A stretch of 64,000 nt of DNA, from assembly GCA_004294135.1 (NCBI GenBank), contig RDZY01000015.1, positions 1-64,000 on the forward strand. The letters are read 5' to 3'. The DNA is from Sphingobacteriia bacterium. Lineage in GTDB: Bacteria; Bacteroidota; Bacteroidia; Chitinophagales; Chitinophagaceae. Each line of letters opens with the position of its first letter. Position 1 is the first letter of the stretch. Under the pieces are notes generated by a model. The model saw nothing but the letters and a program-made list of their open reading frames with translations. It ran no database searches and had not been told where the DNA came from. The translations under genes and the position numbers were made by a program. Positions 1-64,000 of this stretch are shown in pieces.

Positions 1-1563
1 GAAGACAACGAAATAGAAATTGTAATCCACGTAAATATGCTCAAAGAAGGTTGGGATGTAACAAACCTTTACACCATCGTTCCTTTAAGGGCTGCCAATG
101 CTTCCATATTGGTAGAACAAACCATTGGTAGAGGTTTACGTTTGCCATTTAGCGGAGAAAGGACAGGCAATGAGAAAGTAGATAAATTAACCGTTGTAGC
201 ACATGATAATTTCGATACGGTAATTGCAGCAGCCCAAGACTCAAATTCTATTCTAAACAAGCTCAAATTCATTGAAATAGATGAAGAGCAGTTAAAGCAA
301 AGAGTAGAAGTTGTTACAGTTCAAAACACCATTCAGCAGAACATTCAGAAAGAACAAGAAGAAGTAAATAAAATTGTTGAACCAGTACAAAAGCAAAAGC
401 AGCAGAACATTGTTGATGCTAAAAAAGTATTAGTCAATGTTATTCCGTTTTTCAATACCAATTCGCAGGTTAAAAAAGTAGACGACCTGATGAAACCCGA
501 AGTAAGGGCACAAGTAATGGAAGCGGTAAACAAAGAACTCAACTCAGGGCAAGGCAATTTATTTGCCACACAAATATTCGAAGAAGCTCAAGAAATGTAC
601 CAAACACTAATTACTGATTTCAAAAAAAATATTATTGAAATTCCACGTATGGACTTGGTGCAAGGTGAGGTTACAGCCAGCTTTGAGGATTTCGATTTAA
701 ACAGTTCAGATTTCACTTATGAGCAACTCAATGAGGAAATAGTAAGGATTGGCCTTAAAGATCGTAAAACGGATATAATAGAGGTAAAAAAAGGGGTGTA
801 TTATGGTAAACCAGAAAAGCTTTTAATATCAGAACTCATCAACTTCTCAGAGATTGATTATGATACCAATGCCGACCTATTACATAAGTTAGCAAAACAA
901 GCTATTGCAGAACTTCAGAGCAACCTTAAAGATGGCGAAGACCTAAATACATTGGTGTTTCAGTGGCGTGGAGCAATAGCAAATAAAATGTACCATCAAA
1001 TGATGGAACATTTCAAACTCCACGAACCCGATTACATCAAACCCAATGTAAAACCATTCACCAAGATAGAAGATTGGAATTTCACTACCTTAAAAAACGA
1101 AGGACGCAAAGATTACCGTGACGATAGTTTCCCGGCTGTACAAGTACCCAAATACGTTTTCATAGGTTTTGAAAAATCTTGCCACTTCGAGTATAAATTT
1201 GATAGCCGGACAGAACAAACCCTTGCCATGATATTGGAAAATGATAAGGAAGTAATGAAATGGCTAAGACCAGCACCCAACCAATTCCGTATCTATTGGC
1301 ATCACAACAGTAAAATATACGAACCCGATTTTGTGGTAGAAACAGCAGATTGTATTTACCTGATAGAAACCAAACGAGCAGACGAAATACCAAACAACGA
1401 AGTACAAGCAAAAGCACAAGCAGCATTAAAATACTGCAACTACGCCACCGAATACACAGCAGAATTTGGCGGTAAACAATGGAAATATGTATTAATCCCC
1501 CATGACCAAGTAAGTAAAACCAATAGTTTTAAAGGTGTGGTATTAAATAATATTTATAAGTAG
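1..1563 (+). CDS. Type III restriction enzyme, Res subunit (3' part)
   Basis: The reading frame is open from base 1, so the true start lies upstream. The visible part begins near the end of a superfamily 2 helicase core: KEGWDVTNLY and the motif VI-like EQTIGRGLRLPF, which bind and hydrolyse ATP. A long charged linker follows. Near the C-terminus YEPDFVV and YLIETKRA form a PD-(D/E)xK nuclease signature. This order (helicase, then nuclease) is that of type III Res subunits, which cut DNA when paired with a Mod methyltransferase. Mod is not in the window and would be expected upstream. The gene ends 18 bases before a convergent gene. A solitary helicase-nuclease of another defence system is possible. 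Confidence 0.85.
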   Translation, partial: EDNEIEIVIHVNMLKEGWDVTNLYTIVPLRAANASILVEQTIGRGLRLPFSGERTGNEKVDKLTVVAHDNFDTVIAAAQDSNSILNKLKFIEIDEEQLKQRVEVVTVQNTIQQNIQKEQEEVNKIVEPVQKQKQQNIVDAKKVLVNVIPFFNTNSQVKKVDDLMKPEVRAQVMEAVNKELNSGQGNLFATQIFEEAQEMYQTLITDFKKNIIEIPRMDLVQGEVTASFEDFDLNSSDFTYEQLNEEIVRIGLKDRKTDIIEVKKGVYYGKPEKLLISELINFSEIDYDTNADLLHKLAKQAIAELQSNLKDGEDLNTLVFQWRGAIANKMYHQMMEHFKLHEPDYIKPNVKPFTKIEDWNFTTLKNEGRKDYRDDSFPAVQVPKYVFIGFEKSCHFEYKFDSRTEQTLAMILENDKEVMKWLRPAPNQFRIYWHHNSKIYEPDFVVETADCIYLIETKRADEIPNNEVQAKAQAALKYCNYATEYTAEFGGKQWKYVLIPHDQVSKTNSFKGVVLNNIYK

Positions 1564-1581
1564 AAATTGAAGAAGCAACAA

Positions 1582-4389
1582 TTAAAAAGATCTAATCATA
1601 AATTTAGCACCTCCGTTGGGGGTACCCGATTTATTTAATCGGTAGCTGAAACTCAGCATAAAATAACGTTGTAAAACATTGTACCTAGTATCTTGAATAA
1701 AATTCTGATTAGCCGTTCTATTCACGCCTTGGTTTTTGTTAAGCAGATCCATTATGCTGAATTTCAGCTCCCCTTTTTTATACTTTAGAAAGCTCTTGGC
1801 AAGTGATATATTCCAAAACGGAATACTAATATTGAATCCATCTGACCTCCCACTGTTAACGGTATAATCGAAAAGGTTATTCATTATCAAGCCTCCAGGC
1901 AAATAGTTCGTCACATCAATGCCATATACGGTTTGAAGAAATTTATTATTCAACATTGGCTGTAATGAATACTGTGCTTTATTAAAATTCATTTTTACAG
2001 TCAGGTGAATATCCATTACGCTATCTAAGTTAAACTGGTAGCCTATATTGGGTGTAATACTATAATTATCAATCGCGTTTTTAGCATCATTTATAAAACT
2101 AATATTTCTAAAATTACTAGCACTTATGCCAATATCTACCCTCGACTTTAAACGCTTTAGTGGAAAGCCTGCACTGATATTTCCCATCATAAAATAATTT
2201 CCATCTGCATTCACTGGCATAGTAATTCTAGAACCATTGGGTAATACCTTATCAGCATTCGAAAATGCATTATTGACTCTTGAATAGGAGAAGAAAGAAA
2301 AAATATTTCGCTGCGTGTACATATTGAATGAAGAAATATTCAACGCCAATGATTGGGTATAACTGCGCTTTAAATTTGGATTACCTGTATAAGTATTCAA
2401 TGGATCACTGATATCTGCCACTGGTTGCAATTGTTGTGTAGAAGGTTGACTGGTAGATGTGTTGTAATTCAATCCAATAGAAATTGTGCTCTTAGGCCTA
2501 AATTGTATCCCCATCATTGGTAATATATCGGTGAAGGACTGACGAATAGCACTGGCATTGGTATTGTTAATACTTTCCAACCCTGCTACTTGTAAATTAG
2601 CACCTGTGGTAATACTCATCTTTTTAAAATTCGATCTAAAGCTTAATCCACCTCCGCCATAAGTATATACACTTCTAAAATCATTACTCAGTACTGTATT
2701 GCGTTTATCGTATTTACCACTGAAAATATTATAATCAAAAGTCTCCCGTTTACTCTCGCCTATATTAATATTATAAAATCCACTGAACTCTAATAAAGAA
2801 GTTTTACCAATGCCTTCGGTGAATACCATATTAGCTCCAAAACTTCTACTAATAGCGTCTCTTTGATTCACTTGACTAACTATTGAATCTGCCAATGGAA
2901 TTCCCGCATTATAAAACCGGTTGGAAGTATTAAGTATGCCATTTTGTTTGCTATTATTATATGCAACACTGGTTGTGGAAGAAATGGTTCTTCCTTTTTT
3001 TCTAAATTTTCTTCTTACCAATAAGTTGCCATTAAAATTTACAGCATCCGACTTAGTAGCTGAACGGGTATTACCTTCATTAATAATATTTTGTTTGGCA
3101 TCGGTTGAAGTATAATTATTGAAACTGTTGTTCTCATTTTGTTGCGTAGAAAGCTGTGGAGTGAATTTTAGCGAAGTAAAACTGTCAATTTTATGATCCA
3201 AAGCTATATTAAAACGTTGTTGTTGATTGTGGCGAACTTCACTGCTATTAGAGATATAATTGAAATTATTTCCCGGTAATAAATTAGCTCTATTCACTAC
3301 GCGGTCAGTTTGTAAATTCACATCAGTAGCAATACCACTTAGGTTAAGATCGGTTTTCTTATTCCAAGTATTATTGTAATTGACCCCGCCGGCAATAGTT
3401 CTTGCGATGCCTTGTTGATTTTGCCCCATACCAGAAATAGGGAGGCCACCATTATCACCATTGCCACCAACAACAACATTAATACCACTGCCATTCTTCA
3501 TTCCCCTAGCCATGTCGCCAGTAAAATTCATGATATCTGAAATGGAAAAACCTTGCTTATTGGTATTATTTGCCATACCCAATAAAGAGAGTTGTTTATC
3601 GCCCTTAAAGCGGTTGATATTGGTTTGTGCCTCATACCTATTTTTATTTCCAGCACCAGCAGTAAGTCTTCCAAAAAGAGAGTTGTCTCGGTCTTTCTTA
3701 AGTTTGAGGTTAATGGCTTTAGACGATTGTCCATCTTCGATGCCCGTAAATTCACTGCGATCACTTTTTTTATCAAATACTTGTACTTTATCTACAGCAT
3801 CTGCGTCTAAATTTCTGGTAGCCAACTTTGGATCTCCAGTAAAAAAATCCTTTCCGTTTACCAAAAAGCGATTTACTTTCTGTCCGTTTACACTTACTGT
3901 TCCATCACGATCAACTGTAACTCCTGGAAGTTTCTTAAGCAGGTCTTCTACTACTGCATTGGGTTGTGTTTTAAAATTTTCTGTGTTGAATTCAACCGTA
4001 TCGTTATTAATTACAACGGGTGGTCTTCTGGCAGTTACTACCACTTCACTTGCGTGCAATAGATCTGTAAGTGTTAAATTTCCGAGGTTAACTTTATCTG
4101 TTCCATTCAATGAAATGGGCTTCCACAAAGGAAGGTACCCAACGTAAGAAAAAGAGAGCAGATAATCTCCTTTGGGTAGCCCACTCAATTTGAATTTACC
4201 AGAAGAGTCGGCCCTGGCAAAACTTACCAGCGTAGAGTCTTTCTGTTTTACCACAGAAACAGTAGTATAGGCTAAGCCATTTTTAGCTATTGAATCCACC
4301 ACTGTTCCAATAACAACTGAACCATTCTGTTGGGCTTTTACACCAATATTAATAAGGCAGAATGCCAATAAAAAGCCGCTTAATTTCAT
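1582..4389 (-). CDS. Outer-membrane beta-barrel receptor-like protein with carboxypeptidase-like N-terminal domain
   Basis: This 935-residue protein starts with a Sec signal peptide ending near GVKAQ. A carboxypeptidase-regulatory-like beta-sandwich follows at about residues 25-115, then a TonB-receptor-like plug (about 130-250: VEDLLKKLPGVTVDRDG, then NRFLVNGKDFFTGD). The rest is a long beta-barrel of alternating short strands ending in an aromatic SFSYRLN region. The arrangement matches the outer-membrane beta-barrel protein family related to TonB-dependent receptors that is common in Bacteroidota. The substrate is unknown. No SusD partner is adjacent, so a polysaccharide utilisation locus is unlikely. 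It follows the FKBP gene in the same direction after about 85 bases. Confidence 0.85.
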   Translation of the reverse strand: MKLSGFLLAFCLINIGVKAQQNGSVVIGTVVDSIAKNGLAYTTVSVVKQKDSTLVSFARADSSGKFKLSGLPKGDYLLSFSYVGYLPLWKPISLNGTDKVNLGNLTLTDLLHASEVVVTARRPPVVINNDTVEFNTENFKTQPNAVVEDLLKKLPGVTVDRDGTVSVNGQKVNRFLVNGKDFFTGDPKLATRNLDADAVDKVQVFDKKSDRSEFTGIEDGQSSKAINLKLKKDRDNSLFGRLTAGAGNKNRYEAQTNINRFKGDKQLSLLGMANNTNKQGFSISDIMNFTGDMARGMKNGSGINVVVGGNGDNGGLPISGMGQNQQGIARTIAGGVNYNNTWNKKTDLNLSGIATDVNLQTDRVVNRANLLPGNNFNYISNSSEVRHNQQQRFNIALDHKIDSFTSLKFTPQLSTQQNENNSFNNYTSTDAKQNIINEGNTRSATKSDAVNFNGNLLVRRKFRKKGRTISSTTSVAYNNSKQNGILNTSNRFYNAGIPLADSIVSQVNQRDAISRSFGANMVFTEGIGKTSLLEFSGFYNINIGESKRETFDYNIFSGKYDKRNTVLSNDFRSVYTYGGGGLSFRSNFKKMSITTGANLQVAGLESINNTNASAIRQSFTDILPMMGIQFRPKSTISIGLNYNTSTSQPSTQQLQPVADISDPLNTYTGNPNLKRSYTQSLALNISSFNMYTQRNIFSFFSYSRVNNAFSNADKVLPNGSRITMPVNADGNYFMMGNISAGFPLKRLKSRVDIGISASNFRNISFINDAKNAIDNYSITPNIGYQFNLDSVMDIHLTVKMNFNKAQYSLQPMLNNKFLQTVYGIDVTNYLPGGLIMNNLFDYTVNSGRSDGFNISIPFWNISLAKSFLKYKKGELKFSIMDLLNKNQGVNRTANQNFIQDTRYNVLQRYFMLSFSYRLNKSGTPNGGAKFMIRSF

Positions 4390-4474
4390 ACATTAGATTT
4401 GATGTACGAAACTAAACGGCTCATGATGGAAGAAGGGTTAAGCAACCTATGGAAAAGGTTAATGAAAGTTAATA

Positions 4475-5194
4475 TTATTCTATCCCTAGTAATTCAACTT
4501 CAAAAATAAGTAGTGACCCCGGTAAAATTAAATCGCCTTTTTGCTGATCGCCATAAGCTAGATCTGCGGGAATATATAATTTCCATTTACTACCAATAGT
4601 CATTAATTGAAGCGCTTCTTGCCATCCAACAATTACATTACCCAATGGAAAACTAATGGGTTCGCCCCTGTCTACAGAGCTTTCGAAAATAGCTCCATTA
4701 ATTAATGTACCGTGGTAATGACATTTTACTTTATTACTCAACTTAGGCTTTAAAGTGTCGCTGCCATTTTTAATAATTTCATACTGCATACCGCTGGGTA
4801 AGCTAATCACACCAGCACGTTTAGCATTGGCTGCTAAAAATACTTCCCCAGCTTTTCTTGCTGTACTAGATTTGCTCTTATTTATTTTTTGTTGATAATT
4901 ACCAATACATCCGTCCAATATTCCATCTGCAATCAGCGGCTTTTTTGATTGTAGCGCGTCTTGCATTCCTTTTTGAAAAAGCGATATATTTAATGGATCC
5001 AAGCCTTGGGCTTTTAAGTTTTGAGCTATACGCATACCAAGTGCATAGCTGGCACTGTCAACTGCGGATTTAAAAAATACAGCACCAGTTGATTTTTCGG
5101 GTGTTTTAACAGTCAATTTTGCCGCTGGTTTTACTTGCGCATAAGATAAGGTTACCGTGAACCCCATTGTAAGGAATAAGATCGTTTTTTTCAT
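4475..5194 (-). CDS. FKBP-type peptidyl-prolyl cis-trans isomerase, exported
   Basis: Two in-frame ATGs lie six bases apart. I chose the second because it begins a normal signal peptide (MKKTILFLTMGF to SYAQ). Residues of about 45-125 match the helical dimerisation domain of FkpA/Mip-type isomerases (DSASYALGMRIAQNLKAQG). The C-terminal 100 residues are the FKBP fold, with VKCHYHGTLINGAIFESS, PLGNVIVGWQEAL and YIPADLAYGD. The protein should speed proline isomerisation during folding of exported proteins in the periplasm. It lies 64 bases downstream of argH on the same strand and could share readthrough transcription, but nothing links it to arginine synthesis. Confidence 0.9.
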   Translation of the reverse strand: MKKTILFLTMGFTVTLSYAQVKPAAKLTVKTPEKSTGAVFFKSAVDSASYALGMRIAQNLKAQGLDPLNISLFQKGMQDALQSKKPLIADGILDGCIGNYQQKINKSKSSTARKAGEVFLAANAKRAGVISLPSGMQYEIIKNGSDTLKPKLSNKVKCHYHGTLINGAIFESSVDRGEPISFPLGNVIVGWQEALQLMTIGSKWKLYIPADLAYGDQQKGDLILPGSLLIFEVELLGIE

Positions 5195-5258
5195 TTGCAT
5201 TTTTTATTTTTTTGGAAGATGGTATTTACCATTCAATTAAAGTATAAATATAGGTGTT

Positions 5259-6593
5259 CTAAACAAAAAGTAATTCAATGGCTGATATTGCTTTATTAAA
5301 TTCAAATCGGTTCATAATTTCCTCCATCATTGTACTTATTTCAGCAGTGCAGAGTTGCCCCATACTTCCCTCATGGGTATGGTTTAATTCAGTAGTATAA
5401 GTAAAAGAGCCGTTCTCAATTGTTTGTCCCACTTGCTTGTAAGCATCTCTAAAAGGCATCCCACTTAAAACCAATTTATTCACTTCTTCTACGCTAAAAA
5501 GGTAACGGTATTTTTCGTCCGTAACTACAGATGGTTCAATGCGAATATTAGAAAGCATTAGATGAACCATTTGTAAGCAATTATTCAGTTCAGCGAAAGC
5601 AGGAAAAAGGTGTTCTTTCAGTAACTGAAGATCACGCTGGTACCCAGAAGGCAGGTTGGCGGTCATCAAACTAATTTCATTTGGCAATGCTTTTATTCTG
5701 TTACAATAGGACCTTACCAACTCAAAAACATCGGGATTTTTTTTATGGGGCATGATGCTAGAACCGGTGGTGAGTTCAGCAGGGAAAGAGATAAATGCAA
5801 AATTCTGGTTTAAGTACAAGCAGGCATCCATACTCAATCTCGCCAATGTATCTGCAATATTAGCCATTGCTGTTGCAACAATACGTTCTGTTTTACCCCT
5901 TCCCATTTGTGCGTAAACCACATTATAATTCAGGTTGCTAAAACCAAGTAACGCTGTAGTTAATTTTCTATTGATGGGAAAAGAAGATCCATAGCCAGCC
6001 GCCGATCCCAATGGATTTTTATTTACAACACGGTATGCAGCTTCTAGCATATTCATATCATCTACCAAGCTTTCTGCATAAGCACCAAACCATAATCCAA
6101 AAGAAGATGGCATGGCCAATTGTAAATGGGTATAGCCAGGTAATAAATGGTTTTTATATTGCTCACTTTTTTCCTGTAATAATTTAAATAATTGATTGGT
6201 TTGTGCAACCAATTGGGTAATTTCTGCGCGAAGAAATAATTTAATATCTACTAGTACTTGATCGTTTCTACTTCTAGCACTGTGAATTTTTTTTCCGATA
6301 TCTCCCAACTCCTCTGTAAGTAAAAACTCTATATAAGAATGAATGTCTTCTACCCCAGCAGGTATACTAAAATTGGGTTGAATTACTTTTTGATAAATAG
6401 ATTGCAGGGCTTTCACCAAGCTCTCTGCTTCTTGTTGCTGAAGCAAGCCTACCGATGCCAACATTTTAGTATGGGCAATAGATCCCATAATATCATAGGG
6501 TGCCAGCATACCGTCAAAATCTTTATCTCTTCCAACAGTAAATTCTGCTACGCTATTGGCTGTTTGGGTATTGGGTTTGCTCCACAAGTTCAT
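5259..6593 (-). CDS. argH: Argininosuccinate lyase
   Basis: This enzyme splits argininosuccinate into arginine and fumarate, the last step of arginine synthesis in the cytoplasm. The 444-residue length fits the family. The fumarase/aspartase-superfamily signature GSSIMPHKKNPD is present near residue 280, and HSARSRNDQV near residue 105 is the usual substrate-binding stretch. The start ATG overlaps the stop of the upstream deacylase gene by four bases (ATGA), indicating translational coupling. It is the last gene of the arg operon. The reading frame is intact and all expected catalytic segments are visible. Confidence 0.97.
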   Translation of the reverse strand: MNLWSKPNTQTANSVAEFTVGRDKDFDGMLAPYDIMGSIAHTKMLASVGLLQQQEAESLVKALQSIYQKVIQPNFSIPAGVEDIHSYIEFLLTEELGDIGKKIHSARSRNDQVLVDIKLFLRAEITQLVAQTNQLFKLLQEKSEQYKNHLLPGYTHLQLAMPSSFGLWFGAYAESLVDDMNMLEAAYRVVNKNPLGSAAGYGSSFPINRKLTTALLGFSNLNYNVVYAQMGRGKTERIVATAMANIADTLARLSMDACLYLNQNFAFISFPAELTTGSSIMPHKKNPDVFELVRSYCNRIKALPNEISLMTANLPSGYQRDLQLLKEHLFPAFAELNNCLQMVHLMLSNIRIEPSVVTDEKYRYLFSVEEVNKLVLSGMPFRDAYKQVGQTIENGSFTYTTELNHTHEGSMGQLCTAEISTMMEEIMNRFEFNKAISAIELLFV

Positions 6594-7657
6594 AATACTG
6601 TATTTAATAATTGAATGTAAAAATCAATACCAGCGCTTATTTCATTTAGAAAAATAAATTCATCGGCAGTATGGCTTCTAGCACTATCCCCAGGCCCAGC
6701 TTTTAGCGTAGGGAAATTCATCAACGCTTTATCGCTTGTAGTGGGACTACCATAGCAGGTTTTACCCAGCCCTATTCCTGCTTTCACCAACGGATGATCT
6801 AATGCAATAGCAGTCGATTTCAGTCGCGTACTTCTTGGAATAATAGTCGCTTGAACGTGTTGCTGAATAATGGCTATTACTTCATCAAAACTGTACAGTT
6901 CATTCACGCGCACGTCCATTAAAAAACTAGTTTGTGCGGGCACTACATTGTGTTGTTTATTATCGGTATGTATAGCAGTTACCGTCATTTTTACTGCCCC
7001 CAACAAATCACTTTTTTTATCGAAAACATAATTTTGAATCCAATGAATATCATTGATTGCCTTGTACAAAGCATTATCGCCTTCATTCCTGGCAGCGTGA
7101 CCAGCTCTGCCCGTTACTTCTGCATCTAGTACCAACAAACCTCTTTCTGCAACAGCAAGATTTAGTAAAGTGGGTTCGCCAACAATACCAAAATCAATAG
7201 CTGGTAGTAAAGGTAATAGCAATTCAATTCCATCTGATCCAGAAATTTCCTCTTCAGCAGAAGCAGCAAAAATGATATTGTAGGCTAAGTCTTTCCGATC
7301 ATAGAAATAAATAAAACAGGCCAGTAGCGCAACGAGGCAGCCACCTGCGTCGTTACTTCCCAAACCATAAAGTTTACCATCAATAACCAGCGGTTCAAAC
7401 GGGTTGTTGGTATATCCTTTATTGGGCTTAACCGTGTCGTGGTGAGAGTTTAATAATATCCAAGGTTTGGCAGGATCAGTAAATTGATTGGTAGCCCAAA
7501 TATTATTGAGTTTACGTTGAAAGGGAATAGAATATTGCTCTAGAAAAGACGCTAATATTAAAGCCGTTTTATCTTCTTCTTTGCTAAAAGAAGGAGTAGC
7601 AATTAATTGCTGAAGTAAGTTAACTGCGTCTTGGTATAAATGATCCTTATTATGCAT
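6590..7657 (-). CDS. argE: M20 family N-acyl-citrulline/ornithine deacylase (ArgE-like)
   Basis: This is an M20 metallopeptidase of 355 residues. Metal-binding segments are visible: NSHHDTVKPN, GLGSNDAGG and ASAEEEISGSDG. In Bacteroidota with a carbamoyltransferase acting on acylated ornithine, the operon's M20 enzyme removes the acyl group from acyl-citrulline, releasing citrulline for ArgG. Here the acyl group may be succinyl, because of Val90 in the neighbouring transcarbamylase. I moved the start to the ATG at 7657, which overlaps the end of argB by eight bases; an upstream in-frame ATG at 7684 would add nine residues. The stop overlaps the argH start. Deacylation before carbamoylation is the alternative role. 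Confidence 0.88.
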   Translation of the reverse strand: MHNKDHLYQDAVNLLQQLIATPSFSKEEDKTALILASFLEQYSIPFQRKLNNIWATNQFTDPAKPWILLNSHHDTVKPNKGYTNNPFEPLVIDGKLYGLGSNDAGGCLVALLACFIYFYDRKDLAYNIIFAASAEEEISGSDGIELLLPLLPAIDFGIVGEPTLLNLAVAERGLLVLDAEVTGRAGHAARNEGDNALYKAINDIHWIQNYVFDKKSDLLGAVKMTVTAIHTDNKQHNVVPAQTSFLMDVRVNELYSFDEVIAIIQQHVQATIIPRSTRLKSTAIALDHPLVKAGIGLGKTCYGSPTTSDKALMNFPTLKAGPGDSARSHTADEFIFLNEISAGIDFYIQLLNTVL

Positions 7658-8435
7658 GGGTAATGGTTGTGCCAGAATGGCCATTCAAAAGATGTATCAA
7701 CTGATCTGCTTTGCCTATCACCACTTTGTTTACTCCTCTATCTAAGGCCGCAAAAGCATTGTCCAGCTTGGGTATCATGCCAGCAAAAATCAGGTTTTTT
7801 ACTTTTAGTTCTTTATAGTAGTCAGGTGCAATTATTGGAATCACCGAAGCTTCATTATTGGTATCTAATAAAACACCAGATTTTTCAAAAGTATAAATAA
7901 GTGTCGTAGTAAAAAAACTGCTGAGAGCAGTAGCCAATTCCTGTGCTATGGTATCTGCATTGGTATTAAGCAATTGGCCATTACCATCATGTGTAATAGG
8001 CGCAACTATTGGTGTTAACTGATTTGAAATAAGATGTTGAAAAAAGGAAGTATTCACTTGATCAATATCCCCTACAAATCCATAATCAGTAGTGGAACTA
8101 TTTCTTTTGTGTGCGAGAATGGCATTGGCATCTGTACCAGAAATCCCTATGGCATTACAACCATGCTGCTGCAATATTGCGGTTATATTTTTATTGATAT
8201 AACCCGCGTAAACCATGGTGACTATTTTAAGGGTTTCTGCGTCTGTAACCCTTCGCCCATCAATCATCTGTTGCTGAATACCCATTGCTTCCGCCATTCG
8301 AGTAGCCAGTTTACCACCGCCATGCACCAATATTTTAGCTTCATCTATGGCAGCAAATGATGCTAGAAAAGCGGCTAGTGCCGATTCATCGTCAACAATA
8401 TTTCCACCAATTTTTATAATAAATAGTTTGTCCAT
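7650..8435 (-). CDS. argB: N-acylglutamate kinase
   Basis: This member of the amino-acid kinase family phosphorylates N-acetyl- or N-succinylglutamate, the second step of arginine synthesis. The 261-residue protein starts MDKLFIIKIGGNIVDD, with the family's KIGGN phosphate-binding lysine and glycines. LVHGGGKLATRMAEAMG is the usual substrate loop, and LIFAGMIPKLDNAFAALDRG is the second conserved segment. It sits ten bases after the transcarbamylase gene and overlaps the deacylase gene by eight bases, so it is clearly within the operon. I see no N-terminal extension of the kind found in arginine-inhibited kinases, but feedback control cannot be judged from this alone. Confidence 0.95.
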   Translation of the reverse strand: MDKLFIIKIGGNIVDDESALAAFLASFAAIDEAKILVHGGGKLATRMAEAMGIQQQMIDGRRVTDAETLKIVTMVYAGYINKNITAILQQHGCNAIGISGTDANAILAHKRNSSTTDYGFVGDIDQVNTSFFQHLISNQLTPIVAPITHDGNGQLLNTNADTIAQELATALSSFFTTTLIYTFEKSGVLLDTNNEASVIPIIAPDYYKELKVKNLIFAGMIPKLDNAFAALDRGVNKVVIGKADQLIHLLNGHSGTTITHA

Positions 8436-8445
8436 ATATTTATCA

Positions 8446-9408
8446 TTAGCGGTTTAAGATGGCAGATAAAACAGATTGTGCCGCCCATACACGGTTGCCC
8501 GCCTGTTTTGTTACGAGGCTGTTGGAACCATCTAAAATTTCATCACTCAATTCTATATTTCTTCTTACGGGTAAGCAATGCATTATTTTAGCTTGATTGG
8601 TGAACGCTAATTTTTGATTGGTCAACATCCATGCAGGATTATTTTCGTACACTTTACCGTAGTCGGTATAGGTACTCCAGTTTTTTACATATACAAAATC
8701 AGCATTTTGCAATGCCGCGTCTTGGTTATGGGTAATGGTAGCACCTTTGGTAAATTCTTCGGCCAATTCATAATCTTCTGGATGGGTAATTACAAAATCA
8801 GCTTCGCCCCAAGCATTCACCCATTGCGCAAAACTATTGGCAACACATTGTGGAAGTGGTTTAATATGAGGAGCCCATGTGAGCACAATTTTAGGGCGTG
8901 AAGCCGAAGGTTTGCCAGTTAATAATGCTTCTTGAATAGTAATGATATCGGTAAGTGATTGTAAGGGATGTAGGGTAGCACTTTCGAGACTGATGACTGG
9001 CACACCTGCATATTTAATAAATTGATTGATATACATTTCACTGTAATCATCTTCCCTATTTTTTAGGGAGGGGAAGGTTCTGATGGCCAATACATCAAAA
9101 TACTGCCCCAATATGGGTGCTGCATCTTTAATATGTTCCACCGTGTGACCACTCATGATGGCACCTTCTTCAAACTCCAATGCCCACCCCTCTTTATCAA
9201 CATTAAACACAATAGCTTCCATTCCTAAATTAGATGCGGCAACCTGTGTGCTCAGCCTGGTACGTAAGCTGGGATTCAAAAAAAGTAACCCAATTCTTTT
9301 CCCTTTACCCAGTAACTGATCCATCAATGGATTGGCTTTATAATCCAATGCTTTTTTTACCAGTGCATTGATATTACCCGCATCTTTTACAGAAATAAAT
9401 TGTGTCAT
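8446..9408 (-). CDS. argF': N-succinyl/N-acetylornithine carbamoyltransferase
   Basis: This transcarbamylase (320 residues from the start chosen here) carries the carbamoyl-phosphate motif SLRTRLSTQ and the MHCLPVRRN signature. These are the hallmarks of the enzymes that carbamoylate acylated ornithine rather than free ornithine. The ATG at 9408 begins MTQFISVKDAGN like known relatives and lies ten bases after argD; an upstream in-frame ATG would overlap argD. The position corresponding to Pro90 of Bacteroides fragilis SOTCase and Glu92 of Xanthomonas AOTCase is Val90 here, in MSGHTVEH. Published mutants show that Val at this site gives succinylornithine specificity, so I favour N-succinylornithine as substrate. 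Confidence 0.93.
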   Translation of the reverse strand: MTQFISVKDAGNINALVKKALDYKANPLMDQLLGKGKRIGLLFLNPSLRTRLSTQVAASNLGMEAIVFNVDKEGWALEFEEGAIMSGHTVEHIKDAAPILGQYFDVLAIRTFPSLKNREDDYSEMYINQFIKYAGVPVISLESATLHPLQSLTDIITIQEALLTGKPSASRPKIVLTWAPHIKPLPQCVANSFAQWVNAWGEADFVITHPEDYELAEEFTKGATITHNQDAALQNADFVYVKNWSTYTDYGKVYENNPAWMLTNQKLAFTNQAKIMHCLPVRRNIELSDEILDGSNSLVTKQAGNRVWAAQSVLSAILNR

Positions 9409-9418
9409 GAGTTGGTAT

Positions 9419-10570
9419 TTATTGGGCATTTTGAGAAAGTTCAGCAATGGCATCTTTAAGCGCATCTAGAAATTCGTCGCATTGTTTTCGAGTGATGGCC
9501 AATGATGGTAACAAACGAATGGTGTTGGGTTTAGCTTCTCCAGTAAACACATTAAAATCAGTCAATAATTTTTTCTTAAGCCCCTTCAAATGTTCAGGTG
9601 TATCAAAGCCAATCATCAATCCCCTACCCCTCAAATTTTCAATTCCATTGATGGTTTTGAGTTGACTCATTAAGTACATCCCTCTTTGTTTGGCCATACT
9701 GATTAAGTTCTCTTTTTCTATCACTTCCAGTACTGCTAATGCAGCAGCGCAGGCCAAATGATTGCCTCCAAATGTGGTACCCAACATGCCATGCTTGGGT
9801 TGAATATGGGGTGCAATTAAAATTCCACCAATAGGAAATCCGTTGCCCATACCTTTTGCCATAGCGTAAATATCTGCATGAACCCCGGCTGCATCATGTG
9901 CAAAAAATTGACCCGATCTTCCGTAGCCGCATTGCACACTGTCTGCAATATATACTGCACCTGCATCATCGCACAAAGTTCTAATCAAGCGTAAAAACGA
10001 ATCGGTTGCAGCAATGATACCACCCACACCTTGTATGCCTTCAACAATAACTGCTGCAATGGTTTCACCTTGTTTTTGAAAGCAGTTTTTTAAAGCATCT
10101 TCATCATTAAAAGGCAGAAAAATAATATTATCTGTCTCGTTTACAGGCGCCACAATAGATTTGTTATCAGTAGCGGCTACTGCTAAAGAAGTTCTTCCGT
10201 GAAAAGATTTGCTGAATGCAATAATTTTTTTACGCCCCGTGTGAAAGGAGGCTAATTTAAGTGCATTTTCATTGGCTTCGGCGCCGCTGTTGCAAAGAAA
10301 CAACTGGTAATCGGTCTTACCACTTAACAAGCCCAACTTATATGCCAGTTCTTGTTGAAGCGGTATTTGAATTGAATTGGAATAGAAAGCAATTTTTCCT
10401 AGTTGATCTTCTATACGCTTCACCCAATGCGGATGGGTATGTCCGATACTAATTACTGCATGACCGCCATACATATCTAAATACTGAACCCCATTATTAT
10501 CCCATACATAAGATCCCAGTGCGCGGGTAATGGTAATATCATTTAAGGGGTAAACGTCGAATAACTTCAT
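9419..10570 (-). CDS. argD: Acylornithine aminotransferase
   Basis: This class III PLP-dependent aminotransferase (383 residues) converts N-acyl-glutamate semialdehyde to N-acyl-ornithine using glutamate as amino donor. Visible segments are FLCNSGAEANENALKLA (phosphate-binding region), FHGRTSL, and YAMAKGMGNGFPIGG, whose lysine forms the Schiff base with PLP. The stop is ten bases before the transcarbamylase start, and the start codon is separated from the argC stop by a single base. Whether acetyl or succinyl intermediates are used cannot be read from this protein alone. The operon context leaves little doubt about the arginine role. Confidence 0.95.
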   Translation of the reverse strand: MKLFDVYPLNDITITRALGSYVWDNNGVQYLDMYGGHAVISIGHTHPHWVKRIEDQLGKIAFYSNSIQIPLQQELAYKLGLLSGKTDYQLFLCNSGAEANENALKLASFHTGRKKIIAFSKSFHGRTSLAVAATDNKSIVAPVNETDNIIFLPFNDEDALKNCFQKQGETIAAVIVEGIQGVGGIIAATDSFLRLIRTLCDDAGAVYIADSVQCGYGRSGQFFAHDAAGVHADIYAMAKGMGNGFPIGGILIAPHIQPKHGMLGTTFGGNHLACAAALAVLEVIEKENLISMAKQRGMYLMSQLKTINGIENLRGRGLMIGFDTPEHLKGLKKKLLTDFNVFTGEAKPNTIRLLPSLAITRKQCDEFLDALKDAIAELSQNAQ

Positions 10571-10571
10571 A

Positions 10572-11567
10572 CTAAAAATAGTTTGCTTTTAATTTAAGTC
10601 CATTGGTTTCATCTAATCCAAACATCAGGTTCATATTCTGTAAAGCTTGTCCGCTGGCACCTTTTAATAAATTATCGATGGTACTGTGAATGGCTAATTT
10701 ATCACCTTGCTTTTCTACGTGTATTAGGCACTTATTGGTATTTACTACCTGCTTTAAATCAATCATTGTTTCACTGATATGCGTGAAAGCAGCCGCTTCA
10801 TAAAAACGATGGTAGATTTTTTTTACTTCAGCTATTGGAAGCCCACAATCTACAATAGAACTCACATAAATACCACGGGTAAAATCGCCTCTCCAAGGTA
10901 CAAATCTCACCCCCCTTCCCTCACCTGTTGCGGATAGTGGCTCATCTTTCTGCAATTGATTAATAGATTGTGTAATCTCGTTAATATGCTGGTGAGCTAA
11001 AGATTTATACGCCTGTATATTATTGGCTCTCCAACTAAAATGCGAAGTATTACTCATTCCTTGCCCTGCACCCGTAGACCCTGTAATACCCGTTGTATAT
11101 ACATCTCCCAACATACCTGCATTGGCCAATGGTAATAATCCCAACTGAATAGCAGTAGCAAAACAACCGGGATTGGCAATATTATTAGCTTGTTGAATGG
11201 CTTGCTTATTTAATTCGGGTAGTCCGTAAATAAATGTTTTATTGGCTATTTGCGAGTGAGGGATCAGTCGGAAATCTTGCGACAAGTCAATTATTTTAAC
11301 GGTATCTGGAATAGGATTAGCGGCTAAAAATTTAGCTGCATCACCATGCCCAACACACAAAAACAATACGTCTATATCAGTACTTAATTCGTGACTGAAT
11401 TTCATTTGGGTATCGCCCAATAAATCGGCGTGTACCTGATGCAAAAAATTACCTGCATTGCTGCTGCTGTGTACAAATGCAAGTGATACTTGAAGATGAT
11501 TTAACAAGAGCCTTATTAACTCACCGCCTGTATAACCAGCACCTCCTATAATTCCTGCCTTAATCAT
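10572..11567 (-). CDS. argC: N-acyl-gamma-glutamyl-phosphate reductase
   Basis: This NADPH-dependent reductase turns acylglutamyl phosphate into the semialdehyde, the third step of arginine synthesis. The start at 11567 gives MIKAGIIGGAGYTGGELI, the usual N-terminal Rossmann motif, and its ATG overlaps the argG stop by eight bases; the longer open frame upstream is not needed. The catalytic cysteine is in ANPGCFATA near residue 130. SFVPWRGDFTRGI-type residues (here RFVPWRGDFTRG) and SGQALQNMNLMFG close the protein. The 331-residue length is normal for the family. Confidence 0.95.
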   Translation of the reverse strand: MIKAGIIGGAGYTGGELIRLLLNHLQVSLAFVHSSSNAGNFLHQVHADLLGDTQMKFSHELSTDIDVLFLCVGHGDAAKFLAANPIPDTVKIIDLSQDFRLIPHSQIANKTFIYGLPELNKQAIQQANNIANPGCFATAIQLGLLPLANAGMLGDVYTTGITGSTGAGQGMSNTSHFSWRANNIQAYKSLAHQHINEITQSINQLQKDEPLSATGEGRGVRFVPWRGDFTRGIYVSSIVDCGLPIAEVKKIYHRFYEAAAFTHISETMIDLKQVVNTNKCLIHVEKQGDKLAIHSTIDNLLKGASGQALQNMNLMFGLDETNGLKLKANYF

Positions 11568-12762
11568 TTGCGGCAGATTTAATATGGTGATAAATAGCGG
11601 TTTGATTACCGAATATTTTAGAGAATCCACGAACATCTTGCCCACTCCAACCATTATTCATTTCTCCGTATTTGCCAAATTTACTACTCATTAAATCATA
11701 AGGAGATTCAATACCTATCACCTGAAAACGGTAAGGCATCAATTGAACTGACACTGTTCCAGTAACCTGCTCCTGAGAATGCAGCAGAAACGCTTCAATA
11801 TCGCGCATTACAGGATCCATTATTTGACCTTCGTGCAACCAATTACCATAAAACTGTGCCAATTGGTCTTTCCAACTCAACTGCCACTTGGTTAACACAT
11901 GTTTTTCCAATGCATGGTGTGCTTTTAGTATAATCATGGGAGCTGCAGCTTCAAAGCCAACCCTACCTTTAATGCCAATAATAGTATCTCCTACATGAAT
12001 ATCCCTACCAATTCCATAACCACCAGCAATGGATTGTATGAACTGAATGGCGTCTGCGGGATGGGTAAAATATTGTTTATTAACAAAAGTGATTTCACCT
12101 TTTTCAAAATGAATGTTGAGTTCTTCTGTCCCCATTTTTGTTACAGGTGTAGGCCAAGCTTCTTCGGGCAACAACCCTTTTGATTGAAGGGTTTCTTTTC
12201 CGCCCACACTGGTTCCCCATAAGCCTTTATTAATTGAGTAAGCTGCTTTCTCAAAATTCATTTGTACACCTTGCTCTTTCAGGTACACTATTTCGGCTTC
12301 TCTACTCAGCGATAAGTCTCTAATAGGAGTAATAATTTCAACTCCCGGAATCATGATATTAAAAATCATATCAAAGCGAACCTGATCATTTCCTGCGCCT
12401 GTGCTTCCATGGGCAACTGCCACTGCATTTAATGACTTAGCGTGTTCAGCAATATGTACGGCTTGACTCAACCTTTCTGCACTTACACTTAGCGGATAGG
12501 TATTGTTTTTTAATACATTGCCATAAATAAGAAACTTCACAATGCGATCATAATAGCTCTTCACAGCATCAATGGCAGTATGTGTTTTAACGCCCAATGA
12601 ATAAGCATGTTGCTCAACTACTTTCAATTCTTCTGCGGTAAACCCACCAGTATTTACAATTACACTATGAACTTCATAGCCTTTTTCTTTAGACAAATAG
12701 AGGGCACAATAAGTGGTATCTAAACCACCACTGAAACCGAGTACGAGTTTTTTCGACTGCAT
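11560..12762 (-). CDS. argG: Argininosuccinate synthase
   Basis: This ATP-dependent ligase joins citrulline and aspartate. The N-terminal PP-loop KLVLGFSGGLDTTYCALYL binds ATP. NINKGLWG-type residues (YSINKGLWGTS) and the GTEELNIHFEKGE stretch are also typical. The 400-residue length is standard. It is the second gene of the operon, 12 bases after the acyltransferase stop, and overlaps argC. The placement directly after the GNAT gene mirrors the arg clusters I know in other Bacteroidota. Confidence 0.96.
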   Translation of the reverse strand: MQSKKLVLGFSGGLDTTYCALYLSKEKGYEVHSVIVNTGGFTAEELKVVEQHAYSLGVKTHTAIDAVKSYYDRIVKFLIYGNVLKNNTYPLSVSAERLSQAVHIAEHAKSLNAVAVAHGSTGAGNDQVRFDMIFNIMIPGVEIITPIRDLSLSREAEIVYLKEQGVQMNFEKAAYSINKGLWGTSVGGKETLQSKGLLPEEAWPTPVTKMGTEELNIHFEKGEITFVNKQYFTHPADAIQFIQSIAGGYGIGRDIHVGDTIIGIKGRVGFEAAAPMIILKAHHALEKHVLTKWQLSWKDQLAQFYGNWLHEGQIMDPVMRDIEAFLLHSQEQVTGTVSVQLMPYRFQVIGIESPYDLMSSKFGKYGEMNNGWSGQDVRGFSKIFGNQTAIYHHIKSAAND

Positions 12763-12774
12763 GAAGTGGTTGTT

Positions 12775-13449
12775 TTAAATGGGAAAAAAATAATTAATCA
12801 ATGTTTTTTTTCTAAACCATTGAAGCATTTTACTTTGTTTTATTTTCATAAAACGCTCATAAAGTTTTGAATTCTGGTGAAACTCTTCTGAAGTTTCTGC
12901 TGGCTCAAAATGGTCCGCAGGGTCGTATAACATGGCAGTACACATACAGTTCTTACGATCTTTACTCATTAAAATATCGAAGTTGACACAGCTTTTACAT
13001 CCTGCCCAAAATTCTTGATCGTCGGTTAACTCACTATAAGTTACGGGCTCATACCCTAGATCGCTGTTAATTTTCATCACTGCCAATCCCGTTGTTAGTC
13101 CAAAAATTTTGGCTTGCGGATATTTTTTTCTAGACAGATTAAAAATGGTTCGCTTGATTTGTTTGGCAACTCCACTTTTACGATAAGCTGGTGCAACTAT
13201 TAAACCGCTATTGGCAACAAACTGTTCATGCCCCCATACTTCTATATAACAGAAACCAACCCATCTTCCATCAGGCTCTACTGCAATAACAGCTTTACCT
13301 TCTTCCATTTTCATGGACACGTATTCGGGACTTCTTTTGGCTATTCCCGTACCACGTGCTTTTGCAGAAGATTCCATTTCATCGGTAATGGTATTTGCGT
13401 AGTGTGTGTCGTTGCTATTCGCAACACGAACAATAATTGACTGTTCCAA
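12775..13449 (-). CDS. GNAT-family N-acyltransferase, candidate first enzyme of arginine synthesis
   Basis: This is a GNAT-fold acyltransferase of 224 residues. The acyl-CoA pyrophosphate loop is visible as APAYRKSGVAKQIKR near residues 85-100. The C-terminal third carries a cysteine cluster (CKSC, then CMC, about residues 148-168) that may bind metal; I infer this only from spacing. It is the first gene of the arg operon and no other glutamate N-acyltransferase gene is present. In Bacteroides thetaiotaomicron a GNAT protein beside argG has been implicated as N-succinylglutamate synthase, so that is the likely role. The only in-frame start before residue 25 is a TTG at 13449, because a stop lies just upstream. 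Confidence 0.75.
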   Translation of the reverse strand: MEQSIIVRVANSNDTHYANTITDEMESSAKARGTGIAKRSPEYVSMKMEEGKAVIAVEPDGRWVGFCYIEVWGHEQFVANSGLIVAPAYRKSGVAKQIKRTIFNLSRKKYPQAKIFGLTTGLAVMKINSDLGYEPVTYSELTDDQEFWAGCKSCVNFDILMSKDRKNCMCTAMLYDPADHFEPAETSEEFHQNSKLYERFMKIKQSKMLQWFRKKTLINYFFPI

Positions 13450-13484
13450 CGTATATAAAAATTAAAGAGAAGAAATGAAGGGTA

Positions 13485-13616
13485 TTGCCCTGTGAGAATT
13501 GCCGGAGAACTTTTCACTGATAGGGGCAAGTGCCAGTTGCTCGTCCCATCAGAAACTGCGTCGAGGTCGCGGCAAACTGCTATAAGGCAAGAAACTGTGT
13601 TCAATAGTATTTGAAC
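13485..13616 (-). ncRNA. Structured 5' leader of the arg operon
   Basis: Read on the minus strand, the untranslated leader contains a perfect hairpin (GTTCAA at 13616-13611 with TTGAAC at 13604-13599). It also holds a long stem-loop at 13552-13517 in which CTGAT-GGG pairs with CCC-ATCAG and an inner GCAA pairs with TTGC. Two copies of TTGCC (13590-13586 and 13575-13571) face two copies of GGCAA (13503-13499 and 13489-13485), allowing nested or alternative closing stems. The region is more GC-rich than its surroundings and ends about 35 bases before the start codon. It does not match a riboswitch class I can recall. A regulatory leader is the simplest reading. Confidence 0.5.
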
Positions 13617-13671
13617 CAGTAGCTGTTGAAAATTGATATATCGTATCTAATGCCATTTCAGAATTGAAGAA

Positions 13672-13706
13672 CAAATCTACAATTCTTTTAGATATAATGC
13701 ATCAAC
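13672..13706 (-). promoter_or_regulatory. Candidate arg operon promoter
   Basis: On the minus strand, TAGATTTG at 13679-13672 matches the Bacteroidota -7 element TAnnTTTG exactly. GTTG at 13706-13703 could serve as the -33 element, though the 23-base spacing is long. Transcription would begin near 13665 and give a leader of about 215 nt before the TTG start of the first arg gene. Confidence 0.4.
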
Positions 13707-13727
13707 CAGTTTAAATTTTACGTTAAA

Positions 13728-16700
13728 TTAGCTGAATAAATAAGCTACATCTTCTTTGGTAAGCGTTTTAATAAAGCCTTCATCATCTGTAATTACTTCC
13801 CGAGCTAAGTTGCGCTTTCGTTCTTGTAATTTTAAAATCTTATCCTCAACTGTATCAGTACAAATCATTCGATAAGCAAAAATATTTTTGGTTTGTCCAA
13901 TTCGGTGTGTACGATCAATGGCCTGTTGTTCAACGGCAGGATTCCACCAAGGATCTACAATATATACATAATCGGCTGCGGTCAAATTCAGTCCCACACC
14001 TCCTGCTTTCAATGAAATTAAAAATACGCGACAATTTTCATCGTTTTGAAAACGCTGTATAGCTCTTTCACGCTCATTTACTGTACTACTGCCATCAAAA
14101 TATTCATAATTAACTCCGAGTTCTTTTAGCTTCTCTTTAATTAATGCAAGCATACCGAGAAACTGTGAAAAAACCAAGGCTTTGTGATTGCTGATATTTT
14201 CTGTAATCTCCCTACCCAATTCCTCTAGTTTAACGGATACATTGGGATAGCGTTCTTCTTCTTTAATAATAGCGGGACTATCACAGATCTGTCTCAATTT
14301 CATCAATCCCTGAAGAATGGTTAATTGTGATTTTTGAATACCTTGACTTTCTACGACTCCTAAAATTTTATCGCGGTAATCGTTTCTATACGCTTCATAA
14401 ATTTTACGCTGTTCGTCGCCCATTTCACAGAATAAAATCATCTCCTGTTTTTCGGGCAAGTCTTTGGCCACCTGCTCTTTGGTTCTTCTAAGAATAAACG
14501 GATACAATAGTTTCCGCAAGTGATCTTTTTGTTCTTTTTCGCCAAACTTATCAATTGGAATAGAAAATTCTTGTTTAAAAAACTCCATACTACCAAGCAT
14601 ACCGGGGTTCAAGAAATTCATTTGCGCAAAAATATCAAACGTATTATTTTGTAATGGTGTACCACTTAAACACAACCTACTGGTGGCTTTTAATAAAGAA
14701 GCAGCTTTGGTTACCTTACTGCCTGGGTTTTTAATAGCTTGACTTTCATCTAACACCACATAATCAAAATTCAATTCTACAAACTGTTTAATATCGCTTC
14801 TTAGTGTTCCATAAGTGGTAATAATTACGTCAATACTAGCATCAGCGATGCCCTCTTTTATCCTTAATGCACCATGGTGTACATAAAAAGATAGTTCTGG
14901 TGTGAATTTTTTAATCTCATTCTGCCAGTTAAACATCAGCGTAGTAGGGCAAACAACCAATGCTTTTAAGGATCCATTTTCTGCCTTAAGATGATGTAAA
15001 AAACTCAGGGCCTGTATGGTTTTTCCCAAACCCATATCATCGGCCAATATGCCACCCCATTGCACTTCTCGTAAATAATTAAGCCACTGAAAACCACTTT
15101 CCTGATAGGGCCGCAACACAGATTGCAAATGTGCTGGAGCTGGTATGGGCTTAATATTGTGGTTATCTTTTAGTCGCTCATATTTTTCTTCCAGTTGAAA
15201 AAATAACTCTTCTTCATCCCTTTGTAAATACAATTCTTCAATTACACTAAAATGATATTTACTCAGCTTCATATTGCCTGCCTTACCATCGCCAACCCTA
15301 AATAGCAGTGCATATTTTTTAACCCATTCTTCGGGTAATATACCTAGTGTACCATCGGTAAGTTGTACAAATTGTTGTTTATTTACCAAGGCTTTTTTTA
15401 CATCATCAACGGTAACTTTCTGGTCGCCAAACTGTATTTCAACTTTGGCGTCAAACCAGTCGGTATTACTGCTGATAAAAATTTTGGTAGAAGGTTTAGC
15501 AGTATTAAAACGGAAATTTTTAAGTGCTTCAAAACCAAATACAGGGATATTCATTTCTTTTACCGCATCAATAAAAAGAAAAAACCAGTTATTTTTAAGC
15601 ACTTCTTTTCCTTTCAGTGCCAGCATATTAGATTCAATGGGTCTAACAAAACCAGAATGCAAAGACTCAATTCGTTGCATCAATTCTCGCTCCACTGCCA
15701 TATTCCGGTGAATCACCAATAATTGATCGGCGACTGGAAAAAATATTTTTTCTTTATCAGTATTGGTAATATCGTAACCTCTGTAATTAAAAATTGGATG
15801 AAAAAGTAAGTACTCCCCTTTTTCTTTCAGTAAGATTTTTAATTCGGGGCGACTGTCTCTTATTTCTTCTTTTTTTACATTGGTAAAATGAACTGCATAT
15901 TCTTTGGATAAAGGCAGAATAAATTCTTGTAGTTTTTGCGCCCAATTAAGCTCGTCAATAATCATTTTACCAGTTGGCAGAAACTTTTCCAGTTGCAGTA
16001 TATCTTCTGATTTTTTCCATGTAAAAAATTGTTGCAGGTATTGAAAAACAATCGGCGATTCACAGGCATTCTCCGTAATATTCAAATCGGCCAATGGCAG
16101 CTTAACCCTACAATCAATGATATATTGATTTTGATGATAACTGATTTCAAATTCGGGACTGATAAAATGGTCTGAAAGTGTAGCTTCTTGTAGGTTTGCG
16201 GTAGTAAAAATTTTACCCGACGGTAAATAGTAAATAAATGGAGCACCAGATAATTCCGAAAATAATTTCTTTATTTTTGGGTGTAAATATTCATTGATGA
16301 GGTGTTTTGTTTCATCAGGCAGCTCATCATTGTTTTGTTGAATAATATTTTCCCATATACCACTGAATGGAGAGTTTCTATTGAGATAGCGACTCACTTC
16401 TGCGGGCATTAGTTTGCGCAATTGTTGCAGCAACATTTTATCGTCTTCAGAAAATACTTCGGTATTCACAAATTTAGTGAGATCTAGCTTAACCGTCTTG
16501 CTGATATATTTGGTTACCCCGTCATCTGTTTCACCCTGCACTGCTTCTAGTTGAATATTTGGGTATTGTGTAGGCAGCGCCGTAATCACCAGCCCCATTT
16601 TTAAAGAGGCGACAGACGCTTCAATGGTTTTTTCTGATGCAGCAATATCTGATAAAGCATTCGATTTTGTATTGGTATTGGTATTTAGTCCAACCCTTTT

Positions 16701-17483
16701 AATGGTTGTATCAAGCACCCGGAGAAAAGGTTTTCCATCGGTATAGGTGAATTCAAATTTGCCTTTAATATCATCTGTCAACGCATACCCGTAGAGTGCT
16801 AATAATTTATTTTTTTCTTTATCCCAGTTTCGAATACTATCGAAATAAGCAGCTCCATAATTTTTAAATAGTTGTAGAAAAACAATGCCTTTATGCAAAC
16901 AGAGAGGGTGTTCAGTCTCACTATTACAAGTGCAACTGGTATCAAAATTCCGCTCCTCATTTTTTTGTAATACTACCTTATATTGTTCGTCTTCGATAGC
17001 TACAACTGCAACCACTTTTTCATTCTTTGCTTCTAATATAGTGGCTTTATTACTGCGCAAATATTCATCTACTTTTTCGAATGTTGCAGTAGAAGTAAGT
17101 AAACGCAACAACTTAATATCGAGTAATTTTATTTTCACCACCGTATGTTTTTGATCGTATACGGTTTCTTTATCACCCAGCAGATTCTTATCAAGTAAAT
17201 CTTGCAAATGAAATAAAGCACCTGCCTTGTGACGGCAGATTTCGGAGAGATTATAAGGGCAAGTACAACGAAGTGAAATGGTTTTAGGGTCTTTATATTG
17301 ATTGATATGAACTTTATAGAACGTAGCATACCCATCGTCTTTTACCCGGAAAACAATATTACCCATCAGGTCGTCCTGTTCAATCAATTCAGCATTGCCC
17401 AATGCATGAATTTTTTTTCCCCTTCGAATCACTTCTTCGGTTCCGTTATTATAAATATGTTTGACTAAATAAGGTAGTGCCAT
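13728..17483 (-). CDS. SNF2-family DNA helicase with SWIM zinc finger
   Basis: This protein has 1251 residues. A SWIM-type zinc finger lies near the N-terminus (CTCPYNLSEICRHKAG). A long variable middle region follows, then a Swi2/Snf2 ATPase: LADDMGLGKTIQALSFL (Walker A), VLDESQAIKNPGSK (DExx box), and a helicase C domain with DPWWNPAVEQQAIDRTHRIG. Such proteins remodel protein-DNA complexes using ATP; the bacterial role is usually unknown and the SWIM domain is thought to bind nucleic acid or protein. The downstream neighbour in transcription is the arg operon, across a 278-base gap with its own promoter, so it is likely a separate unit. Confidence 0.9.
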   Translation of the reverse strand: MALPYLVKHIYNNGTEEVIRRGKKIHALGNAELIEQDDLMGNIVFRVKDDGYATFYKVHINQYKDPKTISLRCTCPYNLSEICRHKAGALFHLQDLLDKNLLGDKETVYDQKHTVVKIKLLDIKLLRLLTSTATFEKVDEYLRSNKATILEAKNEKVVAVVAIEDEQYKVVLQKNEERNFDTSCTCNSETEHPLCLHKGIVFLQLFKNYGAAYFDSIRNWDKEKNKLLALYGYALTDDIKGKFEFTYTDGKPFLRVLDTTIKRVGLNTNTNTKSNALSDIAASEKTIEASVASLKMGLVITALPTQYPNIQLEAVQGETDDGVTKYISKTVKLDLTKFVNTEVFSEDDKMLLQQLRKLMPAEVSRYLNRNSPFSGIWENIIQQNNDELPDETKHLINEYLHPKIKKLFSELSGAPFIYYLPSGKIFTTANLQEATLSDHFISPEFEISYHQNQYIIDCRVKLPLADLNITENACESPIVFQYLQQFFTWKKSEDILQLEKFLPTGKMIIDELNWAQKLQEFILPLSKEYAVHFTNVKKEEIRDSRPELKILLKEKGEYLLFHPIFNYRGYDITNTDKEKIFFPVADQLLVIHRNMAVERELMQRIESLHSGFVRPIESNMLALKGKEVLKNNWFFLFIDAVKEMNIPVFGFEALKNFRFNTAKPSTKIFISSNTDWFDAKVEIQFGDQKVTVDDVKKALVNKQQFVQLTDGTLGILPEEWVKKYALLFRVGDGKAGNMKLSKYHFSVIEELYLQRDEEELFFQLEEKYERLKDNHNIKPIPAPAHLQSVLRPYQESGFQWLNYLREVQWGGILADDMGLGKTIQALSFLHHLKAENGSLKALVVCPTTLMFNWQNEIKKFTPELSFYVHHGALRIKEGIADASIDVIITTYGTLRSDIKQFVELNFDYVVLDESQAIKNPGSKVTKAASLLKATSRLCLSGTPLQNNTFDIFAQMNFLNPGMLGSMEFFKQEFSIPIDKFGEKEQKDHLRKLLYPFILRRTKEQVAKDLPEKQEMILFCEMGDEQRKIYEAYRNDYRDKILGVVESQGIQKSQLTILQGLMKLRQICDSPAIIKEEERYPNVSVKLEELGREITENISNHKALVFSQFLGMLALIKEKLKELGVNYEYFDGSSTVNERERAIQRFQNDENCRVFLISLKAGGVGLNLTAADYVYIVDPWWNPAVEQQAIDRTHRIGQTKNIFAYRMICTDTVEDKILKLQERKRNLAREVITDDEGFIKTLTKEDVAYLFS

Positions 17484-17593
17484 CGTTTTTGCATCATTGA
17501 AAAAAGACCAATTTGCAAAAGTAAAGAAAAGCAGACCGATAAACGAAGTAAAATGAAGGGATTGTGGATGAAATGTTTGTTAATAAGCTAAAA

Positions 17594-18316
17594 TCATGCA
17601 ATAACAAGGTCGCCATTGCGGTAAAAAGGTAGGATATTGGCCAGGTCGGGGCTAACACAGTACTCAAGATCAGACTCTAGCCCATAAGCAGCCAGTCGGT
17701 GCCAATGGGTGGTATGACGAATAAATGCTTTAATATCATTATGGTGTAAAGCATACATTTGTTCGGCCATCAAGCTGCTATCGCAGTGAATGGTAAAATG
17801 TTCTTTTATTCTACCAATTACGGCACCAGCAAAAAGGGTATCTTCTATGTTAAATCGGTCTTTCCAAGCAGAGCAACCGAGTATAATATTTTTCTTTTGT
17901 GTAATCAGGTGATCACAAAGTGCAGAAATATTGGGAAAAGAGCCAGTAACCACTTCAGATGCACCACTCTGTAGTGCCATATGCAATAGCCGAGTGCCAT
18001 TGGTGGTAGTGAGTACTAAGGTTTTACCCTCAATAAAAGTTCGGGAATATTCTGCAGGAGAGTTGCCATATTGCAGTCCATCAATTATTTTTCCGTCTCT
18101 TTCTCCAGCTGTGATACCGCCAGTTGTTTTTCCCAATTGAATGCACTTATCAACGGTATCAACTGGAATAATTCTACTGGCACCATTGTATAATGCAGTA
18201 GCTATAGTAGAAGTAGCCCTAAAAACGTCAATTATTACAACAATACTATTGGTAACATCATAAATGTCTAATAGACGAGGAGAAAGTATGGTATGTAGTT
18301 GAGGTTTTGTACTCAT
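17594..18316 (-). CDS. comB: ComB-like 2-phosphosulfolactate phosphatase family protein
   Basis: The 240-residue protein matches the ComB family, with VVIIDVFRATSTIATAL near the N-terminus, TAGERDGKIIDGLQYGNSP, and LVLTTTNGTRLL in the middle. ComB removes phosphate from 2-phosphosulfolactate during coenzyme M synthesis in methanogens. The family is widespread in bacteria without that pathway, so the substrate here is uncertain. No other sulfolactate genes lie nearby. It is 110 bases downstream of the SNF2 gene and 15 bases downstream of the alkyltransferase-like gene on the same strand. Confidence 0.8.
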   Translation of the reverse strand: MSTKPQLHTILSPRLLDIYDVTNSIVVIIDVFRATSTIATALYNGASRIIPVDTVDKCIQLGKTTGGITAGERDGKIIDGLQYGNSPAEYSRTFIEGKTLVLTTTNGTRLLHMALQSGASEVVTGSFPNISALCDHLITQKKNIILGCSAWKDRFNIEDTLFAGAVIGRIKEHFTIHCDSSLMAEQMYALHHNDIKAFIRHTTHWHRLAAYGLESDLEYCVSPDLANILPFYRNGDLVIA

Positions 18317-18331
18317 GGGCGCAAATATAAG

Positions 18332-18703
18332 TCAACTTAATTCTTTAGTGGGATCCCAGAATTTTTTTTCAAAATCAATAATCTGGTCCTCTACCACTTT
18401 GATTTTTTCTTTAGCCAATAATTCTTCCATTCGGGTAGGTGTAGCGAAATGCATTTTCCCAGAAAGCATCCCATTTCTATTCACCACTCTATGAGCGGGA
18501 ATATCGGGCATTTTATGAGCCGCATTCATAGCCCAGCCAACCATACGGGCACTCATTTTGGTGCCAAGAAAAAAAGCTATTGCGCCATAGGAACTAACAC
18601 GTCCTTTAGGAATCAACTTCACTACTTCAAATACTTGTTCAAAGAAAGAAATATCTCTGACGCCGCTGGGGAGTATTGTTTTAAGTGAAGAAGAAGTTTT
18701 CAT
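18332..18703 (-). CDS. Alkyltransferase-like protein (ATL), MGMT fold without the acceptor cysteine
   Basis: The 123-residue protein has the C-terminal DNA-binding domain of O6-alkylguanine-DNA alkyltransferases: VFEVVKLIPKGRVSSYGAIA, then VGWAMNAA, then the active-site region. The catalytic PCHR is replaced by PAHR (DIPAHRVVNRNG), so it cannot accept the alkyl group. Proteins of this type (ATL) bind alkylated guanine and hand the lesion to nucleotide excision repair. The conserved tyrosine and the arginine of the helix-turn-helix (SARMVGWAM) are kept. It is transcribed just ahead of the ComB-like gene. Confidence 0.88.
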   Translation of the reverse strand: MKTSSSLKTILPSGVRDISFFEQVFEVVKLIPKGRVSSYGAIAFFLGTKMSARMVGWAMNAAHKMPDIPAHRVVNRNGMLSGKMHFATPTRMEELLAKEKIKVVEDQIIDFEKKFWDPTKELS

Positions 18704-18739
18704 TTAGAAATAATTTATGATTTTTCTATATCAAAAAAT

Positions 18740-18925
18740 TTATTTTAATCGCTGTTCCATTAACTCAGTTTTTTTGGGTTCAGGCACGCATTCATAATCG
18801 TAGGGGCAATGCCTGCAACCATATCCACAGCAGTGGCCTTTATCAAGATGGTATACTGCTGTAAGTACCATATATCCATGCTCATCATAGTAATAATCCT
18901 TGCCTTCAATCAGCTGTTTGTTCAC
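18740..18925 (-). CDS. DUF5522-type small cysteine-rich protein
   Basis: This 61-residue protein has a compact cysteine cluster (HCCGYGCRHCPYDY) typical of the small DUF5522 family, which is found across bacteria and has no assigned function. The cysteines suggest metal binding, which is inference. Its start lies inside the end of trmB (20-base overlap in another frame), so translation is probably coupled. The conserved N-terminal DYYYDEHGYMVLTAVYHL stretch supports a real gene despite its small size. Confidence 0.75.
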   Translation of the reverse strand: MNKQLIEGKDYYYDEHGYMVLTAVYHLDKGHCCGYGCRHCPYDYECVPEPKKTELMEQRLK

Positions 18926-19610
18926 GAAAAATATTTTTAAGTAGGGTGTCTTTTTCTAAAGAGAGTTCTTGGTTAATGCGAAAGCAGATATAGTGAATTC
19001 TGTTGCTTTTTGCAATATCAAGGCCTTCGTAATGCGTTTTAATATTGAGTTCTGGCACAACTGTATCAGCAGCATGCATATCCTCTATAGAAGACAACAA
19101 TTCCAGCTGAAATAAGTTGATAACGGTAAGGGTAAAATGATAAAGAACTGGACTGTCAGTTTTTAAGTGTACCAAACCACCAGGCTTTAATACCTGCTGA
19201 TAAAGCCGCAAAAATCTGGGATGAGTAAGTCGTTTCTTTGACCGTGAACCCCTCAGTTGAGGGTCGGGGAAAGTAATCCAGATTTCTTCTATTTCGCTGG
19301 GCAGAAAGTAATCGGTTATTTTATCCATAAAAGATCGGATAAAAGCCACATTCTGCAGTCCATCATCCACGGCAGTTTTAGCACCTCTCCAAATACGATT
19401 GCCCTTTATATCTATGCCTATGAAATTTCTTTGCGGATAAAGCCTACCTAAACCAACAGCATATTCACCTTTTCCACAAGCCAATTCCAGCGTAATGGGA
19501 TGGTTGTTTTTAAAAAAATCATGCCAATTGCCCCCCATATTGGAAGGAAATTCCAACACATTGGGGAAAGATTTGATGGCTTGGAAGCGGATGAGTTTTT
19601 TTTGGCCCAT
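18906..19610 (-). CDS. trmB: tRNA (guanine-N7-)-methyltransferase
   Basis: This class I SAM-dependent methyltransferase of 234 residues makes m7G at position 46 of tRNA. The SAM-binding motif is ELACGKGEYAVGLGRLYP. FPDPQLRGSRSKKRLTHPRF stands in for the usual FPDPWPKKRH region that contacts tRNA, and HLKTDSPVLYHF matches the later conserved block. The start MGQKKLIRFQAIKSF fits the family. It shares 20 bases with the downstream DUF5522 gene. Confidence 0.93.
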   Translation of the reverse strand: MGQKKLIRFQAIKSFPNVLEFPSNMGGNWHDFFKNNHPITLELACGKGEYAVGLGRLYPQRNFIGIDIKGNRIWRGAKTAVDDGLQNVAFIRSFMDKITDYFLPSEIEEIWITFPDPQLRGSRSKKRLTHPRFLRLYQQVLKPGGLVHLKTDSPVLYHFTLTVINLFQLELLSSIEDMHAADTVVPELNIKTHYEGLDIAKSNRIHYICFRINQELSLEKDTLLKNIFREQTAD

Positions 19611-19739
19611 GATTGCGAAGATATAAGTTAAGGTGTTTTTGCCTCGAAAAATATTTTCTGTGGGTGTACTGATTGAGTATTATATGCTGGGATACCAGTA
19701 CCAAAATAAAATGTTTGGAATGATATTAAAGAAAAGCAA

Positions 19740-19955
19740 TTAGATGGTTGTTCGTTTAAATTGGGTTTTCCAAACCCAAGCACAAAAACCGAATGCACCA
19801 AGTACTATCAAAATGCGTCCAAAAATTTGCCCAATATAAAATGCAGTTGATTCATTAGTAACGGCATAGAGATTCATATCAGACAAATTTTGTATTGCCT
19901 TAAATGCCCTTAGAAGCATTATGCTACCGAAGAAGAATAAGACACCTTTTTTCAT
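19740..19955 (-). CDS. Small two-helix membrane protein
   Basis: I do not recognise a family. From the ATG at 19955 the protein has 71 residues (MKKGVLFFFGSIMLL), with one hydrophobic helix at the start and a second near residues 40-62 (IGQIFGRILIVLGAFGFCAW), separated by a polar loop. A longer open frame extends upstream to 20057, but its lysine-rich lead-in looks untranslated. The gene stands alone between trmB and the thiolase gene. Confidence 0.5.
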   Translation of the reverse strand: MKKGVLFFFGSIMLLRAFKAIQNLSDMNLYAVTNESTAFYIGQIFGRILIVLGAFGFCAWVWKTQFKRTTI

Positions 19956-20170
19956 ACTGTTTTTTTTTCTTTTTGATGGTGATTTTTTTGAGACCGGTAG
20001 AATAATTTCTAAAATTTTAGTTGAAAATAAAGAAAAGTGTCTAAATAGTCGGACCAAAAATAAGAAAAAAATTTAGGGCCACAACCTTATCCCCTATGAT
20101 TTATTAGCCTGTAAAAAAAATCCTGCCCTTTAATTTCATCGCAGATTTTAGCAAGTAATAATAAAGCTTT

Positions 20171-21364
20171 TTACACCCCCTCAAATACCATTGCTGCTCC
20201 CTGGCCAACTCCTACACACATAGTGGCCAATCCGTATTTGGCTTTTGTACGGTTCATTTCATGTACCAGCGTGGTAGCTATTCGTGCTCCACTGCATCCC
20301 AATGGATGTCCCAATGCTATTGATCCACCATTTACATTCACGTTAGTAGGATCCAACCCTAGGTCTCGCATACAGGCTAAACTTTGTGATGCAAAGGCTT
20401 CGTTCAATTCTACCAATGAAAGGTCTTTGGCTGTTATACCCGCTCTCTTTAATGCTTTACGCGAAGCAGGCACGGGGCCTACTCCCATTATGGCAGGGTC
20501 TACCCCAGCAATACCCATGCTTACAACCCTAGCAATGGGTTGAAGCCCAAATAATTTCACGGCTTCTTCACTGGCCAGTAACAATGCCGATGCCCCATCA
20601 TTAATTCCCGATGAATTACCGGCCGTTACCGTTCCATCTTTTGCAAATGCTGGTTTTAATGCGGCTAATTTTTCAAGACTGGTTTCTCGTGGATGCTCAT
20701 CTTTATTGAACCAAGTAATCAATCGATCGTTAATCATTTCAATGGCAACTATTTCATTCTCCCATTTTCCGTTCGTGCATGCTGCCGCATATTTTTGTTG
20801 AGATGAATAGGCAAATGCGTCCTGCATTTCTCTACTTATATTCCATTGCGTAGCCACATGCTCTGCAGTCTCACCCATATTATAAGGATGGTGCATAGTG
20901 GCCAATTTTTGATTGGTAAACCTCCACCCAATAGTACTATCATAGGTCTCTAGTTTTCTATTCCAAGCACCTTCTGATTTCGCAGTCACAAATGGAGCCC
21001 TCGTCATGCTTTCCACACCTCCAGCTATATATAAAAGTCCCTCCCCGCATATTATTGCCCTAGACGCATCCATGATGGCTTGCAACCCGCTCGCACAGAG
21101 TCGATTTACCGTATTCCCACCTACTGTTACGGGTAGGCCCGCTAATAACGCCGCCATCCGAGCCACATTTCGGTTGTCTTCTCCAGCTTGGTTGGCAGCA
21201 CCTGCTATAATATCTTCTATTGCTGCTGGATCTATGCTGGGATTTCTTTGCAAGAGCGAGCTGATCATATGCGCTAACAAATCATCTGGCCGAATACTAC
21301 TTAACCTACCTCCATATCGTCCAATAGGTGTTCTTACTGCATCTATAATATAACAAGTTTTCAT
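20171..21364 (-). CDS. Acetyl-CoA C-acyltransferase (thiolase), 3-oxoadipyl-CoA thiolase-like
   Basis: This thiolase cleaves or condenses 3-ketoacyl-CoA. The reactive cysteine is in NTVNRLCASGLQ, the conserved histidine in GGSIALGHPLGCSGAR, and the second cysteine in TMCVGVGQGAA. The stretches RTPIGRYGGRLSSIRPDDL and IIAGAANQAGEDNRNVARM resemble PcaF-type 3-oxoadipyl-CoA thiolases, but no other aromatic degradation gene is near, so fatty acid oxidation is equally possible. I chose the ATG at 21364 (MKTCYIIDAVRTP); the upstream frame would overlap the divergent rlmN gene. Confidence 0.9.
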   Translation of the reverse strand: MKTCYIIDAVRTPIGRYGGRLSSIRPDDLLAHMISSLLQRNPSIDPAAIEDIIAGAANQAGEDNRNVARMAALLAGLPVTVGGNTVNRLCASGLQAIMDASRAIICGEGLLYIAGGVESMTRAPFVTAKSEGAWNRKLETYDSTIGWRFTNQKLATMHHPYNMGETAEHVATQWNISREMQDAFAYSSQQKYAAACTNGKWENEIVAIEMINDRLITWFNKDEHPRETSLEKLAALKPAFAKDGTVTAGNSSGINDGASALLLASEEAVKLFGLQPIARVVSMGIAGVDPAIMGVGPVPASRKALKRAGITAKDLSLVELNEAFASQSLACMRDLGLDPTNVNVNGGSIALGHPLGCSGARIATTLVHEMNRTKAKYGLATMCVGVGQGAAMVFEGV

Positions 21365-21445
21365 TATGTTCATCACTTTAAGTCCTGCAAGATATAATTT
21401 GTGGGTTAAATGGGGCAATGGCAGTATTGGAGTTATCTTTGCCGC

Positions 21446-22489
21446 ATGAATGCCCTTTTACCAAATATTCGCCACCAGAGCCATAAGGAGTTGGAATCGT
21501 ATTTTGACACGATTGGCGAAAAAAAATTTAGAATTAAACAGATTCAGGAATGGATCTGGCAAAAACATGCCCATAGCTTTAATGATATGAGCAACTTGAG
21601 TAAAGACCTAAGAACCAAGCTGGCCAGCGATTTTTCTTTGCCGGCCTTGGTTACAGATGCCACCCAATACAGCAGTGATGGAACCGTTAAAAGTCGCTTC
21701 AAAACCTTTGATGGGCATATGATTGAAGGGGTATTGATTCCTACTGAGGAAAGAAAAACAGCCTGTGTTTCCTCTCAAATTGGCTGTAGCCTGAGTTGCA
21801 AATTCTGTGCTACTGGGTATATGGATCGCAAAAGAAACCTTAGTTATGATGAAATTGTAGATCAAGTAGTACTTATTAACCGAGAAAGTGAAAAGGTATT
21901 TGAAAAAAAATTGACCAATATCGTGTTTATGGGTATGGGTGAACCCCTGCTCAATTATACCAATGTACTTAAAGCCATTGAACGCATTTCGGCAGAAGAT
22001 GGATTATTTATGAGTCCCCGGAGAATTACCGTATCTACCGCTGGTGTTGCCAAGCAAATAAAAATGTTGGGGGATGATATGGTTCGCTTTAAACTGGCTT
22101 TATCATTACACGCACCCAATGATGCAAAACGCAACCAGATAATGCCGATCAATGAAACCAACAATATTAAAGTATTGATTGATGCGCTCAATTATTTTTA
22201 TAAAAAAACAGGCAACGAAATCACGCTTGAATACATCCTATTTAAAAACTTAAACGACTCTGCAAAAGACGCCGAAGAACTTACCAAAGTGTTCCGCCAA
22301 ATTCCAGCCGACTTAATAAATATTATTGAATACAACAGCATCGACGCTTTTAAATTTACCAAACCAGATGAAGATGATGTACAACAATTCATGGATATTT
22401 TAGCAACCAATAAAGTAAATGCTCGCTTAAGAAGAAGCAGGGGTAAAGATATTGATGCAGCTTGTGGTCAGTTGGCGAATAAGGGTTAG
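21446..22489 (+). CDS. rlmN: 23S rRNA (adenine-C2)-methyltransferase
   Basis: This radical SAM enzyme methylates A2503 of 23S rRNA and A37 of some tRNAs. The CxxxCxxC cluster is in CSLSCKFCATGYM, preceded by EERKTACVSSQIG, whose cysteine region is also conserved. Near the C-terminus, DIDAACGQLA carries the methyl-accepting cysteine. The start at 21446 gives MNALLPNIRHQS; an upstream frame opening at 21410 would run into the divergent thiolase promoter region. At 347 residues the length is normal. Confidence 0.95.
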   Translation: MNALLPNIRHQSHKELESYFDTIGEKKFRIKQIQEWIWQKHAHSFNDMSNLSKDLRTKLASDFSLPALVTDATQYSSDGTVKSRFKTFDGHMIEGVLIPTEERKTACVSSQIGCSLSCKFCATGYMDRKRNLSYDEIVDQVVLINRESEKVFEKKLTNIVFMGMGEPLLNYTNVLKAIERISAEDGLFMSPRRITVSTAGVAKQIKMLGDDMVRFKLALSLHAPNDAKRNQIMPINETNNIKVLIDALNYFYKKTGNEITLEYILFKNLNDSAKDAEELTKVFRQIPADLINIIEYNSIDAFKFTKPDEDDVQQFMDILATNKVNARLRRSRGKDIDAACGQLANKG

Positions 22490-22549
22490 ACGGTAGACAT
22501 AAAATAAATAATCTAATGAATCCTGTTGTAAAACAGCAAACTAAAAAAC

Positions 22550-23617
22550 ATGCAAAAAAGAACCGACAACTTCAACAAATTTTCTGAGAAGAAAAAAGGC
22601 AGTGCTGTTAAAGAAGCCATCCGCCAAGAAAAAAGAAAAGTAAAAGCCGATGCCCGAGCCGCTGGTGAAGAAATGCGCGCTATGAAAAAAGCCAAAGCCC
22701 GTGGAGAAATAATAGAGCCCAAAAAAGTGGAGGGAAGAAAAGTGCAAGGCAGGGGGGTGAAGGCAGAAGGTAGAAATATTGGAGCTAAAATATTGAAGCC
22801 TGATGGCAGAAAAGTAGAAGGTGGAAAAATAAAAGTAGAAGGCAGTAAAGTAGAAGCTACTACCAAAGATTCTATTATCCCCTTGAATAAATTTGTTGCA
22901 CATGCAGGCATCTGCGGTAGACGAGAAGCTGCCGAATTAGTGAAAGAAGGCAAAGTAACTGTTAACGGTGATAAAGTTTTTGAGCCAGGCTACAAAGTAT
23001 CCCAAGCAGATAAAATAACCGTTAAAGGCAAAGAAATTTTTCTTCAAAAAAACAATGTCTATATACTGCTGAATAAACCCAAGGATTTTATTACCACCGC
23101 CATCGACCCACAAGGTAGAAAAACAGTAGTGGACTTAATAAAGGGAGCTACCCCCGAAAGGGTTTATCCTGTTGGAAGATTAGACAGAAATACCACTGGT
23201 GTTTTACTGCTAACCAACGACGGTGAACTGGCGCAGAAATTAACACATCCCTCTTACGAAATCAAAAAGATTTATGAAGTAACCCTGGATAAGGCAGTGA
23301 CGAAAAATGACCTCGACCAAATTATGAGCGGTATTACTTTAGAGGATGGAATTGTAAATGCTGATTCCGTTGGGTATGCTGATGCTAAAAATAAAAATAT
23401 TATAGGTATTGAAATTCACAGCGGCCGCAATAGAATTGTGAGGAGAATTTTTGAACACCTCGGTTACGATGTGAAAGCACTAGATCGTGTTATGTTTGCC
23501 AACCTCACCAAAAAAAATGTTGAAAGAAGCAAATGGCGTTTTTTGAATGATAAAGAAGTGCGTCTGCTTAAATTCATGAACAAATCTTTTCTTAGAAAAA
23601 ACAAGACAGCAGAATAA
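22550..23617 (+). CDS. RsuA/RluB-family rRNA pseudouridine synthase with repetitive basic N-terminus
   Basis: The protein has 355 residues. From about 105 to the end it is a standard RsuA/RluB/RluE enzyme: an S4 RNA-binding domain (LNKFVAHAGICGRREAAELV), then VGRLDRNTTGVLLLTNDGELA with the catalytic aspartate, and GRNRIVRRIFEHLGYDV. The first 100 residues are highly charged and low in complexity, with repeated KVEGRKV / KAEGRN / KPDGRKVEG units. Such basic tails occur in Bacteroidota homologues and probably add RNA affinity. The target uridine cannot be read from sequence. It is followed three bases later by a second pseudouridine synthase gene. Confidence 0.92.
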   Translation: MQKRTDNFNKFSEKKKGSAVKEAIRQEKRKVKADARAAGEEMRAMKKAKARGEIIEPKKVEGRKVQGRGVKAEGRNIGAKILKPDGRKVEGGKIKVEGSKVEATTKDSIIPLNKFVAHAGICGRREAAELVKEGKVTVNGDKVFEPGYKVSQADKITVKGKEIFLQKNNVYILLNKPKDFITTAIDPQGRKTVVDLIKGATPERVYPVGRLDRNTTGVLLLTNDGELAQKLTHPSYEIKKIYEVTLDKAVTKNDLDQIMSGITLEDGIVNADSVGYADAKNKNIIGIEIHSGRNRIVRRIFEHLGYDVKALDRVMFANLTKKNVERSKWRFLNDKEVRLLKFMNKSFLRKNKTAE

Positions 23618-23620
23618 ATA

Positions 23621-24331
23621 ATGAACCCTGAAATAATTTTTGAAAACGAAGCTTTTGTAGCAGTCAATAAACCTTCTGGTTTACTGAGTATTCCCGACAG
23701 AATGGGTGTTGCCATTTCCTTGAAAGACATACTCAAAAAACGTTATGGAAATATTTATACCGTACATCGCTTAGATAAAGACACCAGCGGTATCATTATT
23801 TTCGCTAAAACAGAAACTGCACATAAAACACTCTCGCTGTTATTTGAAGGAAGAGAAATGGAGAAATATTATATGGGCGTGGTGAATGGACAAATGATGA
23901 ATCCCTCTGGTAGTATTGATGCTGCCATTATGGAACATCCGGGTAAAACTACCAAAATGATCACCCACACAAAAGGAAAGCCGTCCCTTACCGATTATAC
24001 GGTTACCGAATCTTTTAGACTTTTCTCTTGGGTTCAGTTTCAAATTCATACTGGTAGAACGCACCAAATAAGGGTGCATATGCAACATATTGGCCACGCT
24101 ATTATTTGTGATGAAATTTATGGTGATGCTAAACCAATATTACTCTCTGCCATCAAACGTAACTTTAAATTGGCAAAAACAGCAGAGGAAGAAAAACCCA
24201 TTTTATCGAGACTGGCACTGCACTCATATCGCTTGAATTTTATTTTTGACGGAATACCTTATCAACTTGAAGCACCATTACCCAAAGATTTAAAAGCCTT
24301 ATTACAACAATTGCGTAAATGGAAAGGATAA
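23621..24331 (+). CDS. RluA-family pseudouridine synthase
   Basis: The 236-residue protein has the RluA-family catalytic motif YTVHRLDKDTSGIIIFAK near residue 45-60, whose aspartate attacks the uridine, and the conserved FQIHTGRTHQIRVHMQHIGH block. There is no S4 domain, so it is a compact, RluA- or TruC-like enzyme acting on tRNA or rRNA. It starts three bases after the RsuA-type gene and overlaps the histidine kinase gene by 13 bases, so the three may be one transcription unit. Confidence 0.92.
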   Translation: MNPEIIFENEAFVAVNKPSGLLSIPDRMGVAISLKDILKKRYGNIYTVHRLDKDTSGIIIFAKTETAHKTLSLLFEGREMEKYYMGVVNGQMMNPSGSIDAAIMEHPGKTTKMITHTKGKPSLTDYTVTESFRLFSWVQFQIHTGRTHQIRVHMQHIGHAIICDEIYGDAKPILLSAIKRNFKLAKTAEEEKPILSRLALHSYRLNFIFDGIPYQLEAPLPKDLKALLQQLRKWKG

Positions 24332-26529
24332 CCAAAAAACAAAACAATCGCCCCATTACTTTTATACTATTGCTCTCAATTGTATTAATGGTGGTACTTT
24401 TCTTTGTTCAATCTAGATCTGATAAAAGTATTCGCGCCATGCAGGATGGCAATACGCTTGCAGTAAAAACTTTTCAGATTAATAATATACTTCAGGAAAT
24501 TATCAATAATACGAATTACCTCGAAAGCGAAAGTAGAAGACTACTAAATAATAATAAGCAACTGGTAAGTGAATCAATCAACAAGAATATTTCCGAACTA
24601 GCTGCAAGAAGTTTATCCCTCAAAAAACTTACCGATGGTTATGCGACTGAAGAAAAATACAAATGGTTAAAAATATTACTCGATAAAAAAATAAAATTGA
24701 TAAACTCCATACTAGATAAGGATTTATCCATTGACGTTGCAAAGGAAACACTGATAGGCGATGTAAATAAAAATCTAATAGATAGCATTTATATTATAGC
24801 ATCTGATATTCAAATTGGCGCAGAAAAACAATTGCAACGTACAATTATAGAAAATTCAACGGTTTCAAATCAAGTATTAATCATCAGTCGCGCCCTTACC
24901 ATTTTTGCACTCATTACAATTCTTTTATCTGCCACGCTAATCATTCAGCACTTAAGTAGAAATTTGCAATTAATTAGAGAACTTGAAATAGCCAAGGAAA
25001 AAGCCGATCACGCAGGAAGTATTAAAGAACAGTTTCTGGCCAATATGAGTCACGAAATAAGAACACCACTCAATTCTATTATTGGATTCAGCAACTTAGC
25101 AAGCAAGACAAAATTAGATGGTGATCAAAAAGATTTTATTCATTTTATTAAACATTCCAGTGAAAATTTACTATATATTATCAATGATATTCTAGATTTT
25201 TCTAAATTAGAAGCTGGTAAATTACAAATCTCCAAAGCTCCTTTTAACCTGCAAGAGCTAACCCAGTTTATTGAAATGTTATTTCAGGTGCAATTAAAAG
25301 AAAAAAAGATTCATTTTACTTTACAACTAGAAGATTCAATACCTATAAATTTAACAGGCGATGATGATCGGCTGAAACAAATTCTTACCAACCTTATTTC
25401 CAATGCCATAAAATTCACTGGTATTGGCGGAAATATTACCCTCAAAATAACCGTAGATAAAAAAGAAGATGAAACAGTCTTCCTTCGTTTTGCCGTTAAA
25501 GACAGTGGCATTGGTATTCCTGAAGATAAACTGAAATCTGTTTTTGAACGTTTTGAACAGGCAGATTCCGCTACTACAAGAAAATATGGTGGAACTGGCC
25601 TAGGTCTTTCCATAGTGAAACACTTAGTATCATTACAACACGGAGAAGTTGATGTAAAAAGCACCGTAAATATTGGCTCTGAATTCATTGTAACCATTCC
25701 ATATACTATTAATTTTATTGCATCAGAAGTTGAAACTATAAGTACCAATGCAGTTATAAAGCGGCAATATGATAAAAAAGCTCGCATTTTAATTGCGGAA
25801 GACAATAAGATGAATCAATTATTGCTCACCTATTTATTTAGAAACTGGGAAATGAATATTACAATCGCTAAGGATGGACAAGAAGCCATTGATTTATTAA
25901 AAAAAGCTCAATTCGACTTGGTACTACTCGATATTCAAATGCCGATTATAGATGGATACGGTGTTGCGAAATGGATGCGTGAAGACCAAAAAATGAATAC
26001 CCCTATTGTTGCAATGACTGCACATACCATGCCTACCGAAATTGATAATTGCATGACTGCTGGAATGAACGACTATTTGCCAAAACCATTAAAAGAAGAA
26101 CAAGTAATTGCATTGTTTAATAAATATATTCCCTCTGAAAATTGGGTTGAAATAGCTGATATGAATAGTAGCTCGTCAAAATATGTTGACATAGATAGTA
26201 TGAAAAAATTATTTGGCGACGAGCCTACTATTATTCATGATTTTTTATCGCAGTTCACAGAACATTTTGGACAGGAAATGAATAAATTAAGGGCTGCGCT
26301 TGCAGAAAAAAATCAGTCCAATGTTTTCACCATCGCCCATAACTTAAAAACAACTGTTTCTTCACTCAATGCCAATACAGAACTATTGGCACCACTGAAA
26401 TTAATTGAACAATATAAAAAAACAGAACCTGATTGGAACCTGATAAAAATGCAGATTGATATTTTAAACAATGCCGAACCACAGATTAAATCAGAAATCA
26501 CAACCCTTCAAAAGGAATTATTGACATGA
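24319..26529 (+). CDS. Hybrid sensor histidine kinase with receiver and HPt domains
   Basis: This protein of 736 residues is a phosphorelay in a single chain. A membrane helix at about residues 12-30 and a second at about 188-212 flank an alpha-helical periplasmic sensor. A short coiled coil leads to HisKA with NMSHEIRTPLNS (histidine near 245). The HATPase domain has NLISNAIKFT, KDSGIGIPEDKL and KYGGTGLGLSIV. The receiver follows, with LVLLDIQMPIIDG (aspartate near 538), then a C-terminal HPt domain with FTIAHNLKTTVSSL. No DNA-binding output domain is present, so a separate regulator must receive the signal. The stimulus is unknown. It shares a four-base overlap with the next gene. Confidence 0.92.
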   Translation: MERITKKQNNRPITFILLLSIVLMVVLFFVQSRSDKSIRAMQDGNTLAVKTFQINNILQEIINNTNYLESESRRLLNNNKQLVSESINKNISELAARSLSLKKLTDGYATEEKYKWLKILLDKKIKLINSILDKDLSIDVAKETLIGDVNKNLIDSIYIIASDIQIGAEKQLQRTIIENSTVSNQVLIISRALTIFALITILLSATLIIQHLSRNLQLIRELEIAKEKADHAGSIKEQFLANMSHEIRTPLNSIIGFSNLASKTKLDGDQKDFIHFIKHSSENLLYIINDILDFSKLEAGKLQISKAPFNLQELTQFIEMLFQVQLKEKKIHFTLQLEDSIPINLTGDDDRLKQILTNLISNAIKFTGIGGNITLKITVDKKEDETVFLRFAVKDSGIGIPEDKLKSVFERFEQADSATTRKYGGTGLGLSIVKHLVSLQHGEVDVKSTVNIGSEFIVTIPYTINFIASEVETISTNAVIKRQYDKKARILIAEDNKMNQLLLTYLFRNWEMNITIAKDGQEAIDLLKKAQFDLVLLDIQMPIIDGYGVAKWMREDQKMNTPIVAMTAHTMPTEIDNCMTAGMNDYLPKPLKEEQVIALFNKYIPSENWVEIADMNSSSSKYVDIDSMKKLFGDEPTIIHDFLSQFTEHFGQEMNKLRAALAEKNQSNVFTIAHNLKTTVSSLNANTELLAPLKLIEQYKKTEPDWNLIKMQIDILNNAEPQIKSEITTLQKELLT

Positions 26530-26921
26530 ACCAAGTAAAAAGTCGTCATACTTCTTTTAAATATTATCTCTATGCCATTTGGATTGTAGGTAGCCTATTT
26601 TTCTTTTACCTATGTCAGCCATTTATCAAAAAGGGATCTGGCGTTTATATTCCAGATATTATTTTGGGTAAGGGGCAAATTGACCTGCCGTTTATCCCCG
26701 AAAAAAATAATATCGGTAATCAAGCTTTGGTATTTGTAACCATTAATAAAAAGCAGTTCTTGACTAAATTTGTGACTTATATTTCCGATGAAGAGCTGGA
26801 AGTAGAGAAACAGACACCGCAAACTTTGGATAAAGTAAAAAAGAGCTTTATTATTGTAGGTAGAAAAAGACCCGCAACACCAACCGAAGATTTTATCATC
26901 AAATCATCTCCCAAAATATAA
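26526..26921 (+). CDS. Unrecognised single-pass membrane protein
   Basis: I do not recognise this 131-residue protein. It has one hydrophobic segment near the N-terminus (YLYAIWIVGSLFFFYLCQPF) followed by a soluble domain rich in beta-type residues and ending in a basic tail. Its ATG overlaps the stop of the histidine kinase (ATGA), and the lipoprotein gene starts three bases after its stop. The tight packing suggests it is an accessory of the kinase or of the envelope lipoprotein, for instance a periplasmic partner. That is inference from position only. Confidence 0.55.
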   Translation: MNQVKSRHTSFKYYLYAIWIVGSLFFFYLCQPFIKKGSGVYIPDIILGKGQIDLPFIPEKNNIGNQALVFVTINKKQFLTKFVTYISDEELEVEKQTPQTLDKVKKSFIIVGRKRPATPTEDFIIKSSPKI

Positions 26922-26924
26922 CAA

Positions 26925-27830
26925 ATGAAAAAATACAACCTCTACATCATCATTACCCTGATAGCATTTAGTTCCTGCTTCAGCAGTAAAAAAGCACAGT
27001 TACAGGAAGTATTAAATCAGGCAACAAGTATTCAGCAGGCAGATTTAAAAGTGGTAGAAGCTACCAAAGCCAAAGTAGAAGACCGCCTAAAAGCCGAAGT
27101 AATTGATGGTAATATTGCCGATAGCATTCGTTTTAAAATTGCTCGCTATTCAAATGAACTAGATTCTTTTAAAAACGCCATCAGCTTTATTGGAGAAAAA
27201 GTAAATACAGGTAGACGTGCTTACAAACAAAATCAACAAGAAATTGATTCATCTTTTGCGCTGATTGATCGATATAAAAGTAGGGCTAATTTCCGCCTTC
27301 GTAGGTTCACCATGATTAATGAATCGCTGGATGTGATTGTGAACCAGCAGCATATTTTTGACCTAGCCGCTTTTTTCGGCCCAGGCAAGTATGAAATACC
27401 TACTGAAAAACTAGACGTGGCTCAACAGGCGTTCTCGCCATTAATAGACTCCCTAGTTCACTTTTACAATAAATATGCTGACGTAGAAAAAAGAGCTACA
27501 CTGGTCATTTTGGGCTATGCAGATGCAAGTGGTTTTAATCCTGAATCTGCCATTTACAAATCACTAGCCAGTATGTTGAATGACAGTTTACCCAGCAAAG
27601 AATTAATGAACCAGAAATTGTCTGAATTGAGGGCAGTTAATATAGGCGACCTCATGGAAATTTCATTAGAAAAGAAAATTCCGAATTATACCGCTATTAA
27701 GTTCATTGACTTCCTTTTTGTTGAAAAAGGCCGGGGAGAAGAATATCCCAGTAAATTGGTGAGCGACTATAAAATCGATGATGAGAGAAGAAGAGTAGTA
27801 TTACTTTTCTGGAATATTCTACCAAAATAA
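26925..27830 (+). CDS. OmpA-like lipoprotein
   Basis: The 301-residue protein begins with a lipoprotein signal (MKKYNLYIIITLIAFSSCF), whose cysteine would be lipidated. A helical, probably coiled-coil stretch covers about residues 25-110. The C-terminal half resembles an OmpA/MotB domain: VILGYADASGFNPES, LSELRAVNIGDLM and DERRRVVLLFW correspond to the conserved core, with a long insertion. OmpA-like domains bind peptidoglycan, so it may tether the outer membrane or act in the pathway sensed by the upstream kinase. It ends the kinase operon; the sulfur genes follow after 93 bases. Confidence 0.65.
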   Translation: MKKYNLYIIITLIAFSSCFSSKKAQLQEVLNQATSIQQADLKVVEATKAKVEDRLKAEVIDGNIADSIRFKIARYSNELDSFKNAISFIGEKVNTGRRAYKQNQQEIDSSFALIDRYKSRANFRLRRFTMINESLDVIVNQQHIFDLAAFFGPGKYEIPTEKLDVAQQAFSPLIDSLVHFYNKYADVEKRATLVILGYADASGFNPESAIYKSLASMLNDSLPSKELMNQKLSELRAVNIGDLMEISLEKKIPNYTAIKFIDFLFVEKGRGEEYPSKLVSDYKIDDERRRVVLLFWNILPK

Positions 27831-27873
27831 TTTTATTAGTCTTCTATTACCCCTACAAATTTCAGTTTTATTG

Positions 27874-27894
27874 CTTGTCCACCTATTTGGTAGA
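27874..27894 (-). promoter_or_regulatory. Candidate sulfur-regulon operator before cysH
   Basis: On the minus strand this 21-mer reads TCTACCAAATAGGTGGACAA plus G. It resembles the motif before cysD, metY and the peroxiredoxin gene (consensus CCTACTAAATwwGTAGACTA), with the dyad CTACC-n5-GGTGG. It lies 29 bases before the cysH start. Confidence 0.45.
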
Positions 27895-27923
27895 GTAATA
27901 TAATTTTATTAGTTTCGTTTTTT

Positions 27924-28637
27924 ATGGATAAACTTCAGATAGATACAATCATTCAAACAGTGGAAAATTTGCCACTAAAGCAGGCATTTGCCTATTTAGA
28001 AACTAATTTCCCCAATGGCATTGTATTCTCCACTTCATTGGGGCTAGAAGATCAAGTATTAACTGATATCCTCAGTCAGCAAGAAATCAAAATCCATATT
28101 TTCACTTTAGATACTGGCAGGCTTTTCCCGGAAACATATGATTTGCTTGACAAAACAATTGGTTATTATAAGCAACCCATTAAGGTGTTTTTTCCAGAAG
28201 CTGCGTTGGTAGAAGCCTATACAAGCAATAAAGGAATCAATGCTTTTTACGAATCAGTTGAAAATAGAAAAGAATGTTGCGCTATTAGAAAAATAGCACC
28301 GCTTGAAAGGGCTTTATCGGGTGCTAAAGTATGGGTAACTGGCTTAAGAGCAGATCAGTCCCTTAATAGAAAAAATATGCCACTAATGGCTTGGGATGAA
28401 GAAAAACAGATTTTTAAATACAACCCACTAATTAACTGGACTACAGAAGCACTAACCAATTATATCAACGAACACAATATACCGCTAAACCCATTACACA
28501 AAAAAGGCTTTCCAAGCATTGGTTGCGCTCCCTGCACAAGGGCAATTTTACCGGATGAAGACCCTAGAGCCGGCAGGTGGTGGTGGGAAACCAGTCACAA
28601 AGAGTGCGGGCTTCATAATACAAAAACCAGCTCATAA
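27924..28637 (+). CDS. cysH: Assimilatory adenylylsulfate (APS) reductase
   Basis: This enzyme reduces activated sulfate to sulfite using a thiol donor. At 237 residues it has the PAPS reductase fold with FSTSLGLEDQVL and TLDTGRLFPETY. The [4Fe-4S] cysteines of APS-type enzymes are present as a CC pair (RKECCAIRK) and a CxxC (SIGCAPCTRAI). The catalytic KECGLH motif is at the C-terminus. The Fe-S cysteines, together with the absence of any APS kinase in the operon, indicate APS rather than PAPS as substrate. It begins the sulfur operon and has a putative operator 29 bases upstream. Confidence 0.93.
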   Translation: MDKLQIDTIIQTVENLPLKQAFAYLETNFPNGIVFSTSLGLEDQVLTDILSQQEIKIHIFTLDTGRLFPETYDLLDKTIGYYKQPIKVFFPEAALVEAYTSNKGINAFYESVENRKECCAIRKIAPLERALSGAKVWVTGLRADQSLNRKNMPLMAWDEEKQIFKYNPLINWTTEALTNYINEHNIPLNPLHKKGFPSIGCAPCTRAILPDEDPRAGRWWWETSHKECGLHNTKTSS

Positions 28638-28655
28638 AAAAATTTCATTAATTAC

Positions 28656-28676
28656 CCTACTAATTAAATAGACTTA
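28656..28676 (+). promoter_or_regulatory. Candidate sulfur-regulon operator before cysD
   Basis: CCTACTAATTAAATAGACTT followed by A lies 14 bases before the cysD ATG. It shares spacing and both half-sites (CCTACTAA and TAGACT) with the sites before metY and the peroxiredoxin gene. Confidence 0.5.
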
Positions 28677-28690
28677 AACAGAACCAAGCA

Positions 28691-29599
28691 ATGCAGCCTT
28701 ATACTTTAAATTATTTACAACAACTGGAAGCTGAGAGTATTTATATTCTTCGCGAAGTAATGGCTCAGTTTGAGAAACCTGCCTTACTATTCAGTGGTGG
28801 TAAAGACTCTATCACACTGGCATATCTGGCAAAAAAAGCGTTTAGTCCCGCAAAAATCCCTTTCCCATTTGTACATATAGATACTGGTCATAATTTTGAA
28901 GAAGCACTTGCATATAGAGACCTATTGGCAAAAGAATTTGGCATCACCCTTATTGTAAGGAAAGTGGAAGACACCATTAAAAAAAGAAATTTAAAAGAAG
29001 CAACTGGCAAATTCCCAAGTAGAAACTGGCTGCAAACTTTCACCCTCTTAGATACTATTGAAGAATTTCAATTTGATGCTTGTATTGGTGGTGCAAGAAG
29101 AGATGAGGAAAAAGCAAGGGCCAAAGAAAGGGTTTTTTCAGTTAGAAATGATTTCGGTCAGTGGGATCCTAAATTACAACGGCCCGAACTTTGGAATATT
29201 TACAATGGAAAAATTCACAAAGGAGAAAACGTACGTGTATTCCCCATTAGTAACTGGACCGAACTGGATGTATGGAGTTATTTAAAAGCTGAAAATATTC
29301 CACTGCCTTCTATTTATTTTGCACACGAAAGAGAAGTCATTCACCACCAAGGACAACTACTGGCCGTATCTCCATTTATTACTATTGACGCAGGTGATAT
29401 AGTTGAGAAAAAAATAATTCGATATAGAACAGTAGGTGACATGACTTGTACTGCTGCCGTTGAAAGCAATGCTACAACCCTTGATGAAGTAGTAAATGAA
29501 ATTAAACTAACTCGCATAAGTGAAAGAGGCGAAACCCGTATTGATGATAGGGTTACAGAAGCTGCAATGGAAGACAGGAAAAAAAATGGTTACTTCTAA
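28691..29599 (+). CDS. cysD: Sulfate adenylyltransferase subunit 2
   Basis: CysD is the catalytic subunit of ATP sulfurylase and forms APS from sulfate and ATP. The PP-loop LLFSGGKDSITLAYLA is at about residues 37-52, followed by FVHIDTGHNFEEALAYRD and the IGGARRDEEKARAKER block, all diagnostic. The 302-residue length is standard. It is preceded by a putative operator and followed eight bases later by cysN, its GTPase partner. Confidence 0.97.
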   Translation: MQPYTLNYLQQLEAESIYILREVMAQFEKPALLFSGGKDSITLAYLAKKAFSPAKIPFPFVHIDTGHNFEEALAYRDLLAKEFGITLIVRKVEDTIKKRNLKEATGKFPSRNWLQTFTLLDTIEEFQFDACIGGARRDEEKARAKERVFSVRNDFGQWDPKLQRPELWNIYNGKIHKGENVRVFPISNWTELDVWSYLKAENIPLPSIYFAHEREVIHHQGQLLAVSPFITIDAGDIVEKKIIRYRTVGDMTCTAAVESNATTLDEVVNEIKLTRISERGETRIDDRVTEAAMEDRKKNGYF

Positions 29600-29607
29600 A
29601 ATAAGAT

Positions 29608-30846
29608 ATGGACATTCTAAGATTTATTACAGCCGGCAGTGTTGATGATGGAAAAAGTACATTAATTGGTCGCCTTTTGTACGACAGTAAAAGTATTTTA
29701 ACCGATCAGCTCGAAGCCATTGAAAAAAGTAGCAAGACAAGGGGTAATGGTGAAATTGATCTTGCCCTTCTCACCGATGGATTAAGGGCAGAAAGAGAAC
29801 AGGGAATTACCATTGATGTGGCTTATAAATATTTTGCGACCGCAAAACGTAAATTCATTATTGCTGATGCCCCCGGGCATATTCAGTATACTAGAAATAT
29901 GATTACTGGAGCCAGCAATGTTAGTCTCACCATTATTTTAATTGACGCCCGTACGGGACTTGTTGAACAAACAAAAAGGCATAGCATTATTGCTTCCTTA
30001 CTTGGTATTAAACACGTGCTGGTGGCCATCAATAAAATTGACCTTGTTGGATACAACGAACAGGTATACCATTCCATTGTATCTGCTTATCAACAAATGG
30101 CCGATCAATTGGGAATTCAGTCAATCAACTATATCCCTATCAGCGCACTAAATGGTGATAATTTTATTCAATCATCGCCCAATACACCTTGGTACCAAGG
30201 AAAAGCATTGCTACCTTTTTTAGAAGAAGTAGAAATAGATGATACCATTAACTTGACCAATGGTCGCTTTCAAGTACAATATATTATCAGACCACAAACG
30301 GCCGAACTTCCTGATTATAGAGGTTATGCTGGAAAAATCATCAGTGGCATTTATAAAAAGGGTCAGCAAGTAAATATTCTGCCCTCAGGTGCCAGCACTA
30401 CCATTCGTAAAATTGAATTGGCTGGTGAAGAAGTAGAAAGCGCATTTGCACCACAGAGTGTTACACTTTTATTAGATACCGATATAGATATTAGTCGCGG
30501 TGATTCTATTATTCCCGCAGATGAAACACCACAAATTTCTAATGAAATAACCGTACTTCTTTGTTGGTTAGACGAAAAACCGCTTCAGCCATTTAATAAA
30601 TACATATTACAACACAACAATAAAAGGGTACTTGCCAGTATAAAAGAAATTTTATACAAACTAGATGTGAATTCACTTACCGAAGAACCAACTGCTACCA
30701 TTCAATTGAATGATGTAGTAAAAGTAAAAATAAAAACTGCCGAGCGCCTCGTTTTTGATTCATACAAACAATTGCAAGGAACTGGTGCTGCTATTTTAAT
30801 AGATGAAACCAGTAATAATACAGTAGCCGCAATAATGATTCAATAA
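29608..30846 (+). CDS. cysN: Sulfate adenylyltransferase subunit 1 (GTPase)
   Basis: CysN couples GTP hydrolysis to APS formation by CysD. G-domain motifs are visible: TAGSVDDGKSTLIGRLLYD (P-loop), DAPGHIQYTRNM and AINKIDLVGY (NKxD). EF-Tu-like beta-barrel domains follow. The protein has 412 residues and ends without the APS kinase (CysC) domain that is fused in some bacteria, which agrees with direct APS reduction by the upstream CysH. A 72-base gap separates it from cobA. Confidence 0.96.
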   Translation: MDILRFITAGSVDDGKSTLIGRLLYDSKSILTDQLEAIEKSSKTRGNGEIDLALLTDGLRAEREQGITIDVAYKYFATAKRKFIIADAPGHIQYTRNMITGASNVSLTIILIDARTGLVEQTKRHSIIASLLGIKHVLVAINKIDLVGYNEQVYHSIVSAYQQMADQLGIQSINYIPISALNGDNFIQSSPNTPWYQGKALLPFLEEVEIDDTINLTNGRFQVQYIIRPQTAELPDYRGYAGKIISGIYKKGQQVNILPSGASTTIRKIELAGEEVESAFAPQSVTLLLDTDIDISRGDSIIPADETPQISNEITVLLCWLDEKPLQPFNKYILQHNNKRVLASIKEILYKLDVNSLTEEPTATIQLNDVVKVKIKTAERLVFDSYKQLQGTGAAILIDETSNNTVAAIMIQ

Positions 30847-30853
30847 GTTGATT

Positions 30854-30922
30854 ATGAAAAATATATTACCAAAAAAAATATTCGAATACATTAAATCAAC
30901 ACTAATATATTATACAAAATGA
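30854..30922 (+). CDS. Possible 22-codon micro-ORF before cobA
   Basis: An ATG at 30854 opens a 22-codon frame (MKNILPKKIFEYIKSTLIYY then TK) whose TGA overlaps the cobA start as ATGA, the same coupling geometry used elsewhere in this operon. The product would be basic and amphipathic. It may serve only to deliver ribosomes to cobA. I know no matching family, and an AT-rich spacer could produce such a frame by chance. Confidence 0.25.
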   Translation: MKNILPKKIFEYIKSTLIYYTK

Positions 30923-31725
30923 ATTATCCTGTTATACTTGCTGGCGCTGGGCCCGGTGATGAAGAACTGATTACAATAAAACTGCAAAAAAATATTGCAA
31001 TAGCCGATATTATTATTACAGATCGTTTGGTTAATCCGCTTATTATTACCAACCATTGTAACAGCAATGCATTAATTATTCAAACAGGTAAACAGGGATA
31101 TAATCAAAATTCATATACACAATCAGAAATCAATACACTTATTGTAGCACATGCAAGTGCAGGTAAGCGGGTACTGCGTTTAAAAGGGGGTGATATTGCT
31201 TTGTACAGCAATATTTTAGATGAATTAGAAGCACTACTGGCCAATCAAATTCCATTCCAAATTATCCCAGGCATCTCTGCTTTTTCAGGTGCATCTGCGT
31301 ACACAGGAATACCCTTAACAGCCAAAGGATTTTCTCGTGGTGTACAAATATTAAGCTTTAACCAGACCAGTGAATATACCAATGCCGACTGGCAGCGAAT
31401 GGCTACTTCAAAAGACAGTCTCGTAGTTTATATGGGGGGTAAAAATATGCAGTTGTTGGTAGCGTTATTAGTAGAAAATGGACTAGACGCCGCTACCCCT
31501 ATTGCTATTATAGCGGAGGCAACCACTGCTTATCAAAATATACAAGTAAATACCCTAAAAGGATTATTAGATCATTTTCCAGATACAGCATTTGTATCTC
31601 CTTCCCTCATCATCATCGGAGCAGTAGTTGAATTGTATAAAAAATTTAACTGGTTTAAAAGCGCTGGAGAAATAGGAAGTGTTTTTAATGAATTGGAAGA
31701 AAAAATTACTGGATCATGCAATTAG
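30919..31725 (+). CDS. cobA: Uroporphyrinogen-III C-methyltransferase (siroheme pathway)
   Basis: This SAM-dependent enzyme adds two methyl groups to uroporphyrinogen III to give precorrin-2. The SUMT signature is clear: ILAGAGPGDEELITIK at the start, VLRLKGGDIALYSN near residue 85, and IIPGISAFSGASAYTGIPLT near 115-135. The 268-residue protein lacks the dehydrogenase/ferrochelatase half of CysG, which instead is found in the last gene of this operon. It overlaps the cysJ start by ten bases. Confidence 0.94.
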   Translation: MNYPVILAGAGPGDEELITIKLQKNIAIADIIITDRLVNPLIITNHCNSNALIIQTGKQGYNQNSYTQSEINTLIVAHASAGKRVLRLKGGDIALYSNILDELEALLANQIPFQIIPGISAFSGASAYTGIPLTAKGFSRGVQILSFNQTSEYTNADWQRMATSKDSLVVYMGGKNMQLLVALLVENGLDAATPIAIIAEATTAYQNIQVNTLKGLLDHFPDTAFVSPSLIIIGAVVELYKKFNWFKSAGEIGSVFNELEEKITGSCN

Positions 31726-33383
31726 AAAAAAGCAGCCGACTTAAAGAGTTGGTACATACTTGTTCAAAAGAAGAATTGATATGGATCAATGGATATATTA
31801 ATGGTCTCTTATACGAAACCCCAACCAGTGTTTCTAAAGTTTCAATATTATACGGCACAGAAACTGGTAATTCAAAATCTTTAGCACTTAACTTTTCTAC
31901 AGAAGCAAAGAAGAAGGGATTAAGGGTTAAGTTGATAGGATTAGATCAATATAAGTTACAAGACTTGTATAAAGAAACCCACGCGTTTATTATTATCAGT
32001 ACACACGGAGAAGGTGATCCACCAGATGCTGCCAAAGCATTCATGAATTTTTTAGGGCAAGATAATTTATCGCTTCCTCAGCTACAATACAGTGTGCTGG
32101 CATTGGGAGATACTGCCTATCCTCTATTCTGCAAAGCGGGTGAAGATGTAGATGCGTTACTTGAAAAAGCAGGCGCAAAACGGATGAGTGCTACCGTTAA
32201 ATGCGATGTTGATTATGAGCAATCTGCCAATGATTGGTTTACAAAAATCATGGATTCCATGCAACCCGCAACACAAGCAGAAGCAGCTACAACGCCAGTA
32301 GTTGCCAGTGCAAAATCACACGAACGAAAATATTACAATGGCATCATTCATACCAATATCAACCTCAATGATATAGGCTCTACCAAAAAAACATTTCATA
32401 TTGAAATTGGCACCGAAGAAACAGTCGATTATTTATGCGGTGATTCATTGGCATTAAAACCCGTGAATGAATACTCAATCGTACAGAAAATAATTGAACT
32501 TACTGGCGCTGATGCCAATAAAACAATATCTCTCCCAAAAGCTACTGGCAGTATTAAAGATTTACTATCTAATAACCTTAATATTTTATACCTGAGCAAC
32601 AGTACGATCAAAAAATATGCGGCTATTGTTCAAAAAGATATTCCTCCTACTCGCGTCGATTTATTGGATTTACTACAACAATTTCCAGTAAATAATAGTA
32701 CCCAATTCGAAGAAATATTAGGCATACTCTTACCCATGGCGCCAAGGCTTTACTCCATTGCTTCTTCGCCCGCTGCGCATGAACAGGAAATTCATTTAAC
32801 GGTTGCACTCGATACTTTTGAGACTGAAACTGGTGAACAAACTGGCAATTGCAGTAGGTATCTTGGTGAACTCGCGGTAAAAAAATCCATTCAATTTTAT
32901 ATTCATAAAAACAACGCATTTAAATTACCTCCAGCCAATGCGGCAATGATTATGATTGGACCTGGTACGGGCATTGCACCATTCAGGGCATTCTTGGCAG
33001 AACGCGACTACACTGGAGCTTCTGGTAAAAACTGGCTATTTATGGGAGAACGGAATTTTAGCAGCGACTTTCTTTACCAAACTGAAATACAACAATACCA
33101 GAAAACCAATATGCTGCACAAAATAAGTCTCGCTTTTTCAAGAGACCAATCAGCAAAGATTTATGTACAGCACCGTATGCTGGAACAGGCAGTAGAATTG
33201 TTTAAATGGATAGAGCAAGGAGCTTACTTATATATAGCAGGCGCCAAGCATACCATGAGTGTAGATGTAGAACAAGTTCTATTGCAGATCATTCAAGAAC
33301 AATCAAAAATTACCAATGAAGAGGCGATACTTTATTTGCAAAAAATGAAGCAGGAAAAACGCTATCAAAAAGATGTTTATTAA
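31716..33383 (+). CDS. cysJ: Sulfite reductase flavoprotein subunit (diflavin reductase)
   Basis: CysJ passes electrons from NADPH through FAD and FMN to the siroheme subunit. At 555 residues, it has an N-terminal flavodoxin domain (VSILYGTETGNSKSLA, then IIISTHGEGDPPDAAKAF), an FAD domain with PRLYSIASSP, and an NADPH domain with MIGPGTGIAPFRAFLAERD and YLYIAGAKHTMSVDVE. The extreme C-terminus (KRYQKDVY) ends in the aromatic residue typical of the family. It overlaps cobA and is followed directly by cysI. Confidence 0.95.
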   Translation: MQLEKSSRLKELVHTCSKEELIWINGYINGLLYETPTSVSKVSILYGTETGNSKSLALNFSTEAKKKGLRVKLIGLDQYKLQDLYKETHAFIIISTHGEGDPPDAAKAFMNFLGQDNLSLPQLQYSVLALGDTAYPLFCKAGEDVDALLEKAGAKRMSATVKCDVDYEQSANDWFTKIMDSMQPATQAEAATTPVVASAKSHERKYYNGIIHTNINLNDIGSTKKTFHIEIGTEETVDYLCGDSLALKPVNEYSIVQKIIELTGADANKTISLPKATGSIKDLLSNNLNILYLSNSTIKKYAAIVQKDIPPTRVDLLDLLQQFPVNNSTQFEEILGILLPMAPRLYSIASSPAAHEQEIHLTVALDTFETETGEQTGNCSRYLGELAVKKSIQFYIHKNNAFKLPPANAAMIMIGPGTGIAPFRAFLAERDYTGASGKNWLFMGERNFSSDFLYQTEIQQYQKTNMLHKISLAFSRDQSAKIYVQHRMLEQAVELFKWIEQGAYLYIAGAKHTMSVDVEQVLLQIIQEQSKITNEEAILYLQKMKQEKRYQKDVY

Positions 33384-33401
33384 TTGAATAAAATGGGTGT
33401 A

Positions 33402-35069
33402 ATGAGTGAAACAAAAAATTTATCGCCAGTAGAGCGTATTAAAACCAAGAGCGACGGCTTACGTGGCTCACTAAAAGAAAGTTTGGATGAACCCATCACT
33501 GGCGCACTCTACGACGACGATCAAACATTAATTAAATTTCATGGTTTATACCAACAAGACGATCGCGACCGTAGAGAAGAACGTTCTTTAAAAAAGCTAG
33601 AATGGCTTTATTCCTATATGGTACGCTTGCGTTTACCGGGTGGGTTTCTATTGCCCAAACAATGGGAGGGTCTGCATGAAATTTCGAATCAATACTCAAC
33701 CGGAGTTATTAAAGTAACAACGCGACAAACAGTACAATTACATGGTATTATAAAATCGCATATCAAGCCCAGCTTACAACAGTTTGATTTATTAAAACTA
33801 GATGCTATTGCTGCTTGTGGTGATGTAAACCGGAATGTTATTTGTTCTGCCCATCCCAAACAATCGGCTTTGCATGAAACTATTTTTGCTTACGCAGATA
33901 AAATTAGTACGCTGGCACTGCCTAAAACAAATGCTTACTATGAAATATGGCTGGACAAAGAAAAAATAGGATCCTCTGAAACCGAAAAAGATCCCCTCTA
34001 TCAGGATCGGTATTTACCCAGAAAATTTAAAATAGCCATTGCCATTCCACCCAATAACGACAGCGATATTTTCGCCAATGATATAGGCTTAATTGCTATT
34101 ATTAAAGACAATCAACTAAAGGGTTTTAATATTGCTGCAGGAGGTGGGTTGAGCAGTACCCATGGTAATTCAAATACTTATGCGCGATTGGCAACCATGC
34201 TTGGTTTTGTAGCAACCGAAGAACAGCTTTTGAAAGCAGTGTATGAAATCATTACCATTCAACGAGATTATGGCAATAGAGGCGATCGTAAATTGGCTCG
34301 TTTAAAATATACGATTGATACCATGGGGGTAGACGCTTTTAAAAAAGAGCTCGCAATCCGTTGTGGCTTTGAATTAGCCGAAGCAGCTCCTTATGAATTT
34401 ACAGAGCGAAAAGACTATTATGGCTGGCACCAAAACCATGAAGGAAAATGGTACTATACCCTTTTTATTGAAAATGGAAGAATTACAGATACCGAAACCA
34501 CTGCGCTTAAAACGGCCTGTTATGAAGTAGCGAAAACAGGAAAGGCCAACTATCGATTTACTTGTAACCAGAATCTTATTCTGGCCGATATACTACCCGA
34601 AAATAAAGCGATAATTGAAGCTATTCTAGTGCAATACGGAGTAATTACTCATACCAATGATGCCAGTGCTATACGCAAAAATTCAATGGCATGTGTGGCA
34701 TTCAATACTTGTCCCCTTGCACTAGCAGAAGCACAACGCTATTTACCTACCTTGATTGGTAAAATAGAACCCATTCTAACAAAATATGAATTGCTATCAG
34801 AAGAAATTACCATCAGAATGACGGGATGTCCCAATGGTTGCGGAAGGTCTCCTTTGGCTGAAATTGGCTTAATAGGCACTGCCTATGGGTATTATAATTT
34901 GCATATAGGGGGCGACAGAAATGGGGAGCGACTAAATAAAGAATACAAACAGCATTTGAATGAAACTCAAATATTAGAAGCGTTGGATCATCTTTTTAGC
35001 AACTATGCAAAAGCGCGAAACCCAGCAGAAACATTTGGTAATTTTGTTACAAGACTAAATTTGGTATAA
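33402..35069 (+). CDS. cysI: Sulfite reductase hemoprotein subunit
   Basis: CysI reduces sulfite to sulfide with six electrons at a siroheme-[4Fe-4S] centre. The four cluster cysteines are in [18 protein letters not shown] (with the preceding SMAC) and [19 protein letters not shown]. Siroheme-binding arginines lie in [10 protein letters not shown] and [16 protein letters not shown]. The ATG at 33402 ([14 protein letters not shown]) fits best; a TTG at 33384 and an ATG at 33393 are upstream alternatives in the same frame. The stop shares a base with the next start, so the hemoprotein and the tetrapyrrole genes are translated from one message. Confidence 0.95.
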
Positions 35070-36328
35070 TGGATTTTTACGAATCAATATTCAATCAAAA
35101 AATAGATTTACTAAAAGCCAATGGTGCTTATCGTTATTTTTTGGAAGTGAATAAAAGTGCGCAGCATTTTCCTAAATTTTATTTTCAGGACGAGCAACAA
35201 GTCCTCAAATCTGCCATCAACTGGTGCAGCAACGATTATCTTGGCATGAGCACTGAGGAAGATGTAATAGCCAAACTAAGTTATACCGCCTATAAATCAG
35301 GTACTGGAAGCGGTGGCACCAGAAATATTTCAGGAACTACCATTCAACATCGAGAATTAGAAGATACCCTAGCCAATTGGCATCAGAAAGAATCGGCACT
35401 TATTTTCAATAGTGCTTACCAAGCCAATATTACTGCTTTGCAAACCATTGGCAAGCATATCCCATCACTGGTATTTATTTCTGATGAACAAAATCATGCT
35501 TCCCTAATTGAGGGTATACGTGCAGCAGGAAATGAAAAAATTATCTACCCGCACAACGATATTTCATCAGTAGAAGCTGCCCTTGCTGCTTTGCCTTATG
35601 ACCAGCCTAAAATATTGGTTTTTGAGAGCGTATACTCTATAACAGGTACGGTTGCACCGATCGCTGAATTGATTGCTTTAGCAAAAAAATACAATGCCCT
35701 TACTTATATTGATGAAGTACATGCAGTAGGAATTTATGGGAACAAGGGAGCAGGAATGTTAGAAGCATTGAACCTTCAACTAGAAGCAGATATTATTAAT
35801 GGTACCCTTTCTAAAGCAATAGGTGTTTTTGGTGGGTATATTGCAGCATCTGAAACGTTAGTCGATTTTATCCGAAGCTATGGCAGTGGATTTATTTTTA
35901 CTACTTCACTCCCACCTGCTATTTGTAGTGCAGCCAATAAAAGCATACAACTGATACAAGAAAATAAGCAGTGGCGACTTGAATTACACCATAACGTAGC
36001 ATTATTAAGAGCAGCACTTATTGAAAACAATATCCACTTTTCTACCAACGAATCTCATATTACAAGTATCAAAGTATCGGGGGCATTGCAATGCAGACAA
36101 GTTGCAAAAGCATTGCTGTATGAACAGGGTATTTATTTACAACCCATCAACCACCCTACTGTTCCCATTGGGGAGGAATGTTTACGAATCATCATTACAA
36201 GAAAACATTTACCCAAGCATATTGCTTATTTGGCATACAGCTTAAAGAAAACTTTATATGGAAAAGATTCGCTTGATTGGAAGGAATTCCCGTCTCTCTA
36301 TGCTGCAAATGAACCTGGTGAAAAATAA
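35069..36328 (+). CDS. hemA: 5-aminolevulinate synthase (C4/Shemin pathway)
   Basis: This PLP enzyme condenses glycine with succinyl-CoA to give ALA. The 419-residue protein matches ALA synthases all along: [10 protein letters not shown], then [39 protein letters not shown], the PLP lysine in [29 protein letters not shown], and [18 protein letters not shown]. The GTRNISGT block and the Thr-Val-Pro segment separate ALAS from the related BioF and Kbl enzymes. ALAS is known mainly from alphaproteobacteria and mitochondria; Bacteroidota usually use the C5 route from glutamyl-tRNA. The last 23 codons overlap the following hemC gene by 71 bases. Lateral transfer is possible. Confidence 0.92.
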
Positions 36329-37769
36329 AATAGAAACCAGGTTTCCAGAAACAGAAGTAGAGATTATCACCAAGACTAGTCTCGGTGATCGGCTTCCTGA
36401 AATTCCATTGCAAACAGTGGAGGGGGTTGACTTTTTTACGCAAGATATTTTCAACAGCCTCTTAAACAAAGAAGCTGATATAGCGGTACACTCTTTAAAA
36501 GATATGAGTGCCACTCATTTTTTTGGTGAAAATAATTTTGCTGTCGTGGATAGAGAATACCAACACGATTGCGCCATTTTCAATCCATCTATTATAGAAA
36601 AACTAAAGCAAGGAAAAGAAATAGTTGTAGGTACTTGCTCCCCTAGAAGAGAAGAAATGGCGATAAAATTTCTGCAACAAGCACTTCCTTTTTATGGCAA
36701 AACAGTTCAGATCATTACAAAATCTATAAGAGGTAATATTGATACCCGATTACAAAAATTAGATCAACGGCAATATGATGCCATTATTTTAGCTGCCGCT
36801 GGCATCAACCGATTATTAAAAAGTAAAACTGATGCACCACTTATACGGGCATTGCTATTACATAAAAAAATTATGCTGCTGCCATTAATAGAATGTGTAC
36901 CAGCTCCTTGTCAAGGTGCTATTGTAACGGAAGCTACTAAAAATCATCCTACTGCCTTAGCCATTTTATCCGCCATTAAAGAAGAAAAAATACACCAAGA
37001 TTGTATCAACGAAAAAAAATTCGCTTCACAATATGGTGTAGGCTGCTTACAAAAATTCGGGGTAACTACCTTACCCATTCATCCATCAAATATGGTATAT
37101 GCCGCTGGAAAAAAAAGCGATGATACCGATTTTACAAACTGGTTTAACCTACCAATATTAATGGTTCCAGCGGAAGAACTTTTCAGTAGTACAGATTATA
37201 TGAGCCGTTTTTTCAATTACACTTATTCAGAACAACCTACTCATTTTTCTACTCCTACTATTTTTATTGCCAACTATAAAGCAGTTCATCTTACAGCAGA
37301 TATAAACAGTTTACAACAAAAGCGTATTTGGGTATCGGGTACAAAAACTTGGCTGGCACTTGCAAAACTAGGTATTTGGGTAGAGGGGTCGGCGGATGCA
37401 TTTGGGTTAGACTCTTTATTGCCCCTTTGGGAGAGTCCACTCTTAAACATTAAAAAAGAAGATACAACCATATTGACCAATAAAGCTTCCGAGAAAAATT
37501 GGCAGTCAAAATTTTGGAATACCGCTTCTAGTTATGAATTAGCCAATCAAACAGATGCAGTAGTCACCGAAAAAATAAAAGCAGCAAATTATATTTTCTG
37601 GACCAGCTATCGGCAATATGAGCAATATAAAAATCAAGTTAAACCAAATGCACAACATTTATGCTGTAGCGGTGAAACAGCAACCTTACTAAGGGCTAAA
37701 GAAATTCAACCAATTGTTTTTCCCAATATTAAAGCATTTCAGCAATGGAGAATAACCAATACTTTTTAA
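36258..37769 (+). CDS. hemC: Hydroxymethylbilane synthase fused to a uroporphyrinogen-III synthase-like domain
   Basis: Residues 1-290 of this 503-residue protein are porphobilinogen deaminase: [14 protein letters not shown] at the N-terminus, AVHSLKDM with the catalytic aspartate, [11 protein letters not shown], and the dipyrromethane-cofactor cysteine in [10 protein letters not shown]. The remaining 200 residues are weakly conserved but show HemD-like features ([19 protein letters not shown], then [12 protein letters not shown] and [15 protein letters not shown]), so the protein probably makes uroporphyrinogen III from porphobilinogen by itself. The N-terminal motif fixes the start inside the end of the ALA synthase gene (71-base overlap). 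It overlaps hemB by 25 bases. Confidence 0.85.
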
Positions 37770-38740
37770 ACCAACGCAGGTTAAGAGCCAGCTCGCATAT
37801 TCGCGAGTTAGCTGCTACTGTAATGCTCAACTATAAGCAATTCATTCAACCTGTTTTTGTGGAGGAAGCACTTGCAGTGCCAAGAAATATAAAGGGACTT
37901 CCACATATTCAGGTAGAGACTTTAAATACCATTATTGCAACCATACAGCAGGATATTGATTGTGGCATTACTAAGTTTTTATTATTCCCCATTCCATCGG
38001 AAAAAAAAATAAATGATTTCAATTATGATTTTGCTTCGTTGGTCGTAAATACCATTAAAAATTCATTCAAAGAAAAAATTTGGCTGGCTGTAGATATTTG
38101 TTTGTGCAGTTATACCACACATGGGCATTGTGGTATATTAAATGAAGCTGGAACGATGGTAGAAAACCACCAATCGGTGCAGGAATTGTCAAAATATGCC
38201 CATACGCTAGCCGCCGCTGGAGCTGATTGTATTGCACCAAGTGATATGATGGACGGACGAATAGCTGCTATCAGAACCCTTTTAAATAAGCACCATTTTG
38301 AGCAGGTAAGCATCATGAGTTATTCGGCTAAATTTAGTTCGCAATTTTATGGCCCATTTAGAGACGCTTGTAATTCTACACCCAATAATGCTGCATTAAG
38401 GGATAGGAAGACTTATCAAATTTCTCCTTTTAACCAACCCGATGCCATTGCATCCGCACTAAGGGATGAAGCAGAGGGCGCGGATATAATAATGGTGAAG
38501 CCGGCAGCACTTTACACAGCTATTATTTCGGCTATAAAAGCAAAAAGTAATGCGGTACTAGCAGCCTATCATGTAAGTGGCGAATACGCATCTATTGAAT
38601 TAATGCACGAACAACAATTATTAGAAAGGTCTTCCGCCCATATAGAAGTATGGGCAGCTTTAAAACGCAGTGGAGCCGATATCATTATTTCTTATGCTGC
38701 GCGCAATGCCAAAGCATGGATTGAAAACCATTTAATGTGA
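37745..38740 (+). CDS. hemB: Porphobilinogen synthase (ALA dehydratase)
   Basis: HemB joins two ALA molecules. At 331 residues it carries the zinc-type cysteine cluster AVDICLCSYTTHGHCG, the first active-site lysine in MSYSAKFSSQFYGPFRD, and the second in ADIIMVKPAALYT. HVSGEYASI is another conserved block. Zinc cysteines, rather than the aspartates of magnesium-dependent forms, are seen. The start overlaps the HemC-HemD fusion by 25 bases and the stop overlaps the next start by four bases. Confidence 0.95.
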   Translation: MENNQYFLNQRRLRASSHIRELAATVMLNYKQFIQPVFVEEALAVPRNIKGLPHIQVETLNTIIATIQQDIDCGITKFLLFPIPSEKKINDFNYDFASLVVNTIKNSFKEKIWLAVDICLCSYTTHGHCGILNEAGTMVENHQSVQELSKYAHTLAAAGADCIAPSDMMDGRIAAIRTLLNKHHFEQVSIMSYSAKFSSQFYGPFRDACNSTPNNAALRDRKTYQISPFNQPDAIASALRDEAEGADIIMVKPAALYTAIISAIKAKSNAVLAAYHVSGEYASIELMHEQQLLERSSAHIEVWAALKRSGADIIISYAARNAKAWIENHLM

Positions 38741-40203
38741 ACAACAATCAACTTTATCCCATTTTTTTAAAACTAGATCAACTATCTGTATTACTGGTAG
38801 GTGCAGGTAATGTTGGACTGGAAAAACTCAGTTCGGTATTGGTGAATAGTCCCCAAGCAAATATTATTATTGTCGCTCCTTTTGTAAGGCCTGAAATAAA
38901 AGAGTTGGCAGCAGCGCATCAAAATTGCATTGTTGAAGAGCGTATTTATTTGCCAGACGACTTACAACACAAGCACCTGGTAATATTGGCAACGGATGAC
39001 GTGGAATTACACAAACAAATAAAAACACAAGCTGCAGAAATGAAATTACTTGTGAACGTAGCGGATACGCCAGATTTGTGTGACTTTTATTTAGGAAGTA
39101 TTGTACAAAAGGGGAATTTAAAAATCGCCATATCTACCAATGGGAAATCGCCCACTGCTGCAAAACGAATTAAAGAAGCATTGCAGGTATCACTACCCGA
39201 TGAGCTAGATGATTTGCTGAATAATTTACAAAGTATTCGAAATAAGTTAAAAGGGAATTTTGCATATAAGGTAGAAGAGATGAATCGTATTACAAAGCCA
39301 ATGATGGAACACCATGTACAAAAAGAAGAGAAAAGGTGGAAAAAAATTGCCACTTATTCCATCATAGCTTTTGCATTTATGTTGGTAGGTCACTTTATTT
39401 TTTCTTATCTCCCTTTAACCGCTATGATGAATGATACCATCAGTTGGTATAAAACTTTAGGGGATAATTTTCATTGGATGGTACTGGCTGGCTTTTTAGC
39501 ACAAATGGTAGATGGCGCTACCAGTATGGGTTATGGGGTTACAAGTGCCATCGTATTAATGTCCGCCAATATTCATCCTGCCGCAATCAGTGGCAGTATT
39601 CATACAGCAGAAATGTTTGCCAGTGGGGTATCCGGTTACAGTCACTATAAATTCGGTAATGTAAATAAAAAATTATTTAAAGTATTGGTAATACCTGGGG
39701 TATTGGGTGCCATATTGGGTGCGGTATTATTGGTGAAATTTGGAGAAACACATATTGGATATATTAGGCCCATCATGGCTTGTTATACACTTTTTTTAGG
39801 CATCAAAATACTTATTGCAGCATTTGGTAGGCAGTTGGTTCACAAAAAATTTAAGCAACATCGACTATTAGCGGGAGTAGGTGGATTTTTAGATTCATTT
39901 GGTGGAGGTGGATGGGGCCCCATTGTAACCGCTACTTTAATTACCAAAAGTAGAACCAGCAAATACATTGTAGGTTCTGTTAGTCTCACCGAATTTTTTG
40001 TAACCCTTGCCAGTGCATTTACTTTCTTTATATTATTAGGGGTTCAACACTGGCAGACCATTATTGCATTAATTGTAGGAAGTGTTGTAGCCGCACCAAT
40101 AGCCGCTAGGTTGAATGGAAAGTTGCCCAGAAAGGCATCTTTTATTTTACTGGGCTTTATTGTAATTGCTTGGAGTGTAAAAATTCTGGTGCGTCTTTTT
40201 TAA
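38737..40203 (+). CDS. Fusion of precorrin-2 dehydrogenase/ferrochelatase domain with TSUP (sulfite exporter-type) membrane domain
   Basis: Residues 1-210 match the N-terminal half of CysG/Met8: LLVGAGNVGLEKLSSVL (NAD-binding), ILATDDVELHKQI, VNVADTPDLCDFYLGSIV and ISTNGKSPTAAKRIKEALQ. This half oxidises precorrin-2 and inserts iron to make siroheme. After a membrane segment at about 205-230, residues 240-488 form a TauE/SafE (TSUP) permease with GATSMGYGVTSAIVLMS, the repeat GVGGFLDSFGGGGWGPIVTA and several further helices. TSUP proteins often move sulfite, sulfonates or other sulfur anions. The start is GTG at 38737, overlapping hemB. It completes the siroheme pathway at the end of the operon. 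Confidence 0.88.
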   Translation: MNNNQLYPIFLKLDQLSVLLVGAGNVGLEKLSSVLVNSPQANIIIVAPFVRPEIKELAAAHQNCIVEERIYLPDDLQHKHLVILATDDVELHKQIKTQAAEMKLLVNVADTPDLCDFYLGSIVQKGNLKIAISTNGKSPTAAKRIKEALQVSLPDELDDLLNNLQSIRNKLKGNFAYKVEEMNRITKPMMEHHVQKEEKRWKKIATYSIIAFAFMLVGHFIFSYLPLTAMMNDTISWYKTLGDNFHWMVLAGFLAQMVDGATSMGYGVTSAIVLMSANIHPAAISGSIHTAEMFASGVSGYSHYKFGNVNKKLFKVLVIPGVLGAILGAVLLVKFGETHIGYIRPIMACYTLFLGIKILIAAFGRQLVHKKFKQHRLLAGVGGFLDSFGGGGWGPIVTATLITKSRTSKYIVGSVSLTEFFVTLASAFTFFILLGVQHWQTIIALIVGSVVAAPIAARLNGKLPRKASFILLGFIVIAWSVKILVRLF

Positions 40204-40219
40204 TTAATAAATACAGTCA

Positions 40220-41902
40220 CTAAAGGTTTCCTTTCTTCAGCGCTTCCACTGCAAAATCAGCTGCCCTTGCAGTGATTGCCATATAGGTAAGGGATGGATT
40301 CTGGCATGCAGAGGAAGTCATGCAAGCCCCATCTGTTACAAATACATTTTTACAATCCCATACTTGATTAAAAGCATTTAGGACAGATGTTTTTGGATCC
40401 CTACCCATACGAGCTGCCCCCATTTCATGAATGCCGTGCCCCATTGCGTGTCCATTGTCCCAAGTATGTACATTTTTTACGCCAGCAGACTCTAACATAG
40501 CTTTCATTTCAAGTTTTATATCAACACGCATCTTCAACTCATTTTCTTTTAGCTCGGCATCCATTGAAAGTACTGGTAGTCCCCATTTATCTTTTACCGT
40601 TTTATCGAGGGTGATTTTATTTTCGTGGTAAGGAAGTATCTCCCCAAATCCTGTGGTACCTATTTCCCAGGCACCTGGCTCTGAAACTGCGTCCTTTAAA
40701 TTCATTCCAATACTAAGTTCAGCTACATCCCTATTCCAACCAGTGCGACTAGCCCCACCTTGATATCCAAAGCCACGCAGGTAATCTCTTTTATCATTTC
40801 CAATATTAGCAAATCGGGGTATGTAAAACCCGTTGGCTCGGCGACCGTAAACATCCTTATCTAAGTAACCTTCTACATGGCCAGCGGCACCAAGATTGTA
40901 ATGATGATCCATAATATTATGTCCCAGTTCTCCACTGCTGCTACCCAACCCATCTGGCCAAATATCTGTAGCTGAATTCATAAGTATCCAAGCCGAATTT
41001 AGTGTGGAAGCATTCAAGAAAACTATTTTACTAAAATACTCATAGGTCTGATTGGTTTCGGAGTCTAATACTTCTACTCCTTTTGCTTTTTTAGAGTCCT
41101 TGTCGTAAATTATTTTAGTAACGATGGAGAAAGGCCGCACTGTTAAATTACCCGTTGCTTGGGCAGCTGGTAATGTAGAAGATTGGGTACTAAAATAACC
41201 ACCGAAAGGGCAACCCTCCCAACAACGATTTCTGAATTGGCATTTGGTTCTTCCTGCAATAGGAGCAGTTAAGTTGGCTACTCTTCCAATTATTAGGTGA
41301 CGGCTTCCTTTATATTGTGCTTTAATTCTTGCAGCCACGTCTTTTTCTACAATATTCAAATCCATAGGTGGCAAGAACTGTCCATCGGGTAAATTAGGTA
41401 TGCCTTCAATAGAGCCGCTGATGCCTGCAAATTTTTCTACATAATCATACCAAGGAGCGACGTCTTTATAACGAATAGGCCAGTCAACTCCATGCCCATC
41501 TTTTGCATTGGCTTCAAAATCCATTTCACTTAGGCGATAGCTTTGTCTGCCCCATAAAAGCGAGCGTCCGCCCATACGATAACTTCTCCACCAAGTAAAG
41601 GGCTTGACTTCTGTATAGGGGCTATCTTTTTCATTGGCCCAAGCATCCATCACCGATTCATGAGCAGCCCATCCCCTGTGAATTACAGGATAATCTTTTT
41701 TCTGTTGCGGAGTAGTTCTACCACGATGGGTAAACTCCCATGGTTCTTTAGCACCATAGGTATAATCCTTAATATGTTCGTGTGGCTGACCACGCTCAAG
41801 TAATAAAACTTTTAGCCCTTTTTCAGTCAACTCCTTAATGGCCCAACCACCACTTATTCCAGAACCAACTACAATTGCATCATAACGATTTTTTTCTGAC
41901 AT
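40220..41902 (-). CDS. GMC-family FAD oxidoreductase
   Basis: The 560-residue protein has the FAD-binding start RYDAIVVGSGISGGWAI, and the C-terminal GMC block GHGIHEMGAARMG then VTDGACMTSSACQNPSLTYM with the catalytic histidine region. A cysteine-rich stretch in the middle (KCQFRNRCWEGCPFGGYF) resembles gluconate/sorbitol-type dehydrogenases of Bacteroidota. It should oxidise an alcohol or sugar and pass electrons to a quinone or cytochrome. No signal peptide is seen. I chose MSEKNRYD (41902) over an ATG three codons upstream. Its stop lies 17 bases from the convergent sulfur operon end. Confidence 0.88.
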   Translation of the reverse strand: MSEKNRYDAIVVGSGISGGWAIKELTEKGLKVLLLERGQPHEHIKDYTYGAKEPWEFTHRGRTTPQQKKDYPVIHRGWAAHESVMDAWANEKDSPYTEVKPFTWWRSYRMGGRSLLWGRQSYRLSEMDFEANAKDGHGVDWPIRYKDVAPWYDYVEKFAGISGSIEGIPNLPDGQFLPPMDLNIVEKDVAARIKAQYKGSRHLIIGRVANLTAPIAGRTKCQFRNRCWEGCPFGGYFSTQSSTLPAAQATGNLTVRPFSIVTKIIYDKDSKKAKGVEVLDSETNQTYEYFSKIVFLNASTLNSAWILMNSATDIWPDGLGSSSGELGHNIMDHHYNLGAAGHVEGYLDKDVYGRRANGFYIPRFANIGNDKRDYLRGFGYQGGASRTGWNRDVAELSIGMNLKDAVSEPGAWEIGTTGFGEILPYHENKITLDKTVKDKWGLPVLSMDAELKENELKMRVDIKLEMKAMLESAGVKNVHTWDNGHAMGHGIHEMGAARMGRDPKTSVLNAFNQVWDCKNVFVTDGACMTSSACQNPSLTYMAITARAADFAVEALKKGNL

Positions 41903-41928
41903 GGTACGCAATAAGTATTATTGAGGAA

Positions 41929-43146
41929 TTAGTGTTGCTTTTGGTAGTCTTTTCGTTTTACAATATAAATTAGAATAAATATTACCACCAATACAGCAGG
42001 CATGATGGCGACTTTTGTAAAAGTACTGGCACCTGCAATGGCATCTGCCTGAAGTGCATCAATATTAGTAGCTAATGCTGCTTCTTTAAAGCCATCGTAC
42101 CATTTTCCCATATATGGAATGATTAGAGACACAGAAAACATACCAGCGCCACCCATTAAAGAGAGCCCTAATGCACCGGTATTGGGTAAATATTCGGCGA
42201 CAAAACCCAGCATGGTAGGCCAGAAAAAACAAATGCCTGCAGCAAATACAAACGCCGCCCCAAAAGCTGCATAGCCAGTAGTTACACTCAATAACAGCAA
42301 ACCGATTCCTGCAAGTGCTGCCGATATAATCAACATCCCATTGGGATTGAATTTATGTACAAAAGTTCCTGCATAGGAGCGACCAACAGCCATCAATACA
42401 TTAATAAATACCAACACTAAAATACCCGATACCCCAGCACCTTGTAATAAGGCACCCAGCCACTGGTTGGTACCCAATTCAGTAGCTGCTGTTAAAAACA
42501 TACATACAACCATAATTATGAATAAAGGATTTAGGCAAGCCTTAAACATTTGATTGGTGCTTACCCCACGCGTAGTACTTTCGGTTTTAGGAAAATCTAA
42601 TTTGAAAAATAAGTACCCATATATAGCAGCAGGTATAAAAAGAACGGCGACAAGCAAATGCCAATCAAGCCCTAATTTTTCAATGAAAAGATACGATAGC
42701 AATCCCCCTATTACTATACCCCCAGGAAACCATACATGGAAGCGATTGAGCATGGTGGTCTTATTTTCTGGGTAAAGGGCAACTGTGAGTGGGTTACAGG
42801 CGGCTTCTACCATTCCGTTACCAATACCTATACAAAGTGTGCCCACAAAAAGCATGGTGCCAGTACCTGCGGTTAGGTAAATAATTACTCCAGCAACATG
42901 CCCAATAAAGGCTATTATCAATAATTTTTTCATCCCAATAAAGTCGCAAAGGGGGCCGCCAAAAATCATGGCGAGGGTAAATCCATAAAAAGCGGGACTG
43001 AAAATCCAACCCATTTCTTCCTTATTAAGGTGGAACTCGGCACTCCAAACGCCTTCTAATCCTGCCCTCAGGGCAAAAGTCATGGAAGTAAAAATAAGCG
43101 CAATACGGCTGGCAAGAAATAACTTGTCTCTTTGAATGGTTTGCAT
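41929..43146 (-). CDS. MFS transporter, sugar/sugar-acid type
   Basis: The protein has 405 residues and twelve predicted membrane helices of the major facilitator superfamily. The loop-2/3 motif GGPLCDFIGMKKLLI matches the family's G-x3-D-x2-G-x-(K/R)2-type signature, and WFPGGIVIGGLLSYL and FFWPTMLGFVAEYLP are conserved in bacterial sugar MFS permeases. It is 26 bases upstream of the GMC oxidoreductase gene on the same strand and is probably cotranscribed, suggesting uptake of that enzyme's substrate or product. The specific substrate is not evident. Confidence 0.8.
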   Translation of the reverse strand: MQTIQRDKLFLASRIALIFTSMTFALRAGLEGVWSAEFHLNKEEMGWIFSPAFYGFTLAMIFGGPLCDFIGMKKLLIIAFIGHVAGVIIYLTAGTGTMLFVGTLCIGIGNGMVEAACNPLTVALYPENKTTMLNRFHVWFPGGIVIGGLLSYLFIEKLGLDWHLLVAVLFIPAAIYGYLFFKLDFPKTESTTRGVSTNQMFKACLNPLFIIMVVCMFLTAATELGTNQWLGALLQGAGVSGILVLVFINVLMAVGRSYAGTFVHKFNPNGMLIISAALAGIGLLLLSVTTGYAAFGAAFVFAAGICFFWPTMLGFVAEYLPNTGALGLSLMGGAGMFSVSLIIPYMGKWYDGFKEAALATNIDALQADAIAGASTFTKVAIMPAVLVVIFILIYIVKRKDYQKQH

Positions 43147-43238
43147 AAAATAAATGGGGATAGGTTGTTATTTAATCAAAATGGCAATTACTTAGAATTT
43201 GAAGTTAATGATTTGTGGCGAAATCAATCACTTTCTAT

Positions 43239-43272
43239 AAAAAAAAGCCAATGTTGGTATAACCAATATCGG
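43239..43272 (-). terminator. Intrinsic terminator after the HAD hydrolase gene
   Basis: On the minus strand a hairpin (CCGATATTGG pairing with CCAACATTGG, one mismatch pair either side of AT) around a TTATA loop is followed by C and eight Ts. It lies 25 bases after the HAD gene stop and separates the FAH-dehydrogenase-HAD unit from the MFS-GMC unit. Confidence 0.75.
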
Positions 43273-43296
43273 AAGCGTAAAAATATACAAAGTGCA

Positions 43297-43968
43297 TTAG
43301 ACTAATAAATTTTTCAATTGCACATCGGTATAATCTTCAATAAAAAAAAGGATATTAGAATAAGATGCAAAATCTATTGCTGCATGCATGGTGGTGAGTA
43401 CCACACAAGGCATTCCTGCTCGGGCTGCGGCTTCTACGCCTTTGGGTGCGTCTTCAAAAACAACACAATCCTTTGGTGCCACACCCAGCAATGCTGCTCC
43501 TTGTAAAAAAGTTTCTGGATCGGGCTTACTCATTTCAACATCCGATGCACTTACAATGGCTCCAAAATATTGTCGAATATTTAATCCATCCAATACAAAA
43601 TCTATATTAAAAGGAATAGCAGCCGAACCTATTGCCATTCTAATCTGGTGCTGCTGGGCTTTTTTTAAAAATTGCTCCGCACCCGCTATGCAAGCCAAAT
43701 GGGGTAGAAACGCTTGTTGGTAACTGCGCTCTTTTTTCATTTCCAATAAGGCTATTTCTGATTGCGTAAAATGGTTTTCACCAAATATACGAACCAACAA
43801 TTCTGAATTCTTTCCATACATCTGCTCTTTTACTTGATTCGCTGTTAGCGATGCCTTCAACTCATTATTCAGTATATCGAACCACGCATCAGCATGGTAG
43901 GCCATATCATCTACTAAGGTTCCGTTCAAATCAAATAGAAAAGCTTTTGGTTCTAACATGGTATCCAT
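43297..43968 (-). CDS. HAD-family hydrolase, beta-phosphoglucomutase-like
   Basis: This 223-residue HAD subfamily IA protein has the nucleophile motif FLFDLNGTLVDD, the lysine region MSKPDPETFLQGA and the acidic motif VVFEDAPKGVEAAARAG. The second aspartate of the usual DxDGT is asparagine here (DLNGT), which removes the normal acid/base residue. I recall this variant in other Bacteroidota. The substrate is likely a small sugar phosphate but is not known. It starts 17 bases after the FAD/Fe-S dehydrogenase gene and ends at an intrinsic terminator. Confidence 0.82.
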   Translation of the reverse strand: MDTMLEPKAFLFDLNGTLVDDMAYHADAWFDILNNELKASLTANQVKEQMYGKNSELLVRIFGENHFTQSEIALLEMKKERSYQQAFLPHLACIAGAEQFLKKAQQHQIRMAIGSAAIPFNIDFVLDGLNIRQYFGAIVSASDVEMSKPDPETFLQGAALLGVAPKDCVVFEDAPKGVEAAARAGMPCVVLTTMHAAIDFASYSNILFFIEDYTDVQLKNLLV

Positions 43969-43985
43969 TTATTTAAGCAGGTTTA

Positions 43986-46799
43986 TCAGCTTACTTCATC
44001 AAGCAAATAAAACAATGATTGGTAATTTTTTCCCGTTGCTTCACTAAGCGACATTTCACAGGTTTTAGCAGAAGCATAATAGCCATCGTATTTTTTTTCA
44101 TTCACTTCTGTGGCTTCTGCTTGGGTAGCAGATGCTGTTAATCCTGGATAATAAAATCCCCTATCACCCGCCATACCACAGCATCCTGCCTGTATTGGTA
44201 TGGTGTATTCAATAGCACAACTTTCTGCAATTTTTTTCAGTTTGTCCTGCCATCCCAACTTATACACACTACAAACAGGATGCAATACAATTTGCTGTTT
44301 GGGTTGAAGAACAGCTAATCTAGGTAAAATTTTATCTGCAATAAAATCAATGGAATCATGAATTTTTAGTCGATCGAATTTTTGTTGATTGTCTTCCGTT
44401 AAATAACTACGAGCCCCAAAAATAGTCTGGGTACAAGAAGTAAAATCTACCAGCACTGGCAATTCCCCATGATTGGTCCACCCCCATAATTTTTCTACCA
44501 ATTGATTGGCTGCATTTTGATGGGCTTCCGCAAAACCTTTAGACGAAAATGGCTGTCCACAACAATTGCCTTTTATATCTGTAGGAATATATAGTTGCAG
44601 TCCCGCTTTTTTTGCCACCGATAAAACCACTTCTGGTAAGGAAGCCTGTTTTTGTTGATCGGCTCCCATTATTCGAGTAATACAGGATACAAAATATATT
44701 GCATCTAAAGGGCTATTATTATTTGTAATAGGCATTTTAACAGGGCCTGTAAGCGAATTCATCCAGACTGGCATTGCAGGAACTATTTGCTTTATACTAC
44801 GGGTGATGCGGTGCATGGTTTGGGGGCCAAAACCGCGATTCACGAAGTTCCCAGCGTTCAGTCCAAATTTTAACAGCCCTTCTATTGCACCAAAATTTTT
44901 CGACACCCATCCCGCTATTTTATTGGCACTCACAGAATGATTTTCTCTTCTCAAGCGTTTCACCAACTCCCCTGTATTAATATTAACGGGACAATCAGTG
45001 GCGCACATTCCATCCACCGCGCAAGTATCCAATCCGGCATACTGGTATTGCTGCAATAATATTTTTTTATCTTGCAAATTATTTTCTTCCGTTAATCGCT
45101 GCAATGCCCTGCGTATAACAATTCGCTGTCGTGGCGTCATGGTAAAATCTTTACTGGGACAACGGTTTTCGCAGTAACCACATTCAATACATTTGTCCAC
45201 TTCAGATTCTACAATGGGTAAAGTTTTTAAGTTATTGATATGACAGTTTTCATCGCTATTCAGCAATACACCCGGATTAAGTATACCATCTGGATCAACC
45301 GCTTTTTTAAGTGCTTGCATTATTTTATAAGCGTCTGCACCCCACTCATCTTTTACAAAAGGAGCAATTTGTCTGCCCGTTCCATGCTCGCCTTTTAAAG
45401 AGCCATTGTATTTCTCAATTACCAATAAGGCTAATTCTTTGGCGAATAAATTAAACGATGCAACTGCTGCTGCATTACTCATAGATTGCGACATTACAAA
45501 ATGCAAGTTGCCTTCTTTAGCGTGGCCAAAAATAATGCTGTTATCATACCCATGTTTGCGCATTAACTGTTGTATGTCTAACACGCCTTCGCCCAGTCTT
45601 TCAATGGGCAACGCTATATCTTCTAGTAATACAGTAGTGCCTTGTTTTCTAGCAGCAGCAACAGAAGGATACATGCCTTTTCGCAGCTTCCACAAAGCAG
45701 CTTGTTGTTTTGTATCGGTTGTAAATACCAATGGATGCAATAGTTCCAGCGCATAAAGTGCGGTGGTAGCATCGTTGAATTTTTGTGTTAAAATAGCTTC
45801 AGTAGCCGCTTGATATTCTACCAAAATAGCAGTTGCTTGCTCAGGTAAACTTGCTAATAATTCAGGTGCATCTGCTTGCTGTTCTATAGAACGAAGGGCA
45901 GCACGATCCATCAACTCCAATGTTTCTGCACCCGATGCTTTTAAGGCTGGAATAGCATTACAAGCTGTTAATGGATTTTCAAAATAAAGTAATCCGGTAA
46001 TTTTAAACGCATTATCTGGCAGTGTTTTGAGAACTGCTTCTTCTATAAATGCCAATGTGCCTTCTGCACCAATTAATAAATGTGCGAGTATATCTAGTGG
46101 ATGTTTATAATCTACCAATGCATTCAATCCATAACCAACCGTATTTTTCAGTCGGTATTTTTCTTTTATTTTAGCCACTAATGCTGTATTGGCTAGCAAC
46201 TGTTGTTGCAATTGTAATAACTGTTGAAACAGTGGCGCAGACTCAGTTTCAAACCGCTGATAGTCGCCTTTTTTCTCCGTGTTATACCTACTCCCATCGG
46301 GCAATATGAATTTAATATATTCAAGGGTATGATAAGAATTGTATTTTACCCCGCAACACATACCACTGGAATTATTCGAGAGAATACCACCCATCATAGC
46401 CGCATTGATAGAAGCAGGGTCAGGGCCAATCTTGCGCTGGTATTTTTTAAGTTGATGATTCACTTGCGCGGCAATAATACCAGGCTGAACCCTTACCAAA
46501 TCTCCATTGGATTCTACTACAGCTTTTCGCCAATATTTACTAAGATCTACCAATATACCATCGGTAATAGACTGACCAGAAAGGCTTGTTCCACCTGTTC
46601 TAAAAACAATAGGAACAGCATAAGCTCGGGCAATTTTAAAAAGTCCATTTATTTCTTCAGCAGAAGAAGGTTGAACCACTATTTTAGGAAGTAGATAGTA
46701 AAAACTTGCATCAGGAGCAAAAGCATAACGGTCTAATAATTCAGACTTTATTTTGTGTGCTGGCAATACTTTTTCTACCGCTTCTAAAAAGGGAACCAT
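43986..46799 (-). CDS. FAD/Fe-S dehydrogenase, D-lactate/glycolate dehydrogenase type
   Basis: The protein has 937 residues. The N-terminal half is a GlcD-like FAD-binding domain (PIVFRTGGTSLSGQSITDG, then GPDPASINAAMMGGILSNNS), followed by the FAD-linked oxidase C domain with GHAKEGNLHFV and GSLKGEHGTGRQIAPFV. Next comes a two-cluster ferredoxin domain (CIECGYCENRCPS and CAVDGMCATDCPV), and last two CCG-type blocks (NCCGQPFSSKG and GCCGMAGDRGFYYPG). This single-chain layout is that of Dld-II type D-2-hydroxyacid dehydrogenases, which feed electrons to the quinone pool. It lies between the FAH-family and HAD genes. Confidence 0.9.
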   Translation of the reverse strand: MVPFLEAVEKVLPAHKIKSELLDRYAFAPDASFYYLLPKIVVQPSSAEEINGLFKIARAYAVPIVFRTGGTSLSGQSITDGILVDLSKYWRKAVVESNGDLVRVQPGIIAAQVNHQLKKYQRKIGPDPASINAAMMGGILSNNSSGMCCGVKYNSYHTLEYIKFILPDGSRYNTEKKGDYQRFETESAPLFQQLLQLQQQLLANTALVAKIKEKYRLKNTVGYGLNALVDYKHPLDILAHLLIGAEGTLAFIEEAVLKTLPDNAFKITGLLYFENPLTACNAIPALKASGAETLELMDRAALRSIEQQADAPELLASLPEQATAILVEYQAATEAILTQKFNDATTALYALELLHPLVFTTDTKQQAALWKLRKGMYPSVAAARKQGTTVLLEDIALPIERLGEGVLDIQQLMRKHGYDNSIIFGHAKEGNLHFVMSQSMSNAAAVASFNLFAKELALLVIEKYNGSLKGEHGTGRQIAPFVKDEWGADAYKIMQALKKAVDPDGILNPGVLLNSDENCHINNLKTLPIVESEVDKCIECGYCENRCPSKDFTMTPRQRIVIRRALQRLTEENNLQDKKILLQQYQYAGLDTCAVDGMCATDCPVNINTGELVKRLRRENHSVSANKIAGWVSKNFGAIEGLLKFGLNAGNFVNRGFGPQTMHRITRSIKQIVPAMPVWMNSLTGPVKMPITNNNSPLDAIYFVSCITRIMGADQQKQASLPEVVLSVAKKAGLQLYIPTDIKGNCCGQPFSSKGFAEAHQNAANQLVEKLWGWTNHGELPVLVDFTSCTQTIFGARSYLTEDNQQKFDRLKIHDSIDFIADKILPRLAVLQPKQQIVLHPVCSVYKLGWQDKLKKIAESCAIEYTIPIQAGCCGMAGDRGFYYPGLTASATQAEATEVNEKKYDGYYASAKTCEMSLSEATGKNYQSLFYLLDEVS

Positions 46800-46856
46800 G
46801 AAATGTACAAATTATATAATAACGAATTTCTCAAACTATGTATCCACCTCCACAAA

Positions 46857-47723
46857 CTACTGAACCATTGTATTTTCTGTAAAGCCCAATTGTTCAATTT
46901 CAACACGCACAAAATCACCTGGTTTCATCCAATTTTTTTCTTGCATCCCTAAAATCACGCCAAAAGGAGTACCCGTAAGTATGAGATCCCCTGGTAAAAG
47001 TGTCATATGATTGGATAGATCTTCAATGATTTCTGCCACAGAAAAAATCATATCGGCCGTATTTGAATGTTGACGAAGCTCTCCATTCATCCAACATTTA
47101 AGATCAAGCGCTTGTGGATCAAGCAGCTCATCTGCTGTTACCACATATTTTCCCAAAGGCAGAAATTGATCCAAACTTTTGCCTAATAGCCATTGACTGC
47201 TTCTGAATTGTAAATCGCGGCATGAAAGATCATTAGAAACACAATAACCCAACACGTAACTCAGTGCATTTTCTTTGGCAACATTTTTTGCCGTTTTACC
47301 AATTACAACACCCAACTCCACTTCATAATCAAACTGCTCACCTACTTTACCCAGTGAAACATCTTGTTGGTAATTAATAAGTGTATTACTGAATTTATTA
47401 AAAACAACTGGATTGGTTGGAATTGGCATATTGCTTTCAATAGCGTGCTTTCTATAGTTAAGCCCAATACAAATAATTTTAGAGGGATTGGGGCAGCAAG
47501 CTGCAATGGTTACTGAGGTTTCATCCAAATAAAATATTGAATCAATTGAATCAGTATTGAGTAAGCTCTTTAAATACTCCAGTCCATTCAAGTCAATTGG
47601 CTTATCCCCAAATAATGGCAGGGCTTTAGCAACTTGTAAAGCATCTACATCTAAAATGCCTTTATCACATAAAATACCAAGAGCTGGTTGATGTCCGTCT
47701 TTCAAAAAGTAAAGCAGTTTCAT
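46857..47723 (-). CDS. Fumarylacetoacetate hydrolase-family protein
   Basis: The 288-residue protein has the FAH fold with metal-binding residues in YEVELGVVIGKTAKNV (glutamates) and YCVSNDLSCRDLQF (aspartate), plus ILTGTPFGVILG near the end. Family members hydrolyse or isomerise 2,4-diketo acids. In Bacteroidota many sit in L-fucose or L-rhamnose oxidation routes, cleaving diketo-deoxy sugar acids to pyruvate and lactate. The neighbouring lactate-type dehydrogenase and the sugar permease fit such a route, but the remaining dehydrogenases are absent. It is the first gene of a three-gene minus-strand unit. Confidence 0.87.
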   Translation of the reverse strand: MKLLYFLKDGHQPALGILCDKGILDVDALQVAKALPLFGDKPIDLNGLEYLKSLLNTDSIDSIFYLDETSVTIAACCPNPSKIICIGLNYRKHAIESNMPIPTNPVVFNKFSNTLINYQQDVSLGKVGEQFDYEVELGVVIGKTAKNVAKENALSYVLGYCVSNDLSCRDLQFRSSQWLLGKSLDQFLPLGKYVVTADELLDPQALDLKCWMNGELRQHSNTADMIFSVAEIIEDLSNHMTLLPGDLILTGTPFGVILGMQEKNWMKPGDFVRVEIEQLGFTENTMVQ

Positions 47724-47866
47724 AGCGTTGTTTTATCGGCTGAAATTAATTCATAATTGGCAAAAAAGCCAATACTAATTTTCAAATATTGGGCATTTGA
47801 ATTATTTATTTATTGAGAACCAATGATGTAATGCATATAGTATTAATAAAACATGTTTCAGCATAA

Positions 47867-48177
47867 ATACAACTAAGTTATCAAGATAGGCATTTTGTAG
47901 AACCGTTTACACAACACCAACTTAATATAAGAATGCACTTACAAAGATTTTTTAATAACAGTCATCAATGACTTAATTATACAAACACTTCATAAAACCG
48001 ACCTAAGTATTTTCTGACCAGAATCGTATTTATGCAGGTCTGAATATTACTCTTCAATCCAACTTATCTTTTGAATTGGGTTATCTAAATTGGTTCCAAC
48101 AAAGTACTGGACACGATTTTTTTAATCGTGATATTCTCAGATTTACTATTTACCATACTGTAAAATGGAAAAAATAA
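47867..48177 (+). pseudogene. Decayed outer-membrane protein gene (DUF2490-like)
   Basis: The 471-base gap between the FAH gene and the next coding gene holds two protein-like stretches on the plus strand in different frames. At 47867-47968 one frame reads IQLSYQDRHFVEPFTQHQLN and then a stop. At 48007-48177 another reads VFSDQNRIYAGLNITLQS, then FELGYLNWFQQSTG, and ends FTIYHTVKWKK before TAA. The second part resembles the C-terminal strands of DUF2490 beta-barrel proteins. There is no start codon and stops interrupt both frames, so this is a remnant. The rest of the gap (47724-47866) shows only a small hairpin. Confidence 0.5.
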
Positions 48178-48194
48178 CTCAGCCAGCTTCTTGC

Positions 48195-49376
48195 TTACAT
48201 AGCATGCTTGCTGCCTTTTTTTACAAATCGATAGGTATAGCCCAAACTAATAGAATAATCTGCAAAAGCAGCGTCACCCTGCACATGCACCAATTTGGCA
48301 GGATCAATAACACCTGAATTTCTTATATTTTGGGTGGCAATATCTGCCGCACTTTGAATACGATTTTTTATAAAATTGTAGGGTATAAATAGGCTGATAT
48401 TGTGCTGGCCAGTAGCATAAGAAATTCCAGATTCAATGGCAACTACATAACCAGGGCGACGATAAGCTACTTGTCCACCCAATACATCATAAGCTGGAAT
48501 ACCTTCCATTCTAAGTGCCAAAGAAGCAGTGAGTCGCTTGGCTTTTCCAATTGAAGTCATCGCACCAGCTCTTAGGAAATACTGATCGGGGCTGGCATAT
48601 AATTCATAGCCCGCTAAACCAGGCGTAGCTGAAGGAGCTGATTTATACACGCCATTGGATTGTTGTGGGCTGAATAAATAATAGGCATTTGCAAATCCAG
48701 TAATGCCCTTGTATAGTTTTGTAAATCCTTGTAACTCTACTGAAAAACCAATGCCGCCATCACCAGGCTGAATGGCCTGATCCATCACAACGTTTTTTAC
48801 AGTCCCATCGGTTTGAGGTGCTTTATCCATAGTAGAAAAATCACCAGTCTTTAACTTTACACCTAACCCAATCATAAGGTTGCCGTTGGTAGTTTTGGCC
48901 GGATCAATAGTCCAGTAGTTAATCCCTAAACGGATATCGGCTAATCCCTTAGCAAAAACACTGTAACGAAAAGTATCTACGGTTGGCGTTTTTTGAGCCA
49001 TAACTTGACTCCTTTCGTTGTGTACCCAAGGCAGTGTTGCATTTAATTGAATGCGATCTGTTAATCCATAAGAAAAATTAAAGTCAACCGCATGTGAATA
49101 AATATTAACCGCATTGCCGCGCTCAATTCCATCTTTTCCAAAACCACCTCGGGTATACTGACGTTGAGGTTGCTCTTCAGTTCCAACAAAATGGCGCCAA
49201 GAATGAAAATACCTATAATTTAATCCAACCTGAAAATCACCTTTGGCAAGGTTATAATGCTGTGTTGGATTACTGATATTGCAAACACCCCCCATTTGTC
49301 GCACAGCAACGCAACCCTGAGAAAAAGTTTTTAAGCACGCAAAAACTATAAAGAATAATATGATTATTTTTTTCAT
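48195..49376 (-). CDS. Outer-membrane beta-barrel protein, unknown substrate
   Basis: The 393-residue protein has a signal peptide (MKKIIILFFIVFACLKTFSQ) and then a short GCVAVRQMGGVC segment with two cysteines near the new N-terminus. The remainder is a series of amphipathic strands (FQVGLNYRYFHSWRHFVG, VDFNFSYGLTDRIQLNATLP, ISLGYTYRF) as in outer-membrane porin- or transporter-like proteins. The paired cysteines may form a disulfide. No neighbouring gene points to a substrate. I know it only as a generic Bacteroidota outer-membrane family. Confidence 0.65.
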   Translation of the reverse strand: MKKIIILFFIVFACLKTFSQGCVAVRQMGGVCNISNPTQHYNLAKGDFQVGLNYRYFHSWRHFVGTEEQPQRQYTRGGFGKDGIERGNAVNIYSHAVDFNFSYGLTDRIQLNATLPWVHNERSQVMAQKTPTVDTFRYSVFAKGLADIRLGINYWTIDPAKTTNGNLMIGLGVKLKTGDFSTMDKAPQTDGTVKNVVMDQAIQPGDGGIGFSVELQGFTKLYKGITGFANAYYLFSPQQSNGVYKSAPSATPGLAGYELYASPDQYFLRAGAMTSIGKAKRLTASLALRMEGIPAYDVLGGQVAYRRPGYVVAIESGISYATGQHNISLFIPYNFIKNRIQSAADIATQNIRNSGVIDPAKLVHVQGDAAFADYSISLGYTYRFVKKGSKHAM

Positions 49377-49528
49377 TGTAAATAATATCTGATTTGAATA
49401 ATAGGTAATATCGAAACTATATCTTAACCCTCCCCTAGTTTGGGGAAATATGCTAATAGATAAGCTTAAATTATATAAGAAAATATTTCACATACCAAAT
49501 TGTATATGAATTTCTCCAACAGGTTTAC

Positions 49529-50164
49529 CTATACCTGGGGTGGTTTATCTAAGCGTTGTAAGTGGGCATAGCTTAGAAAACTTGTATTTGAAGAAAAATA
49601 ATACGGGTAGCTTATTTGAAAAATCCTACCAGTAACTGATGAATAATGTACAATAAAATCAGGTGTAGAAAATTTTGTGACAGGATGGCTATTGGAGGAT
49701 TTTTTTGATGCACGATTATCTACAAAATCATTTGTCTTTTTATAAAATGCATCTTCAGCATTTTTAATGCTTGACTTTTTAAAGTTGGGCATGCAGAGCA
49801 ACTCAAGTGAATCTTTGTAAAAACGCCTTTTTACATAAGTATAATTGATCCCATCAATATCTATATCACCTTCTGTATTTTCAAAGTTTGCGGTATTGGT
49901 TCCATAAGGAATACTTACCGGAATTTTAATGGCAATTAGTTCAGATTCTTTGTAATGATTGTTCTTAATAAAAGAGACCAATTGACGGTCGGCTTCTTTT
50001 TCAAAATAAACAGATACCAACCTATATCCAAACCAATTGAATATTAGTACGCACAATAAGAGTATGGCTGCAATCTTTTTCAGAAGTGTAAAATAGTAAA
50101 AAAAAAGAAATAAAAAAAACCTAGCGTTAATATATTTTTTATCGGCTAAAAATAGCTCCTGCAT
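49529..50164 (-). CDS. Unrecognised membrane-anchored protein
   Basis: I do not assign a family to this 211-residue protein. It has two adjacent hydrophobic stretches near the N-terminus (FFLFLFFYYFTLL and KIAAILLLCVLIFNWFGYRL), then a soluble domain rich in charged residues. The true start is uncertain, because a shorter form beginning near the second helix would be a normal single-anchor protein but has no ATG. It lies between the outer-membrane protein gene and the peroxiredoxin gene on the same strand, with gaps of about 150 and 80 bases. Confidence 0.55.
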   Translation of the reverse strand: MQELFLADKKYINARFFLFLFFYYFTLLKKIAAILLLCVLIFNWFGYRLVSVYFEKEADRQLVSFIKNNHYKESELIAIKIPVSIPYGTNTANFENTEGDIDIDGINYTYVKRRFYKDSLELLCMPNFKKSSIKNAEDAFYKKTNDFVDNRASKKSSNSHPVTKFSTPDFIVHYSSVTGRIFQISYPYYFSSNTSFLSYAHLQRLDKPPQV

Positions 50165-50246
50165 AAAAATGCAAGAGCTTAATTCTTCTTAAACTTAAAA
50201 AAACTAAACCCATGAGAAAATATATGGGACTATCCCAGCTTATAGC

Positions 50247-50891
50247 TTATGCTTTTTCAAAGTTAGGTTGTGGCGTATAACGCAGGTAAGGCTTCACAAC
50301 CGTAACTCCTTTAGGAAATTTTTGAATAGCGTCTTCTGTACTTACAGCAGGAACAACAATTACGTTTTCTCCCTCTTTCCAGTCCGCAGGTGTTGCAACG
50401 CTGTATTGTGCGGTAAGCTGCAATGAATCAATTACCCTTAATACTTCATAAAAATTTCTTCCTGTAGAAGCAGGATAAGTAATCATAAGCTTCACTTTTT
50501 TATCGGGGCCAATAATAAATAAAGACCTAACTGTAAAGGTTTCGGAAGCATTCGGATGAATCATACCATATTGATTGGCAATAGATTTATCCTGATCGGC
50601 TATGATAGGAAATTCAACACTTGTATTTTGGGTTTCATTGATATCATTAATCCAACCAGCGTGACGATCTAAACCATCTACACTCAATGCCAGCACTTTT
50701 ACATTGCGTTTTTCAAATTCTGCGTGTAATGTAGCCGTTTTGCCCAGCTCGGTTGTACATACTGGCGTATAATCTGCCGGATGTGAAAACAAAACCCCCC
50801 AGCTATTTCCGAGGTACTCATAAAAATCAATATCTCCTTTACTCGTTTGGGCCTTGAAATTGGGTGCAATATCCCCTAGTCTTAAACTCAT
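50247..50891 (-). CDS. 1-Cys peroxiredoxin (Prx6 type)
   Basis: The 214-residue protein reduces peroxides through the cysteine in FSHPADYTPVCTTELG near residue 46. This is the only cysteine in the chain, so it is a true 1-Cys enzyme needing an external thiol. The long C-terminal domain (PADWKEGENVIVVPAVS) is typical of the Prx6 subgroup. The start ATG is about 33 bases from a 21-bp motif shared with the sulfur genes, so its expression may follow sulfur or thiol status. Confidence 0.92.
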   Translation of the reverse strand: MSLRLGDIAPNFKAQTSKGDIDFYEYLGNSWGVLFSHPADYTPVCTTELGKTATLHAEFEKRNVKVLALSVDGLDRHAGWINDINETQNTSVEFPIIADQDKSIANQYGMIHPNASETFTVRSLFIIGPDKKVKLMITYPASTGRNFYEVLRVIDSLQLTAQYSVATPADWKEGENVIVVPAVSTEDAIQKFPKGVTVVKPYLRYTPQPNFEKA

Positions 50892-50923
50892 AATATAAAT
50901 TTGAGAGACGAAGATAATAGTTT

Positions 50924-50944
50924 CCTACTAAATAAGTAGACTAT
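50924..50944 (+). promoter_or_regulatory. Candidate sulfur-regulon operator before the peroxiredoxin gene
   Basis: CCTACTAAATAAGTAGACTA followed by T contains the clearest dyad of the set (CTACT-n5-AGTAG). It lies 33 bases upstream of the minus-strand peroxiredoxin start and matches the cysD and metY sites at the same spacing. Confidence 0.5.
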
Positions 50945-50954
50945 TCATGGGAAT

Positions 50955-53506
<2,552 letters not shown>

Positions 53507-53508
53507 GT

Positions 53509-54546
53509 ATGAGTGATGCAGTTTTTACGCACAAAGAAATATTTAGACTAGAAAACGGCGAATGGCTGCCCCAATTGCATTTAGCTTATCATTATTTTGG
53601 TGAGCTAAATGCTGAGGGTACCAATGTGGCTTGGGTTTTTCATGCCCTCACTGCCAACAGCGACCCTACCGAATGGTGGCCAGGTGTTGTAGGGAATAGC
53701 TGCCTAATTAATCCCGCCGATTATTTTATTATATGTGTAAATATGCCTGGCAGTTGTTATGGTAGTATTGCACCTAAAGATATTAATCCCAATACACAAC
53801 AAGCTTACCTAAACCATTTTCCTCAGTTTACAACGAGGGATATGATTCACAGCTACGAACTTCTGAGAAAATATTTAGGCATACAAAAAATCGAGATTGG
53901 AATAGGTGGTTCTATGGGCGGTCAACAATTGCTTGAATGGGCTATTGAAGCACCCAATTTATTCAACCATATTGTTCCCATTGCTACCAATGCGCAACAC
54001 AGCCAATGGGGCATGGCGTATAATGAAAGCCAGCGATGGGCAATAGAGCAGGATCCAAGCTGGCTTGCAGGAACTGAAAATGATGGAAAGAATGGGTTAC
54101 AACTGGCGCGTAGTATTGCATTATTAAGTTATCGGAACTATACCATGTACAACCAAACTGCAATTGACAACCATAAAAATGCCATCAGCTATCAACGCTA
54201 CCAAGGAAAAAAATTAGCAGATCGTTTTAATGCTTATAGTTATTGGTTCTTGAGCAAAAGTATGGACTCACATAATGTAGGAAGAGAAAGGATTTCAATC
54301 GTTGCTGCACTGCAAAATATACGCGCAAAAACTTTGGTAATTGCCATTGAATCAGATGAATTATTTCCAGTACAAGAACAAGAATTTTTAGCGCAAAACA
54401 TACCCGCTGCAAGCCTCTCCATCATCACTTCTTCTTATGGCCATGATGGGTTTTTATTAGAATATAAAGCCATCAATCAGGTAGTTAGTAATTTCTTAGG
54501 CAACTCGGCTATCTGTAAACATCCAACAACCCATCAGGCAGAATAA
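53509..54546 (+). CDS. metX: Homoserine O-acetyltransferase
   Basis: This alpha/beta hydrolase-fold enzyme acetylates homoserine. The nucleophilic serine is in GIGGSMGGQQLLEWA near residue 140, with NMPGSCYGSIAPKDINP typical of the family and the catalytic histidine in SSYGHDGFLLE. It begins two bases after metY and forms a two-gene methionine unit. The last 38 bases overlap the end of the convergent rimM gene, which is unusual but both C-termini look intact. Succinyl rather than acetyl specificity is possible in principle, but the metY partner favours acetyl. Confidence 0.94.
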   Translation: MSDAVFTHKEIFRLENGEWLPQLHLAYHYFGELNAEGTNVAWVFHALTANSDPTEWWPGVVGNSCLINPADYFIICVNMPGSCYGSIAPKDINPNTQQAYLNHFPQFTTRDMIHSYELLRKYLGIQKIEIGIGGSMGGQQLLEWAIEAPNLFNHIVPIATNAQHSQWGMAYNESQRWAIEQDPSWLAGTENDGKNGLQLARSIALLSYRNYTMYNQTAIDNHKNAISYQRYQGKKLADRFNAYSYWFLSKSMDSHNVGRERISIVAALQNIRAKTLVIAIESDELFPVQEQEFLAQNIPAASLSIITSSYGHDGFLLEYKAINQVVSNFLGNSAICKHPTTHQAE

Positions 54547-55027
54547 TATATAATTTTTTTGCGGCTCTATCAATCTTATCTAATGTTTCCGAATGTAGCG
54601 GAATCAATGCTTCTTTGCCATCCAGTGATATTTTGAGCAATACTTGATGGGGTTGTTCTATTACTTCTTCTATGGGCCCCAAATTCTCATCCTCGTCGGT
54701 AATAATCTCATACCCCAGTAGAGAAATAGGCGCATCTTTTCCAGCTAATTTTCTAAAGTCCGCATCCAGCAACCACACTGGTTTGGTATGAAATCTTACG
54801 GCTGCCTCCTTGCTATTAATACCTTCTAACTTAATATATATTTCTTCTCCATCTTTGGCCTTGGAGCTTTCAATAAAGTAAGGAATAAATGAACCCTTTA
54901 CTTCTTCTACAAATATGGCTGCTACATCTTTCAATATGGTTTTTTTACCAAGTGAATGCTTCAATATCAATTCACCTTTTACACCAAAAGCTGCTACTAT
55001 TTTTCCGATGTGAATATAATCAGTCAT
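54509..55027 (-). CDS. rimM: Ribosome maturation factor RimM
   Basis: The 172-residue protein binds S19 and helps mature the 30S subunit. It has the N-terminal RimM domain (IGKIVAAFGVKGELILKH) and the PRC-barrel domain with LLGYEIITDEDENLG and ALIPLHSETLDKID. It lies 78 bases after rpsP, separated by a strong hairpin. trmD, often the next gene, is absent and the methionine gene metX runs into its 3' end from the other strand. Confidence 0.93.
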   Translation of the reverse strand: MTDYIHIGKIVAAFGVKGELILKHSLGKKTILKDVAAIFVEEVKGSFIPYFIESSKAKDGEEIYIKLEGINSKEAAVRFHTKPVWLLDADFRKLAGKDAPISLLGYEIITDEDENLGPIEEVIEQPHQVLLKISLDGKEALIPLHSETLDKIDRAAKKLYIILPDGLLDVYR

Positions 55028-55055
55028 TGTACATTTTATTAAACAGCCTCTTAAA

Positions 55056-55090
55056 TGAAAATGGGCTCGGAAAATCCGAACCCATTTTCA
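55056..55090 (-). terminator. Strong hairpin between rpsP and rimM
   Basis: GAAAATGGG at 55057-55065 pairs perfectly with CCCATTTTC at 55081-55089, and an inner TCGG pairs with CCGA around an AAAA loop. The T-rich stem end (CATTTTCATTT on the minus strand) could act as a weak terminator or as a processing site that lowers rimM expression relative to rpsP. Confidence 0.5.
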
Positions 55091-55105
55091 AGCTTATTCA
55101 AAAAA

Positions 55106-55579
55106 TTAAGCTTCTGCAGGTGCTGAATTGTCTTCAGCAGGAGCAGCTACTTCTTCTTTCACTTCTACCTTTTTAACAATAGGAACATACACTTTTTTAG
55201 CGCGTTGCTTGTTTCTATGCTCATCATTTCTACGAGTAATACTCGCTTCATGTTCGTTATGCCATTCCTGAAACTTAGTCATTGCGGCTGCATCATCAAA
55301 CAATCCCATTTTAACACCACGTAAAAGGTGTTTCAGGTACAATACTCCTTTGAATGAAAGGATTCTGCGAACAGTATCAGTAGGTTGAGCTCCTTTGTTG
55401 AGCCACTCTAGTGCTTTCTGACGATCTAATTGAATAGTTGCTGGAACGGTTAACGGGTTGTAGGTTCCGATTTTTTGGATAAACTTACCATCTCTGGGTG
55501 CACGACCATCGGCCACTACAATAAAGTAGAATGGACGCTTTTTACTTCCATGTCTTTGAAGTCTCATTTTTACTGCCAT
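55106..55579 (-). CDS. rpsP: 30S ribosomal protein S16
   Basis: The start at 55579 gives [20 protein letters not shown], the normal S16 N-terminus; the longer open frame upstream is not conserved. [21 protein letters not shown] is diagnostic. At 157 residues it is longer than the 80-90 of many bacteria because of a C-terminal extension with a charged, alanine- and glutamate-rich tail ([19 protein letters not shown]), as is common in Bacteroidota. It sits between ffh and rimM on the same strand. Confidence 0.96.
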
Positions 55580-55684
55580 GATAAATAGAAATTTAAAGGC
55601 GTTATTAAATAGGGTTAATTTCCAGTATAAACTGGATTGCAAATGTAAAGAAATCTATTTGAAAAAAGTACCCATTTTTCACAC

Positions 55685-57007
55685 TTACCGCTTCATGCCA
55701 GGAAATTTACCCCCCATTGGCATATTATTCATCATTTTCATCATCTGTTTCATCTGCTCAAACTGTTTCATAAAAGCATTCACTTCTTGCAGATCCTTTC
55801 CACTGCCTTTTGCAATACGGGTTTTCCTGCTCGGGGTAAGTGAATCGGGATTGGCTCTTTCGAAGGGCGTCATAGAACTTATCATGGCTTCAATTCCTTT
55901 AAATGAGTCATCATTAATATCAACATCTTTTACTGCCTTCCCTACCCCCGGTATCATTCCCATTAAATCTTTTAGGTTACCCATTTTCTTAATCTGCTGC
56001 AACTGATCCATAAAATCTTGAAAATCAAACTGATTTTTCCGAATTTTCTTCTCCAACTTCCTTGCTTCTACCTCATCATATTGGGCTTGGGCTTTTTCTA
56101 CCAAAGTAGTAATATCGCCCATTCCTAAAATCCGTTGTGCCATTCTTTCAGGATAAAACACATCCAGCGTATCCATTTTTTCTCCACTGCTCACAAACTT
56201 AATGGGCTTGTCTACCGTGTATTTAATGGATAAGGCCGCACCACCACGAGTATCTCCATCTAATTTGGTCAACACAACTCCAGAAAAATCAAGGCGTTCA
56301 TTAAATGCTTTTGCCGTATTCACTGCATCCTGCCCCGTCATGGCATCTACAACAAATAATATCTCCGTAGGATTTACTGCCCCTTTAATATTGGCCACTT
56401 CCATCATCATTACCTCATCAACAGCCAATCGACCAGCAGTATCAATAATTACCACATTTTTATTGGTAGATTTTGCCTCTTTAATGGCATTTAATGCGAT
56501 GGAAACCGCGTCTTTATTATCGCGCTCACTATAAATACTTACCCCAATTTGTTCTGCAAGAACCGTTAACTGGTCAATCGCTGCGGGACGATAAATATCC
56601 GCCGCAACTACCAAAGGTGACTTCCCTTTTTTTGTCTTTAGGTAATGCGCCAACTTACCAGTGAAAGTGGTTTTACCACTTCCCTGCAATCCTGCCACCA
56701 ATATAACCGCTGGATTGCCATTTAACTCAAAAGCAGCCTCCTTACCTCCCATTAATTCAGTTAGCTCATCCTGTACAATTTTCACCATCAATTGGCCGGG
56801 ACTAATAGCGTTCAGCACTTTCTCCCCCACTGCTTTCTCTTTTACCTTATCGGTAAATTCCTTGGCTATCTTAAAATTCACATCCGCATCTAGCAATGCA
56901 CGGCGGATATCTTTAATGGTATTGGCTATATTGAGATCGTTGATCCTCGATTCTCCTTTTAAATTCTTAAACGCCGACTCTAATTTTTCTGATAAACTAT
57001 TGAACAT
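55685..57007 (-). CDS. ffh: Signal recognition particle protein Ffh
   Basis: Ffh binds signal peptides of nascent membrane proteins and, with its GTPase activity, delivers ribosomes to FtsY. The ATG at 57007 starts MFNSLSEKLESAFKNLKG, the usual N domain. The G domain shows VAGLQGSGKTTFTGKLA, ADIYRPAAIDQL, IDTAGR and VLTKLDGDTRGGAAL. The methionine-rich M domain ends MKMMNNMPMGGKFPGMKR. The 440-residue length is standard. It precedes rpsP by about 105 bases. Confidence 0.97.
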   Translation of the reverse strand: MFNSLSEKLESAFKNLKGESRINDLNIANTIKDIRRALLDADVNFKIAKEFTDKVKEKAVGEKVLNAISPGQLMVKIVQDELTELMGGKEAAFELNGNPAVILVAGLQGSGKTTFTGKLAHYLKTKKGKSPLVVAADIYRPAAIDQLTVLAEQIGVSIYSERDNKDAVSIALNAIKEAKSTNKNVVIIDTAGRLAVDEVMMMEVANIKGAVNPTEILFVVDAMTGQDAVNTAKAFNERLDFSGVVLTKLDGDTRGGAALSIKYTVDKPIKFVSSGEKMDTLDVFYPERMAQRILGMGDITTLVEKAQAQYDEVEARKLEKKIRKNQFDFQDFMDQLQQIKKMGNLKDLMGMIPGVGKAVKDVDINDDSFKGIEAMISSMTPFERANPDSLTPSRKTRIAKGSGKDLQEVNAFMKQFEQMKQMMKMMNNMPMGGKFPGMKR

Positions 57008-57256
57008 ACAATAAATCGCTTTTGATTGAAAGCGTTGCAAATATACTGGGTTGACCAAAGAAATACAATTGCCAACCAGGATTGATGCCCTGAATCTTCA
57101 TTCACTGGTTTGTTAAGTTTACCATCTCCAACTTTAACAAATTAAGTCCGTTGGTCAGTAAATTAAATAACCTGCTGATTTACAATATTTTAGTCCAATA
57201 TTCTGTCTACCATATATACTTCTATACAACCATTTAACGAGAATTGAAAAAAAACA

Positions 57257-57287
57257 TTTGGAGGATAGTTTTTATTTAATATTATTG
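57257..57287 (+). promoter_or_regulatory. Candidate promoter of the START-domain gene
   Basis: TTTG at 57257-57260 and TATTATTG at 57280-57287 (one mismatch to TAnnTTTG) are 19 bases apart. The -7 element ends 30 bases before the ATG at 57318. The rest of the 57008-57317 gap shows nothing I recognise. Confidence 0.5.
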
Positions 57288-57317
57288 CACGCACCATTAT
57301 AGGTAAAAGAGTAGTTA

Positions 57318-57701
57318 ATGAGTAAGAAACAATTATTTACACTTGAGTTCCCCGTTAGATGTTCTCCAGTTATTCTATACGATTTTTTAGCAACCCCAAC
57401 TGGTTTACAGGAATGGTTCGCAGATAAAGTAGATGAATGGGAGAACGTATTCAGCTTCTCATGGGACGGTGGCGTTCCTGAAAAGGCAGAAATCATGGAC
57501 AAAGATGAGAATAAGTTCATCCGTTTTCACTGGCTTCACACTGAAAAGCATGAATTTTTTGAATTTTGTATTGAGAAGACAGAGATCTCCAATCAAACCA
57601 TTCTGATTATTAAAGACTATGCTGAGAAGTCCGAAATAAAGGACCAGAGCCAGTTATGGGAATACCAAGTGAAAGAATTATTTCACCGATTGGGAGCCTA
57701 A
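57318..57701 (+). CDS. START-like (SRPBCC) domain protein
   Basis: The 127-residue protein is a single helix-grip domain of the START/AHSA1-like superfamily, beginning SKKQLFTLEFPVRCSPVIL, with YDFLATPTGLQEWFADKVDE and WDGGVPEKAEIM. Such domains bind hydrophobic ligands; the Bacteroidota-specific form here has no known ligand. Its 3' end overlaps the convergent gene by four bases. A promoter of the phylum type precedes it. Confidence 0.75.
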   Translation: MSKKQLFTLEFPVRCSPVILYDFLATPTGLQEWFADKVDEWENVFSFSWDGGVPEKAEIMDKDENKFIRFHWLHTEKHEFFEFCIEKTEISNQTILIIKDYAEKSEIKDQSQLWEYQVKELFHRLGA

Positions 57702-58315
57702 TACTCTGTCATCATTGCCAGCATTTTATTAAAATTGCGTATCATAAATAAATCTATATCTTCCCACTCTTCGAGTGGGATTTTTTTTGCCAATTTTAGA
57801 AAAGGTAATTTGGTTACACTATACCCATTCCAGTCGGCCATTCTTATATAATTGTCTTTATTAAAATGATGCTGCCAAGGATCCAGGCCTACACCTATAA
57901 ACCAGTCTCTGGTTTCATCGGCATACTTACCATAAAGTTGAAAATAATTGTCAATCGAATGTCCATATTGTGCCAACCACGCTCCTTTCAATACCAAATG
58001 AATACTGCAATGATTGCCCCACCAGAAAAAACTGCGGATGGCAAAAATATCCGACTCTGTAAATAACCGGGGATAATCTAACATCACATAGGGCAATTGT
58101 AGGTATTGTTCCCCCTTAGCAATCTTAGGCAAAGTAGAAAAAATTGCCGAATTGTGAAACGCAGGATATTTTGAAAAATCTGACTGAAAGTGGCTTCCCA
58201 CTACTCCAAAAAGCTGGTAAACCTTCTCAATAATCAGGTTCTTTGTTAAAATCCAGTCGGCATTATTTACCAATTCCAGTTCCTTTGGCGAAAGTGTTAC
58301 TTTTGCAGTGCTCAT
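57698..58315 (-). CDS. Conserved protein of unknown function
   Basis: I do not recognise a named family for this 205-residue protein. It has no signal peptide or membrane helix and is rich in aromatic residues (RSFFWWGNHCSIHLVLKGAW, then FIGVGLDPWQHHF). It looks globular and soluble. Its start is 23 bases from the divergent LptF/G gene, and its stop overlaps the START-domain gene from the other strand. Confidence 0.6.
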   Translation of the reverse strand: MSTAKVTLSPKELELVNNADWILTKNLIIEKVYQLFGVVGSHFQSDFSKYPAFHNSAIFSTLPKIAKGEQYLQLPYVMLDYPRLFTESDIFAIRSFFWWGNHCSIHLVLKGAWLAQYGHSIDNYFQLYGKYADETRDWFIGVGLDPWQHHFNKDNYIRMADWNGYSVTKLPFLKLAKKIPLEEWEDIDLFMIRNFNKMLAMMTEY

Positions 58316-58338
58316 AACGCAATATTAAGAAAGCCTAA

Positions 58339-59778
58339 GTGATAAAAAAACTCGACATACTCATTATCCGATCTTTTATCGGTCCTTTTATTGCCGCATT
58401 TGCCATTTCCCTCTTTGTACTCACCATGCAATTTTTTTGGTTATATATTGATGATTTGGTAGGAAAGGGACTCGATTTGATAACTGTGTTTAAGTTAATA
58501 GGCTTGGTTACTTTATTTTGGGTACCCACGGCTTTGCCATTGGCTTTGTTGTTTTCTTCTATCATGACTTTTGGTAATCTGGGTGAATCATTTGAGTTGG
58601 TTGCTATAAAAGCGGCTGGCATTCCCTTGCTGCGTTTTATGCGCCCTTTATTAATTATTACTTTTTTTATCTGTGGCCTAGCTTTTCTTTTTGCCAATAA
58701 TATTATTCCTGTTACCCAATTAAAATTAGCATCACTCAAATACGATATCATTGTTTCTAAACCATCAATAGAAATAAAAGAAGGTGTTTTTTATGATAAG
58801 ATTGATGGTTATATTATTAAGCTGGGGAAAAAAGAAAAGAATGATAGCATTATTCACGACGTAGTTATTTTTGAAAAAATTTATTCATTACAAGATAATA
58901 TTTTGGTTGCAGATAGAGGAATAATGCGACTTACAGCCGATAAACGCTTTTTAGAATTTATCCTCATCAATGGATGGCGTTACCAAGAAAAAGGAGTGCG
59001 AAATGTAACCAATACCGAATTCAATCGAATGGGATTTAAAGAATATAAGAAGGTATTCGATATGAAGAGTTTTCAGATGAACAAATCGGGCGACAGTGCA
59101 TTTTATGATCCAAAAATGCTCAGTGTTCGACAACTAAATACGGCTATAGATTCTTTGGAACATGTGGATAGTGTATATATTAAAAAATCAAAAGCAGAAG
59201 TAAGCCCCTATCTCCGCTTTGCGAGGTATGCCGATAGCAGCTGGAAGCATACAAAGAATCCACTTCCGAAATTAGCCCCAGACAAACTGTTCAGTGATAG
59301 CATTCACCAGTCGCTGATTGATGCTGCTGCCAATCAATTGGCAACCATCAAAGGCACTGTATTTGTAATGGCTACCGATCAAAAAGAAAAATTAGCCTCC
59401 CTAGAATTACACGAAATAGAATGGCATAGAAAATTTACTTTATCAGCCGCTTGTCTCGTTTTGTTTTTAATAGGTGCCCCACTTGGCTCTATTATTCGAA
59501 AGGGTGGATTGGGAACCCCACTTGTATTTGCTATTATTTTCTTTGTTGTATTTCATCTCTTCAACACTTTTGGAGAAAAATTTGTGAAGTCGGGACAAAC
59601 CAATGCGCTTGCAGGAATGTGGCTCTCTTCTTTTATACTCATTCCCATTGGTGCGTTTCTTACCTATAAAGCCATGCGCGATTCACAATTGTTGAACCAA
59701 GAATTTTATTATAGAACCTTTAAACGGCTTCGTATATTTTTAACTACCTTGAAACAAAAAAAAACCAATGAAGTATAA
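58339..59778 (+). CDS. LptF/LptG-family permease
   Basis: The 479-residue membrane protein begins at GTG 58339 (MIKKLDILIIRSFIGPF). It has the LptF/G layout: three helices at the N-terminus (LFVLTMQFFWLYIDDLVG, then WVPTALPLALLFSSIMTFG), a long periplasmic beta-jellyroll at about residues 130-360, and three C-terminal helices with LFLIGAPLGSIIRKGGLG. LptF and LptG form the inner-membrane part of the ABC transporter that extracts lipopolysaccharide. The ATPase LptB is not here. It overlaps the superoxide dismutase gene by 11 bases. Confidence 0.9.
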   Translation: MIKKLDILIIRSFIGPFIAAFAISLFVLTMQFFWLYIDDLVGKGLDLITVFKLIGLVTLFWVPTALPLALLFSSIMTFGNLGESFELVAIKAAGIPLLRFMRPLLIITFFICGLAFLFANNIIPVTQLKLASLKYDIIVSKPSIEIKEGVFYDKIDGYIIKLGKKEKNDSIIHDVVIFEKIYSLQDNILVADRGIMRLTADKRFLEFILINGWRYQEKGVRNVTNTEFNRMGFKEYKKVFDMKSFQMNKSGDSAFYDPKMLSVRQLNTAIDSLEHVDSVYIKKSKAEVSPYLRFARYADSSWKHTKNPLPKLAPDKLFSDSIHQSLIDAAANQLATIKGTVFVMATDQKEKLASLELHEIEWHRKFTLSAACLVLFLIGAPLGSIIRKGGLGTPLVFAIIFFVVFHLFNTFGEKFVKSGQTNALAGMWLSSFILIPIGAFLTYKAMRDSQLLNQEFYYRTFKRLRIFLTTLKQKKTNEV

Positions 59779-60496
59779 TCCATCAAGAAGGGCTTTTTTA
59801 AAAGACACTGGTACCGTGGGCATCGCTACTGGAATTGGTTTATCGCTCCTTCCTACAGTAACAAATGCAGCTAGCAAATTACCGTTGACTGGTTATTTGC
59901 AACAAAAATTGCCTTATGATTACAAAGCTTTAGAGCCATTTATAGATGCGCTAACCATGGAAATTCATTACAGCAAACACGCAGCAGCCTATGCAAAAAA
60001 TTTATCCGACGCGTGTACAGCAGAAAAAATAGATACTTCAAAAATTTCTTTAGAAGATCTGCTGCAAAATATCTCTAATTATTCCCCAAAAATGCGCAAC
60101 AATGGTGGCGGTCATTATAACCATGAACTTTTTTGGCAATGCATGAAAGGGGGAATAGCAACCATGCCAAATGGCGAATTAGCCCATGCCATTACGAAAT
60201 CATTTGGTTCATTCGAAGCATTTAAAACACAGTTTACAGAAGCAGGCAAAAACAGATTCGGAAGCGGCTGGGCTTGGTTGGTTCAAACAAGCGACCAGAA
60301 ACTGGTGATCAGTTCCACACCCAATCAAGATAATCCACTTATGAATATTGCTGAAGTAAAGGGGAAACCCCTATTGGGCTTGGATATTTGGGAACACGCT
60401 TATTACCTTAAATACCAAAATAAAAGAGCGGACTATATTGCCAATTGGTGGAATATAGTAAACTGGAATTTTGTGGAAGAAAGGTTTGGTAAATAA
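59768..60496 (+). CDS. Fe/Mn superoxide dismutase with Tat signal
   Basis: The 242-residue protein starts with a twin-arginine signal (PSRRAFLKDTG followed by a hydrophobic stretch to TNAAS), so it is folded in the cytoplasm and exported. The mature enzyme has the four metal ligands: the histidine in MEIHYSKHAAAYAK, the histidine in GGGHYNHELFW, and the aspartate and histidine in LDIWEHAYYLKY. GSGWAWLVQ is also conserved. Periplasmic placement suggests defence against external superoxide. It overlaps the LptF/G gene start-to-stop and precedes an OsmC gene. Confidence 0.93.
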   Translation: MKYNPSRRAFLKDTGTVGIATGIGLSLLPTVTNAASKLPLTGYLQQKLPYDYKALEPFIDALTMEIHYSKHAAAYAKNLSDACTAEKIDTSKISLEDLLQNISNYSPKMRNNGGGHYNHELFWQCMKGGIATMPNGELAHAITKSFGSFEAFKTQFTEAGKNRFGSGWAWLVQTSDQKLVISSTPNQDNPLMNIAEVKGKPLLGLDIWEHAYYLKYQNKRADYIANWWNIVNWNFVEERFGK

Positions 60497-60515
60497 AAGC
60501 AATAAAAAATTACTC

Positions 60516-60929
60516 ATGAAAATAGTGACTACTTGGAAAGAAGCATTGGCTTTTGATGCACTATCCGATAGCGGACATATCGTAACATTAGATACTTCTG
60601 TTGAAGGTGGGGGGCTCAATAGTGGCATGAATCCTAAAAAAATGTTGCTCGCTTCTCTATGCGGCTGTAGTGGAATGGACGTTGTAGATATACTGCATAA
60701 AATGAAAGTAGCTTTTAGCAAATTAGAAATTACAGCGGAAGCCGAACAAACAGATGAACACCCCAAAGTATTCAAATCAATTCAACTCGTATACAGCAGT
60801 GATATAGCCGCAGCAGATGCCGATAAACTGAAACGTGCTGTAAGCCTCTCTATGGAAAAATATTGCGGAATTTCCGCCATGCTGGCAAAACATTGTGCCA
60901 TTACTCATACCATTCAATTGGTTCAATAA
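60516..60929 (+). CDS. OsmC-family protein
   Basis: The start at 60516 gives MKIVTTWKEALAFDALSD; the longer open frame upstream overlaps the dismutase gene. This 137-residue protein has the OsmC/YhfA fold, with NPKKMLLASLCGCSGMDVVDI and the second redox cysteine in KYCGISAMLAKHC. Members reduce organic hydroperoxides or act on unknown thiol substrates. The position after a superoxide dismutase gene fits an oxidative-stress role. A perfect 13-bp inverted repeat follows its stop. Confidence 0.85.
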   Translation: MKIVTTWKEALAFDALSDSGHIVTLDTSVEGGGLNSGMNPKKMLLASLCGCSGMDVVDILHKMKVAFSKLEITAEAEQTDEHPKVFKSIQLVYSSDIAAADADKLKRAVSLSMEKYCGISAMLAKHCAITHTIQLVQ

Positions 60930-60975
60930 AAAATGGACAGCAACAAACTGTTTAACAATCTATTGCTGTCCATTT
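60928..60975 (-). terminator. Intrinsic terminator of the tRNA-like RNA
   Basis: AAATGGACAGCAA at 60975-60963 and TTGCTGTCCATTT at 60943-60931 form a perfect 13-bp stem on the minus strand, followed by TTTTTT at 60933-60928. There is no T-run on the plus-strand side, so it serves minus-strand transcription, although the stem can also halt the convergent osmC message. Confidence 0.85.
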
Positions 60976-60980
60976 AAATG

Positions 60981-61152
60981 CTGTAGGGGGAGGGATCGAA
61001 CCTCCACGAGGCAGTTAGCTATAGCACAAAGTTCAGTGGTCGACCCTGGTCACTCTGGTATTGCTACCATCGTGGCTCTACACTACGTTTATCCTGTTAT
61101 CCTCACCCCCGAGACAAGAGGGCATGTCTGCCAAAAATTTCATCACCCCACA
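60981..61152 (-). ncRNA. tRNA-like RNA with giant variable arm
   Basis: On the minus strand the RNA folds like a type II tRNA. The acceptor TGTGGGG (61152-61146) pairs with CCCTACA (60988-60982). A short D stem ATG/CAT carries a GG-containing loop. The anticodon stem CCCTC/GGGGG holds the loop TTGTCTC. The T arm GGAGG-TTCGATC-CCTCC is perfect. The variable arm opens with GAGG and closes with CCTC but contains about 90 nt with its own stems, including GGTA-GCAA-TACC (a GNRA tetraloop) within CAC/GTG. The anticodon would be GUC, but position 37 is U, which is atypical, so decoding is doubtful. A promoter and terminator flank it exactly. Confidence 0.65.
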
Positions 61153-61156
61153 GTAA

Positions 61157-61187
61157 AAGAACTATTTTGTTCGTTGTATAAATCAAA
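61157..61187 (-). promoter_or_regulatory. Candidate promoter of the tRNA-like RNA
   Basis: On the minus strand TTTG at 61187-61184 and TAGTTCTT at 61164-61157 (two mismatches to TAnnTTTG) are 19 bases apart. The predicted start coincides with the first base of the acceptor stem near 61152. The rest of the gap up to 61298 is AT-rich spacer before the Lrp gene. Confidence 0.45.
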
Positions 61188-61298
61188 ACTAAGCAATTCA
61201 GGTATTAATTAATCATTTTCGAAGAAAAAATAAATAAATATAGAAATTATTTAATAATATTGTCATTATATTAGATTAATTCAAAATTATAGTGCAAT

Positions 61299-61769
61299 AT
61301 GTCTCTCAAATTAAATCTCGACAAACTAGATTTTCAGATTATCCAAGAAATGATGGAAAACGCAGAAGTCTCTTATGCCGACCTTGGCAAGAAATTATTT
61401 GTATCTGGTGGCACCATCCATGTACGTATTAAAAAACTTGAAGAACTAAAGATTGTGAAAGGTAAGCGTTTATCGGTAGACCTGAAACTACTGGGATACG
61501 ATGTAATTGCTTTTATTGGTATTTACCTCGAAAAAAGTTCGCTTTACGATTCCGTTGCCAAAGAACTTAAAAAAGTACAGCAAATTGTACGCCTTAATTA
61601 TACTACCGGCAATTACAGCATGTTCGCTGAAATTGTTTGTAAAGACATTCAAGAACTGCGATTTGTATTGCACGATGAATTGCAAAAAATTAAAGGAATT
61701 GAAAGAACCGAAACATTTATTTCACTGGAAGAAAGCCTCGACAGAAATGTGGTGGTTGCTCAACCATAA
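61299..61769 (+). CDS. Lrp/AsnC-family transcriptional regulator
   Basis: The 156-residue protein has an N-terminal winged helix-turn-helix (IIQEMMENAEVSYADLGKKL, then GGTIHVRIKKLEELKIVKG) and a C-terminal RAM ligand-binding domain (YSMFAEIVCKDIQELRFVL). Members sense amino acids and form octamers on DNA. The effector is not evident. It is divergent from the tRNA-like RNA and 15 bases before a polysaccharide chain-length gene, so it may control either, though the spacing to the next gene suggests cotranscription. Confidence 0.88.
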   Translation: MSLKLNLDKLDFQIIQEMMENAEVSYADLGKKLFVSGGTIHVRIKKLEELKIVKGKRLSVDLKLLGYDVIAFIGIYLEKSSLYDSVAKELKKVQQIVRLNYTTGNYSMFAEIVCKDIQELRFVLHDELQKIKGIERTETFISLEESLDRNVVVAQP

Positions 61770-61784
61770 CTTATCCTTACCATT

Positions 61785-62639
61785 ATGCCTACCAACTTCA
61801 ACCTTGTAAAAATTGTAGCTGTACTGCGATCAAAATGGATTTTTCTCCTATTATTTACCATTGCCGCTGCTGTAGTTGCCAATATTATTTTTCTATTCAC
61901 GACTCCCCAATACGAGTCGCAAACTACCGTTATTCCGGGCAATACAGAACTGGCCGATAAAGCCCGATTTTTCAATCCTGGCATCAAAGACCTTTACTCT
62001 TATTTTGGTTCTGGTGATGACCTAGATCGACTGATGGCAATTGCTGAAATGGATACCACACTTAAACAAATTGTGCAAGAATTTAAGTTGAACGACTATT
62101 ACCATAACAATGAAAAAAATTATACCCTAGCAATTTCCAATGCTGTTATTTCCTTACGAAAAAATCTTAAATTCATTAAAACACCCAACGATCAATTACT
62201 CATCCGATACCGCAATAGCAACCCTATAACTGCAGCCAATATTTGTAATAGCATAGCGCATAATATTGAAAAAAGTCTGCAATATCTATGGCAAGAAAAT
62301 TATTCAACTACGATTGTTAAACTGGACAGTAGCATTCTACAACTCAAAAAAATATATACAACCACTTCACTCAATCAGGCGGCCAACGAAGCCGAAAAAA
62401 TACTTTTTGCTGCCGAAGCCAATAACCTACTTGAACAAATAAAACAGTATCAAAAAAACAGTAATGAATACAAACTAGCACTTCAAACACCCCCAAACGC
62501 GGTCCTAATTATGGAAAAAGCAACACCCGCTCAACAAGTATGCTGGCCAAATATTCCTTTAGGCACCGCTGTTGCCGCAATACTTGGATTGCTTTTCAGT
62601 AGCATACTCGTATTAACCATTCATCGCAGTAAGGAATGA
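61785..62639 (+). CDS. Polysaccharide chain-length determinant (Wzz-type)
   Basis: The 284-residue protein has one membrane helix near residues 17-38 (WIFLLLFTIAAAVVANIIFL), a periplasmic domain with helical segments, and a second helix near the C-terminus (IPLGTAVAAILGLLFSSILVL). The FTTPQYESQTTVIPG segment after the first helix is typical of Wzz proteins, which set polymer length. There is no tyrosine kinase domain. The next gene is an O-antigen ligase-like protein, so this starts an exopolysaccharide or O-antigen locus. Confidence 0.82.
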   Translation: MPTNFNLVKIVAVLRSKWIFLLLFTIAAAVVANIIFLFTTPQYESQTTVIPGNTELADKARFFNPGIKDLYSYFGSGDDLDRLMAIAEMDTTLKQIVQEFKLNDYYHNNEKNYTLAISNAVISLRKNLKFIKTPNDQLLIRYRNSNPITAANICNSIAHNIEKSLQYLWQENYSTTIVKLDSSILQLKKIYTTTSLNQAANEAEKILFAAEANNLLEQIKQYQKNSNEYKLALQTPPNAVLIMEKATPAQQVCWPNIPLGTAVAAILGLLFSSILVLTIHRSKE

Positions 62640-62642
62640 TTC

Positions 62643-64000
62643 ATGCAATTGAATAAATTATATAAAAGCTACACACTTGCTTCCTGCATTATTTTTTTTG
62701 GCTTTGGCATCACTGCCCTTTGCCAACAGAATTTTGCTTGGATATTGGCTGCTTTTTTATGGGTGCTTAGCATCCCTTTTTTAAATTGGTTTATAAAAAA
62801 AACTGAAGATTTTTTTTGGTTGCTGCTGATTTTACTACCGCTCTCCACTGAGTTGAACCCAACAGCTTCTCTTGGTTTGGATTTCCCAGTTGAACCAATT
62901 TTATGTTTACTCACGGTTGCTGCCTTTGGATATTTGTTATTTAAACCAACTGTTTTTTTTGAAGTATTAAAAAGTAAGGTTTGGATTTTTATACTAGTTT
63001 GGTTGTTATGGATAAGCGTTACCATTTTTTTCTCTACCCAACAATGGCTCTCTGTAAAATTCTTACTCGCTAAAATATGGTATATCATACCACTCGTATT
63101 GCTTACCCCAGTATTTGTGAAGGAATCAACTCACTTCAAAAAAATTGGATTATGTCTTTGTATTCCAATGTTATTCACCATTATACAAACCTTAATTAGG
63201 CATAGCTTTTATGGGTTTGATTTTATTGCAATCAAAAAAACACTCCACCCTTTTTTTAGAAACCACGTGAACTACGCTTCAATGTTGGTATGCCTTTTAC
63301 CCCTAGCTTGGTTGATTCATAAATTCACTCCAGCTCATTCACGCAATAGAAAATTGGTTAATATAGGATTACTTATCGCTGGTTTTGGATTATTTTTCGC
63401 CTATTCTAGGGGCGCATGGCTGGCTTTAATTGTAGGTTTATTAGCAGCATGGCTGATTCGAAAAAAAATCATATTTAAAACGATTATCGCCGCCATGGTA
63501 TTGATTGTTATTTGTATTACCACATTATCATATCAGAACAATTATCTTCGTTTTGCTCCTGAACACGATCAAACCATTTTCCATACCGATTTTCGCGATC
63601 ATATAAACGCTACCGTTACCTTAAAAGATATTTCAAACGCAGAACGATTTCATCGTTGGGTTGCTGGTATTAGAATGGTGGCAGAAAAACCATTTACTGG
63701 ATTTGGCCCCAACAGTTTTTATTCGCAATACCAACCATATACCGTTTCTTCTTTTAAAACCTGGGTGAGCAATAATCCCGAACACTCCACCGTACATAAT
63801 TATTTTTTACTCACTGCAATTGAGCAAGGCATTTTGGGCTTGATTTTATTGCTGGCATTTTGGATGTATTTATTGATTCAATCACAAACGCTTTATCATC
63901 AATTTAAAAATAAATTCCACCAAGCAATTGCACTGGCCAATGGAACTTTATTGAGTATGATTGCCTGCATTAATTTTACCAGCGACTTAATAGAGACCGA
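62643..64000 (+). CDS. O-antigen ligase/polymerase-family protein (5' part)
   Basis: An ATG at 62643, three bases after the Wzz-type stop, opens a frame that continues past the window end. Its 450 visible residues hold many membrane helices. The central block FAYSRGAWLALIVGLLAAWL and the periplasmic loop RFHRWVAGIRMVAEKPFTGF followed by GPNSFYSQY, then VHNYFLLTAIEQGILGL, match the Wzy_C domain of O-antigen ligases and related polymerases. It should join or polymerise surface polysaccharide at the periplasmic face of the inner membrane. Confidence 0.88.
   Translation, partial: MQLNKLYKSYTLASCIIFFGFGITALCQQNFAWILAAFLWVLSIPFLNWFIKKTEDFFWLLLILLPLSTELNPTASLGLDFPVEPILCLLTVAAFGYLLFKPTVFFEVLKSKVWIFILVWLLWISVTIFFSTQQWLSVKFLLAKIWYIIPLVLLTPVFVKESTHFKKIGLCLCIPMLFTIIQTLIRHSFYGFDFIAIKKTLHPFFRNHVNYASMLVCLLPLAWLIHKFTPAHSRNRKLVNIGLLIAGFGLFFAYSRGAWLALIVGLLAAWLIRKKIIFKTIIAAMVLIVICITTLSYQNNYLRFAPEHDQTIFHTDFRDHINATVTLKDISNAERFHRWVAGIRMVAEKPFTGFGPNSFYSQYQPYTVSSFKTWVSNNPEHSTVHNYFLLTAIEQGILGLILLLAFWMYLLIQSQTLYHQFKNKFHQAIALANGTLLSMIACINFTSDLIET

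Follow-up and report, generated by a model that had tools for sequence, protein, structure and literature searches.

The tRNA-like gene and its parts

The window, a stretch of 64,000 nucleotides from contig RDZY01000015.1 of a Sphingobacteriia bacterium (assembly GCA_004294135.1), encodes a tRNA fold on its minus strand between positions 61153 and 60980, with all four arms present and a long, structured variable arm. The initial annotation had proposed a free-standing tRNA-like RNA with its arms in the right order, and all of them were recovered there on the minus strand. In tRNA numbering, T1 to G73 correspond to 61152 to 60981, position -1 is 61153 and C74 is 60980. The features of the locus are collected in Table 1.

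Table 1. Features of the tRNA-like RNA gene and its neighbour
Feature	Position	Strand	Basis or remark
tRNA-like RNA, positions -1 to C74	60980..61153	-	sequence, alignment, covariation
Acceptor stem, 5' strand, U1 G2 U3 G4-G7	61146..61152	-	pairs with 60982-60988
Acceptor stem, 3' strand (60982-60988), and discriminator G73 (60981)	60981..60988	-	conservation
D arm, 3-bp stem, loop with A14 A15 and GG, tRNA-Leu-like	61124..61143	-	stem covaries
Anticodon arm; loop TTGTCTC at 61117-61111, GUC at 61115-61113	61106..61122	-	covariation, conservation
Variable arm; 4-bp stem, 61104-61101 with 61011-61008, around 89-nt insert	61008..61104	-	covariation
GGUA-GCAA-UACC hairpin within insert	61057..61068	-	comparison of relatives
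GGGUCGACCAC hairpin with bulged A; GGGUUGACCAC in many long members	61036..61046	-	comparison of members
T arm, GGAGG-TTCGATC-CCTCC	60989..61005	-	covariation, conservation
Intrinsic terminator, 13-bp stem (60933-60975) and T run	60926..60975	-	sequence
Promoter-like TAnnTTTG site, TAGTTTTG	61184..61191	-	best match to consensus
AsnC-like Lrp/AsnC regulator	61299..61769	+	divergent from RNA; family and structure-database matches

The acceptor stem of the window copy reads TGTGGGG/CCCTACA and is followed by U8 and G9. The D stem that had been described is present and covaries, but it comprises only 3 bp (ATG/CAT) and varies among relatives, where ACG/CGT, GTG/CAC and TTG/CAA are found; the D loop is AAATTTTTGGCAGA. 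The anticodon arm, CCCTC-TTGTCTC-GGGGG, retains U33 and has U37 in place of a purine. The variable stem, GAGG/CCTC, is paired in every alignment cell having letters on both sides, and the insert that it encloses, given earlier as a structured element of about 90 nt with a GNRA-capped stem, is 89 nt long (61100-61012) and contains such a hairpin. The 13-bp terminator is also as described.

The expected transcription start is one point at which the initial annotation is not supported, since it had been placed at the acceptor stem. The best promoter-like site, TAGTTTTG, matches the promoter consensus TAnnTTTG, and similar sites lie upstream of many relatives; it predicts a start approximately 25 nt ahead of the acceptor stem, so that a 5' leader would need trimming. 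The leaders of many members carry AGTTCTTT just before the RNA (61155-61180, minus strand, in the window). This element resembles boxA of rRNA leaders and is a possible antitermination or processing site.

A family with a covarying tRNA fold

At the DNA level, 28 of the other 36 genomes in the genus gave matches with E<1e-15, and weaker matches were obtained in the rest of the order. In an alignment of 12 diverse members, from which a model termed R1 was built, 98.1% of cells are paired, compared with 49.5-62.2% when the partners are slid, and double-sided changes are seen at 10 of 27 pairs. In a larger alignment of 106 distinct rows, which was fitted to the model and includes two weak non-members, the corresponding values are 96.7% against 54.6-64.6%, with double-sided changes at 19 of 27 pairs. 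Homologues with compensatory changes, for which a search had been suggested, thus exist, and the tRNA-like RNA represents a real family with a covarying tRNA fold.

Folding energy lends no support (z = -0.26 for the window RNA). In scans of the window, ARAGORN reported no tRNA and Rfam gave no match at the gathering score; below the thresholds there were chance-level matches only, on the terminator and the T arm. The titles and abstract openings retrieved from one open-access library contained no recognisable description of the RNA.

Two further features of the RNA were considered and rejected. The apparent reading frame in the insert, a potential peptide tag, is a covarying helix. A pseudoknot between GUCUC of the anticodon loop and GGGAY of the insert is compatible with many members and with a double change in L090; the pairing is lost in L034, L037, L073 and L080, and certain short phage forms do not have the motif.

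Distribution in bacteria

Of the 198 genomes of the order, 114 gave an R1 match with E<1e-20 and were taken as RNA-positive; the weakest accepted match had an E-value of 1.6e-24 and the next one below had 1.5e-12. A looser threshold of E<=0.001 counts 173 of the 198 genomes because tRNAs match R1, and matches of 62 bits or less (tRNAs and the 78-nt L092) were dropped from the genome searches. In a sample of 198 genomes across the phylum, scores of at least 99 bits came from the order itself and from 11 genomes elsewhere in its class, and other classes peaked at 61 bits. The lower matches, of about 75-87 nt, resemble ordinary type II tRNAs. ARAGORN identified two of three that were inspected as tRNA-Leu and the third, L092, as tRNA-Asp. 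This last relative (L092:1501-1578, G300) has no long variable arm and a CTATCTC loop, together with the UGU/ACAG acceptor of the family and a terminator, and is perhaps a reduced member.

A bacterial pattern scan in which GUC, C38 and a pyrimidine at position 37 were fixed returned at least 120 stretches, and R1 confirmed a member in all of the 80 listed loci that were used (the last two of 108 R1 matches on these loci were left out). The family is represented in Chitinophagales, Sphingobacteriaceae and Cytophagales-type bacteria as well as on phage contigs. Hosts in the scan include Chitinophaga, Ferruginibacter, Sediminibacterium, Terrimonas, Saprospiraceae, Mucilaginibacter and Pedobacter, and also Algoriphagus, Cyclobacterium, Belliella, Dyadobacter, Spirosoma and Fulvivirga. 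Chitinophaga pinensis is among the species with a member (L143). One member lies outside the class, in a metagenome-assembled Ignavibacteriales genome (L150, UTCHB1), a placement that could be due to transfer or misbinning.

Tandem copies of differing length are found in several genomes. At L445-L448 (G193, G160, G112 and G196), as many as five or six copies stand in tandem; the array of G193 alternates copies of 179 nt (long) with copies of 121 nt (short), and near-identical tandem copies are present in G196 and G112. In a 118-nt copy within the genus of the window (L032:1451-1568, G035), about half of the insert is gone, and with it the 5' strand of the helix.

Phage copies

The same pattern (GUC, C38 and pyrimidine 37 fixed) applied to viral sequences returned at least 120 stretches. 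By R1, 78 of the 80 listed loci used contain a whole member, scoring 74-127 bits; the remaining two members are cut by the end of the contig or locus and score 60 and 44 bits. R1 matches after the first 78 (64, including both cut members) were left out. Another tRNA or tmRNA gene is present in 41 of the 80 loci, 13 of which have five or more. Ten large proteins from nine viral loci were compared with known families: terminase or portal families account for seven of them, encoded at six loci, which indicates at least six phage genomes, and the other three matched GroEL, an unknown phage family and nothing, respectively. Two members searched against 50,697 named phage records gave no match.

A second viral scan left the anticodon loop free, fixed UGU at positions 1-3 and located the 3' end by ACAGC. 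It too returned at least 120 stretches, and among the 80 listed loci used 14 were new, 13 of them holding a whole RNA. GUC is kept in all 13, though their anticodon stems differ; the exceptions elsewhere in the loop are A38 in two copies and A37 in one. Six viral loci (L283, L295, L303, L306, L318 and L320) are large phage tRNA arrays in which the RNA stands with 12 to 26 other tRNA or tmRNA genes, and a phage tmRNA is also present on the viral contigs L277, L306 and L314.

Constant and variable positions

Conservation was assessed in 257 rows, which gave 232 distinct members after removal of identical sequences, and separately in 72 distinct members found by R1 alone, the 12 training rows included. 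Among the 232, G2, C71 and G73 are invariant, U1 is kept in 230, A72 in 231, and U3 and A70 each in 229. Among the 72, U35, C36, C38, G73 and the pairs U1-A72 and G2-C71 are each kept throughout, and G34 in 71, one member having C34. Position 20a is A by alignment.

The lack of a purine at position 37, remarked upon for the window copy, extends to the family: a pyrimidine is found in 228 of the 232 distinct members, a count favoured by the pattern with which they were fetched, and also in all 72 model-found members. U33 is present in 196 of the 232 and kept in 56 of the 72, being lost in 16. Judged from the sequence, the pyrimidine at 37 and the partial loss of U33 argue against decoding.

Member length ranges from 92 to 198 nt among the 232; short members are without the insert, and in one type found in phages the variable arm holds a plain hairpin. 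The variable arm is therefore not constant, and a shared function should rest on the tRNA core.

Identity elements for AspRS and GatCAB

According to PMC9976931, aspartate identity is based on G73, G34, U35, C36 and C38, the 1-72 and 2-71 pairs contribute as well, and G1-C72 is crucial in bacterial tRNA-Asp. The same review states that U1-A72 lets Asp-tRNA be amidated, G1-C72 and U20a being the barriers. The RNA has the AspRS set G34, U35, C36, C38 and G73, and G2-C71 as well. The AspRS-substrate pair G1-C72 is absent. The RNA combines the AspRS set with the GatCAB determinant U1-A72. Among 34 tRNAs found in a complete relative (G017), only tRNA-Asn and tRNA-Gln begin with U. The genome of the window also encodes a normal tRNA-Asp, with G1, U20a and the loop CTGTCAC. 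The near-invariant positions of the family suggest a mechanism of charging by AspRS and amidation by GatCAB.

Charging by SerRS was also considered, as G73 and the long arm would fit it. It was rejected because the conserved anticodon loop argues for an anticodon-reading enzyme.

The AsnC-like neighbour

A link to the divergent amino-acid regulator had been put forward for the window, and the neighbourhood comparison strengthens it. In 40 author-selected loci of about 15 kb from 38 genomes (one of which, L122, holds the 78-nt outlier only), an Lrp/AsnC regulator is the commonest neighbouring family, found at 22 loci with the runner-up at six. In all 22 the AsnC-like gene is divergent from the RNA, with a gap of 120-223 nt by ORF start. 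AsnC is the best NCBIfam model for each of 11 proteins tested (that of the window and 10 others), at 152-180 bits and at least 75 bits ahead of the next model, the cut-off of the AsnC model being 227; the closest PDB chain to the neighbouring protein is E. coli AsnC. The 18 loci without AsnC belong mostly to family f18, several having tandem copies; judged by eye, the genes closest to the RNA there are of varied kinds. The layout of the 22 loci is that of E. coli K-12, in which asnC stands next to asnA in divergent orientation; AsnC activates asnA in that organism.

Co-occurrence with asparagine genes

The 198 genomes of the order comprise 114 with and 84 without the RNA, and GatCAB was judged by GatB. 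GatB is present in 111 of the 114 and in 46 of the 84 (110 and 45 without two weak matches), with a Fisher p of 6e-14 that ignores phylogeny. The association is also seen within families: in f1, GatB is found in 37/37 RNA-positive and 2/7 RNA-negative genomes, and in f18 in 28/29 and 1/16. The genome of the window has GatB. RNA-positive genomes without it are G124, G147 and G232, and G144 has a weak match only; GatB in 46 RNA-negative genomes implies that it has other work. In genus g27, one genome (G231) has AsnB and neither the RNA nor GatB, three others have both the RNA and GatB, and G168 has GatB and no RNA.

For asparagine synthetase B, TIGR01536 matched 197 of 198 genomes at E<=0.001, and NF006949 was therefore chosen as the marker. 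AsnB of the E. coli type is found in none of the 114 RNA-positive and in eight of the 84 RNA-negative genomes, none of these eight having GatB. AsnB-like matches better than 1e-25 occur in 94 of the 114 RNA-positive genomes and are presumably paralogs. AsnA is present in four RNA-positive and eight RNA-negative genomes, and AsnRS in 193 of the 198 at E<=1e-80. Twenty RNA-positive genomes, including that of the window, and 11 RNA-negative ones lack AsnA and also give no AsnB-like match better than 1e-25.

A probable carrier for asparagine synthesis and its alternatives

The gene probably makes a non-decoding tRNA for the synthesis of asparagine. AspRS would charge the RNA with aspartate and GatCAB would amidate Asp-RNA to Asn-RNA, from which asparagine would be released by hydrolysis and then used by AsnRS and metabolism. 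AsnC may adjust the supply. Asparagine on a tRNA with a GUC anticodon would mistranslate aspartate codons if it decoded, and the pyrimidine at 37 and the drift at U33 fit avoidance of this; the altered loop would keep asparagine out of aspartate codons and the RNA off the ribosome. For the wider claim, it appears reasonably likely that a biosynthesis-only tRNA, with an aspartate anticodon, U1-A72 and a loop disabled against the ribosome, serves a large group of Bacteroidota as well as many phages. Phage copies would then keep up the supply of asparagine during infection.

This reading is supported by the covarying fold, the presence of both determinant sets, the odd loop, the linkage to AsnC and the co-occurrence with GatB. 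Counting against it are U1-A72 where AspRS uses G1-C72, and the few members altered at 34 or 38; the RNA-negative genomes with GatB and the three RNA-positive ones without it; the AsnB-like matches and the four AsnA genes in RNA-positive genomes; the 11 RNA-negative genomes that also lack both synthetases; the absence of AsnC from 18 of 40 loci; and the persistence of U33 in most members. Each of four alternatives explains less of the constant set of features.

The initial annotation had favoured a regulatory or mimic RNA. The odd loop and the link to a regulator, both part of that suggestion, hold up, but a metabolic carrier is preferred, as the RNA retains the determinants for both AspRS and GatCAB and co-occurs with GatB. 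In a regulatory reading, loading by AspRS and GatCAB would gauge the supply of aspartate, asparagine or glutamine, and the variable arm would let the free or charged form act on AsnC or other targets. Such a charge-sensing role is unlikely: the linkage to AsnC and the conservation of hairpins and an internal loop in long members speak for it, but the insert is missing from short members, there is no known target, and phages carry the RNA too.

The same AspRS and GatCAB determinants and a non-decoding loop would also suit a donor of aspartate or asparagine to a non-ribosomal enzyme, for example an aminoacyl transferase acting on lipid, wall or peptide. No transferase-type family is common to the neighbourhoods of the 40 loci, however, and the GatB and AsnB patterns fit asparagine supply better, which leaves the donor role rather doubtful, a little more so than charge sensing.

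Phages are thought to use tRNAs as decoys or spares against anticodon nucleases, and the RNA could serve in such phage–host conflict, as the tRNA and tmRNA genes accompanying it in 41 of the 80 listed viral loci might suggest. Against this, several families have it as a chromosomal gene in most of their genomes, it is linked to AsnC and GatB, and a decoy has no need of U1-A72; this explanation is very improbable. Least credible is an odd but decoding tRNA-Asp, despite GUC at 34-36, the ARAGORN calls of tRNA-Asp for short phage forms and L092, and the purine at 37 in four Mucilaginibacter copies (G37) and one phage copy (A37), since no model-found member has a purine at 37, 16 of the 72 have lost U33, U1-A72 replaces G1-C72, and a normal tRNA-Asp is present.

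If the preferred reading of a carrier for asparagine synthesis is true, it would explain how bacteria with AsnRS and GatCAB and without asparagine synthetases make asparagine whilst their AspRS stays discriminating. It would also provide a tRNA selected for metabolism instead of decoding, placed beside AsnC where E. coli has asnA, and phage tRNA arrays would gain a metabolic member.

Comparison with known systems

YrlA, a Y RNA with a tRNA-like module, resembles the present RNA in being a bacterial RNA that stands by itself and in having acceptor, D and T parts like those of tRNA. The RNA described here has an anticodon arm, however, a TROVE/Ro protein is absent from 40 of 40 genomes, and the Rfam scan gave no match to YrlA; an assignment to this class was rejected. 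The same applies to tmRNA, which it resembles in its tRNA-like ends, several phage copies also lying near a phage tmRNA: there is no tag frame and the genome has its own tmRNA.

A number of parallels can be drawn with the tRNAs of the same genome. The RNA shares a GUGGCGAAAUUGGCAGACGC-type D arm and a long variable arm with tRNA-Leu(UAG), which makes descent from tRNA-Leu likely. It differs from tRNA-Leu in having G73 rather than A73, U1-A72, G2-C71 and a GUC loop, and in a variable arm that is much longer in many members. With tRNA-Asp (GUC) it shares G34, U35, C36, C38, G73 and G2-C71, whereas tRNA-Asp has G1-C72, U33, A37, U20a and a type I variable loop. The arrangement of the locus recalls asnC–asnA of E. 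coli, where the AsnC gene is likewise divergent beside its partner, the partner here being an RNA gene.

Also close is tRNA-dependent asparagine synthesis, which is itself already established; in the open library searched we found no earlier account of a dedicated non-decoding carrier for it. In the survey of 547 genera reported in PMC4206432, 18, with Bacteroidetes among the clades, have AsnRS, GlnRS and GatCAB and no asparagine synthetase, and were taken as consistent with asparagine synthesis on tRNA-Asn. The likeness to that system would lie in aspartate on a U1-A72 tRNA, amidation by GatCAB, and the presence of AsnRS without AsnA or AsnB. There the carrier is the decoding tRNA-Asn, which AspRS must accept, whereas here it would be an extra tRNA with an aspartate anticodon and a disabled loop. 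The RNA offers another possible carrier for such synthesis.
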